Shown here one piece after another: positions 1 through 64,000 of a DNA stretch of 64,000 nt. The position numbers and the translations under genes were made by a program. The notes below the pieces were generated by a model, which was given only the letters and a program-made list of their open reading frames with translations, had not been told where the DNA came from and searched no databases. Source of the stretch: Lactimicrobium massiliense (GTDB lineage Bacteria > Bacillota_I > Bacilli_A > Erysipelotrichales > Erysipelotrichaceae); NCBI RefSeq assembly GCF_900343155.1, contig NZ_OUNG01000005.1:205352-269351 (forward strand), given 5' to 3'. Numbering within the stretch: the stretch's first letter is position 1; each line of letters starts with the position of its first letter.

Positions 1-1542
1 ATCTTCTTTCATGACGTAATAGACGCCATTGTCATCACGGATAAACATGGCTTCCAGCCACATTGCCTGTGCGTTTCCAGCATCATTCAAAGCAACAGAA
101 ACACCGCTGCCGGCATCATTTGGCATCTGCTCATCCACCTGAATATAGAAGTTATAGTAGGAAACATTGGGATTGCCCATGCCGGAATAGGAATTGCTGT
201 CAGTTGGATCTATATCGATCGAGGCAACAGCACCCATATAGACGGAGCCGGTATTCCAGTCAGTCACTGTCACAGTATCGCCGATTTTTACCTTGTCCAG
301 CTGCAATTCAGAAAGTGCGGACTGAATATACGTACCGCTGCTGGTGGACAGAGTCAGAAAGGCTGTGCCATCCTGCGGCGGATCAGCCGGATCACTGACT
401 TTTGTCACAATGCCATCACGCTTGGCATACACAACACCATCATCCAGACTCTCCTGGGCAGTCTTGAGATCCAACTGTGCACGTCTTACATTCAGATCTG
501 CATCTTTGACTGCTTTTACCTGAGAGCGGATTGCCTTGGCAAGCTCACTGGCCGTATAACCATCCTGTACAGCTTCCGCATCTGTTTCTGAAGAAACGGT
601 TTCCTCTTCCTGTACCGGTTCAGCAGACTGTGTTTCCACCATCTGATGCGTCAGTACATACCACTGGTCTGTATCACTGCATTCTGGTAAAAGATCCGTG
701 CGTACCAGCCATTGTGACAAAGGCTGCTTACCCTTCTCTACCGTGTTGTCTTCCCAGATTTCAAAAGACAGATAGACAGCAGGATCTTTGGTGCGGTATT
801 GATTGAACAAAGAACCAGCAATGGTGCCGTCTTTCTGCACGATGAAACGGATCGGATTGTCTGCCGCTAGGCCTTCTGGCACAGCGGATGCAGATGGAGA
901 CGGTGAAGCCGATGTAACTGAAGATGGTGAAGCAGACGGAACGGAAGAAGCGGATGAAGATGGTGATGGTTCTGGAGACGTTGAAGCCGAAGCTGTTGGA
1001 GAAGGTTCAGAGACAGGATGATATATGCACTTATCATCGTCGGTGATAATATTCCAGGCATCGTGATCCTGCTGTGGTTCAGGCAGCGGTGTCGGCGTCG
1101 GCACTGGCGCTAGAGTTGGTTCAGGCGTCGGCGTGACAACCGGTTCCACAATCGGCTGCGTGTTTTTCAAAACATTGAGTTTCTGCTGTTCCCCTGCCAG
1201 TGTGTTCTGTGCCTGCTGTACAGCAAGCTTTTTCATTTCGACAGAAAGCTGCAGTGAAGTCAGATCATAGGCAAGCAGTTTATCACCGGCATGGACCTGC
1301 TGTCCCTGTGATACATAGACTTCTGCGATCTGGGCAGTGCCGTCGTTATAGACTGACTGATTGTCTGCTTCATAGATGATGCCATACAGACTGCTGTCAT
1401 TGCTGAGACCTGTGCTGGCGATATCACCTGCGCGGACCACCGTGGTTTTTGTATTGTTTCGGCGATAAAGCAGCAGTCCGCCAATAGACCCGGTAATGGC
1501 GGCTGCAATACAGACAGTGATGATCATTCCTTTTTTCTTCAT
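1..1542 (-). CDS. Membrane fusion protein (HlyD/MacA-like), 3' end cut off by the window
   Basis: Periplasmic-adaptor-like (membrane fusion) subunit of an ABC exporter. The reading frame is open from an ATG at 1542 to the window edge (514 codons seen). Residues 7-26 form a membrane anchor. A biotinyl-lipoyl-like half (AEVYVSQGQQVHAGDKLL, about 73-90) is followed by a helical stretch. The second half (KIGDTVTV and a beta-barrel-like region) comes near the visible end. Odd: residues about 128-225 are a Pro/Ser/Thr/Ala-rich low-complexity insert, followed by a small extra segment of unknown type before the helix resumes. The ATG overlaps the stop of the ATPase gene upstream in the operon (ATGA), so translation is probably coupled. 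The permease is expected just beyond the left edge. The family call is firm; the substrate is unknown. Confidence 0.8.
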   Translation of the reverse strand, partial: MKKKGMIITVCIAAAITGSIGGLLLYRRNNTKTTVVRAGDIASTGLSNDSSLYGIIYEADNQSVYNDGTAQIAEVYVSQGQQVHAGDKLLAYDLTSLQLSVEMKKLAVQQAQNTLAGEQQKLNVLKNTQPIVEPVVTPTPEPTLAPVPTPTPLPEPQQDHDAWNIITDDDKCIYHPVSEPSPTASASTSPEPSPSSSASSVPSASPSSVTSASPSPSASAVPEGLAADNPIRFIVQKDGTIAGSLFNQYRTKDPAVYLSFEIWEDNTVEKGKQPLSQWLVRTDLLPECSDTDQWYVLTHQMVETQSAEPVQEEETVSSETDAEAVQDGYTASELAKAIRSQVKAVKDADLNVRRAQLDLKTAQESLDDGVVYAKRDGIVTKVSDPADPPQDGTAFLTLSTSSGTYIQSALSELQLDKVKIGDTVTVTDWNTGSVYMGAVASIDIDPTDSNSYSGMGNPNVSYYNFYIQVDEQMPNDAGSGVSVALNDAGNAQAMWLEAMFIRDDNGVYYVMKED

Positions 1543-2219
1543 CTTGCCGCCTCCAATGGGCCAAGGCGCCCGTCTACCAGGGATAGAATGCGGTGGGCAT
1601 GGGCAGCGACCTTGGCATCGTGGGTAATCATGATGATGGTGACACCCTGCTGGTTAAGCTGTCCAAACAGCTGCATCACCTGCTCGCCGCTTGCCTGATC
1701 CAGGGCACCGGTAGGTTCATCTGCCAATAGAATCCGGGGATGGTTGATCATTGCTCTGGCAATGGCAACCCGCTGTTTCTGACCGCCGGACAGCTGACCT
1801 GGTGTAAAGGAAGCACGGGAACCAAGACCTACGCTTTCCAGCTGTACCATTGCCCGCTTTGTGCGTTCCACCTTGGGAACATTGGCATAGATCAATGGCA
1901 GTGCCACATTTTCCAGTGCTGTTTCTCTGGGCAGAAGATTAAATGTCTGAAAGACAAAACCGATCTTATTGAGACGGATATCGGACAGTTCATTATCATT
2001 CAGCGTACTGATATCTTCCCCATCCAGGATATATCTGCCGCTGGTCATACGGTCAAGGCATCCGATCAGGTTCATCAATGTGGACTTGCCGGAACCGGAA
2101 GGACCCATGATGGCGAGATACTCACCCTCTTCCACATCCAGGCAGATATCCTTCAGAACCGGTACGATGACAGGTTCCTGTCCATAGTTTTTATAGACAT
2201 GTGAAAGAGACAGGATCAT
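1539..2219 (-). CDS. ABC transporter ATPase, MacB/LolD type
   Basis: Nucleotide-binding subunit of 226 aa, the usual length for the LolD/MacB/YknY group. Visible motifs: Walker A GPSGSGKS (about 39-46), Q-loop FVFQTFNLLP, signature LSGGQKQRVAIARA, Walker B ILLADEPTGALD and H-loop MITHD. The motif NLLPRETALENV is typical of this group. It sits between two membrane fusion protein genes and overlaps each by four bases (ATGA), so all three are one operon. By family it powers a MacB-like permease that exports peptides, antibiotics or lipid-linked molecules; here the substrate cannot be told. Confidence 0.93.
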   Translation of the reverse strand: MILSLSHVYKNYGQEPVIVPVLKDICLDVEEGEYLAIMGPSGSGKSTLMNLIGCLDRMTSGRYILDGEDISTLNDNELSDIRLNKIGFVFQTFNLLPRETALENVALPLIYANVPKVERTKRAMVQLESVGLGSRASFTPGQLSGGQKQRVAIARAMINHPRILLADEPTGALDQASGEQVMQLFGQLNQQGVTIIMITHDAKVAAHAHRILSLVDGRLGPLEAAR

Positions 2220-3418
2220 GACATGCCTCCTGTCATTGTAACATAGGCAGTCTTCTGACCTTCCTGCAGCGTATCATCCGGATAGGCAATACCATCTTCC
2301 TGCTTCAGTCCTGATACGATTTCCACCGTGCCGTCGCTGTCATCCGTCTGACCGATTTCTACTTTCTGCTTAACAAGCCTGCCATTATGATCTGCCCAGA
2401 CATAGGATGTGCCATCCTCATCGGCAACAATGAATGCCTGATTGATCCAGATCCCGTCCCTGGCAACCGCAGCAGAGCCGGCAGGTTCAATATAGACATG
2501 CTGGCCGAGCATCAGGCCGGTGCCATTGTCCAAAGAGGCATAGAACGTATAGCGGGATGCCTGATTGTCACCGGAAGAGCTGTATCCATACATGATTGTG
2601 CTGCTGTCAGAAGAGGCCGGTTCACTGTCCACACTGGTGATGGTTCCCTGCCAGATTTCATTTTCATCCACACGGGATCTGACAATGACACTGAGTCCTT
2701 CATAGAGTATACCGATGGACTGTTCATCCACTGTACCCTTGATGCGCAGGTCGCCGGTCTTGGCGATTGTCATCAGCGGCTTTGTGGATCCATCAGAATT
2801 GGTCGAACTGGTATCATTGATCGCTTTGACAACACCATCAATCGTCGATTTCACAACAGACTGATCGATTTCCTGCTGGGTATGCTTGATTTCATTCTGT
2901 TTTGTCTGAATATCCAGCTGATCCTGACGGATCTGCATCTGCTTGGCCTGAATCTGCGTTGTGTACTGGAACTTGTCATTCTGCGCAGCACTCTGCATCT
3001 GGCTGTTGAGGTCAGCAATTTCCTCATTCAGCGCGCTGATATCATTGCTCAGACTTTCAATGGACAGATTGTCATTGTCAATTGTGTTCTGCAGATCATC
3101 TGTCTGGTAGGAAAACAGCTGATCATCCTTCTTGACGCTCTGTCCTTCACTGACAAAGATCTGGTCGATCTTGCGGGAAGAATCGGCCTTGATATCCACG
3201 CTCTCCTGGGCCTGGGCAACACCGGAGAAGCGCTGGCCGGGGTTGAGCGATGATGTCATGCCGGTCAGATCGGATACCTTCTGCACATAGACCACATTGC
3301 CGCCGTCACTGGAGGATCCCGAAGAAAAACCACGCACCAGTACAGCGATGACCGCTGCGGCCGCAACCGCTGCCACTGCAAAAATGATGCCCCTTTTCTT
3401 TTTTCCCATCTTTTTCAT
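2216..3418 (-). CDS. Membrane fusion protein (HlyD/MacA-like), first gene of exporter operon
   Basis: A 400-residue adaptor protein with an N-terminal membrane anchor (about residues 9-29, rich in Ala/Val). A lipoyl-like half (about 75-100: IKADSSRKIDQIFVSEGQ) is followed by a long Gln/Asn-rich coiled coil (about 110-190), the second lipoyl half (STIDGVVKAIND), a beta-barrel region and a C-terminal membrane-proximal domain. It precedes the ATPase by a four-base overlap. Two fusion proteins flanking a single ATPase suggest either a hetero-oligomeric adaptor or two alternative ones. The ATG has a GGGAGAG Shine-Dalgarno site. Confidence 0.85.
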   Translation of the reverse strand: MKKMGKKKRGIIFAVAAVAAAAVIAVLVRGFSSGSSSDGGNVVYVQKVSDLTGMTSSLNPGQRFSGVAQAQESVDIKADSSRKIDQIFVSEGQSVKKDDQLFSYQTDDLQNTIDNDNLSIESLSNDISALNEEIADLNSQMQSAAQNDKFQYTTQIQAKQMQIRQDQLDIQTKQNEIKHTQQEIDQSVVKSTIDGVVKAINDTSSTNSDGSTKPLMTIAKTGDLRIKGTVDEQSIGILYEGLSVIVRSRVDENEIWQGTITSVDSEPASSDSSTIMYGYSSSGDNQASRYTFYASLDNGTGLMLGQHVYIEPAGSAAVARDGIWINQAFIVADEDGTSYVWADHNGRLVKQKVEIGQTDDSDGTVEIVSGLKQEDGIAYPDDTLQEGQKTAYVTMTGGMS

Positions 3419-3496
3419 ATAAAACTCTCCCTAGGGTATTTCTAACAACATGATAGCATTTACAGACATCAGAAATTATTAAGAATCATAAGGGTA

Positions 3497-3527
3497 AGAA
3501 AAAAGATCAGTCATGCATCCTGATCTT
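3497..3527 (-). terminator. Rho-independent terminator overlapping the dNK stop codon
   Basis: On the minus strand an 8-bp stem (AAGATCAG / CTGATCTT) is followed by a run of T. The left arm lies inside the last codons of the deoxynucleoside kinase, so the stop codon sits in the loop. Confidence 0.75.
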
Positions 3528-4197
3528 TGCAAAGTCTGTCATATGTTTCTTTGTCCAGCTTGCCAAGCTCGTACAGCCGCTGATCAATCATATGCAGGAC
3601 TGTCCGGCGGTCATCATTATTATTGACAAAGTCATAGCGGTCTCCATCAATGATCATCTTGCTGGAGGCATTGTACTGCCTGTACCATGGCTCATAGTGG
3701 GCATTGAGATCCTTATAGTAATTCAGCAGGCCGGGATCTGCCGAAAGCTGTTCATATGGACGGCCGCGCCTGGCAATGCGAGCCAGCATTGTATCAAGCG
3801 ATACGCGGATATAGATCAAAAGATCCGGTGCTTTCTTGGCAGCTGCATAAGGCAGCTCCTCCATCATATTGTCCAGCAGGTCATCATAGACTTCGACCTC
3901 CTGCTTTGTCACATTGCCCTTTTCTGCATTCATATGGAAGAACAGTGCGTCTTCATAGATCGAACGGTCCAGTACATTGTTGTCCTGGCGCATCGCTTCC
4001 TTGATCAGCCGGAAACGCTTGTTCAGAAAGTAAATCTGCAGAAGAAATGCATACTTCTTTGGATCGGCATAGTACAGCGGCAGGATCGGATTGTCTTCTA
4101 CCGGTTCATAAAACGCTTTGGTGCCAAGATGGCGGGAAAGAATTTCGGTCAGATTGGATTTACCAGCACCAATCGTACCAGACATGATAATCATCAT
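3511..4197 (-). CDS. Deoxynucleoside kinase (deoxyadenosine/deoxyguanosine kinase family)
   Basis: Salvage kinase that phosphorylates deoxynucleosides to monophosphates in the cytoplasm. It has 228 aa, the usual length of the dNK family. It shows the P-loop GTIGAGKS (about 7-14), an E-P-V-E substrate segment (EPVEDNP), the [11 protein letters not shown] motif and the arginine-rich lid ([10 protein letters not shown]). The start at 4197 has AAAGGAG five bases upstream. Substrate preference cannot be read from the sequence alone. It is transcribed alone, away from the TetR unit, and ends in its own terminator. Confidence 0.88.
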
Positions 4198-4282
4198 TGT
4201 TACTCCTTTAGTGCCTGTCTATTGAACCACATTATCAAACAGGTTGCACATAAAGGTAATCAAAAGATCTGAAAAAATATTT

Positions 4283-4334
4283 ATTGACCGGTTGGTCAAT
4301 TGTGATATCATCAGAAACTGACCGATCAGTCAAT
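4283..4334 (+). promoter_or_regulatory. Two TetR-type operators with the promoter between them
   Basis: ATTGACCGGTTGGTCAAT (4283-4300) is an inverted repeat with perfect seven-base arms. A second copy with mismatches, ACTGACCGATCAGTCAAT, lies at 4317-4334. A candidate -35 TTGACC (4284-4289) is part of the first operator, and -10 TATCAT (4306-4311, 16-bp spacer) lies between the two. A TetR dimer on these sites would block RNA polymerase, so the regulator gene just downstream probably represses itself and the antiporter. Confidence 0.75.
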
Positions 4335-4351
4335 ATTTTGGAGGTGAAAAA

Positions 4352-4951
4352 ATGAAAAGAGAAATCAAGACGGCACTGACAAAGCAGAAAATTCTGGAAA
4401 GTGCCTTTCATATCTTTGCAAAAGATGGCTATAAGACAGCTTCGATGCAGGATATTGCCAGTGATGCAGGAACCTCCAAAGGGATCATCTACCACTATTT
4501 CAAAGATAAAGATGATCTGTATCTGACCTGTGCATCAATTGTGTTTGATGAGCTGGCCGAAGAACTTGGCAGAACAGCAGGTGGCAGTATTGATGCCTAT
4601 TTTGCAGCCCGCTCTGCCTGGTTTGGAAAGAATCCTGACAAAGCAGCAATGTTCTGTGAGGCGCTGCTGTTTTATCCGATACAACTGCAGGAGCAGATGG
4701 AAGCCTGCCGGAAAAAGTATGATGAAGTCAATGCGGCTGTATTAAGAGCCGTGCTGGCTGATCAGACGGTGCGCAGCGGGTATCAGGAAGCTGATGTACA
4801 GCGGATCTTCCGTGCATTCCAGAATTTTCTGAATGCGGAATATCGGAATTCTCTGATCAAGCATGACGAAAAAGCCATTCTGCAGCATGATGCGGACTGC
4901 CGCAAGGCACTGCAGATCTTCCTGTATGGCATTATTGAAGAAAAGAGGTAA
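4352..4951 (+). CDS. TetR/AcrR-family transcriptional regulator
   Basis: 199-residue one-component repressor. The N-terminal helix-turn-helix is typical: FAKDGYKTASMQDIASDAG followed by SKGIIYHYFKDKDDLYL (about residues 20-56). The C-terminal ligand-binding part is helical and unassigned. GGAGGTG precedes the ATG. Five bases separate it from the antiporter, so the two form an operon behind the duplicated operators at 4283-4334. The natural ligand is unknown; by context it should sense whatever the antiporter relieves. Confidence 0.92.
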   Translation: MKREIKTALTKQKILESAFHIFAKDGYKTASMQDIASDAGTSKGIIYHYFKDKDDLYLTCASIVFDELAEELGRTAGGSIDAYFAARSAWFGKNPDKAAMFCEALLFYPIQLQEQMEACRKKYDEVNAAVLRAVLADQTVRSGYQEADVQRIFRAFQNFLNAEYRNSLIKHDEKAILQHDADCRKALQIFLYGIIEEKR

Positions 4952-4956
4952 ATAAC

Positions 4957-6177
4957 ATGATAGTGAATATCCTGCGATGGATTCTGACACTGATTCTGGC
5001 AGTGTTTGCCGGTAAGGCAATGCAGAAACTGAAGATGCCGGCCATTCTGGGCTGGCTGATTGCAGGCATGGCACTTGGTCCCCATGCACTGAATCTATTG
5101 CCGCAGAAGCTGTTAGATACAGCGCTGTATCAGACGGTCATCATCTGGATGCAGTGCTCGTTTGGTCTGATGCTTGGTACCGAGCTTGTTTGGCGGCGTG
5201 TGAAAAAGTATGGCAGAGCACTGATGATCACAACACTGACCCAGTCGCTTGGCACTTTCCTGTTTGTTTCCGCAATGTTTGCCATTCTGTTTGTCTTCAT
5301 GCACATTCCGATCTATCTTGCCTTTGCATTTGGCGGCATTGCCCTGGCAACAGCCCCTGCTCCAGCTCTTGCCATCGTGCAGGAATTTCATACCAAAGGA
5401 CCGGTGACCAGCACGCTGCTGCCAATGGCAGTACTCGATGATATCGTTGGCATTGCCGTCTTTTTCACAGTAGATTCCTGCATTGCCAGAGCCGTATCCG
5501 GCGGTGCTCTGCCGCTGTATATGATCCCGGTCATGATCTTCCTGCCGATTCTAATCGGTATCTGCACTGGTCTTGCGACAGGGAAAATCCTGAAACAACC
5601 CCATGACAAAAAGTCCACACTCGCGATTCTGCTGATTGGTGTCACAGCCACCGCAGCAATCGGCCTGCTGTTCAACAAGCTTGTCTTTACGACAATCACA
5701 CTGAACTATATGTTAATGGGCGTATCATTCTCTGCCACCTTCTCCAACATGGCAGATGATGAAACGCTGGATCATATCACAGCATGGTATAACAACATTC
5801 TGTCTGTGAGTCTGGTCACTGCCATTGTCGATCTTGGTGCACCGCTGGATTACCATCTGATCATTGGTGCCGGTGTCACAACATTCCTGTATATCGCTTC
5901 CCGTGCGTTTGGCAAGTACTTTGGTGCCCGTATCGGTGCCACCGCAACCCACATGCCAAAGACCGTACAGAAGTATCTTGGCCTGACATTACTGCCGCAT
6001 TCTGGTGTTTCCCTTGTGTTTACCGGCATCATCTGTGCCACCCTGCAGGCATCCCGTCCGGATCTTGCATCGCTTGTGAAAGGAACAATTGCGGCTGCTG
6101 CTGTCATCAATGAAATCATTGCTGTATTTGCGGCAAGAAAAGGATTTCAGCTTGCCGGCGAAATGCATAAAGCATAA
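4957..6177 (+). CDS. Cation/proton antiporter, CPA2 (KefB/NapA-like) type
   Basis: 406-residue polytopic membrane protein with about twelve hydrophobic segments. The start resembles Na+/H+ exchanger domains (VFAGKAMQKLKMPAILGWLIAGMALGP), and LATAPAPALAIVQEF and VLDDIVGIAVFF match the unwound-helix regions of this superfamily, with paired acidic residues (L-D-D) where the ion site is expected. There is no C-terminal TrkA-N domain, unlike KefB/KefC. It is co-transcribed with the TetR gene. The transported ion cannot be told. Confidence 0.85.
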   Translation: MIVNILRWILTLILAVFAGKAMQKLKMPAILGWLIAGMALGPHALNLLPQKLLDTALYQTVIIWMQCSFGLMLGTELVWRRVKKYGRALMITTLTQSLGTFLFVSAMFAILFVFMHIPIYLAFAFGGIALATAPAPALAIVQEFHTKGPVTSTLLPMAVLDDIVGIAVFFTVDSCIARAVSGGALPLYMIPVMIFLPILIGICTGLATGKILKQPHDKKSTLAILLIGVTATAAIGLLFNKLVFTTITLNYMLMGVSFSATFSNMADDETLDHITAWYNNILSVSLVTAIVDLGAPLDYHLIIGAGVTTFLYIASRAFGKYFGARIGATATHMPKTVQKYLGLTLLPHSGVSLVFTGIICATLQASRPDLASLVKGTIAAAAVINEIIAVFAARKGFQLAGEMHKA

Positions 6178-6193
6178 GCTTGCGTTACAAAAA

Positions 6194-6223
6194 GGGCATC
6201 TGCTCAGTATTGAGCAGATGTCC
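6194..6223. terminator. Terminator between the convergent antiporter and pyk genes
   Basis: Thirteen-base arms (GGGCATCTGCTCA / TGAGCAGATGTCC) pair with one mismatch. T-rich sequence follows on the plus strand and a T run follows on the minus strand, so the hairpin can serve both genes. Confidence 0.85.
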
Positions 6224-6246
6224 TTTGTTTTGGTATATTTGAAGAC

Positions 6247-7683
6247 TTACTTGACTTCGACAATCTTCATCATGTTTGCGGAACCTTCGCCTGTCGGATA
6301 GCCGGCGGAGATAATGATCAGCTGGCCCGGCTTGACACCGTAGTCCTTGGCGAACAGAGATGCCAGATCATCATCGTTGGTGAGCTGGTTCTGTACATCA
6401 GAGAACAGCGGAACAACACCCCAGTAGCTCAGCAGCTTTCTCTGGGTATCCTTCGTGAAGGTAACTGCCAGGATCGGAACACACGGTCTGAACTTGGAGA
6501 TTCTTCTTGCTGTTGTGCCGCCCTGTGTGAAGACAACGATGGCACCAATGTTATCCAGTGTCAGTGTTGCATCAGAAATGGCAATGGAAACAGCATCCTG
6601 CACAGTCTTGTTGGATGTTGTCTTGAGCCAGTCAAGTCTGCTGCGGTAGTCGATGATCTTCTCAGCTTCCTCAGCAATCTCACTCATGGTCTCGCAGGCT
6701 TCAACCGGATAATCACCGGCGGCAGACTCAGCCGACAGCATGACACCATCAGAACCATCCAGCACAGCATTGCAGACATCGGATGCCTCAGCACGTGTGC
6801 ATCTCGGGTTATGTGTCATGGAATCCAGCATATGAGTAGCTGTGATAGCCGGCTTGCCAATGATGTTAGCCTCACGGATGATGTGCTTCTGGTAAACAGG
6901 AACCATCATGGTCGGGATCTCAACACCCAGGTCGCCACGGGCAACCATGACGCCATCTGCAGCTTCCAGGATGGAATCGACATTGTCATAGCCTTCCTGG
7001 TTCTCGATCTTGGCAATGATGTTGATGTGCGGCTTGCCCATCTCAATGCAGATCTTACGGATTGCATTGACATCGCTTGCTCTTCTGACAAAGGAAGCGA
7101 AGATAAAATCAACATTCATTTCACAGCCGAACTTGATATCATCGATATCTTTTTCGGACAGGAACGGCATGGAGAGCTTGACACCTGGCACATTGCAGCC
7201 CTTATGGGAGCTGATCGGACCAGCAACCTCAACTCTGCACTTCATCTCAGAGCCATCGTTCTCAAGAACGGTCAGTCTCATCTTGCCATCGTTGACAAGG
7301 ATATAATTGCCAGCCTTCAGATCATCGAACAGTTCCGGGCACTGGATCCAGAAACGCTCATGTGTACCTTCACATTCAGCCTTGGTCAGATAAACAATCT
7401 CACCGATCTGATAGTTCTCGGTATCATTCTTGAAGTTGCCAAGTCTGATTTCCGGTCCCTTTGTATCCAGAGCAACTGCCAGTGTAATGCCAGTTGTATC
7501 AGATACATGTCTGACTGCTTCAATTCTTGCCTTATGTTCTTCATGTGTGCCATGAGAGAAGTTCATGCGGGCAATGTTCATACCTGCATAGGCAAGTTTT
7601 GTCAGTACTTCAACACTTTCCGAAGCAGGGCCAATGGTGCAGACAACTCTTGTCTTCTTGAAGATGTGCTTGTCGTTAGCCAT
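6247..7683 (-). CDS. pyk: Pyruvate kinase
   Basis: Converts phosphoenolpyruvate and ADP to pyruvate and ATP, the last step of glycolysis. It has 478 aa. The signature segments are present in order: VCTIGPAS, NFSHG, DTKGPEIR, the Lys-containing IIAKIENQEG and VARGDLGVE, then the C-terminal allosteric domain. It lacks the extra C-terminal PEP-utiliser-like domain found in Bacillus Pyk. The chosen start (ATG at 7683, MANDK) has GAGGAAA upstream; a longer frame to 7722 has no site. It follows pfkA by 22 bases, so the two glycolytic kinases are one operon. Confidence 0.97.
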   Translation of the reverse strand: MANDKHIFKKTRVVCTIGPASESVEVLTKLAYAGMNIARMNFSHGTHEEHKARIEAVRHVSDTTGITLAVALDTKGPEIRLGNFKNDTENYQIGEIVYLTKAECEGTHERFWIQCPELFDDLKAGNYILVNDGKMRLTVLENDGSEMKCRVEVAGPISSHKGCNVPGVKLSMPFLSEKDIDDIKFGCEMNVDFIFASFVRRASDVNAIRKICIEMGKPHINIIAKIENQEGYDNVDSILEAADGVMVARGDLGVEIPTMMVPVYQKHIIREANIIGKPAITATHMLDSMTHNPRCTRAEASDVCNAVLDGSDGVMLSAESAAGDYPVEACETMSEIAEEAEKIIDYRSRLDWLKTTSNKTVQDAVSIAISDATLTLDNIGAIVVFTQGGTTARRISKFRPCVPILAVTFTKDTQRKLLSYWGVVPLFSDVQNQLTNDDDLASLFAKDYGVKPGQLIIISAGYPTGEGSANMMKIVEVK

Positions 7684-7705
7684 AAAATTCAATTTCCTCT
7701 TTTCC

Positions 7706-8668
7706 TTAAACCAGACGGTCAAACAAACGGTACAGGGCTTTGCGGCTCTGAGACGGACGGTTCAGTGCTTCGTCGATCGGCATTGATGTAATCTGATTAT
7801 CAATGATACCGACACAATGTCCGCCGATGCCTTCCATCAGCAGATCCACTGCCTTTTCACCCATACGGCTTGCCAGCATACGATCGGTCGGAGTTGGCGA
7901 ACCGCCGCGCTGGATATGACCGAGAACCGTTGCTCTTCCAGAGAAATCTGTTGTTGCACTGACCTTCTTGGCAAGTGCATCCACATCACAGATCTTTTCC
8001 GAAATGATCACAATGGCATGGTTTTTCTTGACAGCCTCGCCAAGATATCTGAGCTTTTCGATGACCTCAAGCTCATCATATCCTGTTTCCGGTGTAATCA
8101 CCATCTCTGCACCGCAGCTGATTGCCGTATACAGAGCAAGATCGCCGCAATGGTTTCCCATGACTTCCACGATCGAGCAGCGGTGGTGAGAACTGGACGT
8201 ATCACGCAGCTTATCGACATTCTCTACACATGTATGCAGAGCAGTATCAAAGCCGATTGTGAAATCCGTACCCGGAATGTCATTGTCAATCGTACCCGGA
8301 AGGCCGATGCAGTTGATTCCCTTCTTTGTCATGGCAAGAGCACCCCGGTAGGAGCCATCGCCGCCAATAACAACAAGTGCATCAATGCCAGCCCTCTTCA
8401 GGTTCTTAATGCATGTGTCCTGAACCGCTTCTTCCTTGAATTCAGGAAGACGGGCAGACCCAAGAACAGTGCCGCCGCGGTCCATGATGTCGGACACGCT
8501 GGTACGTCCAAGATCCTCAAATGTTTCTTCGAGAAGTCCCCGGTAGCCATTGTGAACACCTACGACCTCAACACCATTATTCAGTGCAATTCTGGTAACG
8601 GCACGGATCGCCGCATTCATGCCCGGTGCGTCGCCGCCCGAGGTCAATACACCAATCTTCCTGACCAT
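7706..8668 (-). CDS. pfkA: ATP-dependent 6-phosphofructokinase
   Basis: Phosphorylates fructose 6-phosphate, the committed step of glycolysis. It has 320 aa, as in Bacillus and E. coli PfkA. LTSGGDAPGMNAAIRA is at the N terminus, GGDG at 102-105 binds ATP (Gly after GGD is typical of ATP rather than PPi enzymes), and TIDND at 126-130 contains the catalytic Asp128. It lies directly before pyk and three bases after dnaI, so it may be transcribed with the replication genes. Confidence 0.97.
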   Translation of the reverse strand: MVRKIGVLTSGGDAPGMNAAIRAVTRIALNNGVEVVGVHNGYRGLLEETFEDLGRTSVSDIMDRGGTVLGSARLPEFKEEAVQDTCIKNLKRAGIDALVVIGGDGSYRGALAMTKKGINCIGLPGTIDNDIPGTDFTIGFDTALHTCVENVDKLRDTSSSHHRCSIVEVMGNHCGDLALYTAISCGAEMVITPETGYDELEVIEKLRYLGEAVKKNHAIVIISEKICDVDALAKKVSATTDFSGRATVLGHIQRGGSPTPTDRMLASRMGEKAVDLLMEGIGGHCVGIIDNQITSMPIDEALNRPSQSRKALYRLFDRLV

Positions 8669-8671
8669 TGT

Positions 8672-9637
8672 TTAGCCTCCGATTTCGCCTTTAATTCTAG
8701 CATCGTAAACGGTTCCGTCAACCATTTGACGGCGATCTTTTCCCTCAAGCGCTTTCACAGAACACATTGCCTGAATGCGCTCAATAATGCGGTTTGCCTT
8801 CATCGCTTCTTCCTTCCCGCGGCTGGAAATTGCAAAGTGTGCACGCAGAGAAGCAATGTCTTCATTGGAGGTAAACCAGGTCGGTAAATGCGCTTCATAT
8901 CTGGCATTGAGAACCGGCAGTAAGATCTGGTCCCGGTTCCATTGGGTCACTGCTTCGGCGCCGATATCATCAATGACCAGAAACGGCACAAACTTGAGAC
9001 GTTCCAGCTCAATCCGGTACTCTCCTGAGTCAATGCCGGTGACCATTCTCTGCACGCAGTCCGGCCAGTACACAAAGGCACATTTCTGCTTTCTTCGGGC
9101 CACATCATTGCAGGCTGCTGCCGCAAGATAGGTCTTGCCGGTTCCCATATGTCCATACAGATACACGCCTGTCTGACCGCGGAACGCTTCCATGCATGCG
9201 GCCAGCACACTGACATAGGCGCCATCCTCACCGTCTGCCGCAATCGAAGCAAAGCCAACAGTGCGCAGCTGCTTTGGCATATCATTGATCAGAAAGTACT
9301 GCAGATGTTCTTCCTGTTTAAGCTTTTCCTTCATAAACCGGCATGGGGATACCACCTTCTGCAGGATGCCATCGTACATCAGATCATCATAGTACCCTGT
9401 TTTCTTCTGCCTGCAGTGATCGAGTCCCTTGCAGTTATGGCATGCGGCAATGCCCTGACACCAGTCATGAATCCGCCATGGATACTGCTGGATGAGACTG
9501 GCCGGCACACCTTTGTGCTGGATCAGATATGCCACATCCGGATCTTTTTGCAGCTGTGCGCAAAGCTCTCTGGTCTTTTCTTTCTGCGCATCACTCAGTG
9601 ATATATCAAAATTCATTTTCTGGAATCCATCACGCAT
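8672..9637 (-). CDS. dnaI: Primosomal protein DnaI (helicase loader)
   Basis: AAA+ helicase loader of the Bacillus-type primosome. It has 321 aa. The N-terminal part has the Cys cluster of this family (CHNCKGLDHC, about 85-95) that binds zinc and contacts the helicase. The C-terminal ATPase has Walker A GHMGTGKT and Walker B FLVIDDIGAE. The frame's first ATG (9637) overlaps the end of dnaB by eight bases; an internal ATG at 9616 (MNFDIS) is an alternative start. It sits directly after dnaB, as in Bacillus. Confidence 0.92.
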   Translation of the reverse strand: MRDGFQKMNFDISLSDAQKEKTRELCAQLQKDPDVAYLIQHKGVPASLIQQYPWRIHDWCQGIAACHNCKGLDHCRQKKTGYYDDLMYDGILQKVVSPCRFMKEKLKQEEHLQYFLINDMPKQLRTVGFASIAADGEDGAYVSVLAACMEAFRGQTGVYLYGHMGTGKTYLAAAACNDVARRKQKCAFVYWPDCVQRMVTGIDSGEYRIELERLKFVPFLVIDDIGAEAVTQWNRDQILLPVLNARYEAHLPTWFTSNEDIASLRAHFAISSRGKEEAMKANRIIERIQAMCSVKALEGKDRRQMVDGTVYDARIKGEIGG

Positions 9638-10814
9638 CGTGTTTCTTCATCTCCTGCTGCATTGCTTTGACTTTCTGTACGAGCTGCTCGCTGGCCGGCT
9701 TGCTTTCCGGCAGCGGTTTATTCATGTATGCCGGCAGTTCCACCTTCTGATAGCTGCGGCTGCTGTGCAGATTCTTCTTCGCTTCCAGAAGTGCCTGTTC
9801 CTTCGTTTCAATGCCATCACGTGCCCACTGCGCAGCAACAGAGCTGACAAAGCGGGCAGACAGCCGGTTGTCCGAGATCTTGAGGACATAGGCAATCAGG
9901 ACATTGATCACCTCATTGGAAAAGTGCATCTGGGTAGAAAGATTCTCCAGAATCTTCTTCTCTGCAAGCGGTACTTCACGGCCATTCATCAGCGACTGCA
10001 GGAACGATACCGGCGGCAGGCTGTAAGGGTCGTGTGTATTCTTTGTCTGCACCTTTTCCTTTTCGCACATCAGTTTCAGCTTATCTGCATTGAAAAAGGC
10101 TGGATCTGGAACGGTACAATTGGCGATCAGCTGCCGCATGCGGTCTGCGGAAATGCCATAGACAGTGCCGAGTCTGCCGATCAGTGCCATATTTTCCTGG
10201 GTGCGCAGCACGATTGGAAAAACAGCGGCACTGGTTGTGGCAAGGAAACGCTCATAATCAAAATCGATCGTTTCATTGCCCGAAGAAAACTGATAGCGCG
10301 GCCGCACCGTTGTCCAGGCGGATTCCGGCATTGTTCTTTCCACTGGTGTTGTCCGGATCTGTCTGGTGACATCCTTGTATCCCTGCAGAGAGAGACCGAC
10401 ATTGCCAAGACGGGCAACAATCTCATCCGTATCTTTGGCACCGACTTCATTGCGGAACCGGGAAAGATAGATCTGATTGGAAAGAAAATCCATAGTAGGA
10501 AGCGGTGTATTGAGATGATAAATCCAGGCATCATGGCCGCTGCCCTGGCGCATATAGGCGCGCAGCAGATTGTATTCTTCTAACCGCAGTCTTGCCCGTT
10601 CCAGTGTATCCAGGGAGATATTGTTCATGATCCGGCACAGGTGCTTATGCGTAGCCTGGGCACGCTGGTGTCTTGCCTCGGCATGCAGGGTCAGATACAG
10701 CAGCAGGCCGTCTCCGCCGATCAGCGGCTGATACAGATTGGCAAGCGAAACAATACTGTCTTCGGAAATGCTGTTGACGCATTCCACCCGGAACGTATCT
10801 TCATTTCTAAGCAT
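9630..10814 (-). CDS. dnaB: Replication initiation and membrane attachment protein DnaB (Bacillus type)
   Basis: Primosome co-loader related to DnaD; this is not the helicase that E. coli calls DnaB. It has 394 aa. The N-terminal winged-helix-like part begins with SEDSIVSLANLYQPLIGGDGLLLYLTL, typical of DnaB/DnaD N domains. The middle carries the second domain with LSTQMHFSNEVINVLIAYVLK and SARFVSSVAAQWARDGIET, which match the DnaD/DnaB C-terminal domain. It overlaps coaE and dnaI, so coaE-dnaB-dnaI are probably co-translated. Confidence 0.9.
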   Translation of the reverse strand: MLRNEDTFRVECVNSISEDSIVSLANLYQPLIGGDGLLLYLTLHAEARHQRAQATHKHLCRIMNNISLDTLERARLRLEEYNLLRAYMRQGSGHDAWIYHLNTPLPTMDFLSNQIYLSRFRNEVGAKDTDEIVARLGNVGLSLQGYKDVTRQIRTTPVERTMPESAWTTVRPRYQFSSGNETIDFDYERFLATTSAAVFPIVLRTQENMALIGRLGTVYGISADRMRQLIANCTVPDPAFFNADKLKLMCEKEKVQTKNTHDPYSLPPVSFLQSLMNGREVPLAEKKILENLSTQMHFSNEVINVLIAYVLKISDNRLSARFVSSVAAQWARDGIETKEQALLEAKKNLHSSRSYQKVELPAYMNKPLPESKPASEQLVQKVKAMQQEMKKHDA

Positions 10815-11403
10815 GATGTCTCTCCTTTGCGCGCAGCTGCTTCATCAGATTGTTTACTGCATGGTTCAGATCATCTGTCGTACCGTTGTTTTCAATGACA
10901 ATATCTGCCTTCTGCTTCTGAATCTGTGGATCGATCTGGCTTGCATAGCGGGCCAGCGCCTCTTCTTTGGAATAGCCGCGGTCATGCATCATCCGCATGA
11001 TGGCTGTATCTTTGTCACAGGTGATCAGGACGATGCAGTCAAAATGATCTTCAATACCTGCCTCAAACAGAAGCGGGACTTCAGCAAACAGAAGCCTGCC
11101 GTTCTGGCTGGAAAAGAAATGCTCCATGCCGGCAATGACATAGGGATGGACGATGGCATTGAGCCGTTTTCGTTTTGTTTCATCATGAAAGACAGCAGCA
11201 GCAAGCTTCTTGTGGTCAATGTCGCCATTGGGCATGCATACATCACCAAATTCACTGGCAATCACTTTTGCACATGGGTGGCTGCCATACAGGCAGATGG
11301 CAGCATACTGATCCGCGTTGAATACGGGCATGCCGCGCTGGCGCAGCATCTTGCTGAAAGTTGTCTTGCCTGAAGCAATGGTTCCGGTAATCCCGATTCT
11401 CAT
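10807..11403 (-). CDS. coaE: Dephospho-CoA kinase
   Basis: Last step of coenzyme A synthesis: ATP-dependent phosphorylation of the 3'-hydroxyl of dephospho-CoA. It has 198 aa. The P-loop GTIASGKTTFSKML lies at the N terminus, FNADQ is the CoA-binding region, and ARYASQID is the C-terminal adenine/lid helix common to CoaE. It lies between mutM and dnaB in the usual Bacillota order. Confidence 0.94.
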   Translation of the reverse strand: MRIGITGTIASGKTTFSKMLRQRGMPVFNADQYAAICLYGSHPCAKVIASEFGDVCMPNGDIDHKKLAAAVFHDETKRKRLNAIVHPYVIAGMEHFFSSQNGRLLFAEVPLLFEAGIEDHFDCIVLITCDKDTAIMRMMHDRGYSKEEALARYASQIDPQIQKQKADIVIENNGTTDDLNHAVNNLMKQLRAKERHHA

Positions 11404-11423
11404 GTGTCGTCCTCCTGTTCTTT

Positions 11424-12230
11424 TTATTTCTGGCAGTGCGGGCAGTAGTAGCTGCTGCGGCCGCCGATATATTTGACTTTGATTGGTCCGTGGCAGCGCG
11501 GACAGATCTTCTGCATATGCACCGTGCAGTCTGTCTGGAAACGGCCGGTCACGCCAAGGGAAGAAGTATAACTGCGGATCGTGGTGCCTCCTGCCGCAAT
11601 GGCTGCCTTCATGATCCGTCTGGTGTTATCAACGATGTTCTGGTCGTCTTTTCTGGTAATGCGGCTGCAGCTTCTGCCTGGACGCAGATGACATGCAGCA
11701 AGGATTTCATCCGCATAAATATTGCCAATGCCGGCCACAAAACTCTGGTCAAGCAATAATGACTTCAATGGTTCCTTTCTGCCTTTGCGGTACTGATGTA
11801 CATAATCCGCATTGAACGATGGATCAAATGGTTCCGGGCCAAGGCCATGGAAGGATGAAAAGTCATAGTCCAGCGGCAGGATACACATGCGGCCGAATTT
11901 GCGGGTGTCGTGATAGCGCAGTGATCTGCCGCTGGCCATCTGAAAGATGACATGCATGTGCCGGTTGACAGGATCTGATGGTGACATGAGATAGAACTTG
12001 CCTTCCATGCGCAGATGGACAACAAGAGTCACATGGTCCATGCGGAAGATCAGATACTTGCCGCGCCGCTGAAAGATGCGGAAATGTTCATGCCGCAAAG
12101 CATTGGCAAATGATCCTGGATCACCATCGACCGTCTTTGCATAGCGCACCTGTACATCCAGAATCTCATCATCTTTGATCTGATGTTCCAGTGTGCGCAC
12201 AACCGTTTCAACTTCTGGCAGTTCCGGCAT
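11424..12230 (-). CDS. mutM: Formamidopyrimidine-DNA glycosylase (Fpg)
   Basis: Bifunctional glycosylase/AP lyase that removes 8-oxoguanine and ring-opened purines. It has 268 aa. The mature start PELPEVETVVRTLE supplies the catalytic Pro and Glu; the conserved Lys lies in LRMEGKFYL. The H2TH region contains QSFVAGIGNIYADEIL, and the C-terminal zinc finger has four Cys (CPRCHGPIKV ... YYCPHCQK). It overlaps polA by one base and is translated after it. Confidence 0.96.
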   Translation of the reverse strand: MPELPEVETVVRTLEHQIKDDEILDVQVRYAKTVDGDPGSFANALRHEHFRIFQRRGKYLIFRMDHVTLVVHLRMEGKFYLMSPSDPVNRHMHVIFQMASGRSLRYHDTRKFGRMCILPLDYDFSSFHGLGPEPFDPSFNADYVHQYRKGRKEPLKSLLLDQSFVAGIGNIYADEILAACHLRPGRSCSRITRKDDQNIVDNTRRIMKAAIAAGGTTIRSYTSSLGVTGRFQTDCTVHMQKICPRCHGPIKVKYIGGRSSYYCPHCQK

Positions 12231-14827
12231 TATTTAGCCTCATACCAGTCTTTGCCAACGGCACATTCTGCTGTCAGCGGCACTTTCAGGCTCATGGCAT
12301 TGACCATGCCGTCGTTGATCAGTGCCTTCATCATGTCAATTTCATCCTGAGGCACTTCAAAGATCAGTTCATCATGCACCTGCAGAATCATGCGGGATTT
12401 TACCTTCTTCTCTTTCATTGCCTTGTCAATGCGGATCATGGCCAGCTTGATCAGATCCGCCGCACTGCCCTGAATCGGTGCATTCATTGCTGCCCGCTTG
12501 CCAAATTCCCGGATCATCCGGTTCTTGTCATGAATCTCCGGAATCTCTCTTCTTCTGCCAAGCAGTGTTGTCACATAGCCGTTTTTCTCACAGTCTTTGA
12601 CAACCTGATCCATATAGGTACGGATGCGGGGATACTTCCTGTAGTATGTTTCAATGAAATCACGTGCCTGGGCCACACTGGTGCCAAGCTGCTCACTCAG
12701 ACCAAAGTCAGAAATACCGTAGACAATGCCGAAATTCACCGTCTTTGCCTGGCGGCGCATCTGCGGCGTCACTTCTTCCTTGGAAACGCCAAACACATCC
12801 ATGGCCGTCTTGGTATGAATATCAATGCCGTCACGAAAAGCCTGAATCATGCTTGTCTCATCGGCCATATGAGCCAGCATCCGCAGCTCAATCTGGTGAT
12901 AGTCGCACGAGATCAATACACAGCCTGGGTCGGCCGGGAATGCCTTGCGCACCTCTTTGCCCTGTTCATCGCGCACAGATATGTTCTGCAGGTTAGGCTC
13001 GGATGAGGACAGACGGCCAGTGGTTGTAGCTGCCTGGTTGTAAATCGTATGGATGCGTCCATCTTTGCAGATGTACTTCTTAAGGCCTTCCGCATACGTG
13101 CTTAAGATTTTGGCAAGTTTGCGGTAGGCAAGAATATCGTCAATGATCGGATCGGCACCGCGCAGCTTCTCCAGCCGGTCAGCCGATGTGGAACGTTTCG
13201 TTCCGCCATACAGTCCCAGATCATCATACAGCACCGATGCCAGCTGTTTGGGAGAGTTGATATTGAACTGTTTATTGGCACGGGTATAGATTCTCTTCTG
13301 CAGTTCATCAATCTGGGCCTGCGTCTTGTCAGAAATGGCATCCAGCACCTTTTCATCGCAGCGAATGCCATCACGTTCCATTTCACACAGAATTTCTGTC
13401 AGAGGCATTTCCACATCACGGTAGAGATGCGTCATGTTGCAGGAAGTGATGACAGGTTCTGCCTGTTCCACAATTTTGAGGATATTGGCAGCATTCTCCC
13501 CGGCAAAGCGGGCTTCTTTCTCTTCATCCACAGAAACAGGCCTGCCTGGTTTGCCAAAGACATCTTCATAGCTGTCCGTGGTATGCAGATCATACTTCTC
13601 TGTAATCTTCTCATTGCTTGTCAGTGTGGAATCCGCCAGAGAGGCTATGATCATGGCATCATCCCTGAAATGAATCTCGATATGGATATTGTGCATGACA
13701 TGCATGAGACGCTTGACATCATAGCCAGCCGCTTCATATGCCGCCAGATGCTTCAGCAGCTGTGCATCATGAGGAAGATCCTTTGCATTGATATAATACA
13801 GGCCTGCCTGGCTGGCAATGCCAAGTCCATAGAGGGATGCCCCCATGAACTGCTGATGGTCATCACAGCCAAATACCGCATAGCGGCCTGTATATACGTT
13901 TTCCGGGATCACAGATACACGCTGTACCTGAATCGTTTCTTCTGCTTTTTGTTCCTGATTACCAAGCAGTCTGCTTTGATAGCGGGATGCCAGCATCTTC
14001 ATGCCAAGTGTTTCAAGGAAATGGACAAGGGATGCATAGTCCGGCATAAAGGTACAGTCTTCCAGCTTGATATCCAGATCGACATCGCGGCGGATGGTTG
14101 CCAGCTTTTTGGACAGTGCGGCAAGTTCATGGTTTGCCTGGATCTTTTTGCCAAGGGCGCCTTTGATCTCCTGATCATGGGCAAGCACATTTTCCAGTGT
14201 GTCATACTGGTTCAGCAGCTTGACGGCAGTCTTTTCACCAACACCGGGAATACCCGGGATGTTGTCACTGTGATCACCCATCAGTCCCTTGAGATCAATA
14301 ATCTGCAATGGCCGGATGCCAAGTTCAGTCTGCATGGATTCCGGCGTCATGATATCCATATCTGTCATGCCCTTTTTCATCAGCAGCACCGACGTTGTAT
14401 CATCGACAAGCTGCAGCAGATCGTGGTCACTTGTGAAGATAATGGTCTGACAGTCAGGATATTTCTTTGACATGGTGCCAATCAGATCATCGGCTTCTAT
14501 ATCAGGCATCTCCACCCATTTTATGTGGGCTGCGTCCAGAAAGTCACGGACCATCTGAAACTGTGGAACAAGATCATCCGGTGCCGGCTTGCGTCCTCCC
14601 TTGTAATCGGCATACAGATCATGCCGGAACGTATGCTTGCCGGCATCAAAAGCAACCAGAACGGCATCTGGCTTCTGCTCATCCAGAGCTTTCTGCAGCA
14701 TCTGGCAGAAACCAAACACAGCATTGGTCGGCACGCCCTGTGCCGTCGTCATTTTCTTGCCATAGGCAGTGGCGTAGTAAGCCCGAAACAGCATGGAATT
14801 GCCATCCACCAGCATTAACTTTTTCAT
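12230..14827 (-). CDS. polA: DNA polymerase I
   Basis: Repair and Okazaki-fragment polymerase with a 5' nuclease. It has 865 aa. The N-terminal flap nuclease starts LMLVDGNSMLFRAYYAT and has IEADDLIGTM and the H3TH segment (GVGEKTAVKLL). The middle region does not show the DxE/exonuclease motifs clearly, so proofreading is probably lost, as in Bacillus. The polymerase domain has SCDYHQIELRMLAHMADE (motif A), RRQAKTVNFGIVYG (motif B) and LQVHDELIFE (motif C). The ATG at 14827 has GAAGAGG upstream; the frame stays open to 14932 but without a site. Confidence 0.97.
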   Translation of the reverse strand: MKKLMLVDGNSMLFRAYYATAYGKKMTTAQGVPTNAVFGFCQMLQKALDEQKPDAVLVAFDAGKHTFRHDLYADYKGGRKPAPDDLVPQFQMVRDFLDAAHIKWVEMPDIEADDLIGTMSKKYPDCQTIIFTSDHDLLQLVDDTTSVLLMKKGMTDMDIMTPESMQTELGIRPLQIIDLKGLMGDHSDNIPGIPGVGEKTAVKLLNQYDTLENVLAHDQEIKGALGKKIQANHELAALSKKLATIRRDVDLDIKLEDCTFMPDYASLVHFLETLGMKMLASRYQSRLLGNQEQKAEETIQVQRVSVIPENVYTGRYAVFGCDDHQQFMGASLYGLGIASQAGLYYINAKDLPHDAQLLKHLAAYEAAGYDVKRLMHVMHNIHIEIHFRDDAMIIASLADSTLTSNEKITEKYDLHTTDSYEDVFGKPGRPVSVDEEKEARFAGENAANILKIVEQAEPVITSCNMTHLYRDVEMPLTEILCEMERDGIRCDEKVLDAISDKTQAQIDELQKRIYTRANKQFNINSPKQLASVLYDDLGLYGGTKRSTSADRLEKLRGADPIIDDILAYRKLAKILSTYAEGLKKYICKDGRIHTIYNQAATTTGRLSSSEPNLQNISVRDEQGKEVRKAFPADPGCVLISCDYHQIELRMLAHMADETSMIQAFRDGIDIHTKTAMDVFGVSKEEVTPQMRRQAKTVNFGIVYGISDFGLSEQLGTSVAQARDFIETYYRKYPRIRTYMDQVVKDCEKNGYVTTLLGRRREIPEIHDKNRMIREFGKRAAMNAPIQGSAADLIKLAMIRIDKAMKEKKVKSRMILQVHDELIFEVPQDEIDMMKALINDGMVNAMSLKVPLTAECAVGKDWYEAK

Positions 14828-14849
14828 CTTTTCGCTACCTCTTCTACTT

Positions 14850-15917
14850 TCATCCTGCCTGATCTTTCTGTTCCACGATGCTCTGCAGCACAGCCAGGTT
14901 CTCGTACATGATGGAAAGGTAGTCCTTGCCATCTTCTTCCTGCTGTGGCGTCAGGCTGCTCAGATTGGAAAGATCAATGCGGGTCAGTCCGCAGTCATTC
15001 ATAACTCTGTTAAACAGACCCTTCATATCATCCGGCATACTGTCTTCATAAACAATATACTGTACACCATCCGTCTTAATGCGTTGTTCCATCACAGCCA
15101 GCTCCTCTTCATCCGGCAGTACACCATAGCGGCTTAACACAAGCGGGTATACCTGAAAGCCATATGTTTTCTGCCAGTTGCCAAAGCTTGGCGTCACTGT
15201 CACAAACCGCAGCGTGATGGACTGGTCCGCCGCCTGGGTGGCCAGAGCCTGATACTGTGCATCCAGATCAACCAGATCTGCTTCCAGCTTTTTGAAGTTT
15301 GTTTCGTACAGGTCTGTATTCTCCGGATAGGTCTTCTCCAGCCAGCTCAGGATATCTTTTGCCATCGAGAGCATCAGTACCGGATCATTCCACAAAGAAA
15401 CATCTTTTTCATACATATCTGTCTGATCAAACAAAGCAGAATCATACCAGGCAGATTCCTGATAATCTGAGGCACTGCTGCTGTCATCAGGCGTATAGCG
15501 CGCAAAGTCATAAACCGCATTGTGGGCAGACAGATCCAGCACCAGCGTACCGCTGGACGCGATCTCATTCTGGTACACGGAAAGATATGGCTCCAGGTCG
15601 CCAATATGCATAAAGACAGCACTCTTGGCAAGGATATCCTGATAATTGCTCTGGATCTGTGCTCTCTGGGCAGTCTGCCCATCCTGCAGGGATACAGTGG
15701 TAACGGTATTCTGGGCAAGTGCGCTCACAAGCCAGCCAATGGGGTAAATACTGTAGGCAATCTGGGTGCGCACAGAAACACAGCCTGGCAGACAGCCAAG
15801 CAGGCAGACACAAAGCACGCAGGCAAGCAGAATCCGGGTGCAGTGCCCCAGACCATGTTTTCTGCTGCGGGATATCTGCTGTATTCTGTTTTTCCTGCCG
15901 GCCTTGTTTCTGATCAA
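14850..15917 (-). CDS. ZnuA/TroA-like lipoprotein, orphan, metal ligands apparently lost
   Basis: 355 aa with a TTG start (15917) behind AGGAAGG. A basic 25-residue N region leads into a hydrophobic stretch and lipobox candidates ending at Cys42 or Cys46. The body follows the cluster-9 metal-binding-protein layout (IYPIGWLVSALAQNTV ... GDLEPYLSVY ... LWNDPVLMLSMAKDIL ... YGFQVYPL). Where this family normally has metal-binding His (the segment before the Glu-Pro motif, D-P-H-x-W, and T-S-H-x-A) I read Gln, Ser/Leu and Pro. No permease or ATPase is adjacent. It is likely a surface lipoprotein with a changed role. The alignment was by eye. Confidence 0.65.
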   Translation of the reverse strand: MIRNKAGRKNRIQQISRSRKHGLGHCTRILLACVLCVCLLGCLPGCVSVRTQIAYSIYPIGWLVSALAQNTVTTVSLQDGQTAQRAQIQSNYQDILAKSAVFMHIGDLEPYLSVYQNEIASSGTLVLDLSAHNAVYDFARYTPDDSSSASDYQESAWYDSALFDQTDMYEKDVSLWNDPVLMLSMAKDILSWLEKTYPENTDLYETNFKKLEADLVDLDAQYQALATQAADQSITLRFVTVTPSFGNWQKTYGFQVYPLVLSRYGVLPDEEELAVMEQRIKTDGVQYIVYEDSMPDDMKGLFNRVMNDCGLTRIDLSNLSSLTPQQEEDGKDYLSIMYENLAVLQSIVEQKDQAG

Positions 15918-15949
15918 TGTGCACCTTCCTCTGTCATATCATTTTACCA

Positions 15950-16654
15950 TCAGGCACAAGTCTCATCCATGGCATCTTTCAGCAGACCTTCTGCCGCAAA
16001 GGAATAATACCCGTTTGCGGTCACAATGATGTGATCAATGACCGCAACTCCCATCATTCTGCCGGTTTCACACATCAGTTTGGTCAATGACAGGTCTGCG
16101 CCGCTTGGAACAAGTGAGCCGCTGGGATGGTTATGCACCATCATGAAGGCAGAACTATTGGCCAACAGTGCTTCCTTGAAAACTTCCCGGGGATACACGC
16201 GGGCATCATTCAGTGAGCCGGTGAACAAGACACGGTAACTGATCAGGTGCAGACCGGCGTCCAGGTACACAACCAGAAAGTTTTCCTGCATGGATGAGCC
16301 GATTTCTTTCTGCAGCCAGTGAAACAGCCGTTCCGGTGTATCCAGGATGCTGCCCTGCGAAACACGCTCCAAAGCGACTCTTCGTGACAGTTCCATGGCT
16401 GCCACGATTTCCAGCGCCTTGACTTTGCCAATGCCTGAGATTCTGGTCAGCTCAGGTACGCTCATTGCAGAAACACCGGCAACGCTGCCTGCTTTCTTTA
16501 AAAGATCACCAGCCGTGTCGACAGCACTTCTGCCTTTGGTGCCGGTACGAATTAAGATGGCCAGCAGCTCAGGTGTGCTTAAAGCACGCATGCCAAACTG
16601 CAGGCCTTTCTCCCGCGGTTTCTCAGCCGCAGGAAGATCTTTGATCATTGCCAT
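15950..16654 (-). CDS. radC: RadC-family JAB/MPN-domain protein
   Basis: 234 aa. A helix-hairpin-helix-like N-terminal half (LTRISGIGKVKALEIVAAMELSRR) is followed by the JAB domain, with the zinc motif in VHNHPSGSLVPSGADLSLT (H-x-H and Asp). GGTGGAGG precedes ATG 16654; the longer frame to 16744 is unsupported. The biochemical role of chromosomal RadC is not settled: the old DNA-repair name came from a misassigned mutation. It stands alone between a Nudix gene and the lipoprotein. Confidence 0.92.
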   Translation of the reverse strand: MAMIKDLPAAEKPREKGLQFGMRALSTPELLAILIRTGTKGRSAVDTAGDLLKKAGSVAGVSAMSVPELTRISGIGKVKALEIVAAMELSRRVALERVSQGSILDTPERLFHWLQKEIGSSMQENFLVVYLDAGLHLISYRVLFTGSLNDARVYPREVFKEALLANSSAFMMVHNHPSGSLVPSGADLSLTKLMCETGRMMGVAVIDHIIVTANGYYSFAAEGLLKDAMDETCA

Positions 16655-16744
16655 AACGATACCTCCACCTGTATATAGGCATCCAATATGGCAGATTCCC
16701 TGAAAAATATGATGAAATTGGTATCTGCACAAAGCAGTACACAT

Positions 16745-17176
16745 TCATTTGTCTTTACTTACTGTCATTTCCCTGCGCAGATAATGATCCACAATATATT
16801 GATCCGCAGGCAGCCAGGCAACACTGTCCAGCTCGCCTGGGGACAGCCATCGTGCTGCTTCATGTTCCAGCAGTTCAAGAGATCCATGCTGTACACTGAC
16901 AGAAAACACCTGCATGGAAAGATGAAACTGTGGATAATCATATTCCACACTGCCGATAAAATTTCCAACGATAATGTCAGTATTCAGTTCTTCCTTGATT
17001 TCCCGCACAAGTGCCTGTCGGGCACTCTCCCCTGCTTCAATCTTTCCGCCAGGAAACTCCCAGCCGTCTTTGAATTCCCCATAGCCGCGCTGCGTTGCAA
17101 AGATCTTGTCATCTTTGCAAATCACGGCAGCCGCCACATGGATCTGCTTCAATTCTTTTTTCATAACTACAATCAT
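16745..17176 (-). CDS. Nudix hydrolase, MutT-like (8-oxo-dGTP type)
   Basis: About 143 aa. The full Nudix box is visible (GGKIEAGESARQALVREIKEELN: Gly-x5-Glu-x7-Arg-Glu-x2-Glu-Glu). The sequence CKDDKIFATQRGYGEFKDGWEFPGGK is typical of MutT/(deoxy)CTP pyrophosphohydrolases that clean the nucleotide pool. Two starts are possible, 17176 (MIVVMKK) or 17164 (MKK); AAAGGA is close to the first. The frame runs on to 17326 without a site. The exact substrate is not readable. Confidence 0.87.
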   Translation of the reverse strand: MIVVMKKELKQIHVAAAVICKDDKIFATQRGYGEFKDGWEFPGGKIEAGESARQALVREIKEELNTDIIVGNFIGSVEYDYPQFHLSMQVFSVSVQHGSLELLEHEAARWLSPGELDSVAWLPADQYIVDHYLRREMTVSKDK

Positions 17177-17191
17177 ACGTCCTTTCTGCCG

Positions 17192-17222
17192 AAAAAAAAG
17201 AGATGCACTTCCTGTGCATCTC
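17192..17222 (-). terminator. Terminator of the PTS IIC-IID operon
   Basis: On the minus strand a nine-base stem GAGATGCAC / GTGCATCTC with a short loop is followed by eight T. It begins within the IID stop codon. Confidence 0.9.
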
Positions 17223-18042
17223 AAAGCATGCCAATGACAAATCCTACTGCGATCAGAAGGATGGCACATTTCCACATGGACCAGTTTTTCCTGGTTAGCA
17301 GCCAGTATGTCACCAGAGCTGCACACAGACCAATCAGGCCTGGTACTACCTGGCTGGCAAGAACCAACGGCTGCAGGAATGCATTGGAAGCACGCATACC
17401 ATGTACACCAACCTGGCCGGTGAGCAATGAGCCAAAGCCAATGATGGCACCTGTCATAAACAGACCGGAGATGCGGGCTGCCTTACTCCATGAATCCTTT
17501 TTAGCAATCAGTTTCTCTGCGGATGCAGTGCCGCCTTTGTAGCCGACGTTGATCAATACAAAGCGCAGAATCACATGCAGGAGGAAGGAAACAGCTGCCA
17601 CAATTACAACACCCCAGGCATTGCCGCTGCTGACCATACTGTAAACAGCACCAAGCATAATGGGCAGCCAGAGTCCATAGACAAGAGCACGCTCCAGTCC
17701 GCTTGCGGCAAGTGCCAGCGTCGTGCGCAAAGAGCGGATCACAGATGGATCTGCCTTCTGTGCTTCCAGTGAGAGAACCACGCCCATCACATAAGACGAA
17801 AAGAGATAGGATGGATCATTGAATTCCAGATTGTGGCCAAGCGATATGGCAAGATCCTGCGGATTGGAATGAGTCTTTTTCAGGCCTGGTTCCATTGCCC
17901 ATGTCCAGCCTGTGGAAGCAGCCGTTTCTGCATTTTCACCGGCGTGGGTAAAGAATGAACGGAACGCAATTTTCCGCAGTGTTTTCTTATCCAGCGGAAA
18001 TGCTTCCTTTGTATCCGTATACGGCGTTGTTCCTACCACCAT
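17221..18042 (-). CDS. PTS system mannose/fructose/sorbose-family IID component
   Basis: 273 aa. One of the two membrane subunits that carry sugar across the membrane in the mannose-class phosphotransferase system. The N terminus fits IID proteins (RKIAFRSFFTHAGENAETAASTGWTWAMEPGLKK), as do the conserved FNDPSYLFSSYVMGVVLSLEAQ segment and the C-terminal hydrophobic helices. It overlaps IIC by ten bases. The IIA and IIB subunits are not in this operon, so they must be encoded elsewhere. The divergent nagA gene suggests an amino sugar (GlcNAc or GalNAc) as substrate; that is inference. Confidence 0.93.
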   Translation of the reverse strand: MVVGTTPYTDTKEAFPLDKKTLRKIAFRSFFTHAGENAETAASTGWTWAMEPGLKKTHSNPQDLAISLGHNLEFNDPSYLFSSYVMGVVLSLEAQKADPSVIRSLRTTLALAASGLERALVYGLWLPIMLGAVYSMVSSGNAWGVVIVAAVSFLLHVILRFVLINVGYKGGTASAEKLIAKKDSWSKAARISGLFMTGAIIGFGSLLTGQVGVHGMRASNAFLQPLVLASQVVPGLIGLCAALVTYWLLTRKNWSMWKCAILLIAVGFVIGML

Positions 18043-18815
18043 TTTTCAGCCTTTCCTTTCTTTTCTACAGTACTGTTCTTTACCGGAGCAGCAGTTTCCT
18101 TATTCTGCTGGGTAAAATGCCAAAGCACAAAGGCACCAATGCCAAGAGCCAGCAGACCGCAGGCAAACAGTCCATAGGAACCAGATTTGGATGCCAGTGC
18201 AGCAACGGCAAAGCCGGAAAGCAGTGCAGCTGGATATTCCTGATAGTAAAGATTGCGCATGACAACCGCAATACCAAGGAACTGCAGCATGGCAGCAGCT
18301 GTGGCAATGCCATGGAACAGCCATGGCAGATCATTCATCCAGCCATCAATCACATTGACGGCATCTGCCCCAAGACCATACGCATAATAACCAGCAATTG
18401 CGGCAAGCACGCCGCGGATCAACATTGGTCCAAACACAGCAATGGTGCTTGCTTTTCCCTTTTCTGCTGCTTTTCTGGCAGCTGGCAGAAACAGTGTGCC
18501 AATCAGCCGGCACAAGCCGTCCATGGCACAGGCAAAGCCAAATGCCAGAATCCCGGCACTGAGATCACCTGCCTGCACGCCTCCGCGCACAGCGGCAATC
18601 ACAGCGATGGCACAATAGATGCCTGCACCAGTGTCATCACGCTGTGCGGTGCTGTAAAACAGCTGACAGGCAGCACCAATCGTAACCCCTGTCTGTACAT
18701 TGTGTAGCAGGGCACCGATCAACGTACATACGACCAGCGGCATATGCAGGATCTTTGTACCAACAACACCATCAATGGCAAGTACAAAGAGAGCCAATGC
18801 CATTCCAATCTGCAT
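18033..18815 (-). CDS. PTS system mannose/fructose/sorbose-family IIC component
   Basis: 260 aa polytopic protein. The N-terminal segment MALALFVLAIDGVVGT, the motif LVVCTLIGALLHNVQTGVTIGAACQLFY and a row of Ala/Gly-rich helices fit family IIC (AgaC/SorA-like). ATG 18815 follows AAAGGAG. The C-terminal 30 residues are charged and soluble. Its start region faces nagA across about 180 bases containing both promoters. Confidence 0.9.
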   Translation of the reverse strand: MQIGMALALFVLAIDGVVGTKILHMPLVVCTLIGALLHNVQTGVTIGAACQLFYSTAQRDDTGAGIYCAIAVIAAVRGGVQAGDLSAGILAFGFACAMDGLCRLIGTLFLPAARKAAEKGKASTIAVFGPMLIRGVLAAIAGYYAYGLGADAVNVIDGWMNDLPWLFHGIATAAAMLQFLGIAVVMRNLYYQEYPAALLSGFAVAALASKSGSYGLFACGLLALGIGAFVLWHFTQQNKETAAPVKNSTVEKKGKAEKWW

Positions 18816-18884
18816 AATTTTTTCTCCTTTACAACTTCTGCTGTCAATGAACACAGCAGCCTGAGCAGCATAAAGCTGTTCGTC

Positions 18885-18900
18885 TTTTTTATTATATCAG
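18885..18900 (-). promoter_or_regulatory. Extended -10 promoter of the PTS IIC-IID operon
   Basis: Minus-strand TGATATAAT gives an extended -10 (TATAAT at 18896-18891). The transcript would carry a leader of about 70 bases with a hairpin (CTGCTGT / ACAGCAG) ahead of the Shine-Dalgarno site. No clear -35 was found. Confidence 0.5.
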
Positions 18901-18995
18901 GAAGTATATGCCGGGGCCAAATCGAAACAATATGCCAGCTTATGAACAAACGGAAAACCGCAAAAGTGCTACAGTGGAAACAGGAGGTGTTTGTA

Positions 18996-20135
18996 ATGAA
19001 AATCAAGAGTACGCGTATCTGGATTGCCGGCGATTTCATGCCGGGTGTCATTGAAATCTCAGGAAAATCGATCGTCAGTGTGCTGCCCTATGAGACACAG
19101 GCAGACATTGATTATGGTGATCTCCGCATAGTGCCAGGATTCATTGACATTCACTGTCATGGCGCTTATGGCTTTGATACCAACTATGCCAATGAAGAAG
19201 GCCTGAAGAAATGGACAAAGAACATTGTGCATGAAGGCGTAACCGGTTTTCTTGCCACAACCATTACTGAGATGAAGCCTGTGCTGACAAAGGCTGTAGA
19301 AAATGCGGCAAAGGTACATGATGAAAACAGTTATGAAGGAGCCAGGATTCTAGGTATTCACTTTGAGGGACCATATCTCGATATGGCAAAGAAAGGTGCA
19401 CAGCCGGCAGCGGCCATTGTTCCCCCTTCTGTGGAAGAGTTCAAGGAATATCAGAAGGCAGCCCACAATCTGATCAAAGTGATCACCCTTGCCCCGGAAC
19501 ATGACAAGGACTTCGCCTTAACACGGTATGCCAGCACGCATGGTACGGTTGTGTCCATGGGACATACATCTGCTACATATGAGCAGGCGATGATGGCAGT
19601 GGCCAATGGTGCCTCTTCCATCACCCATACCTACAATGCAATGTCCCCATTCAACCACAGACAGAATGGTATGGTTGGTGCAGCTCTGAGACTGCACGAC
19701 CTGTACAGTGAAGTCATCTGTGACTGCAACCACTCCACACCGGAAGCACTGAACATCTTCTTCCGTGAAAAAGACAGCACAAAGGCAATCATGATCTCTG
19801 ATGCATTGATGTGCAAGGGATACCCAGTCGGCACAAAGTTTGAATTCGGCGGCCAGGGAATCGTCATCTATCCGGATGGATCCGCCCACCTGATCAAAGA
19901 AGGCAACCTGGCCGGATCAACCATGAAAACCAATGAAGGCCTGCGCAACCTGGTAGAAAGAGCACTCGTACCATTCGACAAAGCTCTCAACAGCTGTACA
20001 TGCAATCCAGCAGCACTGCTGCATATGGACGACCATCTTGGCTATATCAAAGTTGGCTATGATGCGTCCATTACCATTCTCAATGATGATTACAGTGTTG
20101 CTTCCTGCTTTGTTGAAGGCATCAAACAATTCTGA
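18996..20135 (+). CDS. nagA: N-acetylglucosamine-6-phosphate deacetylase
   Basis: Removes acetate from GlcNAc-6-phosphate, the first step of amino-sugar use after PTS uptake and of cell-wall recycling. It has 379 aa. The amidohydrolase metal site is visible in PGFIDIHCHGAYG; other conserved segments are HFEGPYLDMAKKGAQ, SMGHTSATYEQ, THTYNAMSPFNHR and MISDALMCKG (catalytic Asp). ATG 18996 is preceded by CAGGAGGTG; the frame is open further upstream but without a site. It is divergent from the PTS pair. Confidence 0.95.
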   Translation: MKIKSTRIWIAGDFMPGVIEISGKSIVSVLPYETQADIDYGDLRIVPGFIDIHCHGAYGFDTNYANEEGLKKWTKNIVHEGVTGFLATTITEMKPVLTKAVENAAKVHDENSYEGARILGIHFEGPYLDMAKKGAQPAAAIVPPSVEEFKEYQKAAHNLIKVITLAPEHDKDFALTRYASTHGTVVSMGHTSATYEQAMMAVANGASSITHTYNAMSPFNHRQNGMVGAALRLHDLYSEVICDCNHSTPEALNIFFREKDSTKAIMISDALMCKGYPVGTKFEFGGQGIVIYPDGSAHLIKEGNLAGSTMKTNEGLRNLVERALVPFDKALNSCTCNPAALLHMDDHLGYIKVGYDASITILNDDYSVASCFVEGIKQF

Positions 20136-20141
20136 AATAAC

Positions 20142-20164
20142 AGCCTGCACATGCAGGCTTTTTT
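20142..20164 (+). terminator. Terminator of nagA
   Basis: An AGCCTGCA / TGCAGGCT stem with a two-base apex is followed by six T (one stem base is shared with the T run). Confidence 0.88.
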
Positions 20165-20175
20165 CATGCACGCAC

Positions 20176-20198
20176 AAAAAAAGCAGGATTTCTCCTGC
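20176..20198 (-). terminator. Terminator of the cold shock gene
   Basis: On the minus strand GCAGGA / TCCTGC with a four-base loop is followed by seven T. It lies back to back with the nagA terminator. Confidence 0.88.
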
Positions 20199-20214
20199 AA
20201 ATGGTTATCTTCTA

Positions 20215-20415
20215 TTACAGCTTGACAACGTTCTCAGCCTGCGGGCCTCTGTCAGTATCCTTGACATCGAAGCTTACAGCCTGACCTTCGTCAAGAGTCT
20301 TGAAGCCTTCACCCTGAATGGCAGAGTAATGAACGAAAATATCCTTTCCGTCATCACCTGTAATGAAACCATAGCCCTTCTCAGCATTGAACCACTTTAC
20401 TTTTCCTGTAGCCAT
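20215..20415 (-). CDS. cspA: Cold shock protein
   Basis: 66-residue single cold-shock domain. Both RNA-binding motifs are present, KGYGFI (RNP1-like) and DIFVHYSAI (RNP2). It binds single-stranded RNA and DNA and melts RNA structure. It is monocistronic, with its own promoter (-10 at 20450-20445), a short leader with AAGGAG, and its own terminator. There is no long cspA-type thermosensor leader. Confidence 0.96.
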
Positions 20416-20444
20416 CTAACTCTATCTCCTTACCTACGCAAAAT

Positions 20445-20470
20445 ATTATACCACGTTTTCATCCTGTCAA
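20445..20470 (-). promoter_or_regulatory. Promoter of the cold shock gene
   Basis: TTGACA (20470-20465) and TATAAT (20450-20445) are only 14 bp apart, but TGGTATAAT makes it an extended -10, which tolerates a poor -35. The leader would be about 25-30 bases. Confidence 0.6.
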
Positions 20471-20504
20471 AACACACTTGTAAATCTTTACATAACTTTT
20501 TGTG

Positions 20505-20538
20505 AAAAAATAAAACAGTCCTGCAAACAGAACTGTTT
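20505..20538 (-). terminator. Terminator of the glucosaminidase-PASTA operon
   Basis: On the minus strand AAACAGT / ACTGTTT with a 12-base loop is followed by TATTTTTT. Confidence 0.75.
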
Positions 20539-20560
20539 CACACAACAAAAGGAAGAGCTT

Positions 20561-21688
20561 TTAGTTGCTTTGATAGATATTAACAGTTGCACTTGATCCG
20601 TCTAGACTTGTTGAATATCCAGCAAACCCCTTATTGTTATTAGAAGAATTAATGTAATTTTCAGTTACTTTGCATCCATTCTGCCGCACTTTAACAAGAT
20701 AATCGTTAATGTCAGATGCTTCCTCTCCAACATACAGCATGCCTAATGCATTACCAGCATTATTCGACAAGCAGACTCCGGAAGACTGTGACGGCGTCTC
20801 TGTTGTCGCACTTCCAGATGTGTTGCTATTCGTATTATCCGTTCCAGATGATTCGCTGCTTTGCTGGGTATTACCGGAATTGGAGTAACTTTGATCACGT
20901 GTACCGCCATTGGCATTTGTATCTGTGGTCTGTCTTTGTACTTCCTCATCTGTCTTTTCGGTCTGGGAACTATCCACGTGTTTGGCAATTGTTACCGTTA
21001 CTGTATCACCTTTTTTCAGCTTATCGCCGGCTTTAACCGAAATCTCCATGATATCGCCATCATTGAGTATCTGACTTTCCTGTTCTGTAAATGTGATAGA
21101 AATGCCGTTTTCATCGCCCCATTTCTGAATCTCATCTTTGTTCATAGAAGAGAAGTCAGGCGCCACAACCTCGGTTGTTGCAAGAGTTACGGTAATGGCA
21201 TCAGAACGTTTCGCTTTTGTGCCCGCAGCAGGATCCATACTGACAAACATATCATCTTCCAAATCCTGATCACTGACATATGTATAGGTATAGGAAACGT
21301 TGGAAAAATAATTATCAGCAAACCAGGCTTCAATTTCGTCCTTTTTCTTGCCGGCAAAATCAGGAAGTTCAACTTCCTTATCAGGATCAGGCCCTTGTGA
21401 AAGCGTAAAGGTGATTGTGCTCTTGGAAGACACCTTTCGTGCTGACTGACTGATTACACAATCGCCCAGTACATCATCACTATATTCCTCTTTAAACTTT
21501 ACCTGGTCTTTCAGATCATTTTTCTTAGCCCACATTTCAACAATACGCTGTGCCTTGCCGGTAAAATCAGGCACATCAATGGAATCAGACGCATTGACTG
21601 CGTAATACGCATAGGCACTTGTACCAGCACCCGCTGTCAGCACAGCCGCCAGAGCTATTTTCATGCCCAGTTTTAATTTTAATGACAT
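20561..21688 (-). CDS. Secreted/anchored PASTA-domain protein without a kinase domain
   Basis: 375 aa. An N-terminal hydrophobic segment (about 9-29) acts as signal anchor or signal peptide. Three PASTA-like repeats follow (about 36-98, 106-171, 174-236), each with the VPDF..K..E.W pattern and a closing VTVTIA strand. A Ser/Thr/Asn/Gln-rich linker (about 238-305) leads to a C-terminal globular part of about 70 residues with two Cys. PASTA repeats bind peptidoglycan or muropeptides in PknB-type kinases and penicillin-binding proteins, but no enzyme domain is attached here. It lies 12 bases after the glucosaminidase gene, so the two are one cell-wall unit. Confidence 0.82.
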   Translation of the reverse strand: MSLKLKLGMKIALAAVLTAGAGTSAYAYYAVNASDSIDVPDFTGKAQRIVEMWAKKNDLKDQVKFKEEYSDDVLGDCVISQSARKVSSKSTITFTLSQGPDPDKEVELPDFAGKKKDEIEAWFADNYFSNVSYTYTYVSDQDLEDDMFVSMDPAAGTKAKRSDAITVTLATTEVVAPDFSSMNKDEIQKWGDENGISITFTEQESQILNDGDIMEISVKAGDKLKKGDTVTVTIAKHVDSSQTEKTDEEVQRQTTDTNANGGTRDQSYSNSGNTQQSSESSGTDNTNSNTSGSATTETPSQSSGVCLSNNAGNALGMLYVGEEASDINDYLVKVRQNGCKVTENYINSSNNNKGFAGYSTSLDGSSATVNIYQSN

Positions 21689-21700
21689 ATCTTGTTTTCC

Positions 21701-24358
21701 TCACTCAATGGTCAGAATATATCTTGACCTTGCTTTTTCTGTCTTAAGCGAATAGATGCGCCCGCCAGATTTTGAACTCAATTTGTCAGTCCAATTTCGA
21801 TATAATTCAAAGATATCTTTGTATTCATCTGTTTTAATTTCCAAATACAAACGATATGTACCTGAAGAAAGATGAGACAAATCGATATCAGCATCAAAAC
21901 TGCACATAGAAGTCTCGTATTGATAATTCTTCAACCACGACTTGAAATCATAAACACTATCTTTTGCATCAATCGCACAAGAATACACTTTACCGTCTTC
22001 ATCCTCAAGATAAAGCGTATAGGAAGGATGTGTATCTGCTGACATACTTGCATTCCGCAAGAAGGAATAACCATTTGTGATCGTCAAATGTCCATTGTCA
22101 ATTGATATGGTGTCAGCTCCAAATACGGGTGTCATCAGACTTGGCTTCTTCACATCAGACATATTGATATTCTGCTTCTCACAAGAAACCTCAACTCTGT
22201 AACTGTTAAGAGGAGAAGTATAGAAAGTAACCGTATTTCCATCTTCACGGGTAATCGAGTATCCTTCTTTCAGATCGTTATAAAACAATGAATTCATGGC
22301 GTCATGTGAGCCGTTAACAGTTTCTAATTCAAGAATATAATTCCCAGGCTTGATATCATCGAGGTCAATTTCTGTCTGATATCCAACAGCCTCGTAGCCC
22401 ACAAACAATTCTTTCATGATACCCTGATAATCCGTTGTCTGTGTAGAAAGGTTTGTTACCTCTTCTGTTTCAGCATTCACCAGTTTCATCTGTTGCTTGA
22501 CAGAATGATTGTAAGCTGCTGCACCATCAAAATAGCCAAGGCCAGTCATCGTCACAACATGTGATGACTCATTATAGGACACTGCTCCAACGCCAGAACG
22601 ATATTTATAAGAAGCATTGCTCATATCCCCAACTTCATTTTCAGGAGTTTCGGATGGCTCCGGTGTCGTTTCTGGTGAAGGTGTTGTCTCAGGTGCCTGA
22701 TCCGGTGTTGTCTCCGGCTTTTCTTCTGGTACGGTATTGTTGCCAGACGGTGTACCGTTGGTAAGAATCGTGAGCCAGTCTTTGGAAATGTAGGCTACAT
22801 TGCTGGCAAAGTCATAGGTCCATTTGTTGGATACGGAGGCACGGGTGAGTCTGCCATTGGATAAATGATCAGAGGTCTGTGTCTTGTACATGCCATTTTC
22901 TTCACCAAGGACAGGCACAAGGTATGCCCTGGGGAAATAGCCTCCGGCAGATCCGCCGGCATTTTTAATGTCATACCACTTTGTGCTGGTATAGGCATTT
23001 TTTGTAAAGTATACACTGGCATCAGAGTTCACAACACCGAGGGTAACAGAATACAGGTCCTTGAAGCCGGCTGCTTTGTCGATCTGATAGGCAAAGGATG
23101 CAATGTTGATACCCCAGTACTGATCAGAGGCATAACAGACATTGAAACCGTTGCCTTTATTGCCGATGGCCATACCAAAATGGCGGCCATCGTCCACATC
23201 AAGATACCCATTCAGATTTACGCCCATCTGCTGCTCTACTACCGCATATATGCTGCTATAGGAAGCTGCCAGATTCGGATTGGAGTCCACTGCATTCCAA
23301 CCGAAAAGATTGCGCCTTGTTTTTGCATAATAACTTGTTCCGTAGCCGGACTCCTGAATAGCCATGGCATAGACAAGCAGAGCATTGACACCATATTTGT
23401 TCTGGGCATCGATAAAAGCCTGGGCATTGCCGTTCATGACCGAATTGCCGGCATAGCCGCTCTGATTCAAAAAGTTCTGCAGATCGGCAGCGGTCAGATT
23501 GGACTTTGTACGCAGCGGCAGAAACTGATAGTAGTTGTAATATGTACCAGCATACTGCGTCATTGCCTGATCTGTATAGAAATCATAACCGTTGGCACTG
23601 TAATATGTTGCACCATCGCTCATCCAGTCCGCCCCCGGCAGAATAACGCCCCGGCGGTCAGGTACGGCATAGGTCTGCCAGCTGGCTTTGACCGAATTAG
23701 ACCATCCCCAGTAGGAATAGAACTTCATTTCCTTGCTGCCATCCGTTGAAACCGTATAATGGTCCATTTCCGGATACAGCGTATAGACAGGATCTTCCGG
23801 ATTATTACCGCCAAGCTGAATGGCAAGGTGGTTGGTGTAGTACTTGATCGGCACAAGATCGCATTCTGCCATCTTGACGTAGCCGTCAAATCCATTCATG
23901 GTCATCGATACTGCGCCACCGCCGCTGGCAGTGTCATACCAGGCAGTATCATGGTACTGCGCCTGGGCATACTGACGGGAATACGTATTAGAGCCAGAAA
24001 AATCCTGATTCATATAGTAATAGGAAAGCTCTCTGCCATTATTACGATATGGATTCGTAATGACCATACCGGAAACCATTGCAATGATTTTACTTGGAGA
24101 TTTGCTGGATGCGTTGCGGATGACCGCATCCTGCCCAAGCGAATTCATTGCATTTTTGGCAGAATTAAAATCACTGTAACATCCTTTGTGATCGAAGCCG
24201 CCATTGTCATTGACGACGTCCACATCAAAGACACAGCCCTGGTGTATGGAATAGTCATTGCTGTTGTCTGCATTTGCTTTGATAAGGACTTTGCTGCCAA
24301 GAGGCAGAGTACTGCCGGCAAGAGCCAGCACAAGAATAAATTGTCTGATTATTTTCAT
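21701..24358 (-). CDS. Secreted N-acetylglucosaminidase (glucosaminidase-domain autolysin-like)
   Basis: 885 aa with a signal peptide (residues 1-28). The central glucosaminidase (GH73-like) domain, about 300-470, shows FIDAQNKYGVNALLVYAMAIQESGYGTS (catalytic Glu) and RRNLFGWNAVDSNP. A Pro/Thr/Glu-rich linker (about 550-580) joins it to a C-terminal half of about 300 residues with beta-rich repeats that I cannot name, possibly wall binding or immunoglobulin-like. It cuts between GlcNAc and MurNAc in peptidoglycan by family. It is the first gene of a pair with the PASTA protein. Confidence 0.85.
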   Translation of the reverse strand: MKIIRQFILVLALAGSTLPLGSKVLIKANADNSNDYSIHQGCVFDVDVVNDNGGFDHKGCYSDFNSAKNAMNSLGQDAVIRNASSKSPSKIIAMVSGMVITNPYRNNGRELSYYYMNQDFSGSNTYSRQYAQAQYHDTAWYDTASGGGAVSMTMNGFDGYVKMAECDLVPIKYYTNHLAIQLGGNNPEDPVYTLYPEMDHYTVSTDGSKEMKFYSYWGWSNSVKASWQTYAVPDRRGVILPGADWMSDGATYYSANGYDFYTDQAMTQYAGTYYNYYQFLPLRTKSNLTAADLQNFLNQSGYAGNSVMNGNAQAFIDAQNKYGVNALLVYAMAIQESGYGTSYYAKTRRNLFGWNAVDSNPNLAASYSSIYAVVEQQMGVNLNGYLDVDDGRHFGMAIGNKGNGFNVCYASDQYWGINIASFAYQIDKAAGFKDLYSVTLGVVNSDASVYFTKNAYTSTKWYDIKNAGGSAGGYFPRAYLVPVLGEENGMYKTQTSDHLSNGRLTRASVSNKWTYDFASNVAYISKDWLTILTNGTPSGNNTVPEEKPETTPDQAPETTPSPETTPEPSETPENEVGDMSNASYKYRSGVGAVSYNESSHVVTMTGLGYFDGAAAYNHSVKQQMKLVNAETEEVTNLSTQTTDYQGIMKELFVGYEAVGYQTEIDLDDIKPGNYILELETVNGSHDAMNSLFYNDLKEGYSITREDGNTVTFYTSPLNSYRVEVSCEKQNINMSDVKKPSLMTPVFGADTISIDNGHLTITNGYSFLRNASMSADTHPSYTLYLEDEDGKVYSCAIDAKDSVYDFKSWLKNYQYETSMCSFDADIDLSHLSSGTYRLYLEIKTDEYKDIFELYRNWTDKLSSKSGGRIYSLKTEKARSRYILTIE

Positions 24359-24922
24359 GTGATTCCTTCCCTCTTCTTGCTTCAGGCAGAGATGCCACCG
24401 CAGGAAATTTGTGATGCTTAAAACAGGAATGTGTTTCTGTGGAAATATACAGGTTCAGAAATCACGTGTGTACTTGCTTTGGATTCGTCAGCGTATCATG
24501 GCTTTTGCAGAGAGAATATGACCAGGCACCAATGTTATGCCTTCTCATTTCATGCTGTCAGAAGCCATCGTGCATTTGATCATCATGGGAGCACGGCTTT
24601 CCCCTGTCTGCAGCTTATACACCAATGTCGGCGGACTGACGACTCCGCTTATGTGCAATCCTGCAGGCGCACACTGTTCCAGCAGATGGCATGATGTGAT
24701 CTGCATTCTGCGGTCAACTTACTTGTTCAGGGTAAAGTACGTACCGCATCTGCAGCATCATCCCTTCTGGATGAAACAGATGTGATCTGGCCGTTGTTCC
24801 AATGTTGAACCAGATGCCAGAGAAGTTTACGTCGAATCTGCATGTGCAGCTGAGATGACAGCTGTTATCTTTCATAATACGAAAAAAGCAGAAGATTTGT
24901 CTTCCCGGATATTATAAATGAA
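24359..24922. other. Gene-free stretch, no recognisable feature
   Basis: About 560 bases between the glucosaminidase start and the rseP terminator. Only short frames without Shine-Dalgarno sites occur. I see no tRNA, riboswitch or known RNA fold. Part of it must hold the promoter of the glucosaminidase gene; the rest could be a decayed gene or an unknown small RNA. Confidence 0.4.
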
Positions 24923-24949
24923 AAAACATGGCTTTGTGCACCATGTTTT
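24917..24949 (-). terminator. Terminator of the uppS-cdsA-dxr-rseP operon
   Basis: On the minus strand AAAACATGG / CCATGTTTT with a nine-base loop is followed by T residues. Confidence 0.82.
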
Positions 24950-24967
24950 CAAATACTCAAGATTATT

Positions 24968-26029
24968 TTATGCAAACAGGCTGGCAATATCCTTCCATGT
25001 GACAAATACCATCAGCACAATCAGCAGTGCCCAGCAGCCAAGCATCAGACCTGTCTTGACTTTCTCGTTGAGCTTGTGGCGGCAGATGGCTTCGCCAAGC
25101 GTGATCACAACCTGTCCGCCATCCAGTACCGGCAATGGCAGCAGATTGAAGATGCCGACATTCAGGCTCAGCTCTGCAATCAGCAGCATGTAGCTGCCAA
25201 AGCCCATGGATGCGGCCTGTCCGGTTGCCTTATAAATGCCAACCGGTCCAGATAACTGCTTCAGGCCAGAACCATGGAAGATGGTTCCAATTGCCTGGAA
25301 CATCAGTCTTGTCATTGTCACCATGTAATAGCCGCCAAAATACAGACAGTTCGCTGGGGTTACCTTGACGTATTTACCTTCTACTGATGTGATGCCGATC
25401 AGGTAAGCACCGGACTCTGCATCGTATGCAGGTGTTACAGTCAATTCAAGCGTCTGTCCATCTCTTTCGACTGTATAGACACATGCCTGTCCTTCCGTAT
25501 TGAACGACTGCATGTCCAGGAAAGTCTTTGGCTTTACTGAAGAGCCGTCTTCGGCTGTAATCTTGATGATCCTGTCTCCTGCTTCAAAGCCTGCCTGCTC
25601 TGCCGGACTGCTTGCCACAACCGAGCCGACAACTGGCTCCGGTGACATCTGTACGCCGCCGGCTGCCAGAGCAATGCCGACAAAGATCGCATATGCCAGC
25701 ACGAAGTTCATGAAGACGCCTGCCAGCATGATGATGACTTTCTTCCACCACTTCTGTTCCGTCAGCCTTCTGCCTTCCGGCACATGTACATCCGGATAGG
25801 CTTCATCGCCATCCTGTTCTCCTGCCATGGCGACAAAACCGCCGATTGGCAGAGCACGGATGGAATACTGGGTTTCTCCTTTTTGGCGCTTGAAGATCAC
25901 CGGGCCCATGCCAAAAGAAAATTCATAGCAGTAGACACCGAACTTTTTCGCCGCAAACAGGTGGCCGGCTTCATGAATCGTAATAATGACAGACAGCAGC
26001 AGAAAAAACAGGATGAGTGTAATTACCAT
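24968..26029 (-). CDS. rseP: RIP metalloprotease RseP (site-2 protease)
   Basis: 353 aa intramembrane zinc protease. HEAGH in the first membrane helix (about 18-22) and NLLPLPVLDGG in a later one supply the zinc ligands and catalytic Glu. A single PDZ domain lies between (about 135-215, VVGSVVASSPAEQAGFEAGDRI). By family it cleaves anti-sigma factors and signal-peptide remnants in the membrane. It abuts dxr and ends the isoprenoid/envelope operon. Confidence 0.95.
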   Translation of the reverse strand: MVITLILFFLLLSVIITIHEAGHLFAAKKFGVYCYEFSFGMGPVIFKRQKGETQYSIRALPIGGFVAMAGEQDGDEAYPDVHVPEGRRLTEQKWWKKVIIMLAGVFMNFVLAYAIFVGIALAAGGVQMSPEPVVGSVVASSPAEQAGFEAGDRIIKITAEDGSSVKPKTFLDMQSFNTEGQACVYTVERDGQTLELTVTPAYDAESGAYLIGITSVEGKYVKVTPANCLYFGGYYMVTMTRLMFQAIGTIFHGSGLKQLSGPVGIYKATGQAASMGFGSYMLLIAELSLNVGIFNLLPLPVLDGGQVVITLGEAICRHKLNEKVKTGLMLGCWALLIVLMVFVTWKDIASLFA

Positions 26030-27192
26030 TAATTCAAATACTCCTCTATTTTGGACTGTGCATAGTGACGCCCCCAGGCATCCGCATCCAGCAGGTCTTG
26101 TACATCATTGACCTGTTTGTACGGTGCTTCATGCACAGCTGATATGACAATCTCCTCAATCATCAGGAACGGAATCTTGTGCTGGCGGAAGGCCAGATTG
26201 GCCGCTTCATTGGCCGCATTCATGATCGCATCCAGGTTGCCGCCCTTCTTTCCTGCTTCATAGGCTAAAGCAAGCAATGGAAAGCGCTCTGTATCTGGAT
26301 TTTCAAAATGCAGATCCGGTGCCATGGCCAGATCCAGCGGATGTTCCTCATGGAAGTCATACCGCTCAGGCCAGGTCAAGGCATACTGAATCGGCAGGCG
26401 CATATCGGCAGCACCAAGCTGGGCAATGATGGAATGGTCAGCGTATTCCACCATGGAATGTACAATGGATTGTGGATGCATCAGCACCTTGATATCATCA
26501 TACGGCATATCAAACAGCCAGTGTGCTTCGGTGACTTCAAAGCCCTTGTTCATCAGATTGGCACAGTCAACCGTGATCTTGGCACCCATGGACCAGTTGG
26601 GATGGGCCAGGGCATCTTCCACAGTTACATTCTGCAGTTCGTCTCTGCTCTTATTGCGGAATGCACCGCCGGAACAGGTAATCCACAGACGCTTGACATC
26701 CTGCCTTCTGTTTCCCTGCAGGCACTGGAAGATCGCACTGTGTTCAGAATCAATCGGATACAGGCTGACACCATATTGATGCAGGGCCCGCTTGATCAGC
26801 TCACCGCCTACCACAAGTGTCTCCTTGTTGGCCAGAGCAATGTTGTGCTTTTTCTGAATCGCAGCCAGTGTCGGTGCAAACCCCACAAAGCCAACCAGTG
26901 CATTGACCAGCACATCATAATCATCTCTTTCTGCCAGTGTCAGCAATCCTTCATCGCCATAGACAAAGTGAATGTGCGGATAGTCTGCAGAAAGCTGCTG
27001 TGCATCCTGTTTTTCCATGACACACACCTGATCTGCTTTTACTTTTGCAAGTATTTTGCGCAGGCAGTCAATGTTATGACCGACACTGAGAGCCTTGATT
27101 TCAAAAAGATCAGGATGCTGCAGGACGATATCGATTGTCTGGGTGCCGATGGAACCGGATGCCCCTAACAAGACGAGCCGTTTGCGTGTCAT
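26029..27192 (-). CDS. dxr: 1-deoxy-D-xylulose 5-phosphate reductoisomerase
   Basis: Second step of the MEP isoprenoid pathway: DXP plus NADPH to 2-C-methyl-erythritol 4-phosphate. It has 387 aa. The NADPH motif LGASGSIGTQTIDIV is at the N terminus. Metal and substrate segments ANKETLVVGGELI, PIDSEHSAIFQCL, TCSGGAFR and ANLMNKGFEVTEAHWLF are all present. It overlaps cdsA by four bases. Confidence 0.97.
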   Translation of the reverse strand: MTRKRLVLLGASGSIGTQTIDIVLQHPDLFEIKALSVGHNIDCLRKILAKVKADQVCVMEKQDAQQLSADYPHIHFVYGDEGLLTLAERDDYDVLVNALVGFVGFAPTLAAIQKKHNIALANKETLVVGGELIKRALHQYGVSLYPIDSEHSAIFQCLQGNRRQDVKRLWITCSGGAFRNKSRDELQNVTVEDALAHPNWSMGAKITVDCANLMNKGFEVTEAHWLFDMPYDDIKVLMHPQSIVHSMVEYADHSIIAQLGAADMRLPIQYALTWPERYDFHEEHPLDLAMAPDLHFENPDTERFPLLALAYEAGKKGGNLDAIMNAANEAANLAFRQHKIPFLMIEEIVISAVHEAPYKQVNDVQDLLDADAWGRHYAQSKIEEYLN

Positions 27193-27980
27193 AGCAGGCC
27201 TCCCAGCACGAGCAGTGCATGGAAGAACAGCAGGCAGAAGATCATACTGTCAATGCGGTCAAGAATACCGCCATGTCCCGGAAAGATACTGCCGAAGTCT
27301 TTGATGCCGAAGTGTCTCTTGATGCTGGAGAAAGAAAGATCACCAAGCTGGGCCAGCAGTGGCAGTGTCAGTGAACCGGCGATGATCATGCCGGCTGGCA
27401 TCATATCGCGGCACAGGCAGAATCCCCACAGCATGGACAGCAGTGCACCAGTGCAATAGCCGCCGATACTGCCCTCCCATGTCTTATGAGGAGAGACGCG
27501 CGGAATCATCTTGTGTTTGCCGCGGAAAACGCCGAAGAAATAGGCACCGGTATCACAGCCATAGCAGGCAATGGCGACATACAGTGTCAATAGAAACCCG
27601 TTATGGAATGTATACAGATTGTTCAGGCCAAGCAGTGCCATGCCGACAAGGCAGGAAATCAGAAAGGAATAGGCTGCATATTCTGCTGTCGTGGTTTCAT
27701 CAAACATGACAATGGCAAACAGGACTGTGACATAGAAGGCACAGACCATAACAAACTGATCCACAGGTGCAACGACCATGGCAAAGATTGCTGCAATGTT
27801 GAGAATGGCTGTCAGCCACTTGTTCTTTTCTTTGTTCAGACTGGCAATTTCACAGCCAGCCAGTACGGCAATGACAGCACACAGGATCTTCAGCGGAATA
27901 CCGCCTAATACCAGAGGCGGGACCGCCACAGCAATCAATACAATTGCTGTAGCAATCTTGATCATCATGCTCTTACTCAT
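27189..27980 (-). CDS. cdsA: Phosphatidate cytidylyltransferase
   Basis: Makes CDP-diacylglycerol from phosphatidic acid and CTP for phospholipid synthesis, in the membrane. About 263 aa with seven or eight hydrophobic helices. The C-terminal signature is visible as FSSIKRHFGIKDFGSIFPGHGGILDRIDSMIF. I chose ATG 27980, which overlaps the uppS stop; the frame extends to 28007. Confidence 0.94.
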   Translation of the reverse strand: MSKSMMIKIATAIVLIAVAVPPLVLGGIPLKILCAVIAVLAGCEIASLNKEKNKWLTAILNIAAIFAMVVAPVDQFVMVCAFYVTVLFAIVMFDETTTAEYAAYSFLISCLVGMALLGLNNLYTFHNGFLLTLYVAIACYGCDTGAYFFGVFRGKHKMIPRVSPHKTWEGSIGGYCTGALLSMLWGFCLCRDMMPAGMIIAGSLTLPLLAQLGDLSFSSIKRHFGIKDFGSIFPGHGGILDRIDSMIFCLLFFHALLVLGGLL

Positions 27981-28677
27981 CTTTGACACCGCCAAAGCGC
28001 CGGTCACGGTGGGAATATTCTTCCAGACAGCGCTTTAATACATCAGGGGTGAATTCAGGCCAGGATTCCGGTATAAATTCCAGTTCGGCATAGGCAATCT
28101 GCCAAAGCAGATAGTTGGAAATACGCTGCTCACCGCTTGTTCTGATCAGCAGATCAACCGGCGGGAAATCCTTTGTATACAGGTACTGTTCAAACTTTTC
28201 CGGTGTCAGGTTCAGATCTGCCTTTCCTTCCTTGACATCCTTTGCATAGGAAACTGCCGCATGGACAATCTCATCATGGGAGCCATAGTTAATGGCAATG
28301 ACCAGATTGAGGCCGGTGTTGTCCTTGGACTCATCTGCCGCATCCAGCAGGACCTGGCGGGTTGCTTCAGGAAGTGCAGACAGATCACCGATCAGCCTGA
28401 TTCTGAAGCCTCTCTGCAGAAATTCCTGCATATACATTTTGAACAAGTATGCAGGCAGCTTCATCAGATAGCTGACTTCATCCTTGGAGCGTTTCCAGTT
28501 TTCGGTTGAAAACGCATAGAGAGTCAGATATTTCACACCAAGTTTGTCTGCCGCAATCGCAATGGTTCTGACATTATCTGCACCAACTTTATGGCCGGCA
28601 GTGCGCGGCAGGCCTTTGGCCTTGGCCCAGCGCCCATTGCCATCCATAATGATGGCGACGTGTTTGCATTCTTTCAT
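27973..28677 (-). CDS. uppS: Undecaprenyl diphosphate synthase
   Basis: Cis-prenyltransferase that builds the C55 lipid carrier for cell-wall synthesis. It has 234 aa. Signature segments: IIMDGNGRWAKAKGLPRTAGHK (catalytic Asp of MDGNGRWA), YLTLYAFSTENWKR, and DLLIRTSGEQRISNYLLWQIAYAELEF. GGTGGAG precedes the ATG. First gene of the operon, with its own extended -10 promoter. Confidence 0.97.
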   Translation of the reverse strand: MKECKHVAIIMDGNGRWAKAKGLPRTAGHKVGADNVRTIAIAADKLGVKYLTLYAFSTENWKRSKDEVSYLMKLPAYLFKMYMQEFLQRGFRIRLIGDLSALPEATRQVLLDAADESKDNTGLNLVIAINYGSHDEIVHAAVSYAKDVKEGKADLNLTPEKFEQYLYTKDFPPVDLLIRTSGEQRISNYLLWQIAYAELEFIPESWPEFTPDVLKRCLEEYSHRDRRFGGVKDE

Positions 28678-28692
28678 ACTCCACCTCGGTAC

Positions 28693-28706
28693 GTATTATA
28701 CCATGC
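28693..28706 (-). promoter_or_regulatory. Extended -10 promoter for uppS-cdsA-dxr-rseP
   Basis: Minus-strand ATGGTATAAT (TATAAT at 28700-28695) lies 18 bases before the uppS ATG. The Shine-Dalgarno site GGTGG lies between, so the leader is very short. Confidence 0.6.
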
Positions 28707-28713
28707 ATGCCCA

Positions 28714-28747
28714 TAAAAAAAGAGGAATGCCATAGACAGCATCCTCT
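28714..28747 (-). terminator. Terminator of the rubredoxin gene
   Basis: On the minus strand AGAGGATGC / GCATTCCTCT (one bulge) is followed by seven T. Confidence 0.78.
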
Positions 28748-28754
28748 CTTGTGT

Positions 28755-28913
28755 CTACTCAACCTTGGTAAAAGCAGACTTCGGCAATGCACATACCGGG
28801 CAGACCCAGTCTTCCGGCAGATCCTCAAACTTTGTGCCAGGCTTGATTCCCTGCGTTGGATCACCAACTTCCGGATCATACACATATCCGCACGGGCACT
28901 GATACTTATCCAT
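28755..28913 (-). CDS. Rubredoxin
   Basis: 52-residue iron protein, shorter than most gene finders' limits. Two iron-binding motifs are visible: [14 protein letters not shown] near the N terminus and [17 protein letters not shown] near the C terminus (four Cys at 6, 8, 38 and 41). The first pair is C-x-C rather than the usual C-x2-C, which is odd and worth checking. AGGAGAAC precedes the ATG. It lies between frr and uppS, genes that are often adjacent, and has its own terminator. Electron carrier, often for peroxide or superoxide reduction in anaerobes. Confidence 0.9.
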
Positions 28914-28980
28914 ATTCGTTCTCCTTTTCATCCCAGATGGGTTCTGTCTTCATTATAGTCTTGTTCAACTTTAACGGCAC

Positions 28981-29008
28981 AAAAACGCATGAACTTTCTG
29001 CCATGCGT
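28981..29008 (-). terminator. Terminator of pyrH-frr
   Basis: On the minus strand ACGCATG / CATGCGT with a ten-base loop is followed by five T. Confidence 0.78.
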
Positions 29009-29024
29009 TTCTGCGTTTCTGTCA

Positions 29025-29573
29025 TTAAACCTTGAGAACTTCAGCAGACTTCTTGTCAGCTGTATCTTCAATCTTTTTGATATACTTGTCAGTCAGCTTC
29101 TGGATTTCTTCCTTTGCATCCTTTTGCATATCCTCATCCAGTGTCTTGTCCTTCTTGACAGCATCATTTGCATCACGGCGGATGTTGCGGATCTGCACCT
29201 TGCATTCCTCTGCAACCTTGGAAACCTTCTTGGTCATTTCCTTACGGGTTTCGCCAGTCAGTTCCGGTACAGTCAGACGAATCACGGTGCCGTCATTGCG
29301 CGGGGCAATACCGAGGTTTGCCTGGTTACAGGCCTTTTCGATATCTTTCAGGGAAGAAGGATCATACGGCTTGATGACGAGCGTTCTGCCTTCCTGCACG
29401 GAAATACCGGCAATCTGGTTGAGCGGAGTCGGTGTGCCATAGTATTCCACTTCCACTCTGTCCAGCATCTTGGCATTGGCCATGCCGGTACGGATCTGAT
29501 TGAGCTCTGCATGCAGGTGCTCAATCACCTTATCCATCTTTTCACTGCTGCTTTCAATAATCGGGTACGACAT
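29025..29573 (-). CDS. frr: Ribosome recycling factor
   Basis: 182 aa. Splits the post-termination ribosome together with EF-G. Conserved segments: LNQIRTGMANAKMLDRVEVEYYGTPTPLNQIA, GLNIGI-like ANLGIAPRNDGTVIRLTVPELTGETRK and the long C-terminal helix bundle. It follows pyrH by two bases. Confidence 0.97.
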   Translation of the reverse strand: MSYPIIESSSEKMDKVIEHLHAELNQIRTGMANAKMLDRVEVEYYGTPTPLNQIAGISVQEGRTLVIKPYDPSSLKDIEKACNQANLGIAPRNDGTVIRLTVPELTGETRKEMTKKVSKVAEECKVQIRNIRRDANDAVKKDKTLDEDMQKDAKEEIQKLTDKYIKKIEDTADKKSAEVLKV

Positions 29574-29575
29574 AG

Positions 29576-30289
29576 TTATTTTTCTCCTTTTATAATTGTT
29601 CCAATATCTTCACCCATGCATGCTTTGACAATGTTGCCCTTCTGGTTCATGTTGAAGACCATGATCTCCATCTGATTGTCCATGCACAGCGATGTAGCTG
29701 TAGCATCCATGACCTGCAGTCCTTTTTCCAGCAGATCCATATATGTCAGTGTGTCAAACCGCACGGCATTGGGATCTTTCTTAGGATCCGCCGAATAGAC
29801 GCCGTCTACACCATTTTTTGCCATCAGAATCACATCTGCCTTGATTTCAGATGCCCGCAGTGCTGCCGTTGTATCGGTAGAGAAATACGGCAGGCCGGTG
29901 CCGCCGCCAAAGATGACGACCCTGCCCTTTTCCAGATGTCTTACTGCTCTTCTTTCAATAAATGGCTCAGCAACTTCCGGCATACTGATGGATGTCTGTA
30001 CGCGGGTATCAATGCCATGCTTTTCCAGTGTGGACTGAATCGCCAGAGCATTGATGATTGTTGCCAGCATGCCCATGTGGTCTCCCTGTGTGCGCTCCAT
30101 CCCAAGCTCCACAGCCATCTTGCCGCGGATGAAATTTCCGCCGCCGACAACAATGGCAACCTGAATGCCTGCTTTTTGAACCTGTCCGATTTCGTCCGCA
30201 AGATCATCCAGTACTGCTGCATTAAAAGGAGAACCCTGTGTCCCGGACAATGCTTCTCCGCTCAGTTTCAGTAAGACACGTTTATACAT
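29576..30289 (-). CDS. pyrH: Uridylate kinase
   Basis: Phosphorylates UMP to UDP; hexameric amino-acid-kinase-fold enzyme. It has 237 aa. Segments: [41 protein letters not shown] and [31 protein letters not shown] precedes ATG 30289; the frame runs on to 30319 without a site. It is upstream of frr as usual, but separated from rpsB-tsf by a divergent Ppx gene and a HAD gene. Confidence 0.97.
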
Positions 30290-30321
30290 GATATTCCTCC
30301 TGATTGTTCTTTCTGGCATTT

Positions 30322-30330
30322 ATTATAGCA
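30322..30330 (-). promoter_or_regulatory. Extended -10 promoter of pyrH-frr
   Basis: Minus-strand TGCTATAAT (TATAAT at 30327-30322). A leader of about 25-30 bases reaches the pyrH ATG. Confidence 0.55.
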
Positions 30331-30397
30331 TGACAGCACGGATTTCTTCTGCATTTTCATGAGCCTGTCAGTATAATGTCACCCGGGAGGAATCCGT

Positions 30398-31270
30398 ATG
30401 CATACAACCGCCATTATTGATATTGGCTCCAATACCATCGTACTTGTCATCTACCAGATGGATGATACCGGCCTTCACCAGCTGTATTATCAGTCTATCG
30501 CAGCGCATCTTGTCGCATGCATTCATGATCATAAAATGAGTGATGAAGGTCTGCAGAAAGCACAGAACATCATCAGAGGATATCTTGAAAAGTGTCAGGA
30601 TATGCATGTCAGTGAGATCTATGGGGACGTAACGGAATGCGGCCGGAATCTGATCAATCAAGAGGCCTTCCTTTCTGCAATCAAAGAAGCAGGCCTGGAC
30701 AATGTCAGACTGTTAACAGGTGAGGAAGAAGCAATGTGCGACTTTTATGGTACCAGCCTTGACAGGACGATTCATGATGGACTGATGATCGATATTGGCG
30801 GTGGATCAACAGAATTTGTCAGCTTTGCAAAGGACCGGATTCTGGATGCGGTATCCATTCCGCTTGGCTGTGTGCGTCTTTCAACAATGGCACCTGATCC
30901 GCAGATTTCAGAAACGGAAATTGAAAAGATGAGAACGATCCATCCGCAGATGCTCAACAGCCCAGTTGCCGTCGGTGTCGGCGGAACAATAAGAGCATGC
31001 CGCAAGACCGTAGAAGCTGTCACTGGCAGCAGCCAGGCACGGTTTTTCACTGCAGATCTGCTTGCCCTGTATGAAGGATTGAAAAAAGAAGATCCCTTTT
31101 GGCAGAAAGCCGCAAAGGAAAATGTTACACCTGACCGTCTCCCAGTGCTCGTGCCAGGGCTTGGAATGCTGGCAGCAGCTGCCAAAAGCTTCGGCATTCA
31201 GGAATTTGTATCCAGTGATTATGGTGTCAGAGAAGGTTTCCTGCTGCATTTTGTATTGAAGCGTATCTGA
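30398..31270 (+). CDS. Ppx/GppA phosphatase-family protein
   Basis: 290 aa, the N-terminal two-lobed actin-fold unit only (no HD-type C-terminal extension). It shows IDIGSNTIVLVIYQ, the catalytic Glu region DVTECGRN, LTGEEEAMCDFYGT, the phosphate loop DIGGGSTEFV and VGVGGTIRA. By family it hydrolyses polyphosphate or pppGpp. GGGAGGA precedes the ATG. It lies on the opposite strand between two translation gene blocks. Confidence 0.9.
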   Translation: MHTTAIIDIGSNTIVLVIYQMDDTGLHQLYYQSIAAHLVACIHDHKMSDEGLQKAQNIIRGYLEKCQDMHVSEIYGDVTECGRNLINQEAFLSAIKEAGLDNVRLLTGEEEAMCDFYGTSLDRTIHDGLMIDIGGGSTEFVSFAKDRILDAVSIPLGCVRLSTMAPDPQISETEIEKMRTIHPQMLNSPVAVGVGGTIRACRKTVEAVTGSSQARFFTADLLALYEGLKKEDPFWQKAAKENVTPDRLPVLVPGLGMLAAAAKSFGIQEFVSSDYGVREGFLLHFVLKRI

Positions 31271-31280
31271 GAAAAAGAAG

Positions 31281-31337
31281 AGTGATCTTTGTACTGGCAT
31301 CGCACATGATGCGTACCGGAACAGGGATCACTTTTTT
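31281..31337. terminator. Shared terminator between the convergent Ppx-like and HAD genes
   Basis: AGTGATC (31281-31287) pairs with GATCACT (31326-31332). The large loop holds a second small helix (CATC / GATG). Six T follow on the plus strand; a less perfect T-rich run follows on the minus strand. Confidence 0.65.
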
Positions 31338-31341
31338 GGTG

Positions 31342-31953
31342 TCAGTCATTTTTCATCATCAGCAGTTTCTCAAGTTCTGCTTCTGCCTGCATCTGGGATT
31401 GATAATGTATACCATGCAGGCCAAACTGCCTGGCGGATATGATATTAGGCAGCGTATCGTCGATGAATACAGCATGGCAGGGATCTATATGGAACAGGTA
31501 GAACAGGGTCAGAAATGCGGCCGGGTCCGGCTTGATGACTTTGTGCTCACAAGAAAAGAAACAATCATCGCAATACTGCCTGAAGTCCAGCGCATCTGCA
31601 CAGTCAAGAAGTGCTGTCTTTGCAAAGTTGGAGAGTATATACACTTTGATGTTTTTCTTCTTGAGAGATTTGATCCATGGAATGGAAGTATCTCGGCGGG
31701 TAACAAGTCCATGCATATGTATCAATGATGAATCAATCTCTTTTGCAAGCTCCGGGGCATCTTTCTTAAATCTGTTTCTGACTTCTTCATCTGTCAGTAC
31801 ACCGCGGTCATACTCCTTCCATGCCGGATGGTCCATTGTTGCTTTCTTGAGTTTCTCACTCATCTCTTCACTGTAACCAAGATGCATGAAGTAGGTTTTC
31901 TGTTCATAGTTGGCCAATACGCCGCCAACATCAAATATGACTGTGTCAATCAT
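31342..31953 (-). CDS. HAD-superfamily hydrolase, subfamily IA
   Basis: 203 aa. HAD motif I is FDVGGVLANYE (DxGGVL, so the second acidic residue is replaced by Gly, as in many IA HADs of the YihX/epoxide-hydrolase-like type). Motif II is YILSNFAK. Motif III Lys lies in HKVIKPDPAAF, and motif IV is VFIDDTLPNI. It is most like YihX-type sugar phosphatases. GAGGTG precedes the ATG. Substrate unknown. Confidence 0.88.
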   Translation of the reverse strand: MIDTVIFDVGGVLANYEQKTYFMHLGYSEEMSEKLKKATMDHPAWKEYDRGVLTDEEVRNRFKKDAPELAKEIDSSLIHMHGLVTRRDTSIPWIKSLKKKNIKVYILSNFAKTALLDCADALDFRQYCDDCFFSCEHKVIKPDPAAFLTLFYLFHIDPCHAVFIDDTLPNIISARQFGLHGIHYQSQMQAEAELEKLLMMKND

Positions 31954-31998
31954 GTTTTCACCTCACTGTTATCATACGTTGAAACTTGCAGCAGCGCA

Positions 31999-32025
31999 TA
32001 AAAAAACGCAGAACAATGTCTGCGT
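31999..32025 (-). terminator. Terminator of rpsB-tsf
   Basis: On the minus strand ACGCAGA / TCTGCGT with a six-base loop is followed by seven T. Confidence 0.87.
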
Positions 32026-32042
32026 CATTTTTGGATAAATGC

Positions 32043-32936
32043 TTACTTCTGGGCCATTGCCGCAACTTCAGCCGCAAAGTCATCCTTCTTCTTCTCGATG
32101 CCTTCGCCAACCTTGTATTTGACAAATGTCACAACCTCAGCATGGTTCTCCTTGAGGTACTGGCCGCACTTGACATCCTGATCCAGGAAGAACATCTGAT
32201 CTACCAGGCACATATCCTGCAGATCCTTGGACAGACGTCCCTCGATGATGCCAGCCTTGACCTTCTCAGGCTTGTTGGCAAGCTTCTCATCATCCTTGAG
32301 CTGAGCTTCCAGAATGGAACGCTCATGATCAACGATTTCCTTCGGCATATCGTTTCTGGAAACATATGTCGGGTTCATGGAAGCAACCTGCATTGCCATA
32401 TTCTTGGCTACCTGCGGATCATCTGTACCCTTGACCAGTGTCAAAGCAGAGATTCTGCCGCCCTGGTGCATGTAAGCACCAAACTCTTCGTCATCCTGCT
32501 TGCTCAGGATGGCAAAGCGTCTCAGGGTGATCTTCTCACCGATCGTAGCAACAGCAGCGACAAAAGTGTCCTTCAGTGTGCCATCTTCTGTCTTGAGCTC
32601 CATTGCCTCGTCTACTGTCTTGGCATCGGAGTCAATCAGAGTGTTCAGTGTCTTGTCAAGCAGCTGCAGGAACTTCTCGTTCTTGGCAACGAAGTCAGTC
32701 TCAGAGTTGACTTCAACGATTGCGGCTTTGTCACCCTTCACCAGAATTCTGGAAAGACCTTCAGCAGCAATTCTGCCTTCCTTGGATGCAGCCTTGGCAA
32801 TGCCCTTTTCACGGAGCCAGTCAATTGCCTTTTCGATATTGCCGTCAGACTCGGTCAGAGCCTTCTTGCAGTCCATCATGCCTGCGCCTGTTCTTTCACG
32901 CAGGTCTTTGATCATTGCAACAGTTACAGCTGCCAT
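32043..32936 (-). CDS. tsf: Elongation factor Ts
   Basis: Guanine nucleotide exchange factor for EF-Tu. It has 297 aa. The N-terminal UBA-like part reads VAMIKDLRERTGAGMMDCKKALTES and WLREKGIAKAASKEGRIAAEG; the core contains EVNSETDFVAKNEKF. It follows rpsB by three bases. Confidence 0.97.
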   Translation of the reverse strand: MAAVTVAMIKDLRERTGAGMMDCKKALTESDGNIEKAIDWLREKGIAKAASKEGRIAAEGLSRILVKGDKAAIVEVNSETDFVAKNEKFLQLLDKTLNTLIDSDAKTVDEAMELKTEDGTLKDTFVAAVATIGEKITLRRFAILSKQDDEEFGAYMHQGGRISALTLVKGTDDPQVAKNMAMQVASMNPTYVSRNDMPKEIVDHERSILEAQLKDDEKLANKPEKVKAGIIEGRLSKDLQDMCLVDQMFFLDQDVKCGQYLKENHAEVVTFVKYKVGEGIEKKKDDFAAEVAAMAQK

Positions 32937-32939
32937 GAA

Positions 32940-33902
32940 TTACTTGTCCTCCTTTACAGTTTCCTCACTCTTTACTGCAGGTTTTGCGGCAGGTGCAGCA
33001 GCATTTGTGTTGCGGCTGTCTCTGCGGAATACACGGCGCTCACCATTGCCATTGGAGAAGCGGCCATTGCGGCCATTGCCGGCAGCCATCTGGGCACGGC
33101 GCTCTTCAAATCTCTGTCTTCTCTTGCGCTCATATTCAGCAGCCTGCTGCTCAACATTGATGATGACATCCTTCATGGTGATGTCTTCACCCTCTTCTTC
33201 CTGATGAGCAACTTCCAGAACGCCGCCCTTGGCTTCAACGATAGCATCAGCGATGACGCTGACCATCAGCTTGATGGAACGTACGGCATCATCATTGGCC
33301 GGGATCGGATATGTCACCTTGGTCGGATCTGCATTTGTATCAATCAGTGCGAATACCGGGATGTTCAGCTTGCGTGCTTCCTCGACAGCATTGTGCTCCT
33401 GCAGAGGATCGACAATGAACAGAGCATCCGGCAGCTTCTTCATTTCCTTGATACCGCCGAGATAGTTTTCCAGCTTATCCTTCTGCTTCAGAAGCAGAGC
33501 CTGCTCCTTCTTTGTATAGTGCTCAATGGTGCCGGATGTTTCCATCTCTTCAATGTCAGTCAGCTTCTTGATGGACTTCTGGATCGTTCTGAAGTTCGTC
33601 AGAGTGCCGCCCAGCCATCTCTGGTTGACATAGAAGCTTCCGGAACGGATTGCCTCTTCCAGCACAGTAGCCTGTGCCTGCTTTTTGGTACCAACAAACA
33701 GAACCTTGCCGCCGTCTTCCGTGATCTTCTTCAGGGCAGCATATGCCTTGTCCAGCTGTTCCTGTGTCTTGGCAAGATCAATGATGTAAACATTGTTCTT
33801 GGCAGTATAGATATACTGCTTCATCTTCGGGTTCCACTTGCGTGTCTGATGTCCAAAATGAACACCGTTTTCGAGCATTTTCCTCATTGAAACAACAGTC
33901 AT
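32940..33902 (-). CDS. rpsB: 30S ribosomal protein S2 with a C-terminal extension
   Basis: 320 aa. The first 255 or so are a standard S2 ([23 protein letters not shown] ... [14 protein letters not shown] ... [29 protein letters not shown]). An extra tail of about 65 residues is rich in Arg, Asn, Gly and then Ala/Pro/Lys, probably disordered and RNA-binding. GAGGTAAAA precedes ATG 33902. About 140 bases of leader before it probably hold the promoter and a control structure, not resolved here. Confidence 0.95.
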
Positions 33903-34041
33903 TTTAATTTTTACCTCGCTTTCCGTTGTTTTCCGCCACAGTTTCGAACACCAGCAACATGCAGCCCGCATGCTTTACAGTCTCTGCATGCACGGGATGG
34001 TGAATTCACTGTGTGAGAAGTACATCTGTCTTTTCTGCATC

Positions 34042-34086
34042 AAAAAAACAGATGCCTCAAGTATGGTATCATAACCTGCATCTGTT
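34042..34086 (-). terminator. Terminator of the dprA-topA-trmFO-xerC operon
   Basis: On the minus strand AACAGATGC / GCATCTGTT with a 22-base loop is followed by seven T. Confidence 0.8.
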
Positions 34087-35052
34087 TCAAAGCTTTTTAT
34101 CATCTGAAATGCCCGTTTTCTGCTGTTTTTCCTCATTTGTCAAAGAATGCGGATGGGCCGCCTCCACCACCTTTGCCAGGCGGTCCTGTGTCAGATGGGT
34201 ATAGATCTGGGTCGTCGACAAAGAAGAATGCCCAAGCAGTTCTTGTACGACCCGCAGATCAGCGCCATTGTCAAGCAGATGCGTCGCAAAGCTGTGGCGG
34301 ATCATATGTGGATGAACATGGATATACAGGCCGGCATTGATGCCTGCCTTTTCTACCATGATCTGGATGGAACGGGATGAGATGCCTTTGCCAAAGCGGT
34401 TGACAAACAGGATGCCGTTTTCCGGATGGCCCTGCATCAGCAAAGGCCTCACCTGCTGCAGATAGATTTTTAACAGCTGGCTGCATCTGGGATAGAACGG
34501 CACCATGCGCTCCTTGCTTTCCTTGCCCAGCACCCGCAGATAGTTTTCGGAAAGACTGACATCCTGGATGCGGATGCCGGCACACTCGGAGACACGCAGC
34601 CCGCAGGCGTACATGGTTTCCAGGATGCAGCGGTCACGTACCCCATTCAATGTTGATAAGTCAAATGTGTTCAGAAGACTCTCCATCTGATCAAAGGTCA
34701 GATATTCCGGCAGTTTGCGTGTATGGCGTGAGCCATGGAAGGCCTGCACGGGATTCGCCTGGACATGTTCATACTGGTTCAGATACCGCCAGAACGATTT
34801 CAGGGAAGACAGATTGCGGGAAAAAGAGGCATTGGACAGAACATGGCCGCCGATATGGCCGCTGCGAAGCTGCGTGATATAATCCGCAATATCATTTCTT
34901 GTCACATTTTCAAACGAAGTAATGTTCTGATCTTCCAGATAGGAAAGAAAACGCTGTACATCGCGGTGATAGGCATCCCGGGTGTCCTTGGAACCTGTCC
35001 GGCTGCGGGAAATCTGGCTCAGAAAGCCATCCAGGCTGTCTTCAAAGGACAT
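34087..35052 (-). CDS. xerC: Tyrosine recombinase XerC-like
   Basis: 321 aa site-specific recombinase. An N-terminal SAM-like core-binding domain (about 1-100) is followed by the catalytic domain with Arg in [15 protein letters not shown]-x2-R in [25 protein letters not shown] with the nucleophilic Tyr. Its place after topA-trmFO is that of xerC (codV) in Bacillus, so it probably resolves chromosome dimers at dif; XerD would be elsewhere. It overlaps trmFO by 11 bases. Confidence 0.9.
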
Positions 35053-36337
35053 GGGATTCCTTCATCTGGCGGATCAATGCAAGAGACTGCGGAGCATAGG
35101 CTGCCTTGCGGTCTTTTTTCTTCACATTGGCGCTTAAATGCATGATACCGAAGTTTGCATTCATCGGCTGGAAGTGAGCCGGATCGGCATGGCTGACATA
35201 ATAGGACATGGCGCCGATCATCGTATCCCGATCAGCCGGAGCCAGCGGTTCCTCATGCAGAACATGGGCAAGATTGATCCCTGCCAGCATGCCGGAGGCA
35301 GCACTTTCAATGTAACCTTCCACACCCGTCATCTGTCCGGCAAAGAACAGATCCTTCCGGTTTTTGTATTGATAGCCTTCGTTTAAGATAACCGGTGAAT
35401 CGATATAGGTATTCCGGTGCATGACGCCATAGCGTACAATCTCCGCATTTTCCAGACCTGGGATCATATGGATGATGCGCTTCTGCTCACCCCAGGTCAG
35501 ATGGGTCTGGAAGCCGACGATGTTGTAAAGGGAAGATTCCGCATTGTCCCGGCGCAGCTGCACAACCGCATAGGGACGCACGCCATCCTTCTCCAGTCCA
35601 ACCGGCTTCATCGGGCCAAACAGCAATGTATCTCTGCCCCTTTTTGCCATCACTTCAAAAGGCATGCATCCTTCGAAGTAGACTTCTTTTTCAAAGCTGT
35701 GCAGATCGGCTGTTTTCGCAGTGATTACCGCCTCATAGAATGCATTAAACTCATCCAGTGTCATTGGGCAGTTGAGATAGTCGGCGCTGCCTTTGTCATA
35801 GCGGCTCTTGAAGTAAGCCTTGCTGTAATCGATGGAATCCGCTGTCACAATCGGTGCTGCCGCATCATAGAAATAGCAGTACTTCTGATCGATCAGGGAG
35901 CCGATGGCATCTACCATTGCCTGTGAAGAAAGCGGTCCGGTAGCGATGACACATGGCTCGTTTGGAATATGATCCACTTCTTCATGGACAACCGTGATAT
36001 TGGGATGGCTGTTGATGGCATCGGTGACAGCCTGTGAAAAGCGTTCTCTGTCTACGGCCAGAGCAGAGCCTGCCGGCACCTGGTTTTCATCAGCTTTTGC
36101 CATGATCAAAGAACCGATTGTACGCATTTCTTCCTTGAGTACGCCAACAGCATTGGTCAATGCATTGGAGCGTAATGAATTGGAGCATACAAGCTCAGCA
36201 AAGGTATCCTCATGATGGGCTGCTGAATGTTTGACCGGTTTCATTTCATACAATGTTACTTTGATATCACGCTCTGCCAGCTGCCAGGCAGCCTCAGATC
36301 CCGCCAGGCCGGCACCAATCACATATGCCTGCTTCAT
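35042..36337 (-). CDS. trmFO: tRNA (uracil-5-)-methyltransferase, folate/FAD-dependent
   Basis: Makes ribothymidine-54 in tRNA using methylene-tetrahydrofolate and FADH2. It has 431 aa. The FAD-binding motif [19 protein letters not shown] is at the N terminus; [50 protein letters not shown] and [24 protein letters not shown] are typical. It overlaps topA by four bases. Confidence 0.97.
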
Positions 36338-38553
36338 GCCTCTTCACCTGTCTTCTTTGTCCGGGAAGATGTCTTTCTGGCTGTTGTGTTCCTTGCAGCT
36401 GTCTTTCTGGCAGCGGTCTTCCTGACTGCCGTCTTTTTAGCCGATGTTTTCTTAGCGGTTGTTTTGCGCGCCGTCTTTCTGACGGTTGTCTTCTTTGCAG
36501 GTTTCGTACTGTCTTCTTCTTTGCCATCTCCCTGCTTCATGGCAGCCTTTTCTGCCTTGGAGTACACGCGCTCTCCCTGCATGTTTTCCATGTAGTGGCA
36601 CTTAGGATAGTTGGCACAGCCGATAAAGTAGGAACCATACCGGTTTTTTCGCTTGACCAGCTGACCGCCGCAGTCCGGGCAGGTACGGCCGATCGGCTCT
36701 GGCTTTTCTTTGTCTGTTTCGATCTGTCTGGTATAGCGGCAGGTCGGGAAATTAGAGCAGGAAATGAACTTGCCATAGCGGCCGACCCGGTAGACCAGAT
36801 CACCGCCGCATACCGGGCATTTCTCGCCTGTTTTTTCCGGCTGGATCTTCTCCATGCCTTCATAGGCCGCATCCAGCAGTGGTTCAAACTTCTGCCAGAA
36901 TGCCGTCAGCGTATCCAGTTCTCTGGCTTCACCATCCGCAATTTCATCGAGCTTTGTTTCCATCTGTGCAGTGTATTTGACATTGATGATGCTGGCAAAG
37001 TATTCATCCAGCTTTTCGGTTGTCAGAATACCCTGATCCGTCGGGAAGAATACTCTGGTTCTGCTTTTAGGAGACGTACGTTCCAGCGTGACATAGCCTC
37101 TTGCCTGGATGGTATCAATGATCATGGCATACGTACTTGGACGGCCGATACCTTCCTCTTCCATTGCCTTGATCAGCTTTGCTTCGGTGTATCTTGCCGG
37201 CGGTTCGGTGAAGTGCTGGTTTTTCTGCAGGGATGCAGCCGGCATCTTTTCACCCTGTTCCAATACCGGCAGCAGCACATCCTTGCTGGCATCATAGTCT
37301 TTGTAGACCTTCAGGAAGCCGTCAAAGGCAAGTTTGGAGCCGCTGGCTGTAAAGTCATGGCCATTCTGGCTCAGTACAACTGTCATCGCATCAAAGCGTG
37401 CCGGTGCCATCAAAGAAGCCAGCGCACGGGCATAGATCATGTGATACAGCTTGTACTGTTCACTGGTCAGATATGGCTTAATCTTCTCAGGTGTGTTTTC
37501 GATGTTGGTCGGACGGATTGCTTCATGAGCATCCTGGGCATTGGCATCATTGTGAGCATGGTAGCTGCCAAGATATTCTTTGCCAAATTCCTGTTCAATC
37601 TTTTTGCGGCCGGCATTGATGTACAGATCCGAAAGTCTGGTACTGTCGGTACGCATATAGGTGATCAGACCTTCCTGGCCTGAACCGATATCGATGCCTT
37701 CGTATAAACGCTGGGCAATGGACATGGTGCGTTTGGCCGCAAAACCAAGCTTGGTGGAAGCTTCCTGCTGCAATGTGGATGTAATGAACGGCAGCGGCTG
37801 GCGGCGGGAGCGCACTGAGGTCTTGATCGATGTGATCTCAAACTCACCCTGGCATGCCTGGAATGCTTTTTCAGCTTCTTCTGCATTGTGCAGCTGTGCC
37901 TTTTCTGCATTGATTTTACTCAGGGCTGCTGTAAATCCAGTGCCATCCTTGCGGAAGATGGCATCCAGCGTCCAGTATTCCTGGGGCTTGAATGCCTTGA
38001 TTTCTTTTTCACGCTCTACAATCAGCTTCAAGGCAACCGACTGTACACGGCCGGCAGACTTGGACTTGATCTTGTTTTTCAGCAGTTTGGAAAGCTTGAA
38101 ACCAATGATGCGGTCCAGGATTCTTCTGGTTTCCTGAGAATGGACAAGATCCATATCAATCTGACGGGGCTGTGAGAATGCCTGCTTGACTGCATTCTTT
38201 GTGATTTCATGAAAGGTGACACGGTCCGTAGCATCCTCGGGCAGATCCAGCACCTGGGCCAGATGCCAGGAAATGGCTTCTCCTTCACGATCCGGGTCGG
38301 TTGCCAGATAGACATTCTGTGCTTTGGACGCATCATCCTTCAGCTCTTTGACAACATCTTTTTTGTCTTTTGAGATTTCATATACGGGCGTAAACCCATT
38401 GTCAATGTCTACGCCAAGGCCATCTTTACCTTTGATGGCTAGATCGCGGATATGTCCTTTGCTGGAGACGACCGTATAATCCGGTCCCAGATATTTTCCA
38501 ATCGTTTTCGATTTTGATGGAGACTCTACAATGACTAAATTCTTCATTTGCAT
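36334..38553 (-). CDS. topA: DNA topoisomerase I
   Basis: Type IA enzyme that relaxes negative supercoils. It has 739 aa. The TOPRIM domain starts [18 protein letters not shown] and has [15 protein letters not shown]; the active Tyr lies in [13 protein letters not shown]. Two four-Cys zinc fingers (CPVCGGDLV ... CSNFPTC and CPDCGGQLV ... CANYPKC) are followed by a tail of about 50 residues made of Lys-Lys-Thr-Ala/Arg repeats, probably a nonspecific DNA-binding tail. The start may be 38553 or the ATG two codons later. Confidence 0.97.
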
Positions 38554-38595
38554 TTTTCCCTTTGATTTCGCATAAAATTTGTAACAAGGCTTACC

Positions 38596-39372
38596 TTACA
38601 CGAAACGTTTTGCATTTTCAACCGGTTTTGTTTGTTCAATCTCCTGCAGCTGATCCAGATCGTACAGGATTCTTGCCCCGTCATCAATCAGAGCATTGCA
38701 GCCAAATCCTTCCTCCTGCTGAAAAGGATGCGGCACACACCAGATTTCTTTTCCCAGCTGCAGTGCTTCCCTTACTGTATGCATCGTACCGCTGTGCACG
38801 CTTGCCTGTACGACAATCACGGCCTCTGACAATGCCGCCAGAATACGGTTGCGCCAGGGAAAGCTGTATTTGCGCACTGGTGTGCCTCTGGGAAATTCTG
38901 ACAGGATCAGTCCTTGCTGCTTCATTGCTGCATAAAGATCCTGGTTCACCATGGGATATACCGTATCCAGGCCATGGGCAATGACACCGATGGTTGGTTT
39001 CTGATGGACAAGTGCAGTGCGGTGGCAGATGCCGTCAACACCTTTGGCAAGACCGCTGACGATCACAAACTGTCTGCACAGCCGGGACGTGATGGCAATG
39101 GCAGCCTGGGCTCCCTGCACACTGGGTTTTCTTGTGCCGACCAGCGTGATCATCCGTTTCTGCAGAAGCGTGATATCCCCCTCATAGAACAATACCCATG
39201 GCGCATACTGCAGCTGCTTCAGCTGAGGTGGGTATTCTTTGTCCAGAATGGTGATAAAAGGATCCGCCGGTGTTTCATCTGTGTCTATGTTATGCATCCA
39301 TGCATGCTGGATCTGCTTCCAGTCACCCTGGAAGCGGCAGGCATAGCCTGCCAGTCTTTCTCGATCATTCAT
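38596..39372 (-). CDS. dprA: DNA processing protein DprA/Smf
   Basis: Rossmann-like single-strand DNA binder that loads RecA during transformation. It has 258 aa, short for the family, lacking the C-terminal winged helix. Seen: ITLVGTRKPSVQGAQAA, VSGLAKGVDGICHRTAL, GVIAHGLDTVYP and RNRILAALSEAVIVVQASVHSGTMHTVREAL. GGAGGA precedes ATG 39372; a long frame upstream is unsupported. Other competence genes are not visible here. Confidence 0.93.
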   Translation of the reverse strand: MNDRERLAGYACRFQGDWKQIQHAWMHNIDTDETPADPFITILDKEYPPQLKQLQYAPWVLFYEGDITLLQKRMITLVGTRKPSVQGAQAAIAITSRLCRQFVIVSGLAKGVDGICHRTALVHQKPTIGVIAHGLDTVYPMVNQDLYAAMKQQGLILSEFPRGTPVRKYSFPWRNRILAALSEAVIVVQASVHSGTMHTVREALQLGKEIWCVPHPFQQEEGFGCNALIDDGARILYDLDQLQEIEQTKPVENAKRFV

Positions 39373-39401
39373 GTTTGTGTCCTCCAGCATCTTATGGCCG
39401 C

Positions 39402-39436
39402 AAAAAAAGCTGAATCCCTTAAAAAAGATCCAGCTT
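39402..39436 (-). terminator. Terminator of the rplS-lepB-rbgA-rnhB operon
   Basis: On the minus strand AAGCTGGA pairs with TTCAGCTT and seven T follow. The first arm lies inside the last codons of rnhB. Confidence 0.7.
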
Positions 39437-40042
39437 TGTCTGATGATACATGACGGGTGCGAAGCTGCGCCTGTGAATCGGCGTGATGCCAAGCTTTTCA
39501 ATGGCAGCCAGATGTTCTTTGGTGCCATAGCCTTTGTTGCGGGCAAAGCCATAGCCGGGATAGATGGCATCATATGCCTTCATGATCCTGTCTCTTGTGA
39601 CCTTGGCAAGAATGGAAGCAGCCGCAATGGAGATGCTTTTCTGGTCTCCCTTGATCAGGTCGATTGTTTTCTGATCCAGATCCGGCAGCGGCATCGCATC
39701 GCTCAGAATCACATCTGCTTTGGCTGCCCGTGCAATTTCTTCCATGGCAAGCTGATCTGCGCGGTAAATGTTGTAATGGTCAATATCCGCTTCCCTGACT
39801 TCGATCACCATTGCCCACAGTGCATCTTCCAGAATTGTGTCATATAACGCTTCACGCTTCTTTTCGCTTAATGCCTTGGAGTCATAAATTTCCGGATTTT
39901 CATAGCCAATGGGAAATATAACACCGGCTACGCTCAAGGGACCGGCCAGGGGTCCCCTGCCTGCTTCATCCATGCCAAGCACATTTCTGCCAGCTGCCCA
40001 GGCTTCATGTTCATATGTATTGGGACAGATTTTCTTTGGCAT
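39419..40042 (-). CDS. rnhB: Ribonuclease HII
   Basis: Cuts RNA in RNA-DNA hybrids and removes single ribonucleotides from DNA. It has 207 aa. Catalytic segment VLGMDEAGRGPLAGPLSVAGV (Asp, Glu) and further acidic residues in DVILSDAMPLPD; AAASILAKVTRDRIM is the conserved RNase HII helix. It touches rbgA by one base. Confidence 0.96.
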   Translation of the reverse strand: MPKKICPNTYEHEAWAAGRNVLGMDEAGRGPLAGPLSVAGVIFPIGYENPEIYDSKALSEKKREALYDTILEDALWAMVIEVREADIDHYNIYRADQLAMEEIARAAKADVILSDAMPLPDLDQKTIDLIKGDQKSISIAAASILAKVTRDRIMKAYDAIYPGYGFARNKGYGTKEHLAAIEKLGITPIHRRSFAPVMYHQTKLDLF

Positions 40043-40887
40043 CAGGAAGGCCTTTCCAGCGTCAATGGACCATACTTGCCGCGGCGGAATTCATGCAGGA
40101 AGACAGAGGCAGCGCGTTTGGTGTCCGGCTCTCCTTCGCATAGCAGCAGGTGCCGTTCATTGGCAATGGCTTTGAGCATGCCGTTGGGATTGACATGTCC
40201 GGTATGAAATTCATTTTCCAGAATGCCAGGATAGAGATCCTGAATGGCATGGATGGTATCCATGGCAATGGCTTTCAGATCCAGGATTGTTTCGTTGATA
40301 GCACCGCATGCAGCTAACAGGGATCCGGTTCTGTCATCTTCAAACTTCGGCCAGAGAACGCCTGGTGTATCGAGCAGATCGACGCTTTTATCGGCATGGA
40401 TCCATGTTAATGATCTGGTGACACCTGGCTTATCAGCGGCTGCGACCGTGTTTTTGCCGGCAATGCGGTTGATCAGTGTGCTTTTGCCAACATTGGGAAT
40501 GCCGGCGGCCATGGCTCTGGCAGCCCGTGGACGAATGCCTTTGGCAATCTGCTTTTCATGGATCGGGCGCATCAATGTACTGCATGCCTGAATGACTTTC
40601 CGGCCGGCATGGGCATCATGGGAAAGATCCAAAGCAATGGCCATCTGGTTTTCTTTCTGGAACGCCTGCAGCCATTGTTTTGTAATTTCGGGATCCGCAA
40701 TATCGCTTTTGGCAAGGACGATCAGCCTGGGCTTGTTTGGTGCCATTTCTTTCAGCAGCGGATTGGCAGAGGCATTGGGAATACGTGCATCCCGTACCTC
40801 AATGATCATATCCACTGCTTTCAGGCGTTCATTCATCTGCCTTCTGGCTTTTTCCATGTGACCGGGATACCACTGTACCTTTACCAT
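40042..40887 (-). CDS. rbgA: Ribosome biogenesis GTPase RbgA (YlqF)
   Basis: Circularly permuted GTPase that completes 50S subunit assembly. It has 281 aa. Motif order is G4 (VLAKSDIAD), then G1 (GIPNVGKSTLINRIAGKN), then G3 (DLLDTPGVLWP), as expected for the permuted fold. QWYPGHMEKARRQM is the N-terminal signature with the catalytic His. It overlaps lepB by seven bases. Confidence 0.96.
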   Translation of the reverse strand: MVKVQWYPGHMEKARRQMNERLKAVDMIIEVRDARIPNASANPLLKEMAPNKPRLIVLAKSDIADPEITKQWLQAFQKENQMAIALDLSHDAHAGRKVIQACSTLMRPIHEKQIAKGIRPRAARAMAAGIPNVGKSTLINRIAGKNTVAAADKPGVTRSLTWIHADKSVDLLDTPGVLWPKFEDDRTGSLLAACGAINETILDLKAIAMDTIHAIQDLYPGILENEFHTGHVNPNGMLKAIANERHLLLCEGEPDTKRAASVFLHEFRRGKYGPLTLERPS

Positions 40888-41477
40888 GTATGGACCCCCA
40901 TCTTCTTCAAAGGCCAGAATACTAGGATGCCTTTGGCAACAATATCCGATTTCTTGAATGGCCCATAATAGCGGGAATCGGTACTGTGCGGCCGGTTGTC
41001 GCCAAGGCAGTAGTATTCATCATCACCAAGCGTGATTTCTTCAACATCGCTCATGAAGGAATCACCATATTGTGCCACATAGGCTTGATCGAGAAACGGC
41101 TCATCGACTGCCTCGCCATTGATATACAGCTGGCCATCCTTGCAGTTGACTGTCTCGCCAGGCAGGCCAATGACGCGCTTGACCAGATATTCCTTCTTTT
41201 CTTCCAGGTAGATGATGACGACATCGAAACGCTTGATATGGCCCATCTTTGTGCCGATCACATTGGAAAAGCCAAGCTCGCCATTCTGCAGGGTTGGATA
41301 CATGGAGCTGCCGATGACCTGCACCGGGCGGGCAATGACTTTGACAATGAACAGCACGATCAGTACAGAGATCAGAAGATCCTTGAGAAAGCCTGCCAGA
41401 TCCGCACCGAACGATATCTTTTCTTCTTTTTCGTCGTTGTTGTTTTTCTTGTTTTCTTCACTCATAACGGTTTTCAT
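40881..41477 (-). CDS. lepB: Signal peptidase I
   Basis: Membrane serine protease that removes signal peptides. It has about 194-198 aa; starts at 41477 (MKTVMSEEN) or 41465 (MSEEN) are possible, neither with a strong Shine-Dalgarno site. A charged Asn/Lys/Glu-rich N terminus is followed by one membrane helix. Catalytic Ser lies in VIGSSMYPTL and Lys in EYLVKRVIGLPGETV; GDNRPHSTDSRYYGP is the last conserved box. It lies just after the rplS terminator, so expression depends on read-through or a weak promoter in between. Confidence 0.94.
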   Translation of the reverse strand: MKTVMSEENKKNNNDEKEEKISFGADLAGFLKDLLISVLIVLFIVKVIARPVQVIGSSMYPTLQNGELGFSNVIGTKMGHIKRFDVVIIYLEEKKEYLVKRVIGLPGETVNCKDGQLYINGEAVDEPFLDQAYVAQYGDSFMSDVEEITLGDDEYYCLGDNRPHSTDSRYYGPFKKSDIVAKGILVFWPLKKMGVHTW

Positions 41478-41497
41478 TCTATCACGCAGAAATGCGT

Positions 41498-41527
41498 AAA
41501 AAAAGCCATCTCGATGACGAGACGGCT
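41498..41527 (-). terminator. Terminator after rplS
   Basis: On the minus strand AGCCGTCTCG / CGAGATGGCT with a four-base loop is followed by seven T. Probably leaky, because lepB follows with no obvious promoter. Confidence 0.85.
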
Positions 41528-41558
41528 GTTTGTCTGGCAATCACCAGCAGGAAGAAAC

Positions 41559-41906
41559 TTAGCGGTCTTCCTTGATACGGGCATTCTTTGCGGACAGACC
41601 CTTGAGGTATGTCAGCTTAGCTCTTCTGACCTTACCCTTGCGGACAACAGTTACCTTGTCAATGATCGGGCTGTTGACCGGGAAGGTTCTCTGCACGCCG
41701 ATGCCGCTGGACATCTTGCGGACAGTGAAGGTAGCACCGATGCCGCCGTTGTTCTTGTCAACAACAACACCCTCATATGCCTGAATTCTGGTCTTCTGAC
41801 CTTCTCTGATACGTACGTCAACTCTGACTGTATCACCGACTTTGAATGCCGGGATATCTGTACGAATCTGATTCTGTGTGATTTTGTTTACCAAACTGAG
41901 ATCCAT
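41559..41906 (-). CDS. rplS: 50S ribosomal protein L19
   Basis: 115 aa. Standard L19 sequence ([57 protein letters not shown]). ATG 41906 follows TGGAGGAG; the upstream frame to 42104 is leader. The 120-base leader lies where Bacillota carry an L19 leader RNA, but I could not confirm its fold. Confidence 0.97.
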
Positions 41907-42030
41907 GATATTCTCCTCCATATATCGAATGATCATCTGCTCATAGTCAAATAACTGCGGCCAGCGGAACAGCTGATGCGCATATACATACGCGTTCAAG
42001 ATATTACCATGAATAACGCAGTCTTTGCAA

Positions 42031-42828
42031 TCATTTTCTGCAGATCCAGCCAAAGTGAAGGCAGGCTTTTTCAATACCGTCATCCACATTGGCAGCAGTA
42101 ACATAATCCGCCCGCTCCTTCAGAGCATCCGCCCCGTTTCCCATGGCAATCGAAAACCAGAGCGGATCAAACATCACAAGATCATTCTTGCCATCGCCAA
42201 AGACGACAACATCCTTTGGATCATGGTGCAGCGCATCCATCATTTCCAGGATACCCTTCTTTTTCTCATCGTACTGGAACACGATATAGCCCGGTCCCAT
42301 ACGCAGCCATCCGGCCTGTTCAATCCAGGGATTTGCTTTTTCCTGTGAGGGTGTTATGGCAAGATAAATCTTATAGATCGGCAGTGATGCAAGATTCAGC
42401 TTTTCATCCAGAATGTATGTTGTCAGCTCTGTGCGCAGGCCGGCCTGTTCCAGGAACTTCATATCTTTCATGATGACCTTGTCAGAGTCATCATACATAA
42501 CCAGCCATCCCATTCCTGCTGCATCAGCATGATGCAGCAAAGACACAGCCATCTCATGATCCAGCGTATGATTGGCAATGATGCGGTCATTGATGACAAG
42601 ACATCCACCGCCGGCACAGACAAGGGAATGAATGTCGATGCTGTTGGTAAAGGATACAGCTTTGTAATGGGCACGTCCGGTCGCAATAGCCACAAAATGG
42701 CCATTGTCTTCCAGCTCATGCAGGGTTCTTTGGGCACTTGGCACAATGCGATGGTCCGCATCATTGGTCAATGTGCCATCAATATCAAAGAAGAAGTATT
42801 TGCGTCCAGGCACTGGCATTCTAGGCAT
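42031..42828 (-). CDS. Cof-type HAD hydrolase (subfamily IIB)
   Basis: 265 aa. Motif [11 protein letters not shown], motif II IATGRAH, Lys of motif III in [15 protein letters not shown], motif [15 protein letters not shown], with the C2B cap between. By family it is a sugar-phosphate, FMN or other small phosphate-ester phosphatase. It overlaps the ComB-like gene by eight bases, so the two probably act together, but the shared substrate is unknown. Confidence 0.9.
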
Positions 42829-43513
42829 CGATCTTCACCATCTGGATCCCTTTCTGTGTATGCTGTGCCTGAATGACAAAGTTCATGCAGTCACGCTTTG
42901 TGCACAGGCCGAAGTCTGCCTGCGGAAAGACATTCTGCTGGGCAGGATCAAAGAATTTCTTTCCTTCCTGATCGCGCAGTGCATCAATGCGCTCGTCAAT
43001 GTCCGCCAGTGGTTTTGCCTGCAGAAGACTTCTGATGTATTCCGCACACAATACATCTTCTTCTGTATCCCGCTTAGCCTCCAGGCCCATGCAGACAAGG
43101 CTGACATGGTCAGGATTTTTCTTCTTCAGATAGCGGGCAATGGCAGCGGCATTGACCAGAGCACCGCTGATCACCTCGTCCGCATGGGATGCAGCCAGAA
43201 GTCCCTGTACGCCGGCACTGGTTGTATGAATCACTGTTTTGCCTTGGACATCCAGATGCATGATGGCACTTGGTGAGTTGCCGACATCAAAGCCCTGAAC
43301 TTTGGCACCATGCCGCTCTCCTGCCAGCAGATATTCCGGATGCTCTTTTTTCAGATCCAGTGCTTCCTGAACCGTCTGTACCGGCAGGATCAATGCGGCC
43401 CCGCGCTGGTACAGATATGCCTCCAGGGAAAAGGCACGGAAGACATCAATCACGACTGCTGTACCAGTGGCTTTTTCAGCCCCATCCAGCAGATGCAGAA
43501 TCTCAATTTCCAT
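42821..43513 (-). CDS. 2-phosphosulfolactate phosphatase-family protein (ComB-like)
   Basis: 230 aa. The sequence VIDVFRAFSLEAYL, YLLAGERHGAKVQGFDVGNSPSAI and TTSAGVQGLLAA matches the ComB fold known from coenzyme M synthesis. Bacillota do not make coenzyme M, so the real substrate here is unknown; the family also occurs in sulfolactate-related metabolism. It is followed by the Cof-type phosphatase in an overlapping pair. Confidence 0.82.
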   Translation of the reverse strand: MEIEILHLLDGAEKATGTAVVIDVFRAFSLEAYLYQRGAALILPVQTVQEALDLKKEHPEYLLAGERHGAKVQGFDVGNSPSAIMHLDVQGKTVIHTTSAGVQGLLAASHADEVISGALVNAAAIARYLKKKNPDHVSLVCMGLEAKRDTEEDVLCAEYIRSLLQAKPLADIDERIDALRDQEGKKFFDPAQQNVFPQADFGLCTKRDCMNFVIQAQHTQKGIQMVKIDA

Positions 43514-43607
43514 ATCGATCAGTCACTTTCCGGGGCTATTGTAGCAGAATCCAGCATCTTGCTTAAACGCAGTTTTGCATATATTATTGAATGCAAAGGA
43601 GTATCCG

Positions 43608-44093
43608 ATGGCTGAAGAACAGATTTACTATCCTTTTGATTACCGCCACCATATGGTCTATACGGTTGCACTGTATGGTGCCAATGCGCCGTATGTCATC
43701 AAGGGAACACTGGTATTGCGGACATATTATACAGACAGCAGCAAGACCAAAGTGGACGTTGCCCATACATCTGACTATGTCATGGATACGGTCTTCTATG
43801 AGTCCAACAAAGTCATCCGGGAACAGCTGGATGACGGCTACAATGGCAGAAGAGAACTGGTTGAGTTATCAATGCCTGATCTAGGCCGTGAGTATCGGAT
43901 TGTCTACAATGCAGCGGAAGTACCTTCTCCCCGCTATGATGATGCGATTCTGGTGCTGAATTACCGGGATCCTTCTGCCCGCGGGGTTGCGATCATTCTC
44001 AAGCGGGATGCTGAAAATGGCATTCAGTGGCTGGAGGAAAGTGAGGCACGCACGATTGCCCGCAAGCTGAAAAACATGATGCAGATCCAGTAA
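43608..44093 (+). CDS. Uncharacterised 161-residue protein
   Basis: Not recognised. ATG 43608 has AAAGGAG upstream. The protein is soluble, rich in Tyr and charged residues, with a beta-rich first two thirds (VYTVALYGANAPYVIKGTLVLRTYY) and a helical end. No signal peptide, no catalytic motif seen. It is monocistronic, with a terminator right after its stop and its own AT-rich promoter region. Confidence 0.75.
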   Translation: MAEEQIYYPFDYRHHMVYTVALYGANAPYVIKGTLVLRTYYTDSSKTKVDVAHTSDYVMDTVFYESNKVIREQLDDGYNGRRELVELSMPDLGREYRIVYNAAEVPSPRYDDAILVLNYRDPSARGVAIILKRDAENGIQWLEESEARTIARKLKNMMQIQ

Positions 44094-44096
44094 CAG

Positions 44097-44120
44097 ATCA
44101 CCGCAAGGTGATTTTTCTTT
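44097..44120 (+). terminator. Terminator of the 161-residue protein gene
   Basis: ATCACC / GGTGAT with loop GCAA (a GNRA tetraloop) is followed by five T. Confidence 0.8.
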
Positions 44121-44125
44121 TGCAT

Positions 44126-44160
44126 AAAAAATATGCCTGACGGCTTTCCATCAGGCATAT
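44126..44160 (-). terminator. Terminator of pdp
   Basis: On the minus strand ATATGCCTGA / TCAGGCATAT, a perfect ten-base stem, is followed by six T. Confidence 0.9.
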
Positions 44161-44184
44161 TTCATATCATCTGAATCTAGTTTT

Positions 44185-45504
44185 TCAGTCTGTGAAGACG
44201 CCGTATACCATCTTGAATGGCTCTGGCTTCTGAGGTGCAATGTGAATGGCATCCTGCAGCATTCTTTCAACCTCAGCAAGATTTTTGTCATCATTGACAT
44301 ACAGTGTGCACAGCGTATCACCCTTTTTAACCTGCGCACCGCATCTGACTTTCATGACAAGGCCAACAGCCGGATCAATGATATCGTCCTTCTTGGCTCT
44401 GCCGGCACCAAGCATCTGAGCAGCCGTGCCGATCTCTTCGGCCTGCATGCCATGGATGTAGCCATCCCTGCTTGCTTTGACATCCACCTTCTGCTTTACG
44501 GCAACAAGTTTCTTCATGCCTTCTACCGTCAGATAAGAGGCATCGCCGCCTTCCAGAGTGATCATCCCCTGCAGTTTCTTCAGGCCGCTGCCATCGGCAA
44601 TGGCTGCCTTGAGTTTGTTTCTGGCATCTTCTTCACTGTCAGCAAGCTTGCCCATCATTAACATCTGTACACCAAGCAGAATGCACACCTCATACAAAGG
44701 ATCTGTTTCCGGAATCTGCCCGCTGAGCAGTTGTACGGCTTCCTGTACCTCAAGGGCATTGCCTACGGCATTGCCAAGCGGCTGGTCCATATCTGTCACA
44801 AGGGCTCTGACCTGTCTGTGCAGCAAAGCGCCGATATTAACCATGGTTTTTGCCAGGCGGAACGCTTCTTCCTTGGTGCGCATGAAGGCACCGCTGCCTG
44901 TCTTGACATCCAGGACAATGGCATCGGCACCGCTGGCCAGTTTCTTTGACATGATGGAGCTGGCAATCAGCGGAATGGAACGTACAGTTGCAGTGACATC
45001 ACGCAGGGCATACATTTTCTTGTCTGCCGGTACCAGGTTGCCGGTCTGGCCGACCACGGCCACACCGTTCTTGCGGACAATGTCCTTGAATGTTTCCAGA
45101 GGCTGTTCAATGCAGGTGCCCGGGATGCTTTCCAGCTTATCCAGCGTGCCGCCGGTATGGCCAAGGCCCCTGCCGCTCATCTTGGCAACGGTACCGCCGC
45201 AGGCAGCGACCAATGGTGCAACAACCAGTGTGGTTGTATCACCGACGCCGCCGGTGGAATGCTTGTCCAGCTTGATGCCAGGCAGATCGGAAAGATCTAC
45301 CACATCGCCGCTGTGCATCATGGCCATCGTCAGATCCGCAATTTCCTGATCGGTCATATCTTTCTGCAAAATGGCCATCATCATGGCGCTCATCTGATAG
45401 TCAGGAATATCTCCTGCCACAAAGCCATTGACCATATCCGTAATTTCTTCTTTGGACAGGATACCCCCATCAGCTTTCTTCTCGATTAAATCTACAAATC
45501 TCAT
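44185..45504 (-). CDS. pdp: Pyrimidine-nucleoside phosphorylase
   Basis: Phosphorolysis of uridine, thymidine and deoxyuridine. It has 439 aa. MRFVDLIEKKADGGILSKEEI at the start, the phosphate-binding signature IKLDKHSTGGVGDTTTL, and KMSGRGLGHTGGTLDKLES. The C-terminal domain contains RAKKDDIIDPAVGLVM. It differs from strict thymidine phosphorylase only by residues I cannot judge by eye. It is monocistronic or leads a pair with the small gene upstream. Confidence 0.95.
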   Translation of the reverse strand: MRFVDLIEKKADGGILSKEEITDMVNGFVAGDIPDYQMSAMMMAILQKDMTDQEIADLTMAMMHSGDVVDLSDLPGIKLDKHSTGGVGDTTTLVVAPLVAACGGTVAKMSGRGLGHTGGTLDKLESIPGTCIEQPLETFKDIVRKNGVAVVGQTGNLVPADKKMYALRDVTATVRSIPLIASSIMSKKLASGADAIVLDVKTGSGAFMRTKEEAFRLAKTMVNIGALLHRQVRALVTDMDQPLGNAVGNALEVQEAVQLLSGQIPETDPLYEVCILLGVQMLMMGKLADSEEDARNKLKAAIADGSGLKKLQGMITLEGGDASYLTVEGMKKLVAVKQKVDVKASRDGYIHGMQAEEIGTAAQMLGAGRAKKDDIIDPAVGLVMKVRCGAQVKKGDTLCTLYVNDDKNLAEVERMLQDAIHIAPQKPEPFKMVYGVFTD

Positions 45505-45537
45505 ATTATAGTCTCCTTATCTAAAACGCTTCTTATA

Positions 45538-45798
45538 TTATAAGCGCTTTCTTTGCACAGGAGACATGCTTTCTGTCTGCAGATACTGTCCAAGTGCTTC
45601 TTTTGCCATACAGAGTGCAACCTGTGTATACAGCACACGAATCTGCCTTGGATCCCGCTGCAGCAAGGCGGCACACTCCACAGCCGGCACATCCAGAATG
45701 CAGCAGTTGGCAAACGTCTGCCACTCCTCCTCATTCAGATCACTCTGTGCTGCCATGGCATGGCACGCATCCAGAAGAATTTCGTTACGTTTCATCAT
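45538..45798 (-). CDS. Uncharacterised small protein (86 aa)
   Basis: Not recognised. Start chosen at ATG 45798, right after AGGAGGAGGTGG. It is helical, with three or four Cys (DACHAM, NCCILDV, VECAAL), and could be a metal- or DNA-binding helical protein (LNEEEWQTFANCC ... VECAALLQRDPRQIRVLY looks like a helix-turn-helix). It lies about 30 bases upstream of pdp on the same strand, so it may be co-transcribed. Confidence 0.6.
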   Translation of the reverse strand: MMKRNEILLDACHAMAAQSDLNEEEWQTFANCCILDVPAVECAALLQRDPRQIRVLYTQVALCMAKEALGQYLQTESMSPVQRKRL

Positions 45799-45831
45799 CC
45801 ACCTCCTCCTGGTAATGATGACAGAACGCAG

Positions 45832-45862
45832 AAAAACAGCTGTACGTGTTCGCGTACAGCTG
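45832..45862 (-). terminator. Terminator of the hemolysin III-family gene
   Basis: On the minus strand CAGCTGTACG / CGTACAGCTG with a six-base loop is followed by five T. Confidence 0.87.
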
Positions 45863-45877
45863 CATGATTTTTCATCA

Positions 45878-46579
45878 TTATCCAAGCATTGTCAGATACT
45901 GGAAGACAAGGATGTAATGGCACAGAGAGCCTGCCAGCACGAAGCAGTGGAAGAGCTCGTGATTGCCAAATCCAGGAATTCTGTTTTCAAACATTGTCGG
46001 CTTCATGGCATAGATCACAGCACCGACCGTGTAGAACAGACCGCCTGCCAGCAGCCAGAAGAAGGCTGGTGCGGAAAGATTGGCGACGATATCTTTCATG
46101 AAGAAGATGGCTGTCCAGCCCATGGCAGTATAGATGACGCTGGACACCCATTTTGGGCAGGTAACCCAGCACAGCTTGAAGATGATGCCAAGTACGGCAA
46201 TTGTCCAGACGATGCTTAACAGAATCATGCCTTCTCTGCCGGGCAGTACGGTGACTGCCACCGGTGTATAGCTGCCGGCAATCAGCAGGAAGATGGAACA
46301 GTGATCCACCTTCTTGAGAATCTTGTTAACGCGGGCATTGATGCTGAAGGAATGGTATGTTGTGGAAGCACTGTACAGAATAATCATGGACAGCATGAAC
46401 ACGGCGTAGGAGCCAAGTGCAGCCATGGAGTTGCCCATACGTGCCCCCTGCAGCAGCAGTGCCGGCATGCCCAGGATGGCACCAATAGCGCCAATCAGAT
46501 GTGTCAAAGCACTGATCGGATCCTTGACGGTAAACATTCTGCGTTCATTTACTACTGTATTCTGATTCATAACGGTCAT
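45878..46579 (-). CDS. Hemolysin III / PAQR-family membrane protein
   Basis: 233 aa with seven predicted membrane segments. PAQR family marks: DPISALTHLIGAIGAI, SASTTYHSFS, VDHCSIFLLIAGSYTP and GNHELFHCFVLAGSLCHYILVF, including the conserved Asp and His residues. AGGAGGTG precedes ATG 46579. The bacterial members' role is unclear, perhaps membrane fluidity sensing or hydrolase. It is divergent from a DUF1836 gene, a common pairing in Bacillota as I recall it. Confidence 0.92.
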   Translation of the reverse strand: MTVMNQNTVVNERRMFTVKDPISALTHLIGAIGAILGMPALLLQGARMGNSMAALGSYAVFMLSMIILYSASTTYHSFSINARVNKILKKVDHCSIFLLIAGSYTPVAVTVLPGREGMILLSIVWTIAVLGIIFKLCWVTCPKWVSSVIYTAMGWTAIFFMKDIVANLSAPAFFWLLAGGLFYTVGAVIYAMKPTMFENRIPGFGNHELFHCFVLAGSLCHYILVFQYLTMLG

Positions 46580-46633
46580 ATGAACACCTCCTATATCCTG
46601 TGATCGGTTTTTCATTAACTGATTGCAGTTATC

Positions 46634-46662
46634 ATACTAGCGGTTTTTAAATAACTTGTCAA
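46634..46662 (-). promoter_or_regulatory. Promoter of the hemolysin III-family gene
   Basis: TTGACA (46662-46657) and TAGTAT (46639-46634), 17-bp spacer, reading left. It lies back to back with the DUF1836 promoter, only about 20 bases away, so one regulator could cover both. Confidence 0.6.
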
Positions 46663-46680
46663 TATGATTCAAATACTTTA

Positions 46681-46709
46681 TTGACGAATAATGATTATGA
46701 TCATATGAT
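46681..46709 (+). promoter_or_regulatory. Promoter of the DUF1836 gene, giving a leaderless transcript
   Basis: TTGACG (46681-46686) and TATGAT (46704-46709) with a 17-bp spacer. The -10 box ends six bases before the ATG at 46716, so transcription should begin at or within a base or two of the start codon. Confidence 0.6.
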
Positions 46710-46715
46710 AAAAGC

Positions 46716-47252
46716 ATGAATACAAATAAACTGCAGCCGATCTTAGAAAGCTTTACATATCCTGCCTACCGCGAAATTCCGGATGTTGGTCTGTATCTCG
46801 ATCAGGTCGTCAAGTACATCAACAGTTATCTGCAGGATTTTCCGGAAATGCAGATTACGGGATCGATGGTTTCCAATTATGTGAAGCAGAAACTGATTTC
46901 TTCACCGCACAAGAAAACGTATTCGCGCGATCAAATTGCGGGATTGATCTTTATTGCTACTGCCAAGACAGTATTATCCATGGATCATATCCGGATGTGT
47001 CTGTCCTCACTGGATCAGTTTGACAGTTATGAGCATGCCTATGAGGCGTTTCGGAGCATGCTGCATGAAGTGCTGTCATCTCTGATGGATGCCAGCCACC
47101 ACATCGTCTGTGCAGCAACCTCCAGTCCGGTGTCACAGGCATTGGAAAACATTGTGATTACCGTTGCCCATAAGATGTATCTGGAGCGGTATTTTGAGGA
47201 ATACCGGCAGGAAATGGAAGAAAATGAAAAAAAAGATGACAGTCAGTCATGA
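46716..47252 (+). CDS. DUF1836-family protein
   Basis: 178 aa, soluble. The family has a MerR-like N-terminal DNA-binding look (DVGLYLDQVVKYINSYL, ITGSMVSNYVKQKLI, KTYSRDQIAGLIFIATAKTVLSMDHI), followed by a helical domain. Function unknown, probably a regulator; the divergent hemolysin III gene is a likely target. There is no Shine-Dalgarno site before the ATG, which fits leaderless translation. Its 3' end overlaps the convergent gene by ten bases. Confidence 0.85.
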   Translation: MNTNKLQPILESFTYPAYREIPDVGLYLDQVVKYINSYLQDFPEMQITGSMVSNYVKQKLISSPHKKTYSRDQIAGLIFIATAKTVLSMDHIRMCLSSLDQFDSYEHAYEAFRSMLHEVLSSLMDASHHIVCAATSSPVSQALENIVITVAHKMYLERYFEEYRQEMEENEKKDDSQS

Positions 47253-47262
47253 TCTGCCATCT
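47226..47262. terminator. Two-way terminator inside two overlapping gene ends
   Basis: AGATGACAG pairs with CTGCCATCT (one mismatch). T residues follow on the plus strand, and eight T on the minus strand. The hairpin spans both stop codons. Confidence 0.7.
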
Positions 47263-48430
47263 TTTCTTGTTCTGCAGGATGAATGGGCTGTCCGCATACC
47301 GGACAGAACCTGGCACCCGGAACTTTCAGCTTTGCACCGCAGTGTGAACAGAAGCGCACCGGTGGAAGCGGCTTCTGGCTGTCTGTGCTTTCATCTGGTG
47401 CTGGATGCATCTGTTCCTGATGATCCTGGGCGTTCTCTGTTGTTTCAGCAGCAGTCACAGCCACTGTTTCATCCATGGCCATGCGTTCTTCCTGTTTTGA
47501 TGCTTCCTGCTCCGTTGATACAGTTTCTTTCAAAACGGGTTCTGCTGCTTCTGGCTCAGAAACCTTTGCAGCATGTTCAGACTGCTCCAATTGTTCTTTC
47601 TGTTCTTTTGTCAAAGGAGAAGGAACGGCAATCGGCTCTGGTGCAGGCTCTGTCTCCTCTTGCTGAACTGCTTCCTTCTTTGCCTTTTTCTCATGCTGCT
47701 TCAAGGAGAAGAGCACATGCTTTGTCTTCTGCGGCTTTTCAGATGCTGCATGTTCTTTCTCTTCTGTCTTCTGTTCTGCCTGCTCTACGCTCTTTTCTGG
47801 CTGTTGGATATGACTGTCAGCGTTCTCTGCATCCTGCGGCTGATTTACTATTGCGCCAGAGATTTCTGCAGGCCTGCTTTCCGGTTTTCTGATCGTTACT
47901 TTTTCAACAACCATGCGGCGGTACAGGCGGTGCCTTTCCCCATAGTAGACAAGTGAGAGTGCACAGTACATGATGGTCAGCGCCAGGATGACGGCAGCAA
48001 TCAGAAAAATCCAGCGTGAGGAAATGCTGAAATCAAGATAGAGATGCAGGTTCATGCCGATTACCATCGAAAGATGTTTCCGATAGATTTCGGAAAATGC
48101 ATAGCAGGCATACAAAACCAGTGTGAGATAATGGCTCATCTGGTACCACCAGCTGCTGCGGATCCAGCGGAAACTGCGCAGCCATGCCTGCAGGACAATC
48201 AGTGTTTCCAGAATAACAAAGGCAAAACTGATGTAATAGAGCCATTTGTCATCCTGGGGTGCCAGCAGTGCATCCGTATTGAACATCCAGCTGGTGCTTC
48301 TGCCCATGCGCACACAAATGGTGCAGATGGTCAGATAGATGCCGGAAAGAATGATCAGCGGCATCAATACAGCCTGGTTGAAGCGATGCCATTTCAGTGG
48401 TGTTTCTGCCTTTTCTGTATATTTCAGCAT
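47243..48430 (-). CDS. Membrane protein with long charged linker and C-terminal zinc ribbon
   Basis: 395 aa. Four hydrophobic segments lie in the first 165 residues (about 20-42, 64-85, 97-112, 137-163). A cytoplasmic-looking Glu/Gln/Ala/Lys-rich stretch (about 195-345) is probably disordered or coiled coil. The end is a zinc ribbon (FCSHCGAKLKVPGARFCPVCGQ). I do not recognise a family for the membrane part. Its ATG overlaps the trmD stop (ATGCTGA), so it is translated with trmD and ends that operon. Confidence 0.8.
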   Translation of the reverse strand: MLKYTEKAETPLKWHRFNQAVLMPLIILSGIYLTICTICVRMGRSTSWMFNTDALLAPQDDKWLYYISFAFVILETLIVLQAWLRSFRWIRSSWWYQMSHYLTLVLYACYAFSEIYRKHLSMVIGMNLHLYLDFSISSRWIFLIAAVILALTIMYCALSLVYYGERHRLYRRMVVEKVTIRKPESRPAEISGAIVNQPQDAENADSHIQQPEKSVEQAEQKTEEKEHAASEKPQKTKHVLFSLKQHEKKAKKEAVQQEETEPAPEPIAVPSPLTKEQKEQLEQSEHAAKVSEPEAAEPVLKETVSTEQEASKQEERMAMDETVAVTAAETTENAQDHQEQMHPAPDESTDSQKPLPPVRFCSHCGAKLKVPGARFCPVCGQPIHPAEQEKMADHD

Positions 48431-49149
48431 AGTTTTCCCTCCTCATACGCACGCAGGGCTTTTTCTTCATCTTTGCTCAGAACATGTCTGGCATACAGGT
48501 CAGGCCTTCTTTTCTTTGTTTCAAGCAGTGACTGGACAAGCCGCCACTGACGGATCTTTTCATGATTGCCGGATAATAGGATAGCAGGTACTTTTTCGCC
48601 GTTGTAATCAGCCGGCTGGGTATACTGTGGATATTCCAGCAGACCGTTTTCATGTGATTCTTCACGGGTGGAATCATCCGCAATGGCACCTTTGAGCAGC
48701 CGGGTCACAGAGTCGATGATGACCATGGAAGCCAGTTCTCCGCCGGTCAGAACGTAATCTCCAATGGAGACAGCTTCATCCACATGGTTTATGATCCGTG
48801 CATCCAGCCCTTCATAGTGGCCGCACAGCAGAATCAGATGCTTCTTCTGGGAAAGCTGATGGGCCTTTGCCTGGCTGTATGGTTCACCTGCTGGCGACAT
48901 CATGACAGTCCATGCATCCTCTGTTTTCACAGAAGCGATGGCATCCAGCACCGGCTGGCATTTCATCACCATGCCTGCCCCGCCGCCAAACGGTGTATCA
49001 TCCACATGACGGTACCGGTCATGGGCAAAGGCCCGGATCTGCACAAGATCAATATCCACCAGTCCGGATGCCACACTGCGGCCGACGATGGATGTATGCA
49101 GGAAATTTTCATACATTTCCGGAAATAATGTCAGTACGCTGATTCTCAC
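48424..49149 (-). CDS. trmD: tRNA (guanine-N1-)-methyltransferase
   Basis: Methylates G37 of tRNA with SAM to prevent frameshifting. It has 241 aa. SPOUT trefoil-knot segments: LILLCGHYEGLDARI, IGDYVLTGGELASMV. The N terminus LTLFPEMYENFLHTSIVGR and DDTPFGGGAGMVMKCQP are diagnostic. It overlaps rimM by four bases. Confidence 0.97.
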   Translation of the reverse strand: MRISVLTLFPEMYENFLHTSIVGRSVASGLVDIDLVQIRAFAHDRYRHVDDTPFGGGAGMVMKCQPVLDAIASVKTEDAWTVMMSPAGEPYSQAKAHQLSQKKHLILLCGHYEGLDARIINHVDEAVSIGDYVLTGGELASMVIIDSVTRLLKGAIADDSTREESHENGLLEYPQYTQPADYNGEKVPAILLSGNHEKIRQWRLVQSLLETKKRRPDLYARHVLSKDEEKALRAYEEGKLC

Positions 49150-49655
49150 AACAAGCCTCCGATCACATGAATGGTGATTGTGCGTTCTTCACTATTAACA
49201 TTGCGGATGAAGGCTGGCACGTAAGGAATAAGTGCTTCCTTTCCATCTGTTTTGACAATGCGCATATTGCGATTGGCGCCAAGTGTTTCCTCAATACTGG
49301 TGACAGTACCAAGCAGATGTCCTTCTTCATCAATGACCTGCATGCCTTCCAGCTCACTGACATAGTGGCGCCCATCCTGCAGGGGTGAGCGCTGGCTGTC
49401 TTCCACATACAGGCCGCATTCCTTGTATATTTCGACATCATTGATATTCTCGAGGCCTTCAAAGGCAGCAAGCGGAAAGCCTTTGTGCACACGGTAGGAT
49501 TTTACTTTCAAAGGCTTGTATTCTCCCTGATAAAGCAGATAGACCGTATTGCCAGGTGTATAGCGTTCTTGATCAAAGTCTGAACAGCTTTGAATCTTGA
49601 TTTCCCCATGTATGCCATGGGTGTTGATCATTTTTCCAATTTTGATATATGCCAT
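49146..49655 (-). CDS. rimM: 16S rRNA processing protein RimM
   Basis: 169 aa ribosome maturation factor that binds S19 during 30S assembly. IGKMINTHGIHGEIKIQ at the start and a PRC-barrel C-terminal half (LEGMQVIDEEGHLLGTV, ALIPYVPAFI). There is no Shine-Dalgarno site before the ATG; an extended -10 box ends six bases upstream, so the mRNA from this promoter would be leaderless. Read-through from rpsP-khpA may add to its expression. Confidence 0.94.
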   Translation of the reverse strand: MAYIKIGKMINTHGIHGEIKIQSCSDFDQERYTPGNTVYLLYQGEYKPLKVKSYRVHKGFPLAAFEGLENINDVEIYKECGLYVEDSQRSPLQDGRHYVSELEGMQVIDEEGHLLGTVTSIEETLGANRNMRIVKTDGKEALIPYVPAFIRNVNSEERTITIHVIGGLL

Positions 49656-49661
49656 ATTCTT

Positions 49662-49670
49662 ATTATAGCA
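49662..49670 (-). promoter_or_regulatory. Extended -10 promoter abutting rimM
   Basis: Minus-strand TGCTATAAT (TATAAT at 49667-49662) lies six bases before the rimM ATG. It comes just after the khpA terminator. Confidence 0.55.
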
Positions 49671-49674
49671 AAGT

Positions 49675-49701
49675 AAAAAGGATGCCGTTCAGTCAGCATC
49701 C
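49675..49701 (-). terminator. Terminator overlapping the khpA stop codon
   Basis: On the minus strand GGATGC / GCATCC with a ten-base loop is followed by five T. It splits the ffh-trmD gene string into two transcripts. Confidence 0.7.
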
Positions 49702-49949
49702 TTTTCCTGTTCGAACTTGATTGTCACTTTTTTGTCTTCACGATGAGAAGCGACACTCATCACTTGGCGCAGTGCACTGGCCATTGAACCCTTGCGGCCA
49801 ATCAGGCGGGCAATGTCTTCATCATCCGCATGAATGCCAATGACAACCTCTCTTGGATTGGAAGATGTCTTTTCTTCCACCCTGAGGGCATCCACATTGT
49901 CAACCATTGGCTTGACAAGGTTGTAAAGCACCTCTTCAAGATTCGACAT
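49689..49949 (-). CDS. khpA: KH-domain RNA-binding protein KhpA
   Basis: 86 aa single KH domain with the Gly-x-x-Gly loop in RLIGRKGSMASALRQ. With KhpB it binds many RNAs and affects division and cell-wall growth in Bacillota. It lies five bases after rpsP, the usual order. Confidence 0.94.
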   Translation of the reverse strand: MSNLEEVLYNLVKPMVDNVDALRVEEKTSSNPREVVIGIHADDEDIARLIGRKGSMASALRQVMSVASHREDKKVTIKFEQEKDAD

Positions 49950-49954
49950 ACAGA

Positions 49955-50239
49955 TTACTTCTTGGCCTTGGCGGCTGCCTTCTGGTCGTGGAATCTCTTC
50001 ATGACACCCTGTCTGGACAGAATGTTGCGGACCGTATCAGAAGGCTGTGCACCCTTGTTCAGCCAGTCCAGAGCCTTCTCTGCATCGAGAACTACAGTCT
50101 CAGGATCTGTTGTCGGGTTGATATAGCCAATTGTCTCAATATCGCGGCCGTCTCTCGGGAAACGGGAATCAGCTGCTACAATACGATATCTAGGTGCCTT
50201 CTTTGCACCGGTTCTCTTCAAACGAAGCTTAACTGCCAT
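49955..50239 (-). CDS. rpsP: 30S ribosomal protein S16
   Basis: 94 aa, [29 protein letters not shown] and [11 protein letters not shown] are the S16 marks. AGGAGGAT precedes the ATG. It is separated from ffh by that gene's terminator, so it needs a promoter in the 83-base gap. Confidence 0.97.
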
Positions 50240-50283
50240 TTTGTTATCCTCCTGCTAATGACAATCTTAGTATACGCTCGAAA

Positions 50284-50314
50284 GAAAAAGTGTCAAGCAC
50301 ATTTACTTGACACT
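50284..50314 (-). terminator. Terminator of ffh
   Basis: On the minus strand AGTGTCAAG / CTTGACACT with an eight-base loop is followed by five T. Confidence 0.88.
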
Positions 50315-50322
50315 CAAGTGGA

Positions 50323-51735
50323 TTACTTCATTTTTCTGGACAACTCTTCCAGCTGCGCAGCACTCATGCCAGTCTTCGCCGTCATCTGGTTCATCATATC
50401 TTCCAGCTTTTCCTCATTCAGATTGCCAGAGCGCTGCAGATTGCCAACCTGTCCCATCGCCCGCTTCATCTTGGCGAACTGGCTGAGAAGCTTGTTAACA
50501 TCATTGACCGTTGTGCCGGAGCCTTTGGCAATTCGTTTCTTCATCGTGGAGCGGATCTTTTCCGGATGTTCACGCTCCCATTTGGTCATAGACTGAATCA
50601 TGGCCTTGGAATGTTTCATGGCTGCACTTGTCTGACCGTCGTTTACCATATTGGCATACTGGCTCATGCCCGGGATCATTTTGATGATGCCCTGCAGCGG
50701 CCCCATACGCTCAATCTGTTCAAACTGATGCAGCATATCATCCAGGTCAAAGCGGCCGTTCATCATCTTCTCAGCAGCTTTCTGGGCCTGCTCCATATCC
50801 ATCTTTTCCTGGGCTTTTTCAACCAGGGAGACAATATCGCCCATGCCCAGGATACGGTCAGCCATGCGGTCCGGATGGAAGACATCCATGTCTTCGATCT
50901 TTTCGCCTTCACCAACGAACTTGACCGGTACCCCGGTAATCTTCTTGACCGACAGCACACCGCCGCCGCGGGAATCACCATCAAACTTGGTGACAACCAG
51001 ACCTGTCAATGGCAGCGCATCACGGAAGGCAGACGCAACATTGACGATATCCTGACCCGTCATGGCATCTACTGTCAGTAATATTTCATCCGGATGAACT
51101 GCCGCATTGATTTCCTGCAGTTCATGCATGAGTTCTTCATCGATGTGCAGACGGCCGGCGGTATCAATCAATACGGTGTCATAGCCATTGCGCTTTGCAT
51201 GGTCCATACCCTGGCGCACAGTTTCCAGAGCCGGTGTTTCTGTTCCCAGCGTGAACACTTCACAGCCGATTTCATTACCCAGTGTCTGCAGCTGTTCAAT
51301 GGCTGCCGGACGAATAACATCTGCCGCAATCAGCAGGCATTTTCTGTCTTTCTTTTTAGTCAGCAGGCTGGCAATCTTGGCAACGGATGTTGTTTTGCCA
51401 GTTCCCTGCAGACCTACCATCATGATGGACGTAATGCCGTCTTCTTTGAAATGAATCTCCGCCTCTTCATTGCCAAGCAGATCGACCAGCTGATCATGGA
51501 CGATCTTGACGAGCATCTCGCCCGGCTCGACCGAGTTAATAACATCAGCGCCTCTTGCTTTTTCACGTACTTCTTCCAGGAAGTCCTTGACGATGCGGTA
51601 GTTGACATCTGCTTCCAGAAGTGCAAGACGCACCTCTTTGAGCATGTCCTCCATATTTTTATCGGTCAGCTTTCCCTTGCCGACCACATTGCGCATGGCA
51701 TGGTTCAAACGATCGCTCAGCGAATCAAAAGCCAT
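50323..51735 (-). CDS. ffh: Signal recognition particle protein Ffh
   Basis: 470 aa GTPase that targets nascent membrane proteins with the SRP RNA. N and G domains: VGLQGTGKTTSVAKIA (G1), DTAGRLHIDEELM (G3), TKFDGDSRGGG (G4). The M domain (from about 300) has the Met-rich segments and the RNA-binding helix-turn (SGTTVNDVNKLLSQFAKMKRAM). The usual partner ylxM is not present upstream. Confidence 0.97.
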   Translation of the reverse strand: MAFDSLSDRLNHAMRNVVGKGKLTDKNMEDMLKEVRLALLEADVNYRIVKDFLEEVREKARGADVINSVEPGEMLVKIVHDQLVDLLGNEEAEIHFKEDGITSIMMVGLQGTGKTTSVAKIASLLTKKKDRKCLLIAADVIRPAAIEQLQTLGNEIGCEVFTLGTETPALETVRQGMDHAKRNGYDTVLIDTAGRLHIDEELMHELQEINAAVHPDEILLTVDAMTGQDIVNVASAFRDALPLTGLVVTKFDGDSRGGGVLSVKKITGVPVKFVGEGEKIEDMDVFHPDRMADRILGMGDIVSLVEKAQEKMDMEQAQKAAEKMMNGRFDLDDMLHQFEQIERMGPLQGIIKMIPGMSQYANMVNDGQTSAAMKHSKAMIQSMTKWEREHPEKIRSTMKKRIAKGSGTTVNDVNKLLSQFAKMKRAMGQVGNLQRSGNLNEEKLEDMMNQMTAKTGMSAAQLEELSRKMK

Positions 51736-51973
51736 ATTGATATCCTCGCTTTCTTCAGCCTTTTTATATTATCACAACAGCAATGATTTTCTCTGCGGAT
51801 CGCAATGACACTTTCGTTTCATGTCGAAAAAGATATGACACATCGTGTTTCACGGCACATATGAGCCAATGATTTTCTGCCTTTTCCTGCCCTGCCAGAT
51901 GATGTTTCACAGATGAGAAACAATGAAGAAAAGACATGAAAACATCATCATGAGAACACGTTTATCAAACCTC

Positions 51974-52001
51974 TTGTCTTTGTGTTTTCCTGCCGTATAA
52001 T
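51974..52001 (+). promoter_or_regulatory. Promoter of nrdD
   Basis: TTGTCT (51974-51979) and TATAAT (51996-52001), 16-bp spacer. The start of transcription falls near 52008. Confidence 0.6.
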
Positions 52002-52011
52002 GTCTTCAGCA

Positions 52012-52039
52012 TGAATTAGTTGGATGTGCAACTAATTCA
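52012..52039 (+). repeat. Perfect inverted repeat in the nrdD leader
   Basis: Eleven-base arms TGAATTAGTTG (52012-52022) and CAACTAATTCA (52029-52039) around a six-base loop. It starts about four bases into the transcript and ends 22 bases before the ATG. No T run follows, so it is not a terminator; it may be an operator or a 5' stabilising hairpin. Confidence 0.75.
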
Positions 52040-52061
52040 TTCTTGCAGTTTGGAGGAAGAT

Positions 52062-54263
52062 ATGAACGTCATCAAGAGAAGCGGCGAAGAAGTCCTGTTC
52101 GCTGCCGATAAGATTAAAGTCGCTGTTACCAAGGCAAACAGTGCAACCAATCCTGAGAATCAGATGCCTTCCAGCACCATTGACACAATTGTTAATGCGG
52201 TTGTGGATAAGTGCAAAGCACTGAACCGCAGTGTCGGCGTGGAAGAGATCCAGGACATGGTGGAAACAGAGATCATGCATGAGGGTGCCTATGCCGTAGC
52301 CAAGAATTATATTACCTATCGGTATGAGAGAGCTCTGGTACGCAAGGCAAATTCTACGGATGAGCAGATTCTTTCTCTGATCGGTCGCAATAACGAGGAA
52401 GCCAAGCAGGAGAATTCCAATAAGAATCCGACTGTGAATTCTACCCAGCGTGACTATATGGCTGGTGAAGTATCCAAGGATATTACCCGCCGTTTCCTGC
52501 TGCCGCCGGATATCATCGATGCACATGAGAAAGGCATCATCCACTTCCATGATGCGGATTATTTCGCCCAGCCGATGTATAACTGCTGCCTGGTGAATCT
52601 GGAAGATATGCTGCAGAACGGCACCGTGATTACGGATACACTGATTGAGAAGCCTCATTCCTTTGCAACGGCCTGCAACATTGCGACACAGATCATTGCC
52701 CAGGTTGCCTCCAACCAGTATGGCGGCCAGACGATCACCCTTTCCCATCTGGCACCTTTTGTGGAGATCAGCCGCCGCAAGCATCGTGAAAACGTTGCAA
52801 ATGAGGTAGAAGCTGCCGGCCTGCATCTGAGTCAGGATCAGATTAATGAGATTGCGGAGCAGCGTGTGCACAAGGAAATCAAGGATGGTGTGCAGACGAT
52901 TCAGTATCAGATCATCACCCTGATGACAACCAATGGCCAGGCTCCGTTCGTGACTGTGTTCATGTATCTGGATGAAGTCGAAGACGGCCAGACGCGTGAA
53001 GATCTTGCCATGATCATTGAAGAAATGCTCAAGCAGCGGATGAAGGGCGTCAAGAATGAGAAGGGTGTCTATATCACCCCTGCTTTCCCGAAGCTGATCT
53101 ATGTGCTGGATGAAGATAACATTCATGAAAACAGCAGGTATTACTATCTGACCAAGCTGGCTGCGGAATGCACTGCCAAGAGAATGGTCCCGGATTATAT
53201 TTCCGCCAAGATCATGAGACAGCTCAAGGGCGATGTTTACCCGTGCATGGGATGCCGTTCCTTCCTGACACCGGACCGCTTTACAGATGCAGGTATTGGC
53301 AATGTCGCAGATGCCGGCAATTATCATCCGGCCAAGCATAAGTATTATGGCCGTTTCAATCAGGGTGTTGTGACCATCAATCTGGTTGATGTAGCCTGCT
53401 CTTCCGGCAAGGATATGGACGCATTCTGGAAGATTTTTGATGAGCGTCTGGATCTGTGCTACAGAGCACTGATGATCCGTCATAACAGACTGCTCGGCAC
53501 ACCAAGCGATGTCGCACCAATTCTGTGGCAGTATGGTGCAATTGCCCGTCTGAAGAAAGGCGAAAAGATCGATAAGCTTCTGTTCAATGGCTACTCTACG
53601 ATTTCTCTTGGCTATGGCGGCCTGTGCGAGTGCGTACGGTATATGACCGGCCATTCCCACACTGATCCGGAAGGAGAAAAGTTCGGTCTTGCCGTTATGC
53701 AGCATCTCAATGATGCCTGTGCAAAGTGGAAGAAGGAAACCAACATTGACTTCTCTGTTTATGGCACACCAATGGAGTCTACAACATACAAGTTTGCAAA
53801 GTGCCTGCAGAAGCGCTTTGGCATCATTCCGGGCGTAACGGATAAGAACTACATTACAAACTCTTATCACATCCATGTCACCCAGGAGATCAATGCCTTT
53901 GATAAGCTCACCTTTGAGTCACGTTTCCAGCAGTTGTCACCAGGCGGTGCGATCTCTTATGTAGAGGTACCGAATATGCAGAACAACATTCAGGCTGTTC
54001 TTGCTCTGATGAAGCATATCTACAATACGATTATGTATGCGGAGCTCAATACCAAGAGCGACTACTGCCAGAAGTGTGGATATGATGGTGAAATTCAGAT
54101 TGTGGAAGACGCCAATCACAAGCTGATCTGGCGCTGCCCGAACTGCGGCAATACTGACCAGAATACGATGAATGTTGCCAGACGTACCTGCGGCTACATC
54201 GGCACCCAGTTCTGGAACCAGGGCAGAACCGAAGAGATCAAAGAAAGAGTCATGCATCTGTAA
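52062..54263 (+). CDS. nrdD: Anaerobic ribonucleoside-triphosphate reductase (class III)
   Basis: Reduces ribonucleotides to deoxyribonucleotides in the absence of oxygen with a glycyl radical. It has 733 aa. An N-terminal ATP-cone (IKRSGEEVLFAADKIKVAV), the catalytic barrel, the zinc Cys pairs near the end (CQKCGYDGE and CPNCGN) and the glycyl radical loop RRTCGYIG are all present. GGAGGAAG precedes ATG 52062. The activase gene nrdG, usually next, is not seen here: a Tn7-like element starts 17 bases after the stop codon. Confidence 0.97.
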   Translation: MNVIKRSGEEVLFAADKIKVAVTKANSATNPENQMPSSTIDTIVNAVVDKCKALNRSVGVEEIQDMVETEIMHEGAYAVAKNYITYRYERALVRKANSTDEQILSLIGRNNEEAKQENSNKNPTVNSTQRDYMAGEVSKDITRRFLLPPDIIDAHEKGIIHFHDADYFAQPMYNCCLVNLEDMLQNGTVITDTLIEKPHSFATACNIATQIIAQVASNQYGGQTITLSHLAPFVEISRRKHRENVANEVEAAGLHLSQDQINEIAEQRVHKEIKDGVQTIQYQIITLMTTNGQAPFVTVFMYLDEVEDGQTREDLAMIIEEMLKQRMKGVKNEKGVYITPAFPKLIYVLDEDNIHENSRYYYLTKLAAECTAKRMVPDYISAKIMRQLKGDVYPCMGCRSFLTPDRFTDAGIGNVADAGNYHPAKHKYYGRFNQGVVTINLVDVACSSGKDMDAFWKIFDERLDLCYRALMIRHNRLLGTPSDVAPILWQYGAIARLKKGEKIDKLLFNGYSTISLGYGGLCECVRYMTGHSHTDPEGEKFGLAVMQHLNDACAKWKKETNIDFSVYGTPMESTTYKFAKCLQKRFGIIPGVTDKNYITNSYHIHVTQEINAFDKLTFESRFQQLSPGGAISYVEVPNMQNNIQAVLALMKHIYNTIMYAELNTKSDYCQKCGYDGEIQIVEDANHKLIWRCPNCGNTDQNTMNVARRTCGYIGTQFWNQGRTEEIKERVMHL

Positions 54264-54279
54264 TAAGAAAGAAACTAAT

Positions 54280-54288
54280 TGAGTTTTT
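54280..54288 (+). other. Candidate transposon terminus
   Basis: TGAGTTTTT precedes the first ACAAT repeat by the same nine bases as TGTGGGCGG in Tn7. Tn7-type ends normally begin TGT; here the third base would be A. The five bases before it (CTAAT, 54275-54279) would be the target duplication, which cannot be tested without the other end. Confidence 0.45.
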
Positions 54289-54467
54289 ACAATTCCAGAG
54301 TGGACAAGACAATTCAAAGTAGACAGCGGACCTGAAAAGGTCCGCTTTTTTATTACTTTCGACAATTTCAAAGTGGATATTTCTTTATCATTTTTAAATT
54401 ATTTACAATTTCAATGTAGATATTGCTATGCTTATTTGCTGGACTATTTACAATTTCAAAGTGGATA
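54289..54467 (+). repeat. Five TnsB-binding-site-like repeats
   Basis: Copies at 54289-54307, 54309-54325, 54362-54379, 54405-54422 and 54450-54467. The best form is ACAATTTCAAAGTGGATA, found exactly in the third and fifth copies; the others differ at two to five positions. All point the same way. The first two are nearly adjacent (20 bases start to start); the others are about 43-53 apart. Layout and the ACAA start resemble the TnsB sites of Tn7 ends. Confidence 0.85.
54325..54351 (+). terminator. Terminator inside the transposon end
   Basis: AGCGGACC / GGTCCGCT with loop TGAAAA is followed by six T. It lies between repeats two and three, 62 bases after the nrdD stop, and stops nrdD transcription before the tns operon. 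Confidence 0.88.
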
Positions 54468-54476
54468 AGCTATAAT
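54447..54476 (+). promoter_or_regulatory. tns operon promoter overlapping a TnsB site
   Basis: TTTACA (54447-54452) and TATAAT (54471-54476), 18-bp spacer. The -35 box and spacer are inside the fifth repeat (54450-54467), so TnsB binding would cover the promoter. AGGAG precedes the tnsB ATG. Confidence 0.7.
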
Positions 54477-54501
54477 TTTTATACCAAATAAGGAGTATCT
54501 A

Positions 54502-56682
54502 ATGAACCATTTTATAAAGCCTGGTCAGATCATAGGAAGCGGAGAAGTCAAATATAGAGTGATCTATGCAACATCTGTTGATTGTGTCCTTTGCGACCTG
54601 AATAAAAAAACATCTCTGAAATTCTACTCTGTTGGTACGGAAGCACTGATAAACATGCTGGATAACGGTACTTACTTGATACTTGACGATGGCGAAGATT
54701 ATCCAAAATTTGATGAGAATGCATTACCTCCGGCGTGGCGAGAGGCTTATCTTCGGAACAAAAAAATTACTAACGCCGTAAGGAATGAATACGGTCCGGA
54801 CTATCTTACATTAACTGGCAAACAGCCTAAACCTGTTCTGGAGAAAATACGTGAAGAAGCAAAAATATCAAAATCCAACATGTGGAAAATCATTATTCGT
54901 TGGATTCAAAGCGGATGCAGAGACTATTCGTTAGTCAATGAACATTATTTTGCCCCAAAGAAAAACGATTTATCTAAAGTAAAAAAAGCTGGTAGAAAAA
55001 CGGAGTCAGGAAGATCTCCTTTTGAATTCACCCCACAGGACATCGCATACGTGGATGAAGCTGTTCATGCTTTTTCTAAAAACCGCATTATGACAATGCA
55101 TGATGCTTATGATACGCTGCTCAATCATTACAAAGTTTTGATGACGCATGAGGACGGTTCCGTTTATCCGGATTTTCCTGCAGACTGTAAGTATCCGTCT
55201 TACAGGCAGTTTATTTATCAACTGCATAAACGACTTTCCAAAAACGATATTGATGTAATAAAGACATCTGCCCGTGAAGTGCGAAATCAGAAACGTGTGC
55301 TTCTTGGCAAAGAGCGCGGCGGGTTAATATATCCAGGAGAACTTTGCGATGCTGACGCAACACCGGTTGATTACTTCCTCGTATCTCAATACAATCCTGA
55401 AAAAATTGTCGGACGTGCAAATATGTATCTGATAATTGACGTATTGTCCGGCATGATCTTTGGGGCAAGTATGTCATTTGAAGATAATTCAAACGCCGCT
55501 GTATTGAATCTGCTGCTGTCGCTTAAGCGTGAACAACGTGACCTTCTTCTCAAAGAAACAGGATTTACTATTTCTTCTGATGATCTATGGCCGACGGATG
55601 TACTTCCGACTAGGTTAAGAACTGATAAAGGCGTTGAATTTACAAGCAAAGAGACGATGAGACGTTTAAAAGAGCTTGGAATTACCGCCGAGCCTGTTCC
55701 TGCAGCAAGCGGCTCCTTAAAAGGCTCAGTAGAAAAAGAATTCCGCCAGTTCAATCTTGCACACGCAGAAGAATTTCTACATGCCGGGCTGATTGAAAAG
55801 CGCAACGATTCAGATCACAAAGAGATGGCTTGTATTTCGATAAGTGGAATGCGCAAGCTGATGGTTTCTTATATCCTTTACCACAACGAACATGTGATTG
55901 AGAGCCGCGAGAGATCCAGAGAAATGATTGAGAAAGAAATTGAGTCTTCCCCAAAATCACTCTGGCAGTATTACAGTGCGAAAAACCCGCTGACACATAC
56001 AATAAACTGCAGCAACGTTGAATATATCTGGAAATTAATGTCGAGCGGAAGCGCTTCGTTGACCAGAAAAGGCATTTATTTTAAAGGACTGTACTATACA
56101 AGCCCACGTGACGTAAAGCTCAATGCACGGCTGATGTCCCTTCAGAAAGCGGAACCTTTCAGCATCCGTTATGATGAAAGCGATGTGGCACATTTGTACT
56201 ATATTTCCGATAATGCCATTGTTCAGGCAATTCTGAATCCATCGGTTCCTGAATACCGCGACTATAACGGGATGACCTGGGACGCATATAATCAGATGCA
56301 TAAAGCAGATATTGAGCAGAGACGTGTCGCCAAGCTGAAAAACAATGTAGAGAAAACAAATCACAGGGAACGGGTCCAGATGATCCTTCAGGAAGGTACA
56401 AAGCTCAAACCAAGTACTAAAAATCTCAAGGCGAACCGAATTGAAGAAAAACAAAGGGATAATAATGATCACAGCGTCTCAGACCGGATCACTGGAACAA
56501 TAACCGGAGCGGAAAATTCCAAGACAATAATCGATGCAGAGTATAAAGAAGTCCACGGTGAACACCCTGCCGATGAAAATACTTCAACGGCTGCTAATCT
56601 GGATGTACCTGTTGTCACAGATAATGATACGGATGATGATATTAAGGCCAAAATGATAAAAATTGCCAGAGGTGAAAAATGA
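54502..56682 (+). CDS. tnsB: Transposase TnsB (DDE integrase family)
   Basis: 726 aa. Cuts the 3' ends of the element and joins them to the target. The N-terminal third is helical DNA-binding (about 90-140 and 170-260). The rve-type catalytic core has Asp285 (CDADATPVDYFLV), Asp375 (LRTDKGVEFTS) and Glu411 (GSVEKEFRQ); the D-to-E gap of 35 residues is the classic D35E spacing. A beta-barrel part follows (about 500-580), then a charged, probably flexible tail (about 600-726) which in Tn7 contacts TnsC. First gene of the operon; overlaps tnsC by four bases. Confidence 0.93.
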   Translation: MNHFIKPGQIIGSGEVKYRVIYATSVDCVLCDLNKKTSLKFYSVGTEALINMLDNGTYLILDDGEDYPKFDENALPPAWREAYLRNKKITNAVRNEYGPDYLTLTGKQPKPVLEKIREEAKISKSNMWKIIIRWIQSGCRDYSLVNEHYFAPKKNDLSKVKKAGRKTESGRSPFEFTPQDIAYVDEAVHAFSKNRIMTMHDAYDTLLNHYKVLMTHEDGSVYPDFPADCKYPSYRQFIYQLHKRLSKNDIDVIKTSAREVRNQKRVLLGKERGGLIYPGELCDADATPVDYFLVSQYNPEKIVGRANMYLIIDVLSGMIFGASMSFEDNSNAAVLNLLLSLKREQRDLLLKETGFTISSDDLWPTDVLPTRLRTDKGVEFTSKETMRRLKELGITAEPVPAASGSLKGSVEKEFRQFNLAHAEEFLHAGLIEKRNDSDHKEMACISISGMRKLMVSYILYHNEHVIESRERSREMIEKEIESSPKSLWQYYSAKNPLTHTINCSNVEYIWKLMSSGSASLTRKGIYFKGLYYTSPRDVKLNARLMSLQKAEPFSIRYDESDVAHLYYISDNAIVQAILNPSVPEYRDYNGMTWDAYNQMHKADIEQRRVAKLKNNVEKTNHRERVQMILQEGTKLKPSTKNLKANRIEEKQRDNNDHSVSDRITGTITGAENSKTIIDAEYKEVHGEHPADENTSTAANLDVPVVTDNDTDDDIKAKMIKIARGEK

Positions 56683-58334
56683 CGTATAAGTATCGCAAAC
56701 TTGCTCCAGGCCAGCATTTATATGATGACTGCAACCTGAATGACGGCGGATTGATCGATGCACAGTATGAAGAATCGGTTGTCGATTCTTATCATGGAAA
56801 TCCTATGGCAGAGTGTATCGGCGGCCCCTATTCCAGAGAAGAACTGATTCAGCTGAATACGCATATTATCCGCATGCCTTCGCAGAAATTGCTGCAGAGC
56901 AGATCATTAGAGACGAATCTGATGTCTGTAGATAACATATTTGATCTTATGGTGGCTATGCCATGGCACTACACCCTTGACGTGGCTTTCCGCTCTGTTT
57001 TACAGCGCACATATGGCATGCGAAAGCTGAGAGTTAACAGTACCACTGGCGTTCCGATTATTGTCAACGCAAAAAAGATTGAATCATTCGTATCTGGACA
57101 GGCAAGAACAAGTGAAGCTGTTCCTGGATTATCGCTCATTGGCATTTCGGGATGTGGTAAAAGCCGTGCACTCAATGAGACATTGAGCCGCATCCCTCAG
57201 GTCGTCGTTCACAACAGAGGCCAGTTCAATCAATTCATACAGATCAATTACATCACTGTGGTTGTAAACAAACAGCGGGACTCCAAGTTTCTATGGGATG
57301 GAATTGCAAAAGCCATTGATGACGCTTTGCAGAATCCGGCTGGCGAATATCAGGCTGCGATGTCAAGAAAAAAGACACTTAGTGAAAAGATAAATTATGC
57401 GGCAAAACTTTGCAATACGTTCAATGTAGGCGTTTTGATTCTCGATGAAATTGAATTTTTGCTTCAGACAGACTTCCGCAAGTCTGCGCTTGAGAATCTG
57501 GTCACGTTCAATAATGTCACAAATACTGCCCTTATGACTGTAGGATCTCAGGAAGCAAAAGAACAGCTTTTTACAACCTTTCAGATGACCAGGCGATTTG
57601 GAAAAGATATTGAGGCGAGTGAATATTGCCGGGATATTGATGCATTTCAGAAAATCTTTCGCCAGTTCTTCATGTTTCAATGGTTCAGCAATCCTGATGG
57701 CTCACCTGTAGAACCGACGGATGCGATGCTTAAAGCCATGTTCTTTGAAACAAAAGGAACCGTAGGTCTGTTAGCTGAAATATATGCCGAAATGAACCGC
57801 ATCTGGCTGATTGAAAAAGAAGATGGGCATGCTCCTTCAGTCGATGAAAAACTGATAGAAAGAGCGGCACTGAGCTATGCAAAAAAGCAGCATAACATGA
57901 TTGAGGGAGAGGCGAATCCATTCGGCCTTTCAAGCGGTGATGAAACAATCTCCGCCTACATAGCTTCACTTGACACAAAATCAAAAGAAACAGAAGAATA
58001 CGCAAACGTCGATCCAAAAGAATTGATTGACCACGAAGAGCTTGTCGATAATGTCACTACAGCAATCCGGCAAAGCACACAGGATTACAGAGAAGATACT
58101 ATTCGCAGTATTGCTGATAAAGCACTGCTTTCCGAAAAGAATATTACTGTCCCACAGGCCGTAGCAAAAGTGATGGCAATTCTTCTCAAAGAAAAGAACG
58201 ACAAAAGACGTAGGCAGTATCCGCAAAAAGCAAAATATGACATTGAGACGGCAAAACGACAGCTTATCGAAAATCAGGAGAACAATACCTTTTCCTTAAA
58301 GGAATTGTCTGAAAACGAAAAAAATAAGGTGTGA
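56679..58334 (+). CDS. tnsC: Transposition regulator TnsC (AAA+ ATPase)
   Basis: 551 aa, close to Tn7 TnsC (555). Links the target-selecting protein to the transposase through an ATP-dependent filament or ring. Walker A GISGCGKS (155-162, Lys161), Walker B VLILDEIE (252-259, Asp256-Glu257), a sensor-like MTVGSQEA (about 286-293) and arginine-finger candidates in TRRFGK (304-309). An N-terminal part of about 120 residues (TnsC/TniB-specific) and a helical C-terminal part with acidic linker follow the family. Stop and next ATG are one base apart. Confidence 0.92.
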   Translation: MTYKYRKLAPGQHLYDDCNLNDGGLIDAQYEESVVDSYHGNPMAECIGGPYSREELIQLNTHIIRMPSQKLLQSRSLETNLMSVDNIFDLMVAMPWHYTLDVAFRSVLQRTYGMRKLRVNSTTGVPIIVNAKKIESFVSGQARTSEAVPGLSLIGISGCGKSRALNETLSRIPQVVVHNRGQFNQFIQINYITVVVNKQRDSKFLWDGIAKAIDDALQNPAGEYQAAMSRKKTLSEKINYAAKLCNTFNVGVLILDEIEFLLQTDFRKSALENLVTFNNVTNTALMTVGSQEAKEQLFTTFQMTRRFGKDIEASEYCRDIDAFQKIFRQFFMFQWFSNPDGSPVEPTDAMLKAMFFETKGTVGLLAEIYAEMNRIWLIEKEDGHAPSVDEKLIERAALSYAKKQHNMIEGEANPFGLSSGDETISAYIASLDTKSKETEEYANVDPKELIDHEELVDNVTTAIRQSTQDYREDTIRSIADKALLSEKNITVPQAVAKVMAILLKEKNDKRRRQYPQKAKYDIETAKRQLIENQENNTFSLKELSENEKNKV

Positions 58335-58335
58335 T

Positions 58336-60735
58336 ATGGCAACATTAGGAAATATTCTGCCCCTGGAAGATGATGAACTGCTCTTCTCATATATCTACCG
58401 TCTTTTGCGGGAAAATGGATATGAAACGACTGGAGATGTATACGAGACATTGTTCCAGCATCATACCAAATACAGTTCTACACATCAAATCCGGTATGAC
58501 ACTTTTGAAGATTTAACCGGCCTGTTTAATCAATTGTCAAATATAGATCCGATTGAATTCTTCCTTCGCACAACAATTTATCCATTTCTTGCACCGCTGC
58601 TTACGTCTGATCAACAGACACAGATAGTAAACGTGGTTTTTCGCGGAAAAGCCCTCTTTCCCGGACTTGTTACCAGTCCTAACACATTCATCAAGCATCT
58701 GCAGATATGTCCAAAATGTCGCGCTGAAATGGTGAAGAAGAAAGGCTTCTTCTGGTATCAGCGTGCCCAAAATCTTCCGGGTGTAACAACGTGTACGAAA
58801 CATGGCGTTAAATTAGTTCGCTTCGTTGGCAAGACGGGACATGAACTGGACGATGAATCTTTTGCAGAAATTCCATCAGATGTTCCTTCCTGTGCCGAAT
58901 ATGATGCATTTGCGGCGACAATGCTGAAAAAACAGCTTGACTGCAGCAGAAAAGAAATTCTTAAGGTCGCACAGGATCATATCAGGGAACTTGGATATTC
59001 CGAAAGCTATCAAAAGATAGAGGAAGATTTCAAGCAATCTGTATTTTTCACAATGTTTACTGGCAATCCAGACCGCTTTTTTCGGATCAGTATGCATAAT
59101 CCGAATAAATTTTATAGCGCGGACGAAATCAATCTGACTGCTGTTTTAGGCTTCCTTTTTGGATCACCGGATAAAATCGTAATTAAAGGTAACGTAAGCC
59201 GATTCGGTGAACTTCTTGACGAATGTGGAACGGATTATGATCTATTTCGGCCGTATCGGGATACGATAGTTGAAATGGAACATAAAGACTGCGGTACACG
59301 ATTTGTAGTAACACCACAAGGCTTTCTTGACGGCTGGTGGTGTCCAAAATGCATGGCAAAGCTGTCGCCACAGGACAATTTTCGTATTATTTTCAAGCAG
59401 AAGCTTGGATCTGATTACGAGCTGAAAAGCGATTTCATCTCGTTATATGATAAAATTACAATTCATCATAAAGTCTGCGGCCGTACATATACGGCACGTG
59501 CACGCAGTATTCTTATCGAAGGCACACAATGCACCTGCCATAATGAAATCAGCGAAACTGAAGCGGCAAAGCGTCTGGGGCCAGGCTTAAAATTGTTGAA
59601 ATACAACGGCATGGACGATATTTCAGTTATTAAATGCGAAAAGTGTGGATCTATTTTTGAAAGACAGCTCCGCCATTTCACAGACAGGCATGGAGTCTGC
59701 CCTATATGCAATCAAAAGCCAGTTCTTACTAGTTTGGATATTGACGATTTCAAGCAGAATGTAAAAGATCTTGTCGGAGATGAATATACCGTCCTTGGCA
59801 GCACATATGCTGCTCATGAAAAAATACCAATGAGGCATAATAAATGTGGTACTGAATTTTTTGTTTCACCAAGTGATTTCAAGATGGGAACACGCTGTCC
59901 AAACTGCCGTTTAATGATACATGACAGAGATTTCTTTAACTTTGTTTCTGACGTATCTAAAGGCAGATACCACGCATACAAAGCCGATAATCCAAAGAAT
60001 TATATTGTGGAAGATACATTGGGAATTCAAAAACCAGTAAAGAGGAATAAGCAGACTATTATTCAAGAGCTGTTAAGGCCTACCCTTTCTCCAATTCTTC
60101 CGCTCGCTGAAAAAGGAACATATAAAATAATCCGCCCAGAAGAAAGACTGCTTAAATATCTGCACGAAAATTATACAGATGACTCTTTGATTCATATTTC
60201 TGAAATTCATTTTGAAAATCGCTCTAAGAAAAACATTTCTGATGATATAAAACATCTTGTTAAGCGAACGTACCTCACAAAATGTGCATATGGCTATTAT
60301 TGCTTCTCGTCATTTCATCCTTCTGAATGGGACAAGATTGAGAGGATTTACATTAAAAATAATGGTCATGTTTTCGGATTTATTTATGGAAACCATTTCT
60401 ATTATCAAGCTGGCTTGACAAATCAGGCTCCCGATTATTTTATGATTTGCACAAACAAAGAAGCCTCTGAACATGGGCGCATCATTAAAGTGTGTGAGAG
60501 TAAAATTCGTATTAAAACGCTGCCTGTTGAAGTCACAGATGATAACTGGGAAATGCTGCAGCTGCTTGATCTGATACAGTATTCATATCATTATGGCTGG
60601 GATATAACAGCATTTATTAAAATCAGAATGGCTCAGCACAAGATCAAATATGAAGATATGCATGCGTTAGCCTATACCGACACGCAGCGCAGAATCCTGG
60701 AAAGGATGTTCGATAATGACAAGACGAGTAAGTGA
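58336..60735 (+). CDS. tnsD: Target selector TnsD/TniQ with four zinc-ribbon modules and an AbiEi-like C-terminal region
   Basis: 799 aa, longer than Tn7 TnsD (508). Residues 1-160 are TniQ: PLEDDELLFSYIYRLLRENGY, and the C-x2-C / C-x2-H finger (Cys125, Cys128, Cys153, His156). Four tandem zinc-ribbon-like units follow with about 60-residue spacing: 316-339 (HKDCG ... CPKC), 377-402 (HHKVCG ... CTCH), 434-458 (CEKCG ... CPIC) and 501-524 (HNKCG ... CPNC). Residues about 594-799 look like AbiEi-type antitoxins: a winged-helix part (VKRTYLTKCAYGYYCF), then GFIYGNHFYYQAGLTNQAPDY, TNKEAS, IRIKTLPVEVTDDNWEMLQLLDL. The C-terminal parts should read the attachment site. The start has AAGGTG upstream. 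Confidence 0.88.
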   Translation: MATLGNILPLEDDELLFSYIYRLLRENGYETTGDVYETLFQHHTKYSSTHQIRYDTFEDLTGLFNQLSNIDPIEFFLRTTIYPFLAPLLTSDQQTQIVNVVFRGKALFPGLVTSPNTFIKHLQICPKCRAEMVKKKGFFWYQRAQNLPGVTTCTKHGVKLVRFVGKTGHELDDESFAEIPSDVPSCAEYDAFAATMLKKQLDCSRKEILKVAQDHIRELGYSESYQKIEEDFKQSVFFTMFTGNPDRFFRISMHNPNKFYSADEINLTAVLGFLFGSPDKIVIKGNVSRFGELLDECGTDYDLFRPYRDTIVEMEHKDCGTRFVVTPQGFLDGWWCPKCMAKLSPQDNFRIIFKQKLGSDYELKSDFISLYDKITIHHKVCGRTYTARARSILIEGTQCTCHNEISETEAAKRLGPGLKLLKYNGMDDISVIKCEKCGSIFERQLRHFTDRHGVCPICNQKPVLTSLDIDDFKQNVKDLVGDEYTVLGSTYAAHEKIPMRHNKCGTEFFVSPSDFKMGTRCPNCRLMIHDRDFFNFVSDVSKGRYHAYKADNPKNYIVEDTLGIQKPVKRNKQTIIQELLRPTLSPILPLAEKGTYKIIRPEERLLKYLHENYTDDSLIHISEIHFENRSKKNISDDIKHLVKRTYLTKCAYGYYCFSSFHPSEWDKIERIYIKNNGHVFGFIYGNHFYYQAGLTNQAPDYFMICTNKEASEHGRIIKVCESKIRIKTLPVEVTDDNWEMLQLLDLIQYSYHYGWDITAFIKIRMAQHKIKYEDMHALAYTDTQRRILERMFDNDKTSK

Positions 60736-61423
60736 AAAGACAAAATTGAAACAGCATCGCAGCGAAGAAGGAGAAAATTACCAGTCCTGGGACAAAGTAA
60801 CAGAATTCTCCGGTAACGTTGGTACGCCAGACGTTTTTACCGATTGGAAATCCGGAAGAACTATGAATTTCCTGTCACAAGGCGAGTTTATGACGTATTT
60901 GATTCTTCGCTGGCAGGATAATGTCGAAACAATATACGAACAATATGCATTGGATCTTAATGAAACATTAAAAATTGCGAACATGCTTGGATATAAACAC
61001 CCACATAACAATTCCACCCGTATGACTACTGATCTGCTTGTGGTTTATACAAACGGTAGCCGACTGGCGCTGTCAGTGAAAGGCAGCTATGACTCGGTGT
61101 TTGGCGATAAGAAAGCTTCTCATCGGGCCATTGAGAAACAGACAATTGAATATATTTATTGGAAACAGCACGGCGTTCCATGGAAGATCATTTTCAAGGA
61201 CAGGGATATCAATGTAACTTATGCAAAGAATATTGAAAGAGCAGTAGGCTTCTATAATCCAATGAACGTAAAAAATAAAACAACGTATTTCATGTATCTT
61301 CTGGCGCATAAGAAAATAGAAATCGATATGACAAAACGTTATAATTTTGCGGCAGAAGCGAAAAAATATATTTCAGACAGTCAGTTTAATGACTTTATGA
61401 AAAATAAAACTGACGCACAATAA
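60716..61423 (+). CDS. tnsA: Endonuclease subunit TnsA
   Basis: 235 aa, a little shorter than Tn7 TnsA (273). Cuts the 5' ends so that the element is excised and moves by cut-and-paste. Restriction-endonuclease-like core: Glu57 (LSQGEFMTYL), Asp106 (RMTTDLLVVY) and Lys122 (LALSVKGSY), matching the E-D-x-K catalytic set. The segment VETIYEQYAL is conserved in TnsA proteins. The C-terminal helical part is present but short. The gene overlaps tnsD by 20 bases and is last, not first, in the operon. Confidence 0.88.
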   Translation: MTRRVSEKTKLKQHRSEEGENYQSWDKVTEFSGNVGTPDVFTDWKSGRTMNFLSQGEFMTYLILRWQDNVETIYEQYALDLNETLKIANMLGYKHPHNNSTRMTTDLLVVYTNGSRLALSVKGSYDSVFGDKKASHRAIEKQTIEYIYWKQHGVPWKIIFKDRDINVTYAKNIERAVGFYNPMNVKNKTTYFMYLLAHKKIEIDMTKRYNFAAEAKKYISDSQFNDFMKNKTDAQ

Positions 61424-61489
61424 TCCACGATAATGTACTATCTGTGCTGCTCTTCAAAAAAACGTCAAACAGGCTGACAAAGATGAAGT

Positions 61490-61521
61490 TATATGCATAC
61501 TGAGCACGATATATATGCATA
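61490..61521. repeat. Pair of 10-base direct repeats containing a palindrome
   Basis: TATATGCATA occurs at 61490-61499 and 61512-61521, 22 bases apart (two helical turns). Each copy contains TATGCATA, which is palindromic. It lies in the gap between tnsA and the next gene and could be an operator for that gene. Confidence 0.45.
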
Positions 61522-61593
61522 AATGTAAGTAGAGAAAGAATAGCCGCAGTGCTGTTCTTGTTGCCACAAAGAGGTGGCTGGAAAGGACATAAT

Positions 61594-62163
61594 ATGTCAA
61601 AATTTCTTAATTTTCTCAAAGCACATCGCAAAGAGGTACTCTTCACCTTGGTGCTGATTGCAGTGGTGATTGTCTTTGGGGTGGCGCAAAAACACAGCAC
61701 AAGACCAACCGGAAATGAGGTGGGTGCGCGGCCAACATCTGATGTGTCTGCGGTTCCTGATGCTTCACCAACACCTGGCGCTATCAAGATGGCCACCGAT
61801 ATCAGTGTCTATGTCAATGGCGATAAGGAACAAGACGTTGAAGTAATGCTGAACAACCTGCTCACGAGAGACGGAATTTATGCGGCTAGTGATTCGTGGA
61901 ACGTTCGGCCACTTGCAGATTACGCACAGATTGATCCAAAATACGCCAATCTTTCAGCATTCGCAACGCAGACGGTATACGCAAAACCAGTAGATGTTCA
62001 GGTTGGCGAAACAACTATCCATCATTCCACTGGCGATCCTGTACAGTGTCTTGCATATGCGGAGAAGAAGGACGATGGAACGTACACCATCCATCGGTTC
62101 ATTGTGGAAGGAAGGTATCTTGTAGAGGATTATTGGGTGCCTGCTGGCGCAGACAGCCTATAA
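61594..62163 (+). CDS. Membrane-anchored protein of unknown function (possible transposon cargo)
   Basis: 189 aa. ATG 61594 follows GGAAAGGA; an upstream in-frame start at 61549 lacks a site. A short basic N terminus leads to one membrane helix (about 15-31, VLFTLVLIAVVIVFGVA), then a Pro/Thr/Ser-rich spacer (to about 63) and an extracytoplasmic domain of about 125 residues. No family recognised. It is the first gene after tnsA, on the same strand with 170 bases between, so it is not tightly coupled to the tns operon. Confidence 0.65.
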   Translation: MSKFLNFLKAHRKEVLFTLVLIAVVIVFGVAQKHSTRPTGNEVGARPTSDVSAVPDASPTPGAIKMATDISVYVNGDKEQDVEVMLNNLLTRDGIYAASDSWNVRPLADYAQIDPKYANLSAFATQTVYAKPVDVQVGETTIHHSTGDPVQCLAYAEKKDDGTYTIHRFIVEGRYLVEDYWVPAGADSL

Positions 62164-62277
62164 GGAAACAAAAAGCGGTCGTATACCCGTCAGGTTTTCT
62201 GGCAGGGTTTTCATTTGGAATTGAGTGATTTTTATCAATCGTTTTTTCGTAAGCACACGATAATCCGCACCTATGAT

Positions 62278-62319
62278 AAAAACCATTCCCAGGTACACTT
62301 AACGGTGTCAATGGGAATG
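62278..62319 (-). terminator. Hairpin with T run downstream of the IS66 remnant
   Basis: On the minus strand CATTCCCA / TGGGAATG, with a weaker inner helix, is followed by GGTTTTTAT. Confidence 0.55.
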
Positions 62320-62322
62320 ATT

Positions 62323-62853
62323 TTACATACCAAGCTTTTGATGGACTTCTTCTGACCAAGGCAGAAGTCTGTCAGGCATTGTTGTGCAGTCTTCATTGAT
62401 GATCTTTGGAAGTTCTTCCAGCAGGTAGGTGAAGTATGGATACAGTTTTAATCCGTTTGCTTTGGCCGTTTCGACAATGGAATAGATGCCTGCACTGGCT
62501 TCTGCTCCTCTCGGCGTGTCGATTATCACCCAGTTCTTACGTCCAACTGTGAACGGGCGGATAGCGATCTCTGCCGCATTATTGTCCAATGGTACACTCG
62601 CATCGTCCAGGAATACACGAAGATATTTTTCCTGATTCAGAGCATATTGAAGGCTCTTTCCAATTTCTGATGAATTCTCTGTGCTTTCAACTGCTGATTT
62701 GTCTTTCACCCACGCGAAAAACTCATCTACCAGTGGTTTGGTCTTTTCCTGTCTCTTCCGCAGATGTTCTTCTGGCGGAAGATCCTGGATCAAATGTTCT
62801 TCATGGTATATTCTTTGACCGTGATGAAAGATTCCATTATGACAGATTTCCAA
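62323..62853 (-). pseudogene. IS66-family transposase, C-terminal remnant
   Basis: 176 codons matching the end of an IS66 TnpC transposase: LPPEEHLRKRQEKTKPLVDEFFAW, then SVPLDNNAAEIAIRPFTVGRKNW (with the catalytic Glu), then the C-terminal YTYLLEELPKI segment. Full proteins are about 500 residues, and the N-terminal two thirds are not present in any frame upstream. A GTAAGC at 62249, the usual start of IS66 ends, may be the surviving terminus. Confidence 0.85.
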
Positions 62854-63190
62854 TTTTTATCAGGAAAGATTATTCAATATCAACCTCGGATACTGCCTTG
62901 GGATATTCTCTTGTCTCATCCGCATTATGCAGAGGATTCCACACCTGGGCAAAGAACGGATCCACCTTTGCCCTGTTACCATAGTTCCAGCTTTTCTTCT
63001 CACATTCCGGGCACAAGTGGCCGCCTTCCAGAATCAGTCTCAGACTTGCTTTGAATGTATACCCTAGTGATACATATTAAGACGACTTTAGTTCATATGT
63101 TTAAAATATGCCAGTGTTAGCGCCAGAATAAAAGGGCCATTTAGCTTCCTCCTTTCCTTTTCATATACAAAAAGAAATTTCATCAAACGC
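62854..63190 (-). other. Decayed stretch with a Cys-pair fragment
   Basis: The minus strand between about 63075 and 62875 is open for roughly 65 codons without an ATG (LILEGGHLCPECEKKSWNYG ... FFAQVWNPLHNADE). I cannot assign it. It may be a piece of another broken gene next to the IS66 remnant. The rest, to 63190, shows only AT-rich sequence. Confidence 0.35.
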
Positions 63191-63191
63191 T

Positions 63192-63686
63192 TTAAAGATT
63201 TCTGTCCGAATATGCAATACGACCTTCTTCAAAACCTAATTCCTTTACCCACGAATCATAATTGTCATTACAGTATCTGTTAAAGTCTTCATCAGATTTC
63301 AAATGACCAATAACTTTAGCAACATCATCCAATTTTCCAGTACTCTGAAGGTATTCAATAAGTTGATTATTCGGCAAAGTTTCCACATCCCATTCATCAT
63401 ATCCGTTTGTACTGATGTGCAAATCAAAATGATTACTTCCATCAAAAACTGTAATTCTTGATCCTCTGAAACGTCTTACAATTCGTAACTCGATTTTTTC
63501 AATAGCCTTATATGGAATAGATACAAGATTATCCCGATAGTCTTTGGTTTTCATTTTGTAATAATTGCTTATCACAAGTTCATCTTCTTTGAAATCCAAT
63601 AAACGTGTGAACGGATAATCACCAAAATTATCACTTTTTTCGATAAAACTTCCATTAACCGCAACAGCTGCAACAATCTTTTTCAT
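63192..63686 (-). CDS. Uncharacterised protein (164 aa)
   Basis: Not recognised. A good AAAGGAGGA precedes the ATG at 63686. The protein is soluble and acidic, with a beta-rich middle (LVSIPYKAIEKIELRIVRRFRGSRITVFDG) resembling a PH-like or barrel fold, and a helical end. It follows the ABC-transporter fragment by 17 bases on the same strand and is more AT-rich than the chromosomal genes. Possibly part of a peptide or bacteriocin locus, but nothing here proves it. Confidence 0.65.
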   Translation of the reverse strand: MKKIVAAVAVNGSFIEKSDNFGDYPFTRLLDFKEDELVISNYYKMKTKDYRDNLVSIPYKAIEKIELRIVRRFRGSRITVFDGSNHFDLHISTNGYDEWDVETLPNNQLIEYLQSTGKLDDVAKVIGHLKSDEDFNRYCNDNYDSWVKELGFEEGRIAYSDRNL

Positions 63687-63703
63687 AACTTTTTCCTCCT
63701 TTT

Positions 63704-63967
63704 TCAGTTATTTTTTGTTTCAGGCGATATATTATTTATCACGTCAATGTAACCACCTTCTTTTACAATTTCTCCATTATCAATCAAAAATACTTTATCT
63801 ATATTTTGTATATTTTTGATTCTATGAGTAACGCAAATATTAATGTGATTTTTCTTTCTACTTTTTAACATGTTGTTACTGATACACTGAATTGTCCTGA
63901 AATTGCTAATCTTATTTGTCATGATCCTGCTAATGTTCGTGACATCAAATGCATATCCCATACGCAA
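63704..63967 (-). pseudogene. ABC transporter ATPase, C-terminal fragment
   Basis: About 87 codons. The last 50 resemble the end of an exporter-type ATPase: KSRKKNHINICVTHRIKNIQ (H-loop His) and DKVFLIDNGEIVKEGGYIDVI. Walker A, signature and Walker B motifs are missing upstream, where the frame gives unrelated residues, so this looks like a 5'-truncated gene. The very high AT content differs from the host. Confidence 0.6.
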
Positions 63968-63970
63968 ATG

Positions 63971-64000
63971 ACGGCTTCCCTGGTTAATAGGGACAGCCGT
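63971..64000. repeat. Inverted repeat at the window edge
   Basis: ACGGCTTCCCT (63971-63981) pairs with AGGGACAGCCGT (63989-64000) with one bulge. It could be a terminator or the end of a small element; sequence beyond the window is needed. Confidence 0.4.

Follow-up and report, generated by a model that had tools for sequence, protein, structure and literature searches.

Directly downstream of nrdD, the gene of an anaerobic ribonucleotide reductase, the window (the whole analyzed stretch of 64,000 nucleotides from Lactimicrobium massiliense) carries a set of tns genes in the order nrdD > tnsB > tnsC > tnsD > tnsA, i.e., a tnsB-C-D-A operon. Tn7-like elements draw their target selectors from many sources, and tools for genome insertion depend on the choice of site. 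The features listed below were assigned on window coordinates. G055, a genome of the window's genus, and G290, a genome of another family, serve as references, and C7 denotes a second contig.

52020..54263, + strand: nrdD, anaerobic ribonucleotide reductase, its 3' end adjoining the element (ORF; the G055 ortholog matches Pfam NRDD with E=2.8e-131 and is 91% identical over 416 aa)
54275..54279, no strand: target-site duplication CTAAT, left copy (sequence; right copy at C7:1320-1324)
54280..54470, + strand: left end of the transposon (TGA...), containing four TnsB-like repeats of 28 nt (repeat sequence; 54281, 54354, 54397, and 54442)
54502..56682, + strand: tnsB, transposase (Pfam rve 1e-4 and Mu-transpos_C 0.0038, both below cut-off; tblastn 44% to the TnsB of G290)
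56679..58334, + strand: tnsC, AAA+ regulator (Pfam AAA_22 5.2e-11, TniB 8.9e-9)
58336..60735, + strand: tnsD, target selector (ORF of 799 aa; Pfam TniQ, PF06527, 7.6e-14, above cut-off)
58360..58815, + strand: TniQ domain of TnsD (residues 9-160, Pfam)
59206..59910, + strand: zinc-ribbon array of TnsD, resembling part of phage HNH endonucleases (residues 291-525, phrog_559, E=4.6e-47)
60136..60315, + strand: winged helix of the AbiEi module of TnsD (residues 601-660; predicted model ma8c7e2895532)
60325..60732, + strand: C-terminal (antitoxin-type) domain of the AbiEi module of TnsD (residues 664-799; profile, alignment, and predicted fold)
60716..61423, + strand: tnsA, endonuclease (Pfam Tn7_TnsA-like_N 7.4e-15)

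The left end of the element at 54280 lies 16 bp past the stop codon of nrdD. Contig C2, hosting the element, ends where the window ends, and at the start of C7 three matching TnsB-like sites in reverse orientation (C7:1190-1317) are followed by CTAAT and, 56 bp further on, by nrdG. The repeats measure 27-28 nt (four left, three right) and are named TnsB sites by their likeness to the sites of Tn7. CTAAT is present on both sides and abuts the TGA/TCA ends. The locus represents a Tn7-like insertion with a 5-bp duplication between nrdD and nrdG, its ends located on two contigs, C2 and C7, whose adjacency we infer. A C-terminal piece of an IS66 transposase was found at 62323-62853 (Pfam 5e-27), and close to where C7 begins (L049:569-1006) an apparent second IS66 piece was recognized by eye beside ABC-transporter-like fragments (likewise by eye); a repeated insertion sequence may have caused the contig to break within the element. 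Past nrdD, shortly after the element begins, a perfect hairpin (AGCGGACCT/AGGTCCGCT, 54325-54346) lies among the TnsB-like repeats; it is followed by a T run and is likely a terminator shielding the tns operon from nrdD transcription. By eye, the elements of G055 and G290 have similar hairpins past nrdD.

The arrangement of nrdD and nrdG was surveyed in 60 genomes of the genus on the basis of near-full matches, which were picked by hand with exclusion of weaker or partial rows. For each of the two genes, 37 such matches were obtained, with both genes present in 35 genomes. They share contig and strand in 21 of these 35, and a spacing of 37-118 bp in 11 of the 21 agrees with the 75 bp expected at the window locus minus the element. 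In the remaining 10 pairs, the distance ranges from 755 bp to 62 kb and other genes intervene (G013, G014, G033, G037, G065, G080, and others), and the stretches read between these wider-spaced pairs contained no tns matches.

From N to C terminus, TnsD is composed of the TniQ domain, the zinc ribbons, and an AbiEi-like part. Four CxxC-type repeats were counted by eye within residues 291-525, and this ribbon region is matched by a phage HNH endonuclease family of the PHROGs collection as well as by phage sequences in tblastn searches. The AbiEi-like segment comprises residues 594-799 (60115-60732), the full two-domain module approximately residues 601-799, and the 3' end of tnsD is overlapped by the start of tnsA over 20 bp (60716-60735). 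For this segment, the first-pass annotation had described a winged-helix-like stretch together with several motifs and had proposed an AbiEi/DUF6088-type identity. Both descriptions are borne out: the C-terminal ~200 residues of TnsD constitute a complete two-domain AbiEi/DUF6088-type module, as evidenced by the PADLOC profile, the predicted fold, and the module tree described below.

The PADLOC AbiEi model (PDLC02236) matches the segment with E=6.9e-27 over 149 residues (1.4e-25 at residues 605-753 when the whole protein is searched), and four more PADLOC AbiEi models match it with E<0.003. NCBIfam TAA_AbiEi reached 0.0033, far under its cut-off, and a Pfam search of TnsD left the C-terminal segment without any match. 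In an alignment with 38 stand-alone relatives, half of its rows being displayed, the conserved columns G[YF]xxG, GLTTQxP, and TxxN coincide with the motifs of TnsD. Pfam DUF6088 (PF19570) matches 31 of 41 rows of the module alignment A4, showing that the DUF6088 and AbiEi families overlap here; the window TnsD row has no DUF6088 match at E<=0.01. The AlphaFold model (235 aa, pLDDT 90.3) consists of a winged helix and a C-terminal domain, in agreement with the fold that had been anticipated. The only two PDB chains found at E<=0.001 with the predicted module both belong to 6y8q, the AbiEi of S. agalactiae (TM 0.42/0.51, 10% identity), and in the same kind of comparison 1zel (Rv2827c) also aligns across the entire module.

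For 19 of the 27 stand-alone AbiEi matches within the family, an AbiEii (PF08843) match lies in the same orientation 150-298 bp downstream, and the stand-alone relatives of the module are AbiE antitoxin genes. A PF08843 search of the element's contig C2 gave no match, i.e., the position directly upstream of abiEii that characterizes an AbiEi gene is not found here; consequently, we address the sequence as an AbiEi-derived module and not as an AbiEi antitoxin gene. The captured part comprises the winged helix and the antitoxin-type C-terminal half, which is more than a DNA-binding segment.

A survey of 315 genomes of the order revealed 11 places with a TniQ domain. The complete AbiEi module is present at three of them, namely in the window, G055 (TnsD 30-31% identical to that of the window; AbiEi 2.9e-28), and G290 (34% identical; AbiEi 4.9e-24). 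In all three of these elements, the flanks of which are known, nrdD directly adjoins the tns set. At the other eight places, nrdD was absent from the fetched stretch in six out of six checked (the second copy in G290, G291:C200, G202, G050, G281, and G168:C35, with the G291 and G202 contigs being just 7.4 and 5.7 kb long), G020 and G168:C38 being outside this check. In G290, nrdG has the same orientation and is 35.7 kb further along, the interval being occupied by the element and surface-protein-like genes (by eye); a search for the far end of this nrdD element did not find it. The tns order in G055 is D-A-B-C rather than B-C-D-A, and type I restriction-modification-like genes follow tnsC there (by eye; L032). 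A broken copy is present on a 3.7-kb contig (G291:C23) that does not contain nrdD. Furthermore, an orphan ORF in G018 (L033:9090-10781) combines zinc ribbons with an AbiEi match (1.1e-13), has neither a TniQ domain nor tns genes nearby, and is possibly a relic of an AbiEi-bearing selector; nrdD and nrdG are separated by 59 bp in this genome.

Extension of the search to 392 genomes drawn from the phylum yielded full-length matches only in the window's genome and in G290. Two further proteins, P0002 and P0003, show the same fusion at 73-77% identity. A fusion by chance or by assembly, considered as another origin of the arrangement, is made less likely by these two proteins and by the same fusion at 25-30% identity, calculated for the module only, in G055 and G290. 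Nine TniQ proteins of 1207-1239 aa from public protein data (P0004, P0005, P0016-P0022) carry three tandem AbiEi stretches in all nine cases; P0005 is the only one of the nine that its source names as Lachnospiraceae.

Other tails hold parts of the module. The tail of the second G290 TnsD has several AbiEi-type winged helices but lacks the C-terminal domain (four helices by eye; up to three stretches by PADLOC), and the TnsD of G202 ends in one AbiEi-type winged helix (AbiEi_4 2.5e-4, below cut-off; PADLOC AbiEi 0.0022). The TnsDs of G050 and G291:C200 have, by eye, a short terminal segment resembling a winged helix; an AbiEi profile search of the G050 protein gave no match. The second G290 element is located at L081:8616-17410 in a one-contig genome that also contains the nrdD element; its tnsB matches fall into two pieces with a transposase-like ORF in between, and its outward neighbor resembles an L,D-transpeptidase (both by eye). 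The TnsC proteins of G281 and G168 (L084, L085) are nearly identical (branch lengths 0 and 0.007) in host genomes of two different families, likely because a different Tn7-like element was transferred recently.

For the module tree, 49 modules were used, namely 11 from seven TnsDs and 38 stand-alone ones chosen by hand from 53 candidates, with the modules of P0016-P0022 and the tails consisting of winged helices only being excluded. One branch (91/85; recovered in 90% of bootstrap trees) has all 11 TnsD modules on the same side; among them, the nrdD group together with P0002 and P0003 forms one subclade (97/90) and the triple modules another (100/100). This topology fits a one-time capture with subsequent triplication in one clade. 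In the TnsA, TnsB, and TnsC trees, the window and G290 pair with each other (95/95, 95/97, and 99/97), the placement of G055 not being settled by these trees; rows of G168 (TnsB) as well as G281 and G168 (TnsD) were left out of the tns trees, and G290b and G291 are outside the TnsB tree. The TnsD segments of the window, G290, and G055 are 25-37% identical in pairwise comparison, the module diverging at about the pace of the TniQ domain and the ribbons or slightly faster.

Based on these data, we consider the AbiEi module of TnsD to be part of the head that would bind the 3' end of nrdD and thereby set the place of insertion, with a probability of roughly two in three. According to the mechanism we propose, TnsD would bind the conserved 3' coding end of nrdD via its zinc ribbons and the AbiEi module, which might in addition bend the nrdD DNA in the manner reported for AbiEi at its own promoter. 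The TniQ domain would next recruit TnsC and TnsAB, and these would join the element slightly downstream of nrdD (here 16 bp past the stop codon). In evolutionary terms, an ancestral TnsD would have captured an AbiEi gene once, whereupon the copy number would have shifted, up to three full modules in one clade. AbiEi is reported to bind DNA with charged residues of both domains and to bend it (PMC7319586, part of the text). In the relevant part of PMC11406308, the C-terminal part of Tn7 TnsD is described to recognize glmS, and Tn7 TnsC reportedly loads where the DNA has been distorted, be it by TnsD or by other means; a bending reader would suit a Tn7-like element. The role as a reader is further favored by the retention of the module across deep divergence, by its variable number (three copies; winged-helix arrays), which suits a DNA reader, and, with respect to nrdD, by the adjacency to its 3' end of three out of three full AbiEi tails against none of six other places checked.

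One observation counts against the module as the reader, since the modules of the window and G055 are most unlike precisely where a shared address would predict likeness. The first-pass annotation had inferred that an antitoxin-type protein was captured as the target-reading part of the selector; profile, fold, and tree uphold the capture, while a sole responsibility for target reading exceeds what the data allow, because the zinc-ribbon array (291-525) could read the target as well. In its strict form, this alternative lets the array alone read nrdD and leaves dimerization, DNA bending, or TnsC contact to the AbiEi module. The resemblance of the CxxC-type repeats (four by eye) to phage HNH endonucleases would suit it, and among the nrdD elements the ribbons are more conserved than the module (37% against 30% between the window and G290, 33% against 25% between the window and G055). 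However, G055 has fewer ribbons by alignment and still the same nrdD neighbor, TnsDs not found at nrdD possess ribbons, too, and a changing copy number of the module fits reading. Taken together, we regard reading by the ribbons alone as the foremost alternative, yet as unlikely.

Autorepression belongs to the known roles of AbiEi, which acts in this way on abiE (PMC7319586, in part). By analogy, TnsD would bind the tns promoter in the left end and thereby curb its own synthesis, and the tns promoter region would indeed fall in the element's end. This region (54264-54501), however, contains direct repeats resembling TnsB sites; the hairpin at 54325-54346 aside, the only inverted pairs found there are two weak or short ones, whose arms are separated by 63 and 46 nt, and nothing resembles the 23-bp operator pair of AbiEi (operators as given in part of PMC7319586). 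As it also leaves the tandem triplication unexplained, we judge an autorepressor very improbable. That the module still neutralizes AbiEii toxins, either as a transposon-borne antitoxin or as a sensor of host AbiE systems, is hardly to be expected even with four AbiEii matches in the host genome and with retention of the C-terminal domain, by itself enough for antitoxicity (PMC7319586, in part), because the element's contig is without an AbiEii match, the host AbiEi on C6 is paired with its own AbiEii, and the C-terminal domain is missing from the second G290 TnsD although this protein has winged helices of AbiEi type.

Beyond a contribution of the module to reading nrdD, AbiEi modules may generally be a repeatable target-reading unit of Tn7-like selectors that arose from one capture, with the address set by the number (one, three, winged-helix arrays) and kind of modules; the clade with a single module would then be specialized on the 3' end of nrdD. 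We put this forward tentatively, rating its chances somewhat below even. If true, a reused and tandemly multiplied toxin-antitoxin repressor would be a new source of protein selector modules, and selectors with one copy, three copies, or winged helices only would offer a natural series for asking how a protein selector encodes its address.

Compared with AbiEi/DUF6088 antitoxins such as S. agalactiae AbiEi (6y8q) and Rv2827c (1zel), the module shares the fold of winged helix and C-terminal domain as well as the motifs, but is fused to TnsD, has no AbiEii partner gene on its contig, and would serve site choice rather than autorepression or antitoxicity. P0006, a TniQ protein from Lachnospiraceae, has the TniQ and zinc-ribbon core in common with the window TnsD (29% identical over 75% of it), whereas PF03457 helicase-associated domains are annotated (at the end, by eye) in place of AbiEi (PADLOC AbiEi 0.021). 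The first-pass annotation knew of no such fusion. We found no report of a TnsD-AbiEi fusion in the parts of the literature searched, chiefly main texts of openly available papers; yet it is no single odd fusion, as it recurs in two diverged elements of the order and in nine triple-copy TnsDs, next to a third TnsD with several AbiEi-type winged helices. The terms "antitoxin", "winged", and "nrdD" are absent from the main text of PMC10293859, the covered part of PMC8649781 names AbiEii in a cargo table, and nrdD is not among the insertion sites named in the portions of the Tn7-like literature covered.

The glmS selector TnsD of Tn7 has the TniQ core, the long C-terminal region, the tnsABC partners, and the 5-bp duplication in common with the element described here, and Tn7 is likewise located just downstream of a conserved gene; here, in contrast, zinc ribbons and an AbiEi module make up the tail, and nrdD is the neighbor. 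TnsF of Tn6022, an inactive tyrosine recombinase, is likewise a DNA-binding protein of other origin that was co-opted for Tn7 targeting, but, bar one reported fusion, it is a separate protein partnering TniQ, whereas the AbiEi module is fused to TnsD (TnsF according to part of PMC10293859). The tails of Tn7 and CAST TnsD proteins are described as modular and as folding into multiple HTH domains (Faure et al. 2023, PMC10293859, in part), and the AbiEi-tailed TnsD extends this known modular selector scheme.
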